Source: an uncultured Oscillospiraceae bacterium
GTDB lineage: Bacteria > Bacillota > Clostridia > Oscillospirales > Oscillospiraceae
Direction: 5' to 3'
Length of the DNA: 33,012 nt
Assembly (NCBI GenBank): GCA_944387075.1
Contig: CALXDO010000096.1
Location: 1 to 33,012, forward strand
Shown: piece by piece, positions 1 through 33,012 of the stretch
Numbering within the stretch: position 1 is the stretch's first letter
Layout of the letters: each line of letters opens with the position of its first letter
The notes under the pieces: generated by a model
Seen by the model: the letters and a program-made list of their open reading frames with translations, nothing else
Told to the model about the DNA's origin: nothing
Database searches by the model: none
Translations under genes and position numbers: made by a program

Positions 1-1
1 A

Positions 2-1129
2 TGCAGCGTGTGGTTTTTCCTCTGTGTGTTGGTTCTGTCTGGGGGAACCGTGGTTTATGACACATGGGTGGCCCAGCGTCAGGCGAAATGGAGCCAACAA
101 GCGTCCCAATACGAGGGGGAGCGGATGCAGTTGGAACTGGAACTGCTGAGCCTGCGGGATTTCAGCCGTGGTTTTGGGCTGCACGCTTTTCTCATCCAGC
201 GGCTGCGCCGCCTGTTTGAAAGCTACTGGAAGCAGACCGGGCAGGAGCAGAGCCGAAAGACGGCCATGGGCTCGGTGCTGCAATTTCTGTGTGGGTATGG
301 CGTCCAGGTGCTCTGTCTTTTGGCGGGGGCCATTCTGGTGGCTGGGGGGCAGATGACTGTGGGCGGCATCTTGGGGGGATACTTGCTCATCCCCACCGTC
401 CGACAGGGATGGAAGACCATCAAACAGGTGGTGGTGGAGTTCAAACAGGAGGAGAAATTCGGGGCCCGAATGGTATACTTCTATCAGGACAGGGAGCCAG
501 AGGCTTGCGGGGCATCCCCGCAAGCTGTACAGGAACTGGTTCTGGAGGACGTGAGTTTTTCTTATCACCCACAGGAAGAGCCGGTGCTGGCCCACCTCAA
601 TCTGACGGTGACAGCCCAGGAGAATGTGCAACTGGCGGGTGGCAACGGGTGTGGAAAGTCCACCTTGGCGGCACTGTTGAGCGGCGTGTATGCCCCGGTG
701 GATGGAGAGATTGTGGATGGAAAGGGGCGTGTTCTCTCCTTGCAACAGCTTCGCAGGTCGGTGGCCCTACAGGAGCAGGACGGTGTGATCTTTTCCGGTA
801 CGGTGTGGGAAAACCTGTTTTTGCCCCTGTCACAAAAAGCGGCCGCCGCACAGCTGCTGGATGAACTGGCCTTCTCCAAGTCCCTGGAGTATCGCGTGGA
901 GGGGGATGGGAAGAACCTATCCCCCGGAGAGAGAAAGAAGCTGCTACTCACCCGAGCACTACTCCAAGACACGCCATTCCTCCTTTTAGATGAACCGTTG
1001 AACCATTTGGATGCCCAGGGCCGCGCCGCACTGGTGCGCCGCTTGCGGGAGCGGGCCCAGGGGATCATTCTCATTTCCCACGACGAGGGGATGCAAGAGC
1101 ATCTGCCCATGCGGGTGGTTTCGCTGTAG
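2..1129 (+). CDS. ABC transporter, fused membrane and ATP-binding domains (5' partial)
   Basis: The reading frame is open to the left edge, so the true start and part of the membrane domain lie outside the window; the first possible start inside is GTG at 8. Counting from there, residues 1-20 and about 90-130 are hydrophobic membrane segments of an exporter-type transmembrane domain. The nucleotide-binding domain follows: Walker A GGNGCGKST (211-219), a Q-loop region around 254-258, a signature variant LSPGE (304-308) in place of LSGGQ, Walker B FLLLDEP (324-330), a D-loop LNHLD and the switch histidine in ISHD (356-359). It should couple ATP hydrolysis to export across the cytoplasmic membrane; the substrate cannot be read from the sequence. 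It ends in TAG. The next gene has its own promoter, so this gene probably closes an operon that begins upstream. Confidence 0.88.
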   Translation, partial: CSVWFFLCVLVLSGGTVVYDTWVAQRQAKWSQQASQYEGERMQLELELLSLRDFSRGFGLHAFLIQRLRRLFESYWKQTGQEQSRKTAMGSVLQFLCGYGVQVLCLLAGAILVAGGQMTVGGILGGYLLIPTVRQGWKTIKQVVVEFKQEEKFGARMVYFYQDREPEACGASPQAVQELVLEDVSFSYHPQEEPVLAHLNLTVTAQENVQLAGGNGCGKSTLAALLSGVYAPVDGEIVDGKGRVLSLQQLRRSVALQEQDGVIFSGTVWENLFLPLSQKAAAAQLLDELAFSKSLEYRVEGDGKNLSPGERKKLLLTRALLQDTPFLLLDEPLNHLDAQGRAALVRRLRERAQGIILISHDEGMQEHLPMRVVSL

Positions 1130-1139
1130 AGGGAAGGTA

Positions 1140-1168
1140 TTTACAAAATATGTGGTATGCGGTATATT
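1140..1168 (+). promoter_or_regulatory. Sigma-A type promoter for the DUF3267 gene
   Basis: TTTACA (1140-1145) and TATATT (1163-1168) are separated by 17 bp. They lie in the gap after the ABC transporter gene and about 75 bp before the next start codon. Both hexamers are one or two bases from consensus. No experimental support is available. Confidence 0.6.
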
Positions 1169-1244
1169 GGGGGAGATATTGGCAATAACATGGGATGAAT
1201 GGCAGGAAGTAATTGGCATTCACCCCAAAGGAGTGTAAGAGCAA

Positions 1245-1871
1245 ATGCAAAAACAGGAACGAAAGCTAACACCCCAAGAGCAGCAGCGCAAAGAACGCTT
1301 TGACCAGCTGTGTGAAGTCATGGGCGCAGATGGATACCATAAGCAAGATTTAACGGTGGGGGTTGTTTCTGCTAGTGTGATGGGGCTTTTGATGGCGCTT
1401 CCCTTTTGTGTGGTGACCATATGGCTTTATTTCAACGTGAAACAAGTGGGAGAATACCTGTTACAGCTGAATTGGATATTCCTCCCTCTCTTTGTGGCTT
1501 TTATTGTTCTGCATGAGGCGATACACGGATTGACGTGGGGGCTTTTTGCAAAAAATCACTTCAAGTCCATCAAATTTGGTGTGATTTGGAGTGCGTTGAC
1601 CCCATACTGCACCTGTGAGGAGCCTTTGAAACGATGGCAGTCTCTTCTGGGCGGACTGATGCCTACGTTGATTCTTGGCTTTGGAATGTTCGCCGCCGCC
1701 CTTGCTTTTCATAGTGATTTGCTGTTTCTCCTGTCAGAATGTATGATTTTGGGCGGTGGTGGTGATTTCTTGATTGCGTTGAAACTCTTGCTCTATCGAG
1801 CGAAGGGGAAAAAGGTGATGTTTTATGACCACCCGTATGAATGTGGCCTGGTGGTCTTTGAGCAAGCATAA
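1245..1871 (+). CDS. DUF3267 family membrane protein, putative zinc metallopeptidase
   Basis: A 208-residue protein with a charged N-terminal stretch of about 40 residues, then about four membrane segments (roughly 43-65, 78-95, 133-155, 160-180). The segment near residue 90 carries HEAIHG, an HExxH zinc-binding motif next to a membrane helix, as in the DUF3267 (putative zincin) family. A glycine-rich GGGGDF stretch near 172-177 may help form the metal site. AAAGGAGTG lies about 7 nt before the ATG, supporting this start. Base composition is more AT-rich than in the flanking genes. Its substrate is unknown; members are assumed to act inside or at the membrane. Family assignment rests on the motif and topology and is fairly firm; protease activity is inferred. 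Confidence 0.8.
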   Translation: MQKQERKLTPQEQQRKERFDQLCEVMGADGYHKQDLTVGVVSASVMGLLMALPFCVVTIWLYFNVKQVGEYLLQLNWIFLPLFVAFIVLHEAIHGLTWGLFAKNHFKSIKFGVIWSALTPYCTCEEPLKRWQSLLGGLMPTLILGFGMFAAALAFHSDLLFLLSECMILGGGGDFLIALKLLLYRAKGKKVMFYDHPYECGLVVFEQA

Positions 1872-1988
1872 TCATTCGGGTGTTTCATTATCCATTGGGT
1901 GAGGGGATTTTTTACGACTGCTGGTGTCAACGGCGGATAGGTATGGTATTACAATGGCAAATTAGAATCCATGGAGGATAATCTGAAT

Positions 1989-2648
1989 ATGACAAAGAAG
2001 AGAGGGACAAGCGGAAAGAGCTATTTATTTCTTGCCATATGTGCATTGCTAGGCATTGGCTTGGAGCTGGTTTTGGCTTGGGGAATAGAGCCGCTTTTTG
2101 GCATTTCTATGGGAACGTATACAACATTCCAGATTATAATACATTGGAGTGTTGTTTGTGTGATTTGGTTTGTCGTAGGAGTTTTTGTGATCAATTTCGC
2201 AAAACAGAAATACCAGTTTCATTTATGGGAAGAAAAGAGTAAACTGAAAGGATGGCAATACCTGGGGGTTGCTGCGTGTTTGTTGGTGTCTGTCATGACT
2301 CATTATTTGGATTGGGGCGGATTTAAGCCACTTCTGGAATTTCAACGATTGGGTGTGCTAAAGTTTGTTTTCCAGTATATATACTACCTTTTAGAGACTT
2401 TTCTGATGAGTCTAATGATCATTTTCGGACAAAAAGCTTGTGAAAAATGGTTTGAGAAAGAGAATGTTCCCTATGGGGGCATTGTTCTTGCTTTGACATG
2501 GGGATTACTGCATATTTTATCAAAAGGAAGTGTTGCAGTTGGTTTGATGTGCGCTTTTGGCGGCTTTCTATACGGTAGCTCCTATTTAATAGTAGATAAA
2601 GATTATCGAAAAGCCTTACCTCTCATGTACCTCATGTTTGTATTATAA
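1989..2648 (+). CDS. Multi-pass membrane protein, CPBP-like with degenerate motifs
   Basis: About 219 residues with six or more hydrophobic segments. An upstream in-frame ATG at 1971 exists, but GGAGG (1973-1977) lies 11 nt before the ATG at 1989, so the latter is preferred. Near the C-terminus, LTWGLLHILS followed by a glycine-rich helix resembles motif 2 (FxxxH) of CPBP/Abi intramembrane proteases. The expected EExxxR of motif 1 is reduced to a single glutamate (YYLLET) and no clear third motif is seen. It is therefore either a divergent or inactive CPBP member or an unrelated membrane protein. The gene is clearly AT-richer than the selenium and housekeeping genes downstream. CPBP proteins often sit near ABC exporters in peptide self-immunity loci, but nothing here proves that role. 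Confidence 0.6.
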   Translation: MTKKRGTSGKSYLFLAICALLGIGLELVLAWGIEPLFGISMGTYTTFQIIIHWSVVCVIWFVVGVFVINFAKQKYQFHLWEEKSKLKGWQYLGVAACLLVSVMTHYLDWGGFKPLLEFQRLGVLKFVFQYIYYLLETFLMSLMIIFGQKACEKWFEKENVPYGGIVLALTWGLLHILSKGSVAVGLMCAFGGFLYGSSYLIVDKDYRKALPLMYLMFVL

Positions 2649-2684
2649 AGAAAATTCTGATCCATATTAAAAATGACATCATAG

Positions 2685-2720
2685 AGCAGTCATGCACAGG
2701 TTGCAGGGCTGCTTTTTCTT
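2685..2720 (+). terminator. Rho-independent terminator after the CPBP-like gene
   Basis: AGCAGTC (2685-2691) pairs with GGCTGCT (2707-2713) through seven pairs including one T-G wobble. The loop holds a further TGCA/TGCA pairing. The run TTTTTCTT follows directly. Confidence 0.6.
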
Positions 2721-2811
2721 AAAAGGAGTTCAGCCAGAAGGAGAGAAAACTTGCAGGAAATGGGATGGCCGAAGAAAAGGGGGATTCCATCTGGTTCCGG
2801 CTTCCAGTGTG

Positions 2812-2820
2812 TGGTATAAT
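2812..2820 (+). promoter_or_regulatory. Extended -10 promoter for the nitroreductase gene
   Basis: TGG followed by TATAAT (2815-2820) is a perfect extended -10 element. The -35 region at about 2792-2797 (TGGTTC) is poor, as is usual for extended -10 promoters. Transcription would begin near 2827, about 22 nt before the start codon. Confidence 0.6.
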
Positions 2821-2848
2821 GGGGAAAAAACAACAAGGAGGTATTCCC

Positions 2849-3370
2849 ATGAAAGAAACCCTGATGGATTTGAAGCAGCGCCGCAGCTGCCGCAAGTACC
2901 TGCCAAAACAGGTCGCAGAGGAGGAGCTGAATGCCATTTTGGAGGCGGGTACCTATGCCCCCACGGGCAGAGGGGCACAGTCTCCGGTGATCGTAGTGGT
3001 GCAAAAGCCCGAGCTGGTGGCCAAGCTGTCCCGCATGAATGCGGAGATTATGGGCACGGACACAGATCCCTTCTACGGAGCCCCGTGTGTGCTGGTGGTG
3101 TTGGCGGACACCCAGCGCCCCACCTACCTCTATGACGGGGCACTGGTCATGGGAAACTTAATGAACGCCGCCCAGGCGGTGGGGGTAGACTCCTGTTACA
3201 TCTTCCGGGCCAAGGAGATGTTTGCCTCTGAAGAGGGGCAGGCCCTGTTGAAGGAGTGGGGCATTCCCCAGCACTACGAGGGCATCGGCAATTGTATTTT
3301 GGGTTACCGGGCCGAAGGTGGCGTGCAAGAGCCTGCGCCCCGGAAAGAAGGATATATCATAAGGGTGTGA
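2849..3370 (+). CDS. Nitroreductase family protein
   Basis: A 173-residue FMN-dependent nitroreductase-family protein, expected to reduce nitro compounds, quinones or similar acceptors with NAD(P)H in the cytoplasm. The N-terminus has the family pattern LKQRRSCRKY and then APTGRGAQSPVIVVV, which form the FMN phosphate and ring contacts. GALVMGNLMNAAQAVGVDSCY matches the central helix, and GNCILGYR the C-terminal strand. The frame is open further upstream to 2765, but AAGGAGG lies 8 nt before the ATG at 2849 and the family begins here; the upstream part would also overlap the promoter. The physiological substrate is unknown. The next gene begins 28 nt downstream and may be co-transcribed. Confidence 0.9.
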   Translation: MKETLMDLKQRRSCRKYLPKQVAEEELNAILEAGTYAPTGRGAQSPVIVVVQKPELVAKLSRMNAEIMGTDTDPFYGAPCVLVVLADTQRPTYLYDGALVMGNLMNAAQAVGVDSCYIFRAKEMFASEEGQALLKEWGIPQHYEGIGNCILGYRAEGGVQEPAPRKEGYIIRV

Positions 3371-3398
3371 GGGCCTGTCGGCGGAAGGAGAGAGTGGA

Positions 3399-4268
3399 AT
3401 GAAGCTCAAACGTATGATTCCCCTGGTGCTAGTACTTTTGATGATTTGCGCCCCCCAGGTGGCGTATGCCAACATGGCCGCACCTGCTGACCCGGATGTG
3501 GGCTCCTCCATCACCTTTCAGAAAAATGAGGAGATTTCGGTGCAGTCCGAGGTGTTGGACATCACGGTACACGGGGCAAAGGCGGATCTGGTGGCCACCT
3601 ACACCATGGAGAACACCACCGATGAGCGAGTGGTTACGCCCTCCATGTTTCTCTCGCCCAATCTGGAGGAGGGGGGTGTTCAGGTCCAGGTGCAAGGGGA
3701 GGATGTCCCCTTCACGGTGGATCAGTACGCCCTCAACTTCACCACGGAAATCCAGATGGAGGATTGGCAGTATCTGGTCCTGAGTGAGGACGCCGCCGAT
3801 CCACAGGGGCAAACCGTGGATGCCATCCGTTTTGAGTTGGCCTTGGAACCGGGGCAGCAGTCTCAAGTGGTGGTGTCCTACACCTATCGCCTGGGGGGCT
3901 ATCCAGACTACGATTTCAATGTCAAGCGGGGAGATTTGAAATACTATCTCCGGCCTGCCGCCCTGTGGAAGGATTTCTCCAGCCTGACCATCAACCTCTA
4001 TTTGGATGAGGAAATGCCGGTGCTGGCGTACAGCAATCTGGCCTTTGAAAAGGTTGGGCCTCGCACCTATCAATACACTTCGGATACTTTGCCGGAGGAA
4101 AATTTGAGCATTACCGTGGATGAGTCCTGGTGGCAAAACATCTTCAGTACGCTGCGCAACCCCTATTTGCACGCGGTGATGGTGAGTTTGGCACCGGTGA
4201 TCCTCATGGCACTGGTGTGTGTGTTTCTGATCGTCCGGCGTGTGCGCCGCGCCAAGAAGCACCAATAG
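3399..4268 (+). CDS. Secreted, C-terminally membrane-anchored protein of unknown function
   Basis: A 289-residue protein. Residues 1-25 are a typical signal peptide with a positively charged start, a leucine/valine core and a likely AYA cleavage site. Residues 26-255 form an extracytoplasmic region rich in valine, threonine and acidic residues, probably beta-sheet domains. Residues about 258-281 are a single membrane helix followed by the basic tail RRVRRAKK, so the bulk faces outside. The pattern recalls DUF4424-type proteins, but I do not recognise it firmly. AAGGAGAG precedes the ATG. It lies between a nitroreductase and a sensor kinase gene, and a strong hairpin follows. No enzymatic motif was seen. 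Confidence 0.75.
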   Translation: MKLKRMIPLVLVLLMICAPQVAYANMAAPADPDVGSSITFQKNEEISVQSEVLDITVHGAKADLVATYTMENTTDERVVTPSMFLSPNLEEGGVQVQVQGEDVPFTVDQYALNFTTEIQMEDWQYLVLSEDAADPQGQTVDAIRFELALEPGQQSQVVVSYTYRLGGYPDYDFNVKRGDLKYYLRPAALWKDFSSLTINLYLDEEMPVLAYSNLAFEKVGPRTYQYTSDTLPEENLSITVDESWWQNIFSTLRNPYLHAVMVSLAPVILMALVCVFLIVRRVRRAKKHQ

Positions 4269-4291
4269 GTTCAGCTCATAAGACTGTGAAA

Positions 4292-4333
4292 CCCCATCGG
4301 CGCTCCTGTGGCCTCCACGGGGAGCCGATGGGG
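4292..4333 (+). terminator. Long stem-loop, possible terminator without a T-tract
   Basis: CCCCATCG (4292-4299) pairs with CGATGGGG (4326-4333). An inner helix GCTCC-T-GTGG pairs with CCAC-G-GGAGC around the loop CCT, with small bulges. The following bases are TAAATG rather than a T-run, so this may be an inefficient terminator, an mRNA 3'-end stabiliser or a regulatory structure. Confidence 0.4.
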
Positions 4334-4425
4334 TAAATGTTGGGCACATCCGGCGAAATATGGAAGTTGTTGCTGTAGATGTCGTATGCGATTGGTCAGC
4401 CAAAGAACAAGGGAGAGGATAGACG

Positions 4426-6936
4426 TTGGGTCACAGAAGGACAAAACCACCCAAGTGGAGCTACCGGCTTACCGGTGTGGTCATGGTGGTGTTCATGCTG
4501 GTATCGGTGCTGGTGTTTTATCTGGTGCAGAAGGTGCTGCTGGAAAATGCTCAGAACTTGGGCAATGAGCTGGCCAGCCGGTATGCCCAGATGGAGTTGG
4601 AGCATGTGCACACGGCGGAACGCTTTTTGATGCTGGGGGCGTGGGATGTGGAGGGACAGGTAGAGGCTGGGGCCACCACAGAGGATTTAGAAGCGTGGAT
4701 GCAGCGCTTTACCTTCAACGTCAACCAGGCTGTGGGCAGCGGTCTGGTGCCCTTTGGCGTGGTGAATGGCATTTGGGTAGCTGGAGATGGGGGAGAGGCA
4801 TGGCTGGAGGACGGCCCGCCCACCCAACAGAGCTGGTATCAGCAGGCCATGGAGACGGATGGCCAAAGCCCCATTCTCTCCACCTGCCAACCTGTGCAAG
4901 GGGGAGTCAATCCCATTATCGTAGCCCAGCGGTGTGGAGAGACTGCGGTGGTACTGGCCTTCCAGGTGACCCTGGGGGAGGAGGAGATGGGACAGGGGGC
5001 CGGGACCCTTCCGGCGGGCAGTTCTTACTATCTGTGCGATGCCCAGGGGAATTTGCTCTATGCTAAGACCCAACTACAGGTGGAGCCGGAAGAACTACAG
5101 CCGTATATTTACACCCTCTTCCAACAGATTAAGGCGGGACAGTTGGATGATGCCCAGGAGTACATCTACGACTTGGTGGCTGAGAAACGGGCGGTCTTTT
5201 TCCACACCCAGGAGGACGGGGGCGTATCCATCATCACCATCCCCTATTCCGCCCTGTTTGGCGACCTTCGCCAGGCATTTGATCTGGTTATCGGCATTTG
5301 CGTCGCGGTGTTCCTGGTTTTGGTGTTTTTGGGGGTGCGGGAACACCGGCTGCAGCAGAGATTGTCCCGAGAAAATGAGACAGTGGCGGCGTTGGGAAAT
5401 CTGTACTACTCCATCTACCGGGTCAACTGGGACACAGGCACCTATGAGGCCATCAAACGGGCACAAGACCTGACCCCATACATTCCCATCCGGGGAAAGT
5501 ATGAGGACTTGCTGCAAGTCATCGGCCAGTACATCGACCAGGAGACCTTTGATCAGTTTAAGTCCAGTTTTTCCTTGGAGCGGATGCGGGATTTGGTGGA
5601 GCACAAAGTTTCGGACTACGGCGGGGAGTTCCGGCGGCGGTTTGGCACGGAGTACCGGTGGGTCAATGTGCGCCTGCTGTTTGACGACTCCTTGCAGCGC
5701 AATGAGGCGGTTTTGTGCTTCCGCCAAGTGGATGAGGAGAAAACCCAGCGGTTGCAACAGCTGGAAATGTTGGAACACGCCCTGGATCAGGCCAAGGAGA
5801 GCGAGGAAGCCAAAACTCAGTTTTTCTCTCAGATGAGCCACGACATGCGCACCCCCCTCAATGTGATTCTGGGCACGGTGGAACTGGCCCAGCGCAGACA
5901 GGCCGAGGGGGCGGACACCAGGGGAGAGTGGAATCAGGTGCAGCTGGCGGCCAGACAGATGCTGGAGCTCATCAACGATATTTTGGAAATCTCCCGCATG
6001 GAGCGCACCGACCTGCATTTGAAGAATGACCCCTGTGATCTGACCGACACGGTGGGCCAGTGTCTGGCGGCATTTCAATCCCAGGCGGACCTCCAGCACA
6101 AGCACCTGGAGGTGACCCTGGATTTGATCCACCCCAAGGTGTATGTGGATGGGTTCCGGTTACAGCAGGTGCTCAACAACCTGGTGTCCAACGCCTTGAA
6201 ATTTACCCGGGAAGGGGACCGTATCCAAGTGGAGGTGAGCCAATCCCAGCAGAAAAATAGGGAAATGTGCCGCATTGTGGTGGCGGATACCGGTATTGGT
6301 ATGTCGGAAGAGTTCCTGCCCCATCTGTTCACCCCTTATGCCCGAGAGGCCCGGTTCGGGGTACAGACCGTGTTGGGAACCGGGTTGGGGATGGTGATTG
6401 TGCAGACCATTGTCCATGGGATGCAGGGGGAAATCCAGGTGGAGAGCGCGCCGGGAAAGGGAACCACGGTGGTACTCACCATTCCCATGGAGCCGGTGGC
6501 GGAGGCGGCGGAGCCGGAACCGGAGCAGTCGGCGGAAGACCCCACGGCGTACCTGGCCGGGAAGCGGGTGCTGCTGGCAGAGGATTATGAGATGAATCTG
6601 GACATTGCCACCCAGCTGCTGGGCCTGTGCGGGGCACAGGTGACCCAGGCCCGGAATGGACAGGAGGCGGTGGAGGCATTTTGTGCCTCCCAGCCCGGTT
6701 GGTTCGATGTGATTTTAATGGATATGAACATGCCTGTCATGGACGGCTGTGCGGCGGCGTCCGCCATCCGCGCCCTGGAGCGGGAGGATGCGGCCACCGT
6801 GCCCATTTTGGCGTTGACGGCCAATGCCTTTGCCGAGGACGTGGCTGCCACGGCCCGGGCAGGGATGAACGCCCATGTGGCAAAACCCATCGATATGCGG
6901 CAGTTGGCCACAGTGTTGCGCCAAATAAGCCAATAA
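4426..6936 (+). CDS. Hybrid sensor histidine kinase with C-terminal receiver domain
   Basis: An 836-residue membrane kinase. Order: membrane helix (about 17-37), extracytoplasmic sensor region of about 240 residues, second membrane helix (about 285-305), PAS-like region (about 325-450), HisKA with the phospho-acceptor H472 in SHDMRTP, HATPase with N-box LNNLVSNALKFT, G1 DTGIGM and G2 GTGLGM, then a receiver domain (about 710-833) with acidic AED, phospho-acceptor D766 in LMDMNMP and K820 in AKP. It should autophosphorylate and pass phosphate to its own receiver, then to an Hpt protein. The start is TTG at 4426, with GGGAGAGG 7 nt upstream; the next in-frame ATG falls inside the first membrane helix. 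An Hpt gene and a receiver-output gene lie convergently next door. The signal sensed is unknown; the sensor domain may be Cache-like. Confidence 0.92.
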   Translation: MGHRRTKPPKWSYRLTGVVMVVFMLVSVLVFYLVQKVLLENAQNLGNELASRYAQMELEHVHTAERFLMLGAWDVEGQVEAGATTEDLEAWMQRFTFNVNQAVGSGLVPFGVVNGIWVAGDGGEAWLEDGPPTQQSWYQQAMETDGQSPILSTCQPVQGGVNPIIVAQRCGETAVVLAFQVTLGEEEMGQGAGTLPAGSSYYLCDAQGNLLYAKTQLQVEPEELQPYIYTLFQQIKAGQLDDAQEYIYDLVAEKRAVFFHTQEDGGVSIITIPYSALFGDLRQAFDLVIGICVAVFLVLVFLGVREHRLQQRLSRENETVAALGNLYYSIYRVNWDTGTYEAIKRAQDLTPYIPIRGKYEDLLQVIGQYIDQETFDQFKSSFSLERMRDLVEHKVSDYGGEFRRRFGTEYRWVNVRLLFDDSLQRNEAVLCFRQVDEEKTQRLQQLEMLEHALDQAKESEEAKTQFFSQMSHDMRTPLNVILGTVELAQRRQAEGADTRGEWNQVQLAARQMLELINDILEISRMERTDLHLKNDPCDLTDTVGQCLAAFQSQADLQHKHLEVTLDLIHPKVYVDGFRLQQVLNNLVSNALKFTREGDRIQVEVSQSQQKNREMCRIVVADTGIGMSEEFLPHLFTPYAREARFGVQTVLGTGLGMVIVQTIVHGMQGEIQVESAPGKGTTVVLTIPMEPVAEAAEPEPEQSAEDPTAYLAGKRVLLAEDYEMNLDIATQLLGLCGAQVTQARNGQEAVEAFCASQPGWFDVILMDMNMPVMDGCAAASAIRALEREDAATVPILALTANAFAEDVAATARAGMNAHVAKPIDMRQLATVLRQISQ

Positions 6937-6982
6937 AATCAGGCCCTGTGTGGAAATGATCTCCACACGGGGCCTGATTTTT
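6937..6982. terminator. Bidirectional terminator between convergent operons
   Basis: AATCAGGCCCTGTGTGG pairs with CCACACGGGGCCTGATT, a 17-bp stem with one wobble around a 9-nt loop. TTTTT follows on the plus strand and TTTTATT on the minus strand, so it can serve both the kinase gene and the opposing response-regulator gene. Confidence 0.85.
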
Positions 6983-6988
6983 GTCCGT

Positions 6989-8077
6989 TCATATGATAGA
7001 GGAAATCTCATCCTTACTGGCCTGGACCACCTGATACAGCTGAGGGGAGAGCACAATGCCTACCTCGGCGGAAAGGGCCCGCAGCATACGCTCCACGCAG
7101 TCGGCGCATCCCCGGTAGTATTGCAGGTAGTGCTGCACCCGCAGGGCGGTGCGGACAAACCGGGCGGAAAGGGGAATGGCATCCCCACTGCCCTCGGGAG
7201 GGTATCCTGAGCCGTCCACGTTTTTGTGGTGCCAGTAGGCAATCTGGGCGGCATAGTGCAGCAAAGGCACATCCTGACCCTCCCAGGCCAACAGGTCACG
7301 GCCCAGCTGGGTGTGCTGGCGATAGAGTTGGGCATCCGTATCCTCCCCATCTTCGCCATGCTCTAACACAGAATCGGGCAGCCCCAGCAGGCCGATGTCG
7401 CAGAACATGGCCGCCATACCCATCAGGCGAGCATCGTCGTCGCTCACCTTTGCGGTGGGAAATTGCTGAATGTAGCGTTGCGCCAGCAGGGTGGTGATGT
7501 CGCCCAATTGGCGGTATTTCTCCAGGTCCAGAACCGGACGGAGATGGCAAAATGCCTCCAACTTTTGGGCCCATACCCGGCATAGAGCCTGGGTTTCCTC
7601 CACACTTCGTGCCTGGAGCAGATCGGTCGCCAGTTCCGCATCCGACGGGGCCTGGGCCTCCTGTGGTTTCACGTCCAGAATGGTGGTGTTGGGGGGCCAG
7701 GCCGCCCGCACCACCCGGCACACCCGCTCCTGAACGGTGTGGGGGTTGACGGGCTTGACCAGAAAATCCACCACACCCCGCTCTACGCCGGTTCGCACAT
7801 CCTTTTCCTGCGCGTCGGTGGTAATGAAAATTACCGGCAGACAGGCGGTGGAGCCGTGCCCCTGAAGATGGTGGAGGAGGGTGAAGCCGGCGCCCCGGCG
7901 CTCCAGACAGATGTCCAGCAAAATGGCGCACACCCGATGGGCGTGGTGGCGCAGATAAATCATCGCCTTATGGGCATCGGGGATGCACTCCACCTGGAAC
8001 AGATTTTTGAAAATCTCGTTGAGGATGGCCAAGTCCAGCTCCGAGTCATCAATCACCAACAGCGTGTCCCGAATCAT
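6989..8077 (-). CDS. Response regulator with degenerate HD-GYP output domain
   Basis: A 362-residue protein. Residues 1-125 are a receiver: acidic pair D10/D11, phospho-acceptor D55 in ILLDIC, T87 and K108 in LVKPV. Residues about 210-350 resemble an HD-GYP cyclic-di-GMP phosphodiesterase: H255 in HTQLG, HH at 283-284, and DGSGYP at 288-293. Where the family has HDIGK, this protein reads CDIGL (226-230), so the metal-binding histidine of the HD pair and the conserved lysine are both lost. Phosphodiesterase activity is therefore doubtful; it may bind nucleotide or partner proteins instead. The frame stays open upstream for another 143 codons, but ATG at 8077 overlaps the Hpt stop codon by 4 bp and begins the receiver fold, so it is the start. 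Confidence 0.88.
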   Translation of the reverse strand: MIRDTLLVIDDSELDLAILNEIFKNLFQVECIPDAHKAMIYLRHHAHRVCAILLDICLERRGAGFTLLHHLQGHGSTACLPVIFITTDAQEKDVRTGVERGVVDFLVKPVNPHTVQERVCRVVRAAWPPNTTILDVKPQEAQAPSDAELATDLLQARSVEETQALCRVWAQKLEAFCHLRPVLDLEKYRQLGDITTLLAQRYIQQFPTAKVSDDDARLMGMAAMFCDIGLLGLPDSVLEHGEDGEDTDAQLYRQHTQLGRDLLAWEGQDVPLLHYAAQIAYWHHKNVDGSGYPPEGSGDAIPLSARFVRTALRVQHYLQYYRGCADCVERMLRALSAEVGIVLSPQLYQVVQASKDEISSII

Positions 8078-8463
8078 ACCGATGTTCCCTCTTCCTCTAA
8101 GTATTGGCGGATCAGCGTAGACAGAGCCTGGCTCTCGTCCTCCGCCTCCCGAATCAACGATACCAGCTTGGTTTGATTTTTGAATTTGGATGTGGAAAAT
8201 TCCACTAAAATTGCCTGGGCACAGTCGTGGATGGGGGCGATGCTCAAATTTCCGGCCAGCCCCTTCAAATTGTGGACGCCGAGGTAAAAAGCATCTCCAT
8301 CTTCTGTTTCCAGGCTCTGGCGAATGCGGGTGAAGTCCAGCTTTTCCGGCAGCTGGCGCACAAAGGAAAGAAACAGAGGGGCGTTGCCCATAAACCGCTC
8401 CAGGGCTTCCTGGGTGTTCAGTCCCAGGCGGTCCAGCTGGAGGAATAATTCCTGCTGAGTCAT
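8074..8463 (-). CDS. Hpt (histidine phosphotransfer) domain protein
   Basis: A 129-residue, largely helical protein. HNLKGLAGNL at 64-73 is the Hpt motif, with H64 as phospho-acceptor and K67 in the usual position three residues on. It should shuttle phosphate between the receiver of a hybrid kinase and a final receiver in the cytoplasm. It is first in a two-gene minus-strand operon and overlaps the receiver/HD-GYP gene by 4 bp, so the two are probably translationally coupled. The convergent hybrid kinase at 4426-6936 is the natural donor. AGAGGA lies about 8 nt before the ATG. Confidence 0.85.
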   Translation of the reverse strand: MTQQELFLQLDRLGLNTQEALERFMGNAPLFLSFVRQLPEKLDFTRIRQSLETEDGDAFYLGVHNLKGLAGNLSIAPIHDCAQAILVEFSTSKFKNQTKLVSLIREAEDESQALSTLIRQYLEEEGTSV

Positions 8464-8529
8464 CGTGTGGTCCTCTCTCTTTGAAATGTCGGCGGCGACG
8501 GGTCACGGGGGCCCATCTCGCTGGCCCTC

Positions 8530-8558
8530 ATCATAACATATTTTGGTGGAAAGATCAA
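8530..8558 (-). promoter_or_regulatory. Minus-strand promoter for the hpt / response regulator operon
   Basis: Reading the minus strand, TTGATC (8558-8553) and TATGAT (8535-8530) are spaced 17 bp apart, with TGT directly before the -10 as an extended element. It lies about 67 bp upstream of the Hpt start codon. Confidence 0.6.
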
Positions 8559-8583
8559 ATTGAACATGGCCCATATGTGAAGA

Positions 8584-8612
8584 TGGAAAATCGTCTGTAC
8601 ACATGGTATACT
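8584..8612 (+). promoter_or_regulatory. Promoter of the selenium operon
   Basis: TATACT (8607-8612) is preceded by TGG, giving an extended -10 element. TGGAAA at 8584-8589, 17 bp upstream, is a 4 of 6 match to the -35 consensus. The selD start codon is 26 nt downstream of the -10. Confidence 0.55.
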
Positions 8613-8637
8613 ACATAGCAAGAAGGGAGGAGCGGAG

Positions 8638-9672
8638 ATGGAACAACCCATTCTATTTTGCACCGGCGGTGGATGTACCGCCAAGCTGGGGGCGGGGATT
8701 CTCAGCCGGATTTTAGAGCGGCTGCCCAAGGGCCCCCGTGACCCCCGTTTGTTGGTGGGGTATGACAGCAAGGACGACGGAGCCGTGTACCAGCTCACCG
8801 AGGACATCGCCATCGTCCAGACTGTGGATTTCTTCCCACCCATGGTGGACGACCCCTACACCTTTGGGAAAATTGCGGCCACCAATGCCCTCAGCGACAT
8901 TTACGCCATGGGCGGCACGGTGTGTACCGCTCTGAACCTGGTGTGTTTCCCCCAGGACGGGGACTTGAATGTGCTGGGGGAGGTGCTGCGGGGCGGCGCG
9001 GAGCAGGTGACGGCGGCTGGGGGCAGCCTGGTGGGGGGACACTCCATTGCGGACCATGAGGTGAAGTATGGCCTGTCTGTGACGGGCATTGTCCATCCCC
9101 AGAAAATTTACCCCAACAACGCCGGTCAGGTGGGGGATCATTTGATTCTCACCAAGGCACTGGGCACGGGGCTGGTCTGCTCCGCGGCCCGGGTGGGGGA
9201 GACCACCCAGGAGGCGTTGCAGCAGGCGGTGGATTCCATGACCACCTTAAACAAAGGGGCGGCGGAGGTACTGCGGGGGTACACGGTGCACGCCTGTACC
9301 GATGTCACCGGCTTTGGCCTGCTGGGCCACCTCCATGAGATGATGGACGGAAACCGATCCTGCGAGTTGTGGGCGGAGAGGATTCCTGCCCTGCCCGATG
9401 CCCTGCGCTGTGCCGGGGAGTTTCTCTACACTGCGGCAGCTCAGCGAAACCGCAACCACCTGACCCCCTTTGTCACGTTTGAAGCGGGCATTCCCTTTGA
9501 GATGGAAGAACTGCTGTTTGACCCCCAGACCTCGGGGGGACTGTTGGTGGCAGTTCCGCCGGAGGAGGGGGAGCCGCTGGTGGCGGCTTTGCGGGCGTTG
9601 GGTCTGCCTACGGCCCACATTGGGGAGATTGTCCCAAAAATGAACCAGGAGATTACCGTAAAGGAGCGATAA
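8638..9672 (+). CDS. selD: Selenide, water dikinase (selenophosphate synthase)
   Basis: A 344-residue enzyme that makes selenophosphate from selenide and ATP, the selenium donor for selenocysteine, selenouridine or a labile selenium cofactor. The N-terminal catalytic loop reads GGGCTAK, with C13 and K16 matching the essential Cys/Sec and Lys of the family; the codon is TGT, so this is a cysteine form and needs no selenocysteine insertion. VGYDSKDDGAVY, the ATP-binding core SDIYAMGG and GGHSI, and the C-terminal DPQTSGGLL are all typical. GGGAGGAG precedes the ATG. It heads a seven-gene run of selenium genes with overlaps or very short gaps. No selA, selB or selC is in the window. Confidence 0.97.
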   Translation: MEQPILFCTGGGCTAKLGAGILSRILERLPKGPRDPRLLVGYDSKDDGAVYQLTEDIAIVQTVDFFPPMVDDPYTFGKIAATNALSDIYAMGGTVCTALNLVCFPQDGDLNVLGEVLRGGAEQVTAAGGSLVGGHSIADHEVKYGLSVTGIVHPQKIYPNNAGQVGDHLILTKALGTGLVCSAARVGETTQEALQQAVDSMTTLNKGAAEVLRGYTVHACTDVTGFGLLGHLHEMMDGNRSCELWAERIPALPDALRCAGEFLYTAAAQRNRNHLTPFVTFEAGIPFEMEELLFDPQTSGGLLVAVPPEEGEPLVAALRALGLPTAHIGEIVPKMNQEITVKER

Positions 9673-9676
9673 GATC

Positions 9677-10291
9677 ATGATGTTACATGTGGATGCCCGG
9701 GGGGACACCTGTCCCATTCCGGTGGTAAAAGCCAAACAGGCCATCGCCCAGCTGCAAGGGGGCGGTCAGGTGGAGGTGTTGGTGAGCGAGGAAATCGCCG
9801 TGCAAAACCTCATCAAGCTGGCCCAGCAAAAGGGGTACGGCGTCACCTCTCAGAAGCAGGATGCCCACAGCTTTGCGGTGTGCATCACCGTGGGGGAGGG
9901 CCAGGAAACGGACGAGCAGAAGGAGGCTCCGGCCTGCATCCCCGACCGCCGTCAGGGCGGCACCGTGGTGGTGATTGACAGTCAGGAGATGGGACGTGGC
10001 AAAGAGGAACTGGGGAGAACCCTGATGAAGGGATTTCTCTACGCCCTGACTCAGCAGGATCAGCTGCCCCAGACCATGCTCTTTTACAACGGGGGAGCCC
10101 ACCTGACCTGCGAAGGCTCTCCCGCCCTGGAGGACCTGCGCACGCTGGAGGCGGAGGGGGTGACCATTCTCACCTGCGGCACCTGCCTGAACTTCTATGG
10201 CATTGCGGACACTTTGGCGGTGGGAGGCGTCACCAACATGTATGAAATTGCGGAAAAAATGCTCACCGCAGGCCACATCGTCAAGCCATGA
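9677..10291 (+). CDS. yedF: Selenium metabolism protein YedF (sulfurtransferase-like)
   Basis: A 204-residue two-part protein. Residues 1-75 are a TusA/SirA-like domain with DTCPIPVVKAK, in which C12 is the expected sulfur or selenium carrier. Residues about 95-204 are a DsrE-like domain with FYNGGAHLTCEGSPALEDLRTL and TCGTCLNFYGI. This fusion is the selenium-linked YedF family regularly found beside selD. It probably handles reduced selenium for SelD or the downstream desulfurase, but its precise reaction is not established. It starts 4 nt after selD and overlaps the next gene by 4 bp. ATG at 9680 is an equally possible start. Confidence 0.93.
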   Translation: MMLHVDARGDTCPIPVVKAKQAIAQLQGGGQVEVLVSEEIAVQNLIKLAQQKGYGVTSQKQDAHSFAVCITVGEGQETDEQKEAPACIPDRRQGGTVVVIDSQEMGRGKEELGRTLMKGFLYALTQQDQLPQTMLFYNGGAHLTCEGSPALEDLRTLEAEGVTILTCGTCLNFYGIADTLAVGGVTNMYEIAEKMLTAGHIVKP

Positions 10292-11427
10292 TCTATCTGG
10301 ATCACGCAGCCACCTCCATGCCTAAGCCCCCGGAGGTGGGACAGGCGATGGTGGAGGCATTGGGGCTGGGCAACGCAGGCCGGGGAGCTCACGGGCCTGC
10401 TCTGGCGGGGCTGCGCACGGCCTACCAGGTGCGCTGCCAAGTGGCAGAGTTTTTCCAGGTTCCCGGCGGAGCGGGGCAGGTGGTGTTTACCGCCGGGGCT
10501 ACCCACGCCTTGAACCAGGCCCTTGTGGGCCTTCTCTCCCCAGGGGACCATGTGGTGACCACCGCAGCTGAGCACAACTCGGTGCTGCGCCCCCTCTACC
10601 AGTTGGAGCAGCAGGGGGTGGAGTTGACCATTGTGCCGGTGGACCAGTTGGGGCGCATCTCCTATGAGGAGATGGAGCGGGTGGTGACACCCCGCACCAA
10701 GGCGGTGGTGTGCACCCACGCCTCCAATGTGACTGGAAATGTGACGGATTTGTCTTGGGTGTCCCGGTTGTGTCAACAACACGGGGTATTGCTGGTGGTG
10801 GACGGGGCCCAGAGCGGGGGCCACCTCCCCCTGTCCATGGAGAACATGGGCATTGATGTGCTGTGTCTGCCCGGGCACAAGGGACTGCTGGGCCCCCAGG
10901 GCATTGGCCTGTTGTGTGTGCGGCCGGGGGTGACTCTGCGCCCGCTGTTGGTGGGGGGGAGTGGAATCCAGTCTTTCTCCCACACCCATCCCACCGCGCT
11001 GCCCGACGGGCTGGAGGCGGGAACCCGGAACACTCCGGGCATTGCGGGGCTGGGTGCGGCCCTGGCGTGGCTCCAAGGGCAGGGGCCGGAACGGCTGTGG
11101 GCGCAGACCCAAGAACGGCTGCGCCAGCTCTATGAGGGGCTGCGGGCCATCCCAGGTGTGACCATCTATGGGGACTGGTCCACCTTCCACCGGGCGCCTG
11201 TGTTGGCCATGAACCTGGAGGGGTGGGAGGCAGCCCAACTCAGCGATGTTTTGTACGAAGAATATGGCGTTGCCACCCGGCCCGGCGCCCACTGTGCTCC
11301 CCTGATGCACTTGGCGTTGGGCACCGGAGAGGCGGGAGCGGTGCGTATGAGTGTGGGCCACGCCACCACCTTCCAGGAGGTGGCGGACACCATTGCCGCG
11401 GTGGCCCAACTGGCCCAGGAGGGCTGA
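10288..11427 (+). CDS. Cysteine desulfurase-family aminotransferase (EF2568 type)
   Basis: A 379-residue PLP enzyme of aminotransferase class V. YLDHAATS opens the protein. VVDGAQSGGH holds the PLP-ring aspartate, and GHKG places the Schiff-base lysine at K198. GAHCAPLMH near the C-terminus gives the likely catalytic cysteine C336. This matches the cysteine desulfurase subfamily typified by EF2568 of Enterococcus faecalis, found in selenium-dependent molybdenum hydroxylase clusters. It presumably releases sulfur or selenium from (seleno)cysteine as a persulfide or perselenide. The ATG overlaps the yedF stop by 4 bp, indicating coupled translation. Confidence 0.93.
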   Translation: MIYLDHAATSMPKPPEVGQAMVEALGLGNAGRGAHGPALAGLRTAYQVRCQVAEFFQVPGGAGQVVFTAGATHALNQALVGLLSPGDHVVTTAAEHNSVLRPLYQLEQQGVELTIVPVDQLGRISYEEMERVVTPRTKAVVCTHASNVTGNVTDLSWVSRLCQQHGVLLVVDGAQSGGHLPLSMENMGIDVLCLPGHKGLLGPQGIGLLCVRPGVTLRPLLVGGSGIQSFSHTHPTALPDGLEAGTRNTPGIAGLGAALAWLQGQGPERLWAQTQERLRQLYEGLRAIPGVTIYGDWSTFHRAPVLAMNLEGWEAAQLSDVLYEEYGVATRPGAHCAPLMHLALGTGEAGAVRMSVGHATTFQEVADTIAAVAQLAQEG

Positions 11428-11430
11428 GAG

Positions 11431-11667
11431 ATGCGAGAGAAAACGTTACAGCTGCTCATCACCTTCTCCTCCACAGTACAGGCCATGTCGATGGAGGCCC
11501 AGGCCCACGCAGCGGGGCTGCCTGGGCGGCTCATTCCAGTGCCTACCGCCATTACGGCCGGGTGTGGTTTGGCCTATAAAGCTCCCCTGGACAGCCGCGC
11601 CCAACTGCTGGAACTGATGGCAGAAGCGGGGCTGGAGCCGGAACAGGTGGTGGAGATGCTGCTATGA
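11431..11667 (+). CDS. DUF3343 protein, putative Se/S carrier
   Basis: A 78-residue protein. It contains RLIPVPTAITAGCGLAYKA, the DUF3343 core, with the conserved cysteine at C45 in GCGLA. DUF3343 proteins are regarded as putative selenium or sulfur carriers because of their repeated linkage to selD clusters; the biochemical role is not proven. It lies 3 nt after the desulfurase gene and overlaps yqeC by 4 bp, so it is an integral operon member. GGAGGG sits within the end of the preceding gene as a ribosome-binding site. Confidence 0.88.
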   Translation: MREKTLQLLITFSSTVQAMSMEAQAHAAGLPGRLIPVPTAITAGCGLAYKAPLDSRAQLLELMAEAGLEPEQVVEMLL

Positions 11668-12353
11668 TCCCCAAGTGGATTTCGGTGGTGGGTTCGGGGG
11701 GCAAGACCAGCCTGCTCTACGCCCTGGGCCGTCAGCTGGCGGGAGGGGGAAGGAAGGTGCTGCTCACCACCACCACCCATCTGGCCATGTGGGTGCCCCC
11801 GGACATCCCCTGTTACCCAGGCGAGAAGGCGGAAGAGGTGCTCCCTCCGGATGGAGGACAGCCCTTGTTGTGGGGGATTCCCAACGGAGCGGGAAGGCGT
11901 GTGGGGCCGGGGGCGGAGGCGTTGGAGCGGGTGGCGGCGCGGTTTGACCACATTCTCTGCGAGGCGGATGGCTCCCGGCACCTGCCCTTGAAGTGGCATG
12001 CCGCCAACGAGCCGTGCCTGCCCGCCCAAACCCAGAGAATTTATTATGTGGTGGGCCTGTCCGGGCTGGGAAAACCGGCGGGAGAGGTGCTCCATCGCTG
12101 GGAGCAGTCTCCCTATGCCAAAGACCACAGGATGGAGAAGAGAGACGTTCTGGCCCTGATTCAGCGGGGGATGGAGCACATCAACGCCAAAGTGCCGGTG
12201 TATGTGGTGCTCAACCAGGCCGACAACCCGGCCCGCAGGGAGCAGGGGCGGTGGCTGGCAGAACACTTGAAGCACCTGGGCGGTTACACCCAGGTATGCG
12301 CCATACAAAAGGAGGGGGTTCCCATTGTTGATTTTGATACGCGGGGCGGGTGA
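11664..12353 (+). CDS. yqeC: Selenium-dependent hydroxylase accessory protein YqeC
   Basis: A 229-residue protein of the YqeC family. VVGSGGKTSLLYALG near the N-terminus is a P-loop-like nucleotide-binding segment. LLTTTTHLAMW and ILCEADGSRHLPLKWHA are family signatures, and VVLNQADNPARR resembles an NKxD-type base-recognition loop. It is assigned to maturation of selenium-dependent molybdenum hydroxylases; the exact chemistry is not known. It overlaps the DUF3343 gene by 4 bp and the yqeB start by 29 bp. Confidence 0.92.
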   Translation: MIPKWISVVGSGGKTSLLYALGRQLAGGGRKVLLTTTTHLAMWVPPDIPCYPGEKAEEVLPPDGGQPLLWGIPNGAGRRVGPGAEALERVAARFDHILCEADGSRHLPLKWHAANEPCLPAQTQRIYYVVGLSGLGKPAGEVLHRWEQSPYAKDHRMEKRDVLALIQRGMEHINAKVPVYVVLNQADNPARREQGRWLAEHLKHLGGYTQVCAIQKEGVPIVDFDTRGG

Positions 12354-13119
12354 TTTGGCCACGGGGGTGGCGCTGCGGCTGCATCACTGCGGGTTTCGGC
12401 TGCTCATGACCGACCTGCCCCAGCCCACGGCAGTGCGCCGCACAGTGGCACTGAGCCAGGCCATTTATGACGGTACGACCCAGGTGGAGGACATGGTGGG
12501 GCGGCACTGCACCACCCCGGAGGAGGTGTCTGCGACCTGGGAGCGGCGGGAGATCCCTGTTTTGGTGGACCCCCAGGGTGCCGCCTGTGAGAAATATCAC
12601 CCGGACGTGCTGGTGGATGCCATTTTGGCCAAGAAAAACCTGGGCACGTCCATGGATCAGGCCCCCCACGTCATCGCCCTGGGGCCGGGCTTTACCGCCG
12701 GGGGGGACTGCCACTGTGTGGTGGAGACCATGCGGGGACATACCCTGGGCCGGTGCATCCTCCAGGGCAGTGCCATTCCCAACACCGGGGTTCCGGGCAA
12801 CATCGGCGGCTACACCGTGGAGCGGGTGCTGCGCGCCCCCTGTGCCGGGGTGTTTTCCCCGGTGCGGGCCATTGGCGACATGGTGCAGGCCGGGGACACT
12901 GTGGCCTATGTGGAGGGCCAGCCGGTGGTGAGCACCATTTCCGGCTGCCTGCGTGGCCTTCTGCCCCAGGGGTGTGTGGTCACCACCCACATGAAGGCGG
13001 GGGATGTGGACCCCCGGTGCAAGCAAGAACACTGCTACACCGTCTCCGACAAGGCTTTGGCCATTGGCGGAGGGGTGCTGGAGAGTATCATGAGATGGAG
13101 GAGCGGCCCCCATGCGTGA
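12325..13119 (+). CDS. yqeB: Selenium-dependent molybdenum hydroxylase system protein YqeB
   Basis: A 264-residue protein. The N-terminus LILIRGAGDLATGVALRL is a Rossmann-like nucleotide-binding start; VIALGPGFTAGGDCHCVVET and the C-terminal biotinyl/lipoyl-like segment (APCAGVFSPVRAIGDMVQAG) are characteristic of the EF2563/YqeB family. It belongs to the marker set for selenium-dependent molybdenum hydroxylases; its reaction is unknown. The start is TTG at 12325, with GGAGGGGG about 7 nt upstream lying inside the end of yqeC. It overlaps xdhC by 8 bp. Confidence 0.92.
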   Translation: MLILIRGAGDLATGVALRLHHCGFRLLMTDLPQPTAVRRTVALSQAIYDGTTQVEDMVGRHCTTPEEVSATWERREIPVLVDPQGAACEKYHPDVLVDAILAKKNLGTSMDQAPHVIALGPGFTAGGDCHCVVETMRGHTLGRCILQGSAIPNTGVPGNIGGYTVERVLRAPCAGVFSPVRAIGDMVQAGDTVAYVEGQPVVSTISGCLRGLLPQGCVVTTHMKAGDVDPRCKQEHCYTVSDKALAIGGGVLESIMRWRSGPHA

Positions 13120-14101
13120 GTTATATACCAGTTTGCAGCAGCTGTTGCGCCAGGGCGAACCGGCGGTGTTGGTGTCCGCCTGTTCCCGGCCCCATCTGGG
13201 GTGGGAGATGGTATATCACGGCGGAGATATTCTGTGCCCCCCGGAGCAACGCAGCCTTTGGCAGCGGGTGTTTCCCCAGCTGTCCGGGGACGGCTTGCAC
13301 GCCACCGGGGGAGGGGAATTTTTTGTGCAGGCCATCGCCCCCACGCCTCGGCTCGTGATCTGCGGCAGCGGCTACATTGCCGCCGCCCTGAGCCAGCTGG
13401 CGGTGCATCTGGAGTTCTCCACCCTGGTGTTGGACGACCGGGCCCAGCTGTTTGACCAGATTTCCCCCAAGGCCGTCACTCGATGCGGTGCTTTTCCCCG
13501 GGTGCTGGAGGAGGTGCCCGTGGGGGGCAGCGATTTTTATGTGATTGTCACCCGGGGCCATGCCATGGATGAGGTGTGTTTGCGTTCTATTTTGCGCCGC
13601 CCCCACGCCTATGTGGGGATGATTGGAAGCCGCTCCAAAGTGGCGGCGGTGAAGGCCCACCTGGCAGCAGACGGCTGGAGCGAGGAACGGTTGGAAGAGG
13701 TGTTTGCCCCCATTGGCCTGGACATTGGGGCCCAGACCCCGGAGGAGATTGCCCTGTCCATTGCCGCCCAGCTGGTGCAGCAGCGGGCCCAGTTGGGGCT
13801 GGCTGCGGGACTTCCAGCCCAGGTGGTGGAGGCCATAGGACAGCCGCCCTTTGCCATGGTGACGCTGCTGACCAAGAAGGGCTCTGCGCCCCGCCGCCCC
13901 GGCACCCGCATGGTGGTGCGGCCTGATGGTACCACCTGCGGCACCATCGGTGGGGGCAAGATGGAACTGGAGGTGACCCGGCAGGCGGTACAATGCCTGC
14001 ATGATGGGGTGTGTGTGCGCGACACAGCGACACTGACCCCGGAGGGCGGCATGCTGTGCGGGGGTACATCGGAATATTTGGTAGTTCCGGTGTTGGATTA
14101 G
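13112..14101 (+). CDS. xdhC: XdhC-family molybdoenzyme maturation protein with C-terminal CoxI domain
   Basis: A 329-residue protein. XdhC proteins help insert (sulfurated) molybdenum cofactor into hydroxylases. The usual order is an N-terminal CoxI domain with GSxPR and an IGGG/SGGC motif, then a Rossmann domain. Here the Rossmann domain comes first (about 78-230: RLVICGSGYIAAAL, VLDDRAQL, YVGMIGSRSK, GLDIGAQTPEEIALSI). The CoxI domain follows (about 245-328: KKGSAPRRPGTRMVVR, GTIGGGKMELE, GGMLCGGTSEYLV). Residues 1-77 look like a remnant first CoxI domain lacking those motifs. It is the last gene of the selenium operon, overlaps yqeB by 8 bp and is followed by a strong terminator. Confidence 0.9.
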   Translation: MRELYTSLQQLLRQGEPAVLVSACSRPHLGWEMVYHGGDILCPPEQRSLWQRVFPQLSGDGLHATGGGEFFVQAIAPTPRLVICGSGYIAAALSQLAVHLEFSTLVLDDRAQLFDQISPKAVTRCGAFPRVLEEVPVGGSDFYVIVTRGHAMDEVCLRSILRRPHAYVGMIGSRSKVAAVKAHLAADGWSEERLEEVFAPIGLDIGAQTPEEIALSIAAQLVQQRAQLGLAAGLPAQVVEAIGQPPFAMVTLLTKKGSAPRRPGTRMVVRPDGTTCGTIGGGKMELEVTRQAVQCLHDGVCVRDTATLTPEGGMLCGGTSEYLVVPVLD

Positions 14102-14108
14102 CCGGGAG

Positions 14109-14151
14109 AAAAAACATACCTGGAGTCAGCCATGCTCCAGGTGTGTTTTTT
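14109..14151 (+). terminator. Terminator of the selenium operon
   Basis: ACATACCTGGAG pairs with CTCCAGGTGTGT (12 bp, one wobble) around a 9-nt loop. An A-run on the left pairs into the TTTTTT run on the right. It starts 8 nt after the xdhC stop codon. Confidence 0.9.
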
Positions 14152-14222
14152 GTGTGTTTGTGGCTGATGCGGTAAAAATAACACTTAAAAAATGATAAAA
14201 AGGGAAAAGCGTGGATGGGGTA

Positions 14223-14250
14223 TTGAAAAATTCGTATAAATCGGTATAAT
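14223..14250 (+). promoter_or_regulatory. Promoter of the ktrB-ktrA transcript
   Basis: TTGAAA (14223-14228) and a perfect TATAAT (14245-14250) are spaced 16 bp apart. Transcription would start near 14257, leaving a leader of about 170 nt before ktrB. Confidence 0.7.
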
Positions 14251-14256
14251 GTATCT

Positions 14257-14427
14257 GAATGTACAAAAAGTGCCGCTGGGAATAGACAGGGCGGAAAGAC
14301 AGGGAGTGGTATCAATGGCAGACAATATGGCTCCCCAGGTTAACGCTCTGCTCCAGCGCCGCCAAAAGCATACCGGCAGAACCCTCTGTCGGTATGTTTT
14401 TGTATATCAAACAGAGAGGTGTCGAAG
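14257..14427 (+). promoter_or_regulatory. Structured leader of ktrB, possible riboswitch or attenuator
   Basis: The roughly 170-nt leader holds CGCTGG (near 14272) that can pair with CCAGCG (near 14353), two copies of GACAGGG (14285-14291, 14298-14304), a small ORF, and a terminator-like hairpin at 14369-14401. Either GACAGGG copy can pair, with one wobble, to CTCTGTC in the hairpin's right arm, which would disrupt the hairpin. K+ uptake genes of Firmicutes are often under c-di-AMP riboswitches, but I could not match that consensus by eye. The class is therefore unassigned. Confidence 0.4.
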
Positions 14428-14431
14428 ATGA
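14315..14431 (+). CDS. Possible leader peptide upstream of ktrB
   Basis: A 38-codon frame starting at ATG 14315 with GGGAG (14302-14306) about 8 nt upstream. It runs through the terminator-like hairpin and ends at 14431, overlapping the ktrB start by 4 bp in another frame. The product (MADNMAPQVNALLQRRQ and onward) has no membrane segment or known motif. It could be a translated leader that couples to ktrB or affects the hairpin, or a chance frame. Only the ribosome-binding site and the overlap support it. Confidence 0.3.
   Translation: MADNMAPQVNALLQRRQKHTGRTLCRYVFVYQTERCRR
14369..14401 (+). terminator. Terminator-like hairpin inside the ktrB leader
   Basis: CATACCGGCAGA pairs with TCTGTCGGTATG (12 bp with one G-T wobble) around the loop ACCC, followed by TTTTT; the AAAAG before the stem extends it into the T-run. 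It is downstream of the promoter and upstream of the ktrB start, the arrangement expected for transcription attenuation. Confidence 0.65.
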
Positions 14432-15777
14432 ATGCCGGAGGACGGCGGAGACGGGTGGTCAACTCCACCCGGGTGATTGCATGTTCGTTTGCTGGAGTGA
14501 TTTTGATGGGGACTTTGTTGCTGATGCTCCCCATTTCCTCGGTGTCCGGGGAGAGCTGCGGGCTGATGACGGCCCTGTTCACTGCCACGTCGGCCACCTG
14601 CGTGACGGGGTTGATTTTGGTGGATACCCTCACCCAGTTTACCCTGTTTGGTCAGGTGGTGATTTTGGTTCTCATTCAGCTGGGCGGCCTGGGCTTTATG
14701 AGCGTGATCTTTTTGCTGGCCAGCCTGGTGCGCAAGCGCATGTCCCTGAGCCAGCGGCTGATGATGGTCTCCGCCTTTAACCTCAACGACATGCACGATG
14801 TGGCCCGATTGGTGGGCAACGCCTTTCGTCTGACCTTTGTGATGGAGGGCATGGGTGCCATCATCCTCACCGGGTGCTTTTTGCCCCGGTACGGGCTGGG
14901 AGCCATTTGGAAGGGAATTTTTATCTCCGTTTCCGCCTTTTGTAACGCCGGATTTGACCTATTGGGGCCGGACCAGGCGGGCAGTCTCTCCACCTATGCC
15001 GACAACCCAGTGGTGTTGCTGACGGTGGCGGCCCTTATCATTTGCGGCGGTTTGGGCTTCTTTGTGTGGGAGGAAATCCTCCACAAAAAAACCTTTCGCC
15101 GGCTGTCCCTGTACAGCAAGATGGTGCTGGTGATTACCGCGGTTCTCATTGTGGGGGGAACGCTGTTTTTCCTGGCGGTGGAGTACAACAACCCTCAGAC
15201 CTTGGGGGGGATGCCCTGGTGGCAGAAGGGGGTCAACGCCCTGTTCCAGTCCGTCACCCTGCGCACCGCCGGCTTTCTCACCGTCAACCAGGGGAACCTA
15301 CAGCAGGTTTCGCAGATGGTGTGTATGTTGTTGATGCTGGTGGGTGGTTCCGCCGGGTCCACCGCCGGTGGCATCAAGACCGTGACCTTGGGTGTGCTGG
15401 TGCTGGCTATGCGGGCGGGCCTGCGTGGCCGCAGCGACGTGACCATCCGGGGGCGCACCATTCCCACCACCAAGGTGCTCTCGGCGGTGACGCTGGTTCT
15501 GGTGGTGTCCATGATGTTCCTGTTTTCGTCCATTGCCATTTCTCTGGTGGACGGGGTGTCCTACTTGGCGGCGGCTTATGAGACCGCCTCGGCGTTGGGA
15601 ACGGTGGGACTGACCACAGGCATTACCCCCACGCTGTCCACCTTCTCCCATGTGCTGTTGGTGGTGATGATGTATTTGGGTCGAGTGGGAGTGCTCTCCT
15701 TCTCGGTGGCCTTCCTGTCCCAAGGGGGACGTAAGAGCCGGATCAGCTATCCGGAAAGCGATGTCATGATCGGTTAA
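14428..15777 (+). CDS. ktrB: TrkH/KtrB family potassium uptake channel subunit
   Basis: A 449-residue membrane protein with four repeated membrane-pore-membrane units. The four filter regions are visible as SATCVTGL, SAFCNAGF, TLRTAGF and SALGTVGLTTG, each with the conserved glycine that lines the K+ pathway. Its length fits KtrB better than the longer TrkH. The regulatory subunit gene follows 13 nt downstream, so this is a complete Ktr-type K+ uptake pair. A GTG start at 14419 is possible, but GAGAGG (14413-14418) lies 9 nt before the ATG at 14428. Expression is probably controlled by the leader hairpin upstream. Confidence 0.93.
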   Translation: MNAGGRRRRVVNSTRVIACSFAGVILMGTLLLMLPISSVSGESCGLMTALFTATSATCVTGLILVDTLTQFTLFGQVVILVLIQLGGLGFMSVIFLLASLVRKRMSLSQRLMMVSAFNLNDMHDVARLVGNAFRLTFVMEGMGAIILTGCFLPRYGLGAIWKGIFISVSAFCNAGFDLLGPDQAGSLSTYADNPVVLLTVAALIICGGLGFFVWEEILHKKTFRRLSLYSKMVLVITAVLIVGGTLFFLAVEYNNPQTLGGMPWWQKGVNALFQSVTLRTAGFLTVNQGNLQQVSQMVCMLLMLVGGSAGSTAGGIKTVTLGVLVLAMRAGLRGRSDVTIRGRTIPTTKVLSAVTLVLVVSMMFLFSSIAISLVDGVSYLAAAYETASALGTVGLTTGITPTLSTFSHVLLVVMMYLGRVGVLSFSVAFLSQGGRKSRISYPESDVMIG

Positions 15778-15790
15778 TGGAGGAATTGTT

Positions 15791-16438
15791 GTGAAAAGTT
15801 TTGCAGTATTTGGACTGGGCCGCTTTGGAACGGCAGTAGCCAGAGAACTCTTTGAGATAGGGCATGACGTGCTGGCTGTGGATGTGGACCGGGAGCGGGT
15901 GCAGAGCATCGCCGACCTGGTCACCCATGCGGTGGTGGGCGATGCCCGGGACCCGGCGGTGCTCAGTGCCCTGGGGATTGCAGAGTGCGACTGCGCCGTG
16001 GTGGCTGTGGGCAACGATGTGGGCAGCAGCGCCCTCATCACCTTGCGTCTGAAAGAGGCAGGGGTGCCCAAGGTGGTATGTAAGGCCATGAGCCATGTGC
16101 ACCAGCGCCTGCTGGAGAAGGTGGGAGCCGACCATGTGGTGTTCCCGGAGCACGAAATGGGCATCAAGCTGGCCCAGGGATTGGCCCGTTTTAACATTCT
16201 CAACTACATTGAACTGTCCGACGACTACGGCATTGTGGAAGTGGATTTGCCGGAGAACTGGAAAGGCAAGACCATCCGGGATTTGGACATCCGTGCCAAG
16301 TATGCCCTGAACGTCATCGCCGTGCGCCGGGGGCAGGAGGTCAATGTCTCGCCGGGAGCGGATGACGTTCTCATCGACCAGGATAAGCTCATGGTGCTGG
16401 GCCGGGATGAGGACATTGCAAGGATATGCGACAAATGA
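15791..16438 (+). CDS. ktrA: KtrA/TrkA family potassium uptake regulatory subunit
   Basis: A 215-residue cytoplasmic protein. Residues 1-130 form an RCK-N Rossmann domain with FGLGRFGTAVARELFEIGHDVLAVD for nucleotide (ATP/ADP or NAD) binding, and residues about 140-215 an RCK-C domain that in relatives binds c-di-AMP. A single RCK pair of this length is the KtrA form rather than the doubled TrkA. It gates KtrB. The start is GTG with GGAGGAA upstream. The stop codon overlaps the start of the following methyltransferase by 4 bp. Confidence 0.93.
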   Translation: MKSFAVFGLGRFGTAVARELFEIGHDVLAVDVDRERVQSIADLVTHAVVGDARDPAVLSALGIAECDCAVVAVGNDVGSSALITLRLKEAGVPKVVCKAMSHVHQRLLEKVGADHVVFPEHEMGIKLAQGLARFNILNYIELSDDYGIVEVDLPENWKGKTIRDLDIRAKYALNVIAVRRGQEVNVSPGADDVLIDQDKLMVLGRDEDIARICDK

Positions 16439-17205
16439 GACATGAGGTGATTTCCAGCCGCTCCAATCCCCTGGTCACTCGCCTGCGCAAGCTGGGCAGC
16501 AAGCGTTCCGCCCGTCGGGAGGAAGGAGTGTTTGTGGGGGAGGGGCCGAAACTGCTCCAGGAGGTGCTGCGGGCGCAGATGCCGTTGGAGACGGTGATCT
16601 ACGCCACGGGAACCCAACTGCCTGCCTTGCCGGATTCGGTGCGGGTGGTAGAGGTGCCCGCCTCCTTGCTGGAGGCGGTGGCCCAGACACAGAGCCCCCA
16701 AGGGGTGGTGTTTGTGGGGCAAACCCCATCCCTGGGGCTGCCCCAGTGCCTGACCGGGAGCCGCTACCTTCTTCTGGACGGCGTGCAGGACCCGGGTAAC
16801 GTGGGCACCATCTGGCGCACGGCGGATGCCTTTGGGGCCGATGGCCTGATGTTGTGTTCGGGGTGTGCAGACCCCTGGAGCCCCAAAACGGTGCGCGCCA
16901 CCATGGGCGCGGCGTTTCGCCTGCCAGTGTGGGAGACCACCTTGGAGCAGGCGGCGGAGTGCCTCAAAGAGGCCGCTATTCCCCTGTACGCCACCGCCCT
17001 GCGGGAGGACACCCGGGATGTGCGGGAGGTTTCCCTCCAGCGCAGCGGGGTCATCATCGGCAGCGAGGGGCGCGGGGTATCCCAGTTGGCTCTGGAATTG
17101 TGTGAGAAAACCGTGAAAATCCCCATGGTGGAGCGGTGCGAGTCCCTCAATGCCGCTGTGGCCGCTTCGGTGGTGCTGTGGGAGATGGCACGTCCCAATT
17201 TATAA
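16435..17205 (+). CDS. TrmH/SpoU family RNA 2'-O-methyltransferase
   Basis: A 256-residue SPOUT methyltransferase, expected to use SAM to methylate a ribose of rRNA or tRNA. The N-terminal 95 residues form the substrate-binding domain (SRSNPLVTRLRKL, FVGEGPKLLQE). The three knot motifs follow: LDGVQDPGNVGTIWRTADAFG, GSEGRGVS and ESLNAAVAASVVLWE. An ATG at 16426 is also in frame, but 16435 overlaps the ktrA stop as ATGA and has AAGGAT 9 nt upstream. The exact RNA target cannot be told from the sequence. Confidence 0.9.
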   Translation: MRHEVISSRSNPLVTRLRKLGSKRSARREEGVFVGEGPKLLQEVLRAQMPLETVIYATGTQLPALPDSVRVVEVPASLLEAVAQTQSPQGVVFVGQTPSLGLPQCLTGSRYLLLDGVQDPGNVGTIWRTADAFGADGLMLCSGCADPWSPKTVRATMGAAFRLPVWETTLEQAAECLKEAAIPLYATALREDTRDVREVSLQRSGVIIGSEGRGVSQLALELCEKTVKIPMVERCESLNAAVAASVVLWEMARPNL

Positions 17206-17227
17206 AGGAATGAGAGGGGGGACGACG

Positions 17228-18472
17228 ATGTCCAACTTGAAATATTGGGTGTGGTTGTCCACTCGAAAAGGACTGGCCGGGGTGTCCATGCAGCGGGTGC
17301 TGGAGCACTTTGGCACACCCCAGGGCGCATACTACGCCCGAGGCCAGGACGTGGAGGAGCTAACGTGGCTGCACGGGTATGTCCGAGCTTCTCTGCGGGA
17401 TAAATCCATGGCAGAGGTGGATCGGATTTTAGACCAGTGCGACCAGTTGGGCATCCGGGTGATGACCCGACAGGATGCGGCGTACCCCCAGCGGCTGGCG
17501 GCCATTGCCCAGCCGCCTCTGGTGCTCTACGCCAAGGGTCGGCCCCTGGTGCTGGATGACGAGGTGGCCATTGCCATAGTGGGCACCCGTAGCTGTACCC
17601 CCTACGGGGAGCGGGTGGCCCGGAAATTGGCCCTAGAGCTGACCCACGGGGGCGCGCTGGTGGTGTCTGGCATGGCTCAGGGGATTGACGCTGCTGCGGT
17701 GCGAGGGGCACTCATGGCCGGCGGCAGCGTGGTGAGCGTGGTAGCTGGTGGTTTGGATGTGGTATATCCCCGTTTTCACCGCCGCCTGTACGAAGATGTG
17801 GCGGCTTCGGGGCTGCTGTTGTCAGAGTATCCCCCGGGCACCCAGCACAAGGCGGGCCACTTCCCGGTGCGCAACCGGATTCTCAGTGGGTTATCCCTGG
17901 GCGTTGTGGTGGTGGAAAGCCCTCGCCGGGGCGGTGCACTGCTCACCGCCAACCATGCTCTGGATCAGAACCGAGACGTGTATGCGGTGCCCGGTGCGGT
18001 GGATGCCCCAGCCAGTGAGGGCACCAACCGGCTCATTCAGGAGGGAGCGGCCAAACTGGTCACCTGTGGGGAGGATGTTTTGTGTGAATGGCGGGATCGG
18101 TTTCCGGTGAAATTAGGGGTACAGGCCCCCATGGACCCCCAGGTGGTGGAACAGAGATTGCATCACCTGGAACAGGCACCACAGCCGGAACAACAGCCCC
18201 CCAACCCCCAAAACCGGGAAAAAGAGGTTGACAATCCCGAAAGCTTGGAATATATTGACTGGAAGGAGCGCAGACAGAGCCTGACCGACGACGAGCAGGA
18301 GGTGCTCCTGGCCCTGCAAGAGGGCGCGAAAGGAACGGATGACCTGGTGGAGCATACCCAACGGCCCGCTCGGCGGGTGCTGGCGGCGTTGACCATGCTG
18401 CAATTACAGGGGTATGTGACTCAGGGGAAGGATAAGAAATTCCGAACCGCGGTGAGATTAAAAATGGAGTAG
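17228..18472 (+). CDS. dprA: DNA-processing protein DprA (Smf)
   Basis: A 414-residue protein that binds single-stranded DNA and loads RecA during natural transformation. An N-terminal helical/SAM-like region (1-95) is followed by the Rossmann-like DprA core: VGTRSCTPYGERVARKLA, VSGMAQGIDAAA, VVAGGLDVVYPR, LLSEYPPGTQ, FPVRNRILSGLS, GALLTANHALDQNRDVYAVPG. A C-terminal winged-helix domain (about 345-410) follows a glutamine/proline-rich linker. GAGGGGGG precedes the ATG at 17228; the frame is open upstream into the methyltransferase gene, but that part does not match the family. dprA directly upstream of topA is a common order in Firmicutes. Confidence 0.95.
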   Translation: MSNLKYWVWLSTRKGLAGVSMQRVLEHFGTPQGAYYARGQDVEELTWLHGYVRASLRDKSMAEVDRILDQCDQLGIRVMTRQDAAYPQRLAAIAQPPLVLYAKGRPLVLDDEVAIAIVGTRSCTPYGERVARKLALELTHGGALVVSGMAQGIDAAAVRGALMAGGSVVSVVAGGLDVVYPRFHRRLYEDVAASGLLLSEYPPGTQHKAGHFPVRNRILSGLSLGVVVVESPRRGGALLTANHALDQNRDVYAVPGAVDAPASEGTNRLIQEGAAKLVTCGEDVLCEWRDRFPVKLGVQAPMDPQVVEQRLHHLEQAPQPEQQPPNPQNREKEVDNPESLEYIDWKERRQSLTDDEQEVLLALQEGAKGTDDLVEHTQRPARRVLAALTMLQLQGYVTQGKDKKFRTAVRLKME

Positions 18473-18478
18473 TTATCT

Positions 18479-20842
18479 ATGGGAAAAACGAATTTGGTGA
18501 TTGTAGAGTCGCCAGCCAAAGCAAAAACCATTGGAAAATATTTAGGACCCGGCTACCAGGTGAAGGCCTCCATGGGCCATGTGCGGGACCTGCCCAAAAG
18601 CAAGCTGGGGGTGGACGTGACCACCTTCGAGCCGGACTATCAGGACATCAAGGACAAAGAGGAGACCATTGCCGACCTGCGCAAAGCCGCCAAGGCCAGT
18701 GAGCGGGTCTATCTGGCCACCGACCCTGACCGGGAAGGAGAGGCCATCTCCTGGCACCTGCAATCGGTGCTGGGGGTTCCAAAGGAGAAGACCTGCCGGG
18801 TGACCTTCAACGAGATCACCCGCAAGGTGGTGACCGAGTCCATCGCCTCCCCCCGGGAGATTGACCAGAACCTGGTGGACGCCCAGCAGGCCCGACGCAT
18901 TCTCGACCGTATTGTGGGCTATCAGCTCTCCCCCTTGCTGTGGAAGAAGATCCGCCGTGGACTGTCCGCGGGCCGTGTGCAGTCGGTGGCAACCCGCCTG
19001 GTGGTGGAGCGAGAGGAGGAGATTCGGGCCTTCGTTCCCAAGGAGTATTGGTCCATTACCGCTGACCTGGGCCGCATTGCCCCCAACATTGGAGCCTTCC
19101 GGGCGGAGTTCTACGGACAGGACAAGAAGATGGAACTGGGCAGCGAGCAGGAAGTGCAGCAGGTGATGGATGCCGTAAAGGCAGGGACCTTTACGGTACG
19201 GGCCGTAAAACGCCAGGACAAAAAGCGCAATCCCGCCCCGCCCTTTATCACCTCCACCTTGCAGCAGGAGGCCTCCCGCAAGCTGAATATGACCCCACGG
19301 CGCACCATGTCGGTGGCCCAGCAGCTGTACGAAGGCGTGGACATCGCCGGGGAGGGCACTGTGGGTCTTATTACCTACATGAGAACCGACTCTCTGCGCC
19401 TGTCTGAGGAAGCTTTGGCCTCCGCCAAGACCTTCATTGAGGCCCGTTACGGCAAGGAGTACTATCCCGAAAAGACCCGCCACTTCAAGGCCAAGGACAG
19501 CGCTCAGGACGCCCACGAGGCCATCCGGCCCTCAGATGTGAACCTCACCCCTGAGCAACTGAAAAAGGACCTGACCAGTGAGCAGTACCGGCTCTACAAA
19601 CTGATTTGGAGCCGTTTTCTGGCCTGCCAAATGGCCCAGGCCATTTATGACAGCGTATCCATTGAGGTGGAGAGTGCCGGATACCAGTTCCGGGCCAGCC
19701 ACTCCTCCATCAAGTTCTCTGGCTTCACCGCGGTGTATGAGGAGAGTCGGGACGACGAGGACGAGGCGCCCCAGTCTCCGCTGCCCGATTTGAAGGAGGG
19801 GGAGGCGCTGCGTCTGGATCAGCTCAGCCCGGCCCAGCATTTCACCCAGCCCCCCGCCCGGTTCACCGAGGCCACCCTCATCCGAGCTTTGGAGGAGAAG
19901 GGCATTGGCCGTCCCTCCACCTACGCCCCCACCATCTCCACCATCACCGATCGGGAGTATGTGGTCAAGGAGGGCAAGCATCTGCGGCCAACCCCCCTGG
20001 GCGAAGTGGTGACAGGTCTGATGAAGGACAAGTTTCCCGATATTGTGGACCCTGCCTTCACCGCCCAGATGGAGCAGCGGCTGGACAAGGTGGAGACCGG
20101 CGAGGTGAATTGGAAACAGGTGCTCTCCGATTTCTACGGCGACTTTGACCGGGAGATGAAGAAGGCGGAGTCGGAGCTGGACGGAGAGCGGATCAAGGTG
20201 CCTGACGAGGTCTCGGAGGAGATCTGCCCCGAGTGTGGACGGAATTTGGTGGTGAAATCCGGCCGTTTTGGCCGTTTCCTGGCCTGCCCCGGCTGGCCGG
20301 AGTGCAACTTTACCATGCCTCTGGTGGTGGAGATGCCGGGCAAGTGTCCCCTGTGCGGGGGGCGTCTGGTCAAGCGCACCGGCACCAGTAAAAAGACCCA
20401 CAAGCAGTATACCTACTACTGCTGTGAGCACATCAACAGCAAGGACGAGAGCCGCCGGTGCGAGTTCCGCACCTGGGATGTGCCGGTGAAGGACTGCTGC
20501 CCTGAGTGCGGACACACCATGTTCAAAAAGGCTGGGCGCGGCTACAAGCGGCCCTTCTGCATCAACGAGCAGTGTCCCAACTTCCTGCCCGAGGAGAAGC
20601 GGGGCGGCTTCCGCAAGAAGACGGAAGAGGGGGAGACCGGGGACACCCCCGCCCAGGAGGCCCAGGAGGAGACCGGCAAGAAAAAGACGGCCACCAAGAA
20701 AACAGCTGCCAAAAAGTCTACCGCCACCAAGAAAACAGCGGAGAAGTCGGAGACGAAGAAGACTGCGGCCAAAAAGACGACCACTAAGAAAACCAGTGCC
20801 AAGACCGCCAAGGGGGCGGACGAGGCCGAGGGAGAAGCATGA
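18479..20842 (+). CDS. topA: DNA topoisomerase I with lysine-rich C-terminal tail
   Basis: A 787-residue type IA topoisomerase that relaxes negative supercoils. TOPRIM domain at the N-terminus ([25 protein letters not shown] at 81-88 gives the metal-binding acidic residues). The catalytic tyrosine is Y300 in [23 protein letters not shown] lies in the core. Three four-cysteine zinc-ribbon-like units span about 583-610, 624-662 and 672-700. Residues about 715-787 are a low-complexity tail built from KKTAAKK- and TKKT-like units ending in an acidic cluster, resembling histone H1-like tails and probably increasing DNA affinity. It starts 6 nt after dprA and overlaps trmFO by 4 bp. Confidence 0.97.
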
Positions 20843-22149
20843 ATACGAAGAATGTAACCATCATTGGCGCAGGGCTGGCAGGCTGTGAAGCGGCCTGGCA
20901 GCTGGCCCAGCGGGGGATTGGGGTGACCCTGCACGAGATGAAGCCCCACAAGATGACCCCCGCCCACCACAGCGCGGGCTTTGCAGAGCTGGTGTGCTCC
21001 AACTCTCTGCGCTCCGACCAGCTGGAGAACGCGGTGGGATTGCTCAAGGAGGAACTGCGCCGCTGTGGCTCGCTCATTCTGCGCTGTGCCGACCAGACCC
21101 GTGTGGAGGCCGGTGGTGCGTTGGCGGTGGACCGGGAGGCCTTTTCCCAGGCGGTGACCCAGGCGGTGCGGGAGCACCCCCTCATCACTGTGGTGGAGGG
21201 GGAGGTCACGGAAATTCCCCAGGGAGAGGTCATCATTGCCAGCGGCCCTCTCACATCGGAGGGACTGTCGGAGGAGATTGCCAAGCTGTTCCCGAACACC
21301 GGATATCTGAACTTTTACGATGCCGCCGCCCCCATTGTCACCTTTGAGAGCGTCGACATGGACCACGCCTGGTTTGCCTCCCGGTATGACCGGGGCACGG
21401 CGGACTACATCAACTGTGCCATGAGCCAGGAGGAGTATCTGGCCTTCTGGCGGGAACTGTGTCAGGCTGAGGAGGCCCCTGTCCACGGCTTTGAGGACGG
21501 CCGGGTGTTTGAAGGGTGTATGCCGGTGGAGGTCATGGCCCGCCGGGGAGAGCAGACACTGTGCTTTGGCCCCCTCAAGCCCAAGGGCCTGCCCGACCCC
21601 AAGACGGGGAAAGAGCCCTACGCTGTGGTGCAGCTGCGCCGGGACAACGCCCAGGGGACGCTTTACAACATCGTGGGCTTCCAGACCCATCTCAAATGGG
21701 GGGAGCAGAAGCGGGTGTTTTCCATGATTCCCGCTCTGGCCCACGCGGAATATGTGCGCTATGGGGTGATGCACCGCAACACCTATCTGGACTCGCCCCG
21801 TCTGCTGGACGCCTATTATCGGGTGCGGGGCCAGGAGCGCATCTGCTTTGCCGGACAGATCTCCGGCGTGGAGGGGTAGGTGGAATCCACCGCCTCCGGC
21901 TTTGTGGCCGGGGTGGAGCTGGCCAACCGCTTGCTGGGTAAGCCGCCGGTGGACTTCCCCCGGGAGACCGCCCTGGGCGCGCTGGCCCAGTATGTGAGCA
22001 ATGAGAGCGTGGTGGACTTCCAGCCCATGAACATCAATTTTGGGATTATGCCCTCCTTGGGTTACAAGGTAAAGGGAAAACGAAACAAAAACGCGGAGCT
22101 GTCCCGCCGCTCCCTGGAGCTGGTGGACACACTGCGCGAGAAGCTGTAA
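20839..22149 (+). pseudogene. trmFO: trmFO, tRNA U54 methyltransferase, interrupted by an in-frame TAG
   Basis: TrmFO uses FAD and methylene-tetrahydrofolate to make 5-methyluridine-54 in tRNA. The first part (20839-21879) gives 346 residues with the FAD motif [29 protein letters not shown] and the cysteine motif FEGCMPVE. It then meets TAG at 21877-21879 inside the FAD-binding GQISGVEG(Y)VES motif, where the family has tyrosine. The same frame continues without shift to 22149 (VESTASGFVAGVELANR, MNINFGIMP). Joined, it has the usual family length of about 436 codons. A C-terminal fragment could restart at GTG 21880, next to GGAGGGG. The gene is intact apart from this codon, so a recent nonsense mutation, readthrough or a sequencing error are all possible. 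It overlaps topA by 4 bp. Confidence 0.88.
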
Positions 22150-22164
22150 GAGGAGGTTGCGGAG

Positions 22165-23226
22165 ATGAAGATCATTGTAGACGCCATGGGCGGGGACAAC
22201 GCCCCGGCCGCACCGGTGCGAGGGGCACTGGATGCCATGGCGGAATACGGTGTGGAAGTGGTGCTGGTGGGCCGCGGGGAGGAGATTCTGGAGGCCCTGA
22301 GCAAAGAGGGCAAGAGCGAGCTGCCGCCGGGGCTGGAAATCTCCCACGCCGACCAGGTGGTGGAGATGTGTGACAACCCCGCCACCGCCTTCAAGGAGAA
22401 GAAGGACTCCTCTCTAACCGTGGGCCTGAACCTGCTCAAAAGCGGGGCGGGAGACGCCTTTGTCTCCGCCGGTTCCACCGGGGCGCTGCTCTCCGCCGCC
22501 ACCCTGATGACCAAGCGCATCAAGGGTATTCGCCGTGCCGCTCTGGCTCCTGTGGTGCCCACAGGCACCGGTGGGGCCGTGCTCATCGACTGCGGAGCCA
22601 CCGCAGAGTGTACCCCGGAGTTCCTGCTCCAGTTTGCCTTTATGGGCAGCTATTATGCCGAGCGGGTGCTGGGCCGCCCTGAGCCCAAGGTGGGCCTTTT
22701 GAACATCGGGGCGGAGCCTTCCAAGGGCACTGACTTGCAGCGGGAGGCCTATGTGCTGCTGCAAAAGGCCTCCGATGAGGGGCGTATCAACTTTGTGGGC
22801 AATGTGGAGGCCCGGGAGGCGGTGTCCGGCAGCGTGGACGTGATTGTCAGCGACGGCTATTCCGGCAACATTTTCCTCAAGACCATGGAGGGTGTGGGTA
22901 TCTTTATGGGCCGGGAGATCAAAAAGATGTTCCTCTCCAGCCTCAAGACCAAGGTTGCCGCCCTGCTGGTGAAGGACGGGCTGCGCCAGTTTAAGAAGCT
23001 CATGGATTCCGGAGAGGTGGGAGGCACCCCGCTGATGGGAATTTCCAAGCCGGTCATCAAGGCCCACGGCTCTTCCGATGGCTTTGCCATGAAAAATGCC
23101 ATCCGTCAGGCCATGGAGTACAGCAAGTCCGGGATCATCGAAGACATCACGGAAAATGTGGAGTACATGCGCCTGCCGGTGAAGGGGCTGGCAAAAAAAC
23201 AGGAAGATGCAGGCCAGCCTGAGTAA
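22165..23226 (+). CDS. plsX: Phosphate acyltransferase PlsX
   Basis: A 353-residue enzyme that converts acyl-ACP to acyl-phosphate for phospholipid synthesis, peripheral to the membrane. MKIIVDAMGGDNAP at the N-terminus is diagnostic. SAGSTGALLSAATLM, LIDCGATAECTPEFL, LLNIGAEPSKG, VSDGYSGNIFLKT and GGTPLMGISKPVIKAHGSS follow in family order. GAGGAGG lies upstream of the ATG. The acpP gene follows after an 84-bp gap with its own promoter. Another lipid gene, plsC, lies about 9 kb downstream. Confidence 0.97.
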   Translation: MKIIVDAMGGDNAPAAPVRGALDAMAEYGVEVVLVGRGEEILEALSKEGKSELPPGLEISHADQVVEMCDNPATAFKEKKDSSLTVGLNLLKSGAGDAFVSAGSTGALLSAATLMTKRIKGIRRAALAPVVPTGTGGAVLIDCGATAECTPEFLLQFAFMGSYYAERVLGRPEPKVGLLNIGAEPSKGTDLQREAYVLLQKASDEGRINFVGNVEAREAVSGSVDVIVSDGYSGNIFLKTMEGVGIFMGREIKKMFLSSLKTKVAALLVKDGLRQFKKLMDSGEVGGTPLMGISKPVIKAHGSSDGFAMKNAIRQAMEYSKSGIIEDITENVEYMRLPVKGLAKKQEDAGQPE

Positions 23227-23229
23227 AAA

Positions 23230-23251
23230 CTGTCAAAAAGACTCTTGACAG
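23230..23251. promoter_or_regulatory. Inverted repeat overlapping the acpP -35 element
   Basis: CTGTCAA (23230-23236) and TTGACAG (23245-23251) form a perfect 7-bp inverted repeat with an 8-nt spacer. The right arm contains the TTGACA of the acpP promoter. There is no T-run, so it is more likely an operator than a terminator. The binding protein is unknown. Confidence 0.4.
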
Positions 23252-23273
23252 GGAAGCCGACAGCACATATTAT
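23245..23273 (+). promoter_or_regulatory. Promoter of acpP
   Basis: A perfect TTGACA (23245-23250) and TATTAT (23268-23273) are spaced 17 bp apart, about 37 bp before the acpP start codon. Confidence 0.8.
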
Positions 23274-23310
23274 GTTTCTTGCATAAGCAACACAAAAGGA
23301 GCTTGAGAAT

Positions 23311-23544
23311 ATGTTTGAAAAACTGTGTGCCTTGATTGCCGAGCAATTTGGTGTGGATGCCGACGCCATCACCAAGGATACCGCTTTTGTGGACGAACTG
23401 GGTGCAGACTCCGTGGATCTGGTGGACCTGTCCATGGCCCTGGAAGAGGAGTTTGGCATGGAGGAGATGGACGAGGAAGAGATGAGTTCCATCGTCACCG
23501 TGGGAGACCTGTACAAGTACATGCAGGATCACCTGGACCTGTAA
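23311..23544 (+). CDS. acpP: Acyl carrier protein
   Basis: A 77-residue acidic helical protein that carries growing fatty acyl chains on phosphopantetheine. The attachment site is S34 in GADSVDLVDL. The spacing of helices and length are typical of ACP. AAAGGAG precedes the ATG. It has its own strong promoter and a terminator directly downstream, so it can be transcribed alone at a high level although it sits between plsX and rnc, a frequent order in Firmicutes. Confidence 0.96.
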   Translation: MFEKLCALIAEQFGVDADAITKDTAFVDELGADSVDLVDLSMALEEEFGMEEMDEEEMSSIVTVGDLYKYMQDHLDL

Positions 23545-23560
23545 GCGAGTTTTTGCAAGG

Positions 23561-23590
23561 GAAAAGCCCTGCCGCAGGCGGGGCTTTTTC
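23561..23590 (+). terminator. Terminator of acpP
   Basis: AAAAGCCCTGCC pairs with GGCGGGGCTTTT (12 bp, one T-G pair) around the loop GCA, and the right arm ends in TTTTT. It lies between acpP and rnc. Confidence 0.85.
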
Positions 23591-23603
23591 TATGGAGGGT
23601 AGT

Positions 23604-24284
23604 ATGAAGAAACTGGAAGAGAAATTAGGGTATCATTTCAAGAATTTGTCTCTGTTGGAGCACGCCATGACCCACAGCTCCTATGCCAATGAGCACCGCT
23701 CGGAGGGCGTGACCAGCAACGAGCGTCTGGAGTTCCTGGGGGACTCGGTTCTGGGCCTGGTGGTGGCACAGCATCTGTTTTCCTCGCATCCCAACATGCC
23801 GGAGGGGGAGTTGACCCGTACCCGTGCAGCTTTGGTGTGTGAGGAAAGCCTGTATGAAGTGGCCAAGGCTCTGGATCTGGGAGTCCATCTGAAGCTGGGC
23901 AAGGGAGAGGCCGCCGGAGGCGGTCGCACTCGCCCCTCCATTCTGGCCGATGCCACCGAAGCCACCCTGGCGGCGGTGTATCTGGACGGGGGCATGGAGG
24001 CGGCAACCAGCATCATCCGCACCTTTATTCTGGATAAGGAGCGGGAAAAGGCGGTGGACCGGGACTACAAGACGGCCTTGCAGGAGTTGGTGCAGCGCAA
24101 GCCCGGGGTGTCGGTGAGCTATCACCTGTTGCGGGAGATCGGGCCCGACCACGCCCGGATTTTTGTCATGGAGGCCACAGTGGACGGCGTGCCTGCCGGT
24201 CAGGGCAAGGGCCACACCAAGAAAGAGGCGGAGCAGATGGCGGCCCGGACAGCTCTGGAGAAGTTGGCCGGGCAAAATTCCTGA
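23604..24284 (+). CDS. rnc: Ribonuclease III
   Basis: A 226-residue endonuclease for double-stranded RNA, acting in rRNA and mRNA processing. The nuclease domain holds the signature NERLEFLGDSVLG (39-51), with the catalytic acidic residues, and SILADATEATLAAVYLDGG. A double-stranded-RNA-binding domain follows from about residue 153 (DYKTALQELVQ to KKEAEQMAARTALEKL). GGAGGG lies 5 nt before the ATG at 23604; an ATG at 23592 is also in frame but overlaps that site. The gene follows the acpP terminator closely, so it probably depends on readthrough. Confidence 0.96.
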   Translation: MKKLEEKLGYHFKNLSLLEHAMTHSSYANEHRSEGVTSNERLEFLGDSVLGLVVAQHLFSSHPNMPEGELTRTRAALVCEESLYEVAKALDLGVHLKLGKGEAAGGGRTRPSILADATEATLAAVYLDGGMEAATSIIRTFILDKEREKAVDRDYKTALQELVQRKPGVSVSYHLLREIGPDHARIFVMEATVDGVPAGQGKGHTKKEAEQMAARTALEKLAGQNS

Positions 24285-24291
24285 TTGCATC

Positions 24292-24336
24292 CAGGGCACT
24301 TCTGGGCCAATCCCAGGGGTGCCCTTGTATTTTTTT
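24292..24336 (+). terminator. Terminator after rnc
   Basis: AGGGCACTTCTGGG pairs with CCCAGGGGTGCCCT (two T-G wobbles) around the loop CCAAT, followed by TGTATTTTTTT. Confidence 0.8.
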
Positions 24337-24353
24337 GAAAACTTCGATATAAT
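24325..24353 (+). promoter_or_regulatory. Promoter of the scpA operon
   Basis: A perfect TATAAT (24348-24353) is 17 bp downstream of TTGTAT (24325-24330), a half-match -35 that lies in the tail of the rnc terminator. The scpA start is 33 bp downstream. Confidence 0.5.
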
Positions 24354-24385
24354 ATCGGTGAATTTAGCGTGCAGGGGGGAGAAGT

Positions 24386-25198
24386 GTGGAAGTCCCGGTA
24401 TACCATCTGGATAAGGTGGTAAAAGTAAGAAAAGAGGACATGGAGGACTTCGACGGCCCTCTGGACCTCATTCTCCACCTGCTGAGCAAGAATAAAATTG
24501 AAATTCGCGACATTCCCATTTCTCTGCTGTTGGACCAGTATCTGGAGTGGATGGAGCAGCGGGAGCGGTTGAATCTGGAGGTGGCCAGCGAATTTGTCAT
24601 CATGGCCGCCCACCTGGTTTACATCAAAACCCGCATGCTGCTGTCCATCGATGACCAGGAGGCGCTGAGTGAGATGGAGCAGCTCATGGCGGCTCTGGAG
24701 GCACACCAGCACCGGGAGAGCTATGAGCAGGTGAAAGGGATTACCCAAGTGTTGGCGGAGCGGTATGTGCACGGGCAGGATTATCTCACCGGTCACCCCC
24801 AGCCCCTGCCCCAGGAGAAGACCTACCGGTATCAGCACCAGCCCCAGGATCTGGCGGCAGCCATGCTGCGCCTGTTTCAGCGGGGAGAGGGGGCGACGCT
24901 GTCTCCCACCCAGGCCTTTCACGGCATTGTGGGCCGGGAGCCATACCCGGTGGAGACCAAGGCCCGATGGATTTTGGATCAGCTGATGGCGGGAGGTGTG
25001 ACCCACTTCCGCGCCCTGTTTCGGGGCAATCAAAGCCGCTCAGAAATTGTGGCCACCTTTTTGGCGGTGCTGGAGCTGTGCAAATCCAACCAGATTTATC
25101 TGGCGGGAACCAGCGAGGACAGTACCCTGATCTGTACCAACCCCAAGGAGGAGCTTTCCCAAGAAACCGACGATGGAGGCAGCCAGACATGGAATTGA
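24386..25198 (+). CDS. scpA: Segregation and condensation protein A
   Basis: A 270-residue kleisin that bridges SMC heads with ScpB in chromosome condensation. The N-terminal motif FDGPLDLILHLLSKNKIEI is diagnostic, followed by SEFVIMAAHLVYIKTRMLL. The C-terminal winged-helix part reads VATFLAVLELCKSNQIYL. The start is GTG at 24386, with GGGGGAGAAG just upstream; a few residues precede the conserved core. It overlaps scpB by 10 bp. Confidence 0.95.
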   Translation: MEVPVYHLDKVVKVRKEDMEDFDGPLDLILHLLSKNKIEIRDIPISLLLDQYLEWMEQRERLNLEVASEFVIMAAHLVYIKTRMLLSIDDQEALSEMEQLMAALEAHQHRESYEQVKGITQVLAERYVHGQDYLTGHPQPLPQEKTYRYQHQPQDLAAAMLRLFQRGEGATLSPTQAFHGIVGREPYPVETKARWILDQLMAGGVTHFRALFRGNQSRSEIVATFLAVLELCKSNQIYLAGTSEDSTLICTNPKEELSQETDDGGSQTWN

Positions 25199-25791
25199 AG
25201 GAGTTGGAACACGCCATCGAGGGCATCCTATTTGCAGCTGGGGAGCCGGTAGCCATGGCACGCATGGCAGCAACCCTGAATCAGAATGTAAAGACGGTGG
25301 AGCAGGCGTGCTGCAATTTGGCGGACGAGTACCGGTTCCAGCGCCGGGGCATCTGTCTGGTGCGGACGGAGAACAGCTGGCAGATGTGTACCGCCCCGGA
25401 ATATGCCCCTGCCATTCGGCGGACCCTGGAGCACCGCAAGCCCCCCAAGCTGTCCCAGACAGCTCTGGAGGTGCTGGCCATTGTGGCCTACTTCCAGCCG
25501 GTGACCAGGACCTATATCGAGCAGATCCGGGGAGTGGACAGTGCCTATACCGTGGGGCTGCTGTTGGAGCGGCAGCTCATCGAAGAGGCGGGGCGGCTGG
25601 CCGTTCCCGGCAGGCCTGTGCAGTTTCGCACCACCCACAACTTCCTGCGCACCTTTGGACTGTCCAGCCTGGAGGAGTTGCCGGAGCTGCCCTCCCCCAC
25701 CCAGGAGGGCATCCAGATGACGCTGGACCTGGAATCCGCCATTACCAAGATGAAAGAGGAAGAGGAAGTGGAAAAGGCGGGTGAGGTATGA
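25189..25791 (+). CDS. scpB: Segregation and condensation protein B
   Basis: A 200-residue winged-helix protein that dimerises and binds ScpA. LEHAIEGILFAAGEPV opens the family fold; LSQTALEVLAIVAYFQPVTR and IEQIRGVDS are the central signature, and RTTHNFLRTFGLSSLEELPEL the C-terminal one. The frame is open further upstream but ATG at 25189 matches the family start and has GGAGG about 11 nt before it. It overlaps scpA by 10 bp and the DUF2953 gene by 4 bp. Confidence 0.95.
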   Translation: MELKELEHAIEGILFAAGEPVAMARMAATLNQNVKTVEQACCNLADEYRFQRRGICLVRTENSWQMCTAPEYAPAIRRTLEHRKPPKLSQTALEVLAIVAYFQPVTRTYIEQIRGVDSAYTVGLLLERQLIEEAGRLAVPGRPVQFRTTHNFLRTFGLSSLEELPELPSPTQEGIQMTLDLESAITKMKEEEEVEKAGEV

Positions 25792-26441
25792 ACGGATGGA
25801 TGGTACTGGGGTGTGTGGTGCTGGTTCTGGTGCTGCTCTTGCTGGTGCCCCTGTGTGCCAAGGCGCAATATGCCAAGGAGGGTTTCAGACTGAACCTTGC
25901 CTTTGGGCCGGTGACCATTCCAGTGTACCCACGGCCCAAGAAAAAACCCAAGAAATCCAAACAAAAGCTCACACAGCCCTCGACCCACAAGGAAAAGAAG
26001 AGCCCCCAAAAGCCGGAGCTCTCCCTGGGTTCCTTTCACACCTTCCGCCGGTATCTGCCCCTGATCTGCGAAGCGGCGGGGGAGCTGCGGAGAAAGATGG
26101 TGGTGCGGCATCTGAACATCCATCTGGTATGGGCCGGGGAGAACCCGGCTTCCGCCGCCATTGGATACGGCATGATTCATGGGGTTATCGGGGGAATCTG
26201 GAACCTAGTGGACGGCAGCTTCCGGGTGAAAGATCACAAGTTTGTGGTGGACCTGGACTATGACAAGAAAGAGCCTCAGGTGCAGCTCCAAGCCGTGCTC
26301 TCCCTCACTCTGGGGCAGATCGTTGGATTTGGCATACGATACGGCATGAAATTCATCGCCATGCAGCGGGAAGACCGCAAGAAAACGGAGAACTCTAAGG
26401 AGGTAAATCACCATGAGCGAACAGAATCATCCCATCAATGA
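25788..26441 (+). CDS. DUF2953 family membrane-anchored protein
   Basis: A 217-residue protein. Residues 4-24 form an N-terminal membrane anchor (VLGCVVLVLVLLLLVPL). A lysine- and proline-rich linker (about 48-75) follows, then a globular domain containing RHLNIHLVWAGENPASAAIGYGMIHG, typical of DUF2953. Such genes usually lie between scpB and ytfJ in Clostridia and are thought to be linked to sporulation, but no function is established. It overlaps scpB by 4 bp and ytfJ by 29 bp. Confidence 0.85.
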   Translation: MNGWMVLGCVVLVLVLLLLVPLCAKAQYAKEGFRLNLAFGPVTIPVYPRPKKKPKKSKQKLTQPSTHKEKKSPQKPELSLGSFHTFRRYLPLICEAAGELRRKMVVRHLNIHLVWAGENPASAAIGYGMIHGVIGGIWNLVDGSFRVKDHKFVVDLDYDKKEPQVQLQAVLSLTLGQIVGFGIRYGMKFIAMQREDRKKTENSKEVNHHERTESSHQ

Positions 26442-26814
26442 AGTTTTGAACACCACCATGAGCCGCATCCGCGAGATGGTGGACACCAACACCGTGGTGG
26501 GCCAGCCCATTGTCACCGCCGACGGGGTGACCCTCATTCCGGTGTCCAAGCTGTCCTTCGGCTTTGCCACCGGCGGCTCCGACTTCGGCAAGACCCCCAA
26601 CGTGGAGAAGAACTTCGGCGGCGGGGCAGGAGCCGGGGTCAACGTCACCCCTGTGGCCTTTCTCATTGTCAAGGACGGCAGCGTGCGCCTGCTGCCTGTG
26701 GCGCCTCCTGCGGGAGATTCCGTGGGCCGGGTGGTGGACCTGGTGCCGGAGATGTTTGAAAAGGTCACCGGCTATATTGACAAAAAGACCAGTACGGATA
26801 AGAGCGAAGCATAA
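26413..26814 (+). CDS. ytfJ: GerW family sporulation protein YtfJ
   Basis: A 133-residue protein. The family core is TVVGQPIVTADGVTLIPVSKLSFGFATGGSDFG followed by a glycine-rich GGGAGAGVNVTPVAFLIV. GerW/YtfJ proteins are made in the developing spore and are needed for normal spore germination in Bacillus. AAGGAGG lies 8 nt before the ATG. It is followed by a hairpin terminator. Its presence supports a spore-forming lineage. Confidence 0.93.
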   Translation: MSEQNHPINEVLNTTMSRIREMVDTNTVVGQPIVTADGVTLIPVSKLSFGFATGGSDFGKTPNVEKNFGGGAGAGVNVTPVAFLIVKDGSVRLLPVAPPAGDSVGRVVDLVPEMFEKVTGYIDKKTSTDKSEA

Positions 26815-26824
26815 GGGTGATACT

Positions 26825-26863
26825 ACTCCCATCTGATACCATTGGATGGGAGTGACCTTTTTT
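26825..26863 (+). terminator. Terminator after ytfJ, overlapping the next gene's start signals
   Basis: ACTCCCATC (26825-26833) pairs perfectly with GATGGGAGT (26845-26853), followed by GACC and TTTTTT. The right arm contains the GGGAG used as ribosome-binding site, and the T-run contains the TTG start codon of the next gene. Confidence 0.75.
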
Positions 26864-27998
26864 GAGGAGAATACTGGCCCTGTGCCTTTTTTTGACCATG
26901 CTGGTTGCCCTGTGTCCTCCGGCCAGGGCGGTTTCCACGTCCGCTTCCAGTGCGGTGTTGATGGATGCCGGTTCCCAGCGAGTGCTGTTGGATCAGGACA
27001 TGCACACCCCACGGCCCATTGCCAGCATCACCAAACTGATGACCGCGTTGGTGGCGGTGGAGGATTCCCCCGACCTGTCCCAGGAGGTGGAGGTGTCCGC
27101 CCAATGGCTGGAAGGGGTGGAGGGCTCCTCCATCTACCTCAAGGCGGGGGAGAAGGTCTCCCTGGAGACCCTGCTCTACGGCCTGCTGCTCCAGTCGGGC
27201 AATGATGCTGCCCAGGTGATTGCCTGCTGGGTGGCGGGGGATCTGGATGGATTTGCCCAGATGATGAACGAAAAGGCCCAGGAATTGGGCATGACCAACA
27301 CCCACTTTACCAATCCCAGCGGCTTGACGGAGGAGGGACACTACTCCTCGGCCTATGATATGGCGCTGCTGGCCTGCGCCTGTCTGGACAATCCGGTGGT
27401 GGCGGGCATTTGCGCCACCCAGACCATTGCTCTGGAGGGGCACACCTTCGTCAACCACAACAAGCTGTTGTGGCTGGAGGAGGACTGTGTGGGGATGAAA
27501 ACAGGGTATACCGAGGCCGCTGGGCGCACGCTGGTGTCGGCGGCTACCCGGGGCGCGCAGACTCTGGTGTGTGTCACCCTCAATGACCCCGATGATTGGG
27601 ACGACCACCAGGCCATGCTGGACTATGGCTTTGAGACGTACCCTGCCACCCAGCTGTGTCAACAGGGGAGTGAAGTGGGCCGGACTGCGGTGGGTGGAAG
27701 CTTGTGCCCCAATGTCTCCCTGGTGGCCCAGGGAGACGCCTGGTACCCGGTGGCGGAGGGGGAGCAGTTGGAGATGCAGCTGGATGTGTTCTCCCCCCTG
27801 GTGGCCCCCATTCCCCAGGGCACCCAGCTGGGCACTGCCCGGTGGCTGCTGGATGGGGAACTGGTGGCTGAAATGCCTGTGCTGGCCGGGGAGAACGTGG
27901 CGGACAACCAGTGGCAGCCCTCCTGGCTGCAACGATGGTGGATGGGCCTGTGGGGCAAAAAGTGGGAGTCCACAGTGCCGGGCATGGGCCTGATTTAG
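26862..27998 (+). CDS. D-alanyl-D-alanine carboxypeptidase (peptidase S11, DacF-like)
   Basis: A 378-residue secreted penicillin-binding protein that trims D-alanine from peptidoglycan stem peptides. A signal peptide covers residues 1-23. The S11 motifs are S55-I-T-K58, S112-G-N114 and K213-T-G215. The C-terminal part (about 255-350) is the beta-rich PBP5_C domain, followed by a tryptophan-rich segment that may act as a weak membrane anchor. The start is TTG at 26862: a stop lies 9 nt upstream in frame, and the next methionine would remove half the signal peptide. GGGAG lies 9 nt upstream, inside the ytfJ terminator hairpin. It ends in TAG. Confidence 0.92.
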   Translation: MRRILALCLFLTMLVALCPPARAVSTSASSAVLMDAGSQRVLLDQDMHTPRPIASITKLMTALVAVEDSPDLSQEVEVSAQWLEGVEGSSIYLKAGEKVSLETLLYGLLLQSGNDAAQVIACWVAGDLDGFAQMMNEKAQELGMTNTHFTNPSGLTEEGHYSSAYDMALLACACLDNPVVAGICATQTIALEGHTFVNHNKLLWLEEDCVGMKTGYTEAAGRTLVSAATRGAQTLVCVTLNDPDDWDDHQAMLDYGFETYPATQLCQQGSEVGRTAVGGSLCPNVSLVAQGDAWYPVAEGEQLEMQLDVFSPLVAPIPQGTQLGTARWLLDGELVAEMPVLAGENVADNQWQPSWLQRWWMGLWGKKWESTVPGMGLI

Positions 27999-28015
27999 GA
28001 GAGGAGAAGGAGAGC

Positions 28016-28720
28016 TTGGAGGAACGGTTGCAAAAAATACTCTCTGGGGCTGGCGTGTGCTCCCGGCGCAAGGCGGAGGAATACCTGAACCAAGGCCGGG
28101 TGCAGGTCAATGGCCGGGTGGCGGTGTTGGGGGAGAAGGCAGACCCCCAGCGGGATCGGATCGAGGTGGACGGGATGGCGCTCAGCCAACCCCGCCGCCA
28201 TACATACCTTATGCTCCACAAGCCCCGAGGCTATGTCACCACTCTGTCCGATGAAAAAGGGCGCAAGACGGTGGCCCAGCTGGTGGCAGACTGCGGCGTG
28301 CGGGTATGGCCGGTGGGGCGGCTGGATATGGACTCAGAGGGGCTGCTGCTGCTCACCGACGACGGGGAACTCACTCATGGGCTCACCCACCCCTCCCATG
28401 AGATTCCAAAGGAATACCACGTTCAGGTCACCGGGGATGTGGCGGCGGCTCTGCCCGCTCTGTCCCGGCCCATGGTGGTGGACGGGGAGGATATGGTGGC
28501 AGACGTGGTGGAGCCTCTTGGGGGGCAAAACTTGAAAATTACCATCCACCAGGGGAAAAACCGCCAAGTGCGTCGCATGTGTGCCGCTGTGGGATTGACC
28601 GTGACACGACTGGTGCGGGTGCGGGAGGGGGAGCTGCGCCTGGGCAGTCTGAAACGGGGCGCATGGCGGCCCCTGACGGAGAGAGAGGTGCAGGAATTGC
28701 TGCATGAAATTTGCAAGTGA
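28016..28720 (+). CDS. rRNA pseudouridine synthase (RluB/RsuA family)
   Basis: A 234-residue enzyme that isomerises a uridine in rRNA. An S4 RNA-binding domain comes first (RLQKILSGAGVCSRRKAEEY, VQVNGR). The synthase domain follows, with the catalytic D104 in GRLDMDSEGLLLLTDDG and the C-terminal KNRQVRRMCAAVG. The frame is open further upstream but the family begins at about MEERLQK, giving the TTG at 28016, with GAGGAGAAGGAG just before it. RluB (23S) is the likeliest type from its place after scpB in Firmicutes. The end of the gene contains one of the TTGCAA boxes described for the next promoter. Confidence 0.92.
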   Translation: MEERLQKILSGAGVCSRRKAEEYLNQGRVQVNGRVAVLGEKADPQRDRIEVDGMALSQPRRHTYLMLHKPRGYVTTLSDEKGRKTVAQLVADCGVRVWPVGRLDMDSEGLLLLTDDGELTHGLTHPSHEIPKEYHVQVTGDVAAALPALSRPMVVDGEDMVADVVEPLGGQNLKITIHQGKNRQVRRMCAAVGLTVTRLVRVREGELRLGSLKRGAWRPLTEREVQELLHEICK

Positions 28721-28750
28721 CGGGAAGAGACTTGCAAAACCTCTTGCATT
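28710..28750. promoter_or_regulatory. Repeated TTGCAA boxes, candidate operator
   Basis: TTTGCAAG (28710-28717) and CTTGCAAA (28731-28738) form a perfect inverted pair with centres 21 bp apart, two helical turns. A third box CTTGCATT (28743-28750) overlaps the -35 element of the next promoter. This is a plausible binding site for autoregulation by the adjacent RpiR-type protein; binding is inferred only from position and symmetry. Confidence 0.4.
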
Positions 28751-28772
28751 TTGTCGATGGAACGAGTATGAT
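28744..28772 (+). promoter_or_regulatory. Promoter of the rpiR-type regulator gene
   Basis: TTGCAT (28744-28749) and TATGAT (28767-28772) are spaced 17 bp apart. Transcription would start near 28779, about 100 nt before the GTG start. Confidence 0.6.
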
Positions 28773-28878
28773 AATGTCTACGAAATCAACCGCCCTATGG
28801 TTGATTTGTGGGGAGAAGTCGGCGGCCCTTGTGGTGCGCCGATTTTCTTGGGCAAAGACCTGTGAGGAGGATGAGGCT

Positions 28879-29754
28879 GTGAGTCGTGATATTTTAACGT
28901 TAATTCAGAGCAATATGAGCTCTTTTTCCAAGGGACAGAAACTGATTGGACGGTATATCTTGGAAAACTACGACAAGGCGGCCTTTATGACAGCGGCCAA
29001 ACTGGGCCAGACGGTGTGCATCAGCGAGTCTACCGTGGTGCGCTTTGCCGCTGAATTGGGCTTTGACGGATACCCCTCCATGCAGCGGGCTTTGCAGGAA
29101 ATGATTCGCAGCAAGCTTACCACGGTGCAGCGCATTGAGGTGTCCAACGACCGGCTGGGAGACCATGATTTGCTGGAGAAGGTGGTGCAGTCGGACATGG
29201 AGAAAATCCGCACCACCTTGGAGGAGATGAGCCGAGAGGAATTTTCCGCGGTGGTGGATACCATTGTCAAGGCTCGCCACATATACATCTTGGGGGTGCG
29301 CTCCTCGGCGGCCCTGTCTGACTTTTTGACCTTCTATTTCAACCTGATGTTTGACAACATCCGCCAGGTCAAAACCACCCTGGCCAGCGAGATGTTTGAA
29401 CAGATGCTGCGGGTGGGCCATGGGGACGTGGTCATTGGCATCAGCTTTCCGCGCTACTCCACCCGCACAGTGCGGGCCATGGAGTTTGCCCGGGACCAGG
29501 GCGCCACGGTGGTGGCTCTCACCGACAGCTCCATGTCCCCCCTCTATGATACGGCCAATCTGCGGTTGCTGGCCAAGAGCGATATGGCCTCCTTTGTGGA
29601 CTCGCTGGTGGCGCCGTTATCCATCATCAACGCCCTGATTGTGGCGGTGGGGCGCAAGAAGTGTGCAGAGGTTACCGCCACCTTTGAGCACCTGGAGCGC
29701 ATCTGGGATGAATACCAGGTGTACGAGAAGGTGGAGTACGACGGGAAGGGATGA
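28879..29754 (+). CDS. MurR/RpiR family transcriptional regulator
   Basis: A 291-residue regulator. Residues 1-77 form the HTH_6 DNA-binding domain (GQKLIGRYILENYDKAAFMTAAKLGQTVCISESTVVRFAAELGFDGYP). Residues about 115-260 are a SIS sugar-phosphate-binding domain (IYILGVRSSAALSDFL, DVVIGISFPRYSTRTVRAMEFA, VVALTDSSMSPL). Such proteins respond to phosphosugars. The start is GTG at 28879, with GGAGG 8 nt upstream; the frame is open further upstream but that part is not like the family. No sugar catabolic gene is adjacent, so its target may be elsewhere. It overlaps the flavoprotein gene by 4 bp. Confidence 0.92.
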   Translation: MSRDILTLIQSNMSSFSKGQKLIGRYILENYDKAAFMTAAKLGQTVCISESTVVRFAAELGFDGYPSMQRALQEMIRSKLTTVQRIEVSNDRLGDHDLLEKVVQSDMEKIRTTLEEMSREEFSAVVDTIVKARHIYILGVRSSAALSDFLTFYFNLMFDNIRQVKTTLASEMFEQMLRVGHGDVVIGISFPRYSTRTVRAMEFARDQGATVVALTDSSMSPLYDTANLRLLAKSDMASFVDSLVAPLSIINALIVAVGRKKCAEVTATFEHLERIWDEYQVYEKVEYDGKG

Positions 29755-31070
29755 GACGTGTGGAAAACACCCCAGTAAGACCGAATGTCACCGAAAAGGA
29801 GCCCCCCATTCTGGTGGTGGGTGCGGGAGCGGCAGGCATGATGGCGGCCATTTCCGCGGCCCGACAGGGGGCGCAGGTGGTGCTGCTGGAGCCCAATGAG
29901 AAGGTGGGGCGTAAGCTGTATATCACAGGGAAGGGGCGGTGCAACGTCACCAACCACTGCTCTCTGGAGGAGCTGATGGCGGCCATTCCCCGCAACGGAA
30001 AGTTTTTGTACAGCGCTCTGTCTCGGTTTGACGCCCAGGCCACCATGGACTTTTTTGAGGACCTGGGGGTGAAGCTGAAAGTGGAGCGGGGGAACCGAGT
30101 GTTTCCCGCCTCGGATAAGGCCGCCGACATCATTGACGCCCTGTTTTTTGAGCTGCGCCGCCAGGGGGTGGAGTTGCAACAGGACCGGGTCACCGGGCTT
30201 CAGGTTCACCAGGGCCAGGTGGTGGGGGTTACCACCCGGCAGCAGCCCCAGGGCATCCCGGCCTCCTGGGTGATTGTGGCCACCGGCGGGGCCTCCTATC
30301 CCCGTACCGGCTCCACGGGGGACGGCTACCAGCTGGCCCGGCAGGCGGGACACCAGGTGGTGCCGCCCCGAGGATCTCTGGTGCCCTTGGAGTCTCCCAA
30401 CCCCTGTTGTCAGCGGATGCAGGGCTTGGCCCTGCGCAACATTCTGCTGCGGGTGAAAAACAAAAAGGGCAAGGTGATTTACCAGGAGATGGGGGAGATG
30501 CTCTTCACCCATTTCGGCCTCTCCGGCCCTCTGGTGCTCTCCGCCTCCGCCCACATGAACTTTGAACGGGACCACTATACCGTACACATGGACCTGAAGC
30601 CCGCGTTGGATGAGGGCAAGCTGGATGCCCGGCTGGTGCGGGACTTCACGGACCGGGCCAACCAGAACATGGGCAACGCCCTGGGTGGGCTGCTGCCCCA
30701 GTCTATGATTCCAGTGGTGGCCCAGCGGGCGGGGATTCCCCTGGACACCAAGGCCCACGACTTGCGGCGGGAGCAGCGGCGCAGACTGCTGGAAGTGCTC
30801 AAGGACTTTACCGTGGACATCTCCGGCCCACGCCCTGTGGAGGAGGCCATTGTCACCGCCGGTGGAGTGAAGGTGGGGGAGATTGACCCCAAGACCATGG
30901 CGTCCAAGAAGGTGGAGGGTCTGTCCTTTGCCGGTGAAGTGTTGGACGTGGACGCCTACACCGGCGGGTTTAACCTGCAAATTGCCTGGGCCACCGGCTG
31001 GGCAGCCGGTCAGGCGGCGGCAGAACATCAAGAAAAAAGGATGGCGCGGCAGTATGAATCACTATCATAG
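29751..31070 (+). CDS. HI0933/BaiN-family NAD(P)/FAD-dependent oxidoreductase
   Basis: A 439-residue flavoprotein. The FAD dinucleotide motif VVGAGAAGMMAA lies at 22-33. EKVGRKLYITGKGRCNVTN is the family hallmark, VIVATGGASYPRTGSTGDGY the second flavin loop, and AGEVLDVDAYTGGFNLQIAWATG the C-terminal flavin contact. Members are widespread; one, BaiN, has been linked to bile-acid reduction, but most have no known substrate. ATG at 29751 overlaps the regulator's stop codon; its purine-rich GGGAAGGG is directly adjacent, so GTG at 29760, with better spacing, may be the true start. Confidence 0.9.
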   Translation: MRRVENTPVRPNVTEKEPPILVVGAGAAGMMAAISAARQGAQVVLLEPNEKVGRKLYITGKGRCNVTNHCSLEELMAAIPRNGKFLYSALSRFDAQATMDFFEDLGVKLKVERGNRVFPASDKAADIIDALFFELRRQGVELQQDRVTGLQVHQGQVVGVTTRQQPQGIPASWVIVATGGASYPRTGSTGDGYQLARQAGHQVVPPRGSLVPLESPNPCCQRMQGLALRNILLRVKNKKGKVIYQEMGEMLFTHFGLSGPLVLSASAHMNFERDHYTVHMDLKPALDEGKLDARLVRDFTDRANQNMGNALGGLLPQSMIPVVAQRAGIPLDTKAHDLRREQRRRLLEVLKDFTVDISGPRPVEEAIVTAGGVKVGEIDPKTMASKKVEGLSFAGEVLDVDAYTGGFNLQIAWATGWAAGQAAAEHQEKRMARQYESLS

Positions 31071-31746
31071 CATTGCCATAGACGGCCCCTCTGGGGCAGG
31101 AAAGTCCACCCTGGCCCGGGCGTTGGCCCAGGAGATGGGGTATCTCTATGTGGATACCGGGGCCATTTATCGCACCGTGGGTCTGGCGGTCCACCGCCGC
31201 GGGGTGGACCCCAAAGACCCGAAGGCGGTGGAGCAGGTGCTGGGCCAGGTGGACATCACCATGGGTCACGGCCCCGACGGGGCACAGCGGATGTATCTGG
31301 ACGGGGAGGATGTCTCCCAGGCCATTCGTCAGCACATCATCTCCAGCTATGCCTCCCAGGTGGCGGCTCTGCCCCCGGTGCGGGCCTTCCTGCTGCAAAA
31401 GCAGCGGCATCTGGCGGAGAACCACAACGTCATTATGGACGGCCGGGACATTGGCACGGTGGTGCTGCCCCAGGCAGATGTGAAGATTTTTCTCACTGCG
31501 GACCCCAAGGCCAGAGCCCAGCGCCGCTATCTGGAGCTGCTGGAGCGGGGACAGCAGGCGGATTTGGAGCAGGTGCTCACCGATGTGGTGGAGCGGGACC
31601 GGCAGGACATGGAGCGGGCCATCTCGCCTCTCAGGCAGGCGGAGGATGCCCAGGTGGTGGACACCACCGGGAAAGACCTGGAGGAGAGCCGCGCCCTGCT
31701 CCGCTGCGTGATTCAATCGGTCTTGAGCCAAAAGGAGGAATCGTAA
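31054..31746 (+). CDS. cmk: (d)CMP kinase
   Basis: A 230-residue kinase that phosphorylates CMP and dCMP with ATP. P-loop GPSGAGKST at 11-19; YVDTGAIYRTV and VIMDGRDIGTVVLP are CMP-kinase signatures, and FLTADPKARAQRRYLEL and RDRQDMERAISPL form the lid and C-terminal parts. ATG at 31054 is the family start; AAGGAT lies about 12 nt upstream. It overlaps the flavoprotein gene by 17 bp and the plsC start by 1 bp (TAATG). Confidence 0.96.
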   Translation: MNHYHSIAIDGPSGAGKSTLARALAQEMGYLYVDTGAIYRTVGLAVHRRGVDPKDPKAVEQVLGQVDITMGHGPDGAQRMYLDGEDVSQAIRQHIISSYASQVAALPPVRAFLLQKQRHLAENHNVIMDGRDIGTVVLPQADVKIFLTADPKARAQRRYLELLERGQQADLEQVLTDVVERDRQDMERAISPLRQAEDAQVVDTTGKDLEESRALLRCVIQSVLSQKEES

Positions 31747-32336
31747 TGAACCGACTTTATGCTGTGCTCTACCCCTTGGTTTGGATTTTTATGCGGATTT
31801 TTCATCCATGGCAGGCCGTGGGGCGGGAGAACGTGCCAGAGGGCGCGGTGGTCCTGTGCGGTAACCACACCACCTTGGGCGACCCGGTGTATGTGGTGTG
31901 CGCCCTGGGGTGGCGGTGCCAAACCCGTATCATTGCCAAGGAAGAACTGATGAATATTCCGGTGCTGGGATTTCTTTTGAAAAAGGCGGGCATCATTGGC
32001 ATCAAGCGGGGCAAGGCGGATGTGACCGCCATCAAGGAGGCCATGCGGGTTTTGCGCAGCGGGGAAAAGTTGCTGCTCTTTCCCGAGGGAACTCGGGTGA
32101 GGGAAGGGGAGAGTTCGTCGGCTCACACCGGGGCTGCCATGTTTTCCACCCGTACAGACACCATGCTGCTTCCCGTCTATATTTCCCCGAAAAAGAAGCT
32201 GTTTCGCAAGACTCGCGTGGTGTTCGGCCAGCCCTATAAGCCCACCTACGAGGGGAAAAAAGCGGGGCCGGAGGATTATCAGCGCATTGCCGATGATCTG
32301 ATGAATCGAATTCGTCACTTGGGAGGTGTCCAATGA
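31746..32336 (+). CDS. plsC: 1-acyl-sn-glycerol-3-phosphate acyltransferase
   Basis: A 196-residue membrane-associated acyltransferase that makes phosphatidic acid from lysophosphatidic acid. The catalytic HX4D motif is NHTTLGD with H41 and D46; the substrate-binding motif FPEGTR is at 112-117. An N-terminal hydrophobic stretch (about 4-20) anchors it. AAGGAGG precedes the ATG. It overlaps ispH by 4 bp. The cmk-plsC-ispH order is common in Clostridia. Confidence 0.94.
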   Translation: MNRLYAVLYPLVWIFMRIFHPWQAVGRENVPEGAVVLCGNHTTLGDPVYVVCALGWRCQTRIIAKEELMNIPVLGFLLKKAGIIGIKRGKADVTAIKEAMRVLRSGEKLLLFPEGTRVREGESSSAHTGAAMFSTRTDTMLLPVYISPKKKLFRKTRVVFGQPYKPTYEGKKAGPEDYQRIADDLMNRIRHLGGVQ

Positions 32337-33012
32337 GAGAAGTGCTGTTGGCTAAGTCTGCCGGTTTTTGCTACGGTGTGCGCCGGGCGGTGGAACTGGC
32401 GGAGGATCTGGCCCAGAGCCAGCCCATCTATCTGCTGGGAGAGATTACCCACAACGACCATGTGATTTCCAAACTGGAGCAAATGGGGGCGGTGACGGTG
32501 CACAGCCTGGAGGAGATTCCCCGGGGGGCCACCGTACTCATCCGTGCCCATGGAGAGCCGGATGCCGTATACACCAGCCTGGAGGAGAAAGGGTGCCGGG
32601 TGGTGGATGCCACCTGCCCCAATGTCACCCGCATTCACGACATCGTGCGCAAGGCCTCCAGCCAGGGCCGTACCCCGGTGATTTTGGGAGATTCGGACCA
32701 TCCGGAGATCATCGGCATTGCCGGATGTGCGGACAATGCGGTGGTGGCAGAGGACTGGAATGAACTGGAAAAAATATTCCAAAATCAACCAGATTTGTGT
32801 CAGCGACCGCTGACCTTTGTGTCTCAAACCACGGCGATTCGTGCAAATTGGGAAAATTCCGTTGAAAACGCAAAAAAAGTGTGTACAAATGCGGAATACT
32901 TTGATACAATATGTGGTGCTACGTCTAAGCGTCAAACTGAGGCGGCTCAATTGGCCGGCAGGTGTGACGGTATGATCGTCATCGGAGACCCCAAAAGCTC
33001 CAATACCCGGCG
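32333..33012 (+). CDS. ispH: 4-hydroxy-3-methylbut-2-enyl diphosphate reductase (3' partial)
   Basis: The first 226 codons of IspH, cut by the window edge. It reduces HMBPP to IPP and DMAPP with a [4Fe-4S] cluster, the last step of the MEP isoprenoid pathway. The cluster cysteines are C13 (AGFCYGV), C95 (DATCP) and C194 (TICGATSKRQ). Substrate-binding H40 (THND), H73 (AHGE), H123 and E125 (DHPE) are present. GGGAGG lies 6 nt before the ATG, which overlaps the plsC stop. In many Clostridia ispH is fused to, or followed by, ribosomal protein S1; this cannot be judged here. The stretch 32750-32935 is more AT-rich than the rest but stays in frame. Confidence 0.95.
   Translation, partial: MREVLLAKSAGFCYGVRRAVELAEDLAQSQPIYLLGEITHNDHVISKLEQMGAVTVHSLEEIPRGATVLIRAHGEPDAVYTSLEEKGCRVVDATCPNVTRIHDIVRKASSQGRTPVILGDSDHPEIIGIAGCADNAVVAEDWNELEKIFQNQPDLCQRPLTFVSQTTAIRANWENSVENAKKVCTNAEYFDTICGATSKRQTEAAQLAGRCDGMIVIGDPKSSNTR

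Follow-up and report, generated by a model that had tools for sequence, protein, structure and literature searches.

The trmFO gene in the window, the 33,012-nucleotide stretch of DNA analysed here, is interrupted by a single in-frame TAG at the codon for a conserved flavin-stacking tyrosine. We attribute the interruption to one nonsense substitution, either an error of the assembly consensus or a very recent null mutation, with a probability of about 0.9. The window is contig C96 of the draft genome G000, which has 134 contigs and 2,270,428 bases in all, at a completeness of 87.97 and a contamination of 0.76, and was probably assembled from a metagenome. The gene, its two neighbours and the elements at the stop lie as follows.

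18479..20842, plus strand: topA, the upstream neighbour, intact (TIGR01051, E 1.1e-242; open frame aligned to relatives).
20839..21879, plus strand: N-terminal piece of trmFO, 346 codons and the TAG (NF003739, E 6.3e-171; TIGR00137, E 1.1e-158; PDB 3g5q, E 1.8e-116; omega 0.030-0.062).
21870..21876, plus strand: GGAGGGG, a Shine-Dalgarno-like run just 5' of the TAG and of a GTG (duplex energy -9.8 kcal/mol).
21877..21879, plus strand: premature TAG at the conserved flavin-stacking tyrosine, the equivalent of Thermus thermophilus Tyr343 (frame reading, relatives, PDB alignment).
21880..22149, plus strand: C-terminal piece of trmFO in the same frame, 89 codons and TAA (TIGR00137, E 4.7e-21, profile positions 346-430 of 433; NF003739, positions 348-436 of 441; omega 0.011-0.065).
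22165..23226, plus strand: plsX, the downstream neighbour, intact; it served as the control gene (TIGR00182, E 3.2e-98).

The split reading of trmFO proposed in an earlier note on this DNA, a frame from 20839 cut once and continuing to 22149, was confirmed by reading the frame and by the NCBIfam TrmFO profile NF003739. Beyond the stop, the frame runs on to a TAA at 22147-22149 and ends REKL*. The N-terminal piece covers NF003739 positions 2-346 and scored 569 bits against a cut-off of 262 (528.6 against 428.65 for TIGR00137), while the C-terminal piece alone scored 75.1 and 72 bits and continues at profile positions 346 and 348 of TIGR00137 and NF003739, respectively; together the two pieces match the curated TrmFO models over their whole length. 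Since only one column of NF003739 is absent between the pieces, no frameshift or gap is needed, and the single substitution suggested by the earlier note suffices. A genome-wide search with the TrmFO family also reported a match in this genome with "1 TAG" inside. When a second trmFO copy was sought in G000, only a 25-base match was found beyond the trmFO locus; the genome's other weak TrmFO family match sits in a 765-residue frame that is probably the paralogue MnmG.

The closest characterized protein is TrmFO (Gid) of T. thermophilus, a folate/FAD-dependent tRNA m5U54 methyltransferase (PDB 3g5q/3g5r/3g5s), which the window's gene resembles in its family match over both pieces and in retaining both catalytic cysteines in the N-terminal piece. 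The query motifs VCSNSL and FEGCMP align with VCSNSL and FEACVP of T. thermophilus, whose C51 and C223 are described as catalytic in PMC7226160. The N-terminal piece aligns to residues 3-342 of 3g5q and, as the alignment ends at residue 342, the stop corresponds to residue 343. It is here that the two proteins differ: Tyr343 is absent from the window's TrmFO, its codon being TAG. In the account of PMC7226160, Tyr343 lies stacked against the isoalloxazine ring and is essential for keeping FAD in its active redox state.

Comparison with relatives supported the substitution. Among 28 readable same-genus loci, the codon was TAT in 21 and TAC in 7, bearing out the earlier note's statement that the family has tyrosine at this place. 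In total, 30 trmFO loci were compared, 29 of them readable at this codon when G000 is included; the remaining locus (L032, genome G011) was missed by the search motif, and the trmFO match of its genome had no internal stop in the family search across the genus. That search placed trmFO over the cut-off in 36 of 42 genomes, 35 of which had no internal stop, with G000 as the sole exception; for one of the 36 (G023), the match ends before the stop position and its other piece, below the cut-off, has no stop. The exact degenerate pattern with TAG matched 1 of the 42 genus genomes, namely G000. Among named relatives, Pseudoflavonifractor sp. An44 is the closest, with a TrmFO protein 97% identical; judged by such relatives, the bacterium is probably Flavonifractor/Pseudoflavonifractor-like. 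Across the order, 313 of 394 genomes had trmFO over the cut-off and, among the matches listed, one other genome (G285) has an internal stop, a TAA. Judged from these sequences, the TAG looks private to G000 among the relatives examined.

Both trmFO pieces bear normal signatures of purifying selection. Pairwise dN/dS values against six relatives (given above for each piece) were among the lowest of the window, and no further lesion was present in either piece, which indicates that trmFO was functional until recently. The same comparison gave no sign of relaxed selection, at low power: the relatives lie at dS of ~0.4-0.6, so a fresh nonsense change would not show and omega would stay low anyway. 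Elsewhere in the window, one listed open reading frame (25173-25784), with pairwise dN/dS values of 3.0-4.6, is probably spurious; an overlapping frame, 24967-25791, matches ScpB.

These observations leave two origins for the substitution. In our estimate, there is about an even chance that the base was miscalled in the draft assembly's consensus. It is somewhat less probable that the stop is genuine, a loss-of-function mutation that arose very recently in the sampled strain. The earlier note had described the event as recent, suppressed or an error; the first and last of these stand, and suppression gained no positive support, for reasons given below.

Isolated stops of this kind are a background in the draft genome. 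Coding-score scans, family searches and comparison with relatives together led us to accept three mid-gene stops with frames open on both sides in G000: the trmFO TAG, a TAG at C68:12014 and a TGA at C117:17480. The second (C68:12014-12016, minus strand, L172) lies in a GH2 beta-galactosidase of ~2,200 residues at the Glu of its WSTGNE motif, which is GAG in three close homologues; we take this Glu, that of the GH2 'GNE' motif, to be probably the catalytic acid/base. The third (C117:17480-17482, minus strand, L240) interrupts another large GH2 protein and is Arg in the homologue of the isolate genome G010. In both accepted TAG stops the codon lost is that of an active-site residue, the Tyr that stacks on the flavin in one and the GH2 Glu in the other, a mild coincidence that speaks against a mere error or fresh mutation. 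Codon usage makes TAG the commonest expected product of one-step nonsense changes, with a share of 0.61-0.64, which is enough to account for its preponderance. The control gene plsX is essential in Bacillus subtilis; of its 37 matches over the cut-off in the genus, one contains an internal stop: in G024 (C103, L158) an in-frame TAG stands at codon 156, where the window's copy has CAG (Gln).

Accepted stops were counted with a two-way tblastn comparison. For G000, 164 of 636 query frames matched, with 57,706 residues aligned, and 3 of 20 raw stops were accepted; for the An44-like isolate G010, 165 of 788 frames matched, with 55,764 residues aligned, and none of 8 was. The difference is suggestive only, as such small numbers do not prove that G000 has more stops than the isolate. 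The 17 G000 hits set aside comprised one gene end (L212, C38) and 16 hits from nine query frames, four with Pfam domains starting after the stop and five without a Pfam match; all 8 hits of G010, from seven frames, were set aside likewise, five frames having domains that start after the stop and two having no Pfam match. Where a Pfam domain begins only after the stop, the stop precedes the likely start; frames in which Pfam matched nothing were judged to be spurious. In G000, 944,490 bases (the window and 60 stretches totalling 911,478; 42% of the genome) were scanned by coding score, which flagged 67 stop positions, and a stricter scan flagged 24 in 649,200 bases. On reading, with Pfam or relatives added for some, most of the flagged stops look like ordinary gene junctions.

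Several other stops were seen along the way. First, a probable in-frame TAG at C104:39694-39696 (minus strand, L230) immediately follows GNEVDEGRGYWM; the piece after the stop carries an arabinofuranosidase C-terminal domain, and the short one before it matches nothing in Pfam. Second, the L212 gene, presumably RNA methyltransferase-like, ends in TAG at C38:7901-7903; the ~40 in-frame codons after it (HIEVELNLDELHLTVAESKATYEEIKAYVLEHTGLKVS) resemble a degenerate C-terminal tail of a different kind, and the tail of the G010 homologue differs. Third, a TAG at C41:9103 and a TGA at C17:3111 sit in G000 genes that, by reading, look otherwise broken too.

Two published patterns resemble what we found. 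According to PMC11017572, assembly errors and low coverage account for many of the internal stops seen in assemblies; the likeness lies in isolated base-level stops within otherwise intact conserved genes of a draft assembly, and the window's TAG may have such an origin. In-frame stops in selected bacterial genes are described as common and short-lived in PMC7918605, and the window's stop likewise lies inside a gene under purifying selection. That study kept stops common to at least 2 species, whereas the window's TAG was common to none found.

How UAG is decoded in this genome bears on the rival explanations. Release factor RF1 is present at C124:13286-14335 (504.2 bits), full length, over the cut-off and without an internal stop; across the genus, 38 of 42 genomes passed this cut-off. 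A search for PylS (TIGR02367) in the 88%-complete G000 gave no match; over 14 control genomes, the same search gave one over the cut-off. The earlier note had proposed looking for an amber-suppressor or pyrrolysine tRNA, and no CUA anticodon was present among the 37 tRNAs found in G000 by a family search followed by ARAGORN on loci covering all 37 (L114-L148), a result limited by the incompleteness of the set. None of the 37 is for Met, Ile, Trp, Glu or Asn, which means that the assembly lost part of its tRNA genes; the absent CUA tRNA therefore says little alone, and an unseen suppressor is possible. The case against recoding is accordingly carried by RF1, by stop usage and by the privacy of the stop. 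As to stop usage, the 23 listed genes of the window end in TGA (12), TAA (6) or TAG (5), the last group being the following.

3399-4268: gene without an NCBIfam match.
13112-14101: xdhC-like gene.
17228-18472: dprA.
26862-27998: carboxypeptidase gene.
29751-31070: flavoprotein gene.

The first four had already been named as TAG-ending in the earlier note, and its conclusion that TAG is not recoded genome-wide agrees with the intact RF1, the lack of a PylS match and this stop usage.

The alternative that survives best is amber suppression or near-cognate readthrough, by which a real TAG would be decoded by some ribosomes as Tyr, Gln or another residue and some full-length TrmFO would be made. 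The dN/dS values of both pieces, which look selected, would fit such a gene, as would tRNA-Gln(CUG) and tRNA-Tyr(GUA), both found in G000 and possible near-cognate readers of UAG, and an incomplete tRNA set in which a CUA tRNA could be missed. In-frame stops with dN/dS below 1 are also widespread in bacteria, according to PMC7918605. However, low omega is expected anyway for a fresh mutation at these distances, the tRNAs found, the PylS search and the intact RF1 give no sign of a suppressing system, and a G000 gene is interrupted by TGA too (the GH2 gene on C117). Conservation of the stop among orthologues, as expected of programmed or selected readthrough, was found in 0 of the 28 readable relatives, the pattern being confined to G000 among 42 genomes. 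We therefore consider readthrough improbable. Slightly less probable still is its fuller form, in which a real TAG, fixed in the species, would be read through in part, keeping TrmFO low and possibly regulated, with the inserted residue exactly at the flavin-stacking position of the active site.

A split enzyme is a yet fainter prospect. Translation would stop at the TAG and restart at the adjoining GTG (21880) by way of GGAGGGG, and the two chains might assemble. The pairing of this run with the anti-Shine-Dalgarno sequence falls within the range of the listed window starts, 8 of 24 of which (one start doubtful) equal or beat it, as do 7.0% of 71 NTG triplets scanned in or just past trmFO, its own GTG included; since the pairing is comparable to that of window starts, a restart at the GTG is possible. 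Yet all 29 loci read have the GTG, the 28 without the stop included, and the preceding codons are near-identical, as in ordinary coding sequence, so the GGAGGGG before the TAG is probably conserved coding sequence placed there by coincidence. The arrangement with the stop occurs in one genome only, and the junction would lack the flavin-stacking tyrosine, described as essential for the FAD redox state in PMC7226160. The remaining alternative, reassignment of UAG to pyrrolysine or another residue throughout the genome, could draw on the in-frame TAGs of the G000 GH2 gene and the G024 plsX, and was rejected on RF1 (full length here and over the cut-off across most of the genus), PylS, the anticodons of the incomplete tRNA set, the stop usage of neighbouring genes and the differing residues of relatives at the three stops (Tyr, Glu and Gln), making it the least credible of all.

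Returning to the single nonsense substitution, if the TAG is real, ribosomes would terminate at UAG with RF1 and release a 346-residue product. Without the flavin-stacking tyrosine and the last 89 residues, this product should be inactive and the tRNAs should be without m5U54, a loss tolerated by bacteria. The gene would then add to the natural trmFO nulls, and its sole use would be as an example of m5U54 loss. Should the TAG be an error, it is a warning against reading single in-frame stops of draft genomes as recoding; either origin leaves knowledge of stop-codon decoding unchanged. A literature search on trmFO nonsense, pseudogene and readthrough gave no trmFO paper among the matches listed.

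TrmFO is dispensable under optimal growth, as stated in PMC5954106. A precedent for its loss is Spiroplasma citri, in which trmFO is a pseudogene and tRNA is without m5U, according to PMC7226160. As there, trmFO is broken in a single lineage; the window's gene differs in showing only one substitution, in a draft genome, and no other decay. In the search across the order, three nearly complete genomes, G054 (99%), G081 (98%) and G100 (98%), were only weakly matched (E 4e-14 to 4e-17). Many genomes under the family label f19 in the order set, several of them 97-99% complete, likewise had weak trmFO matches only, a pattern suggesting that some lineages of the order have lost m5U54 methylation of tRNA.
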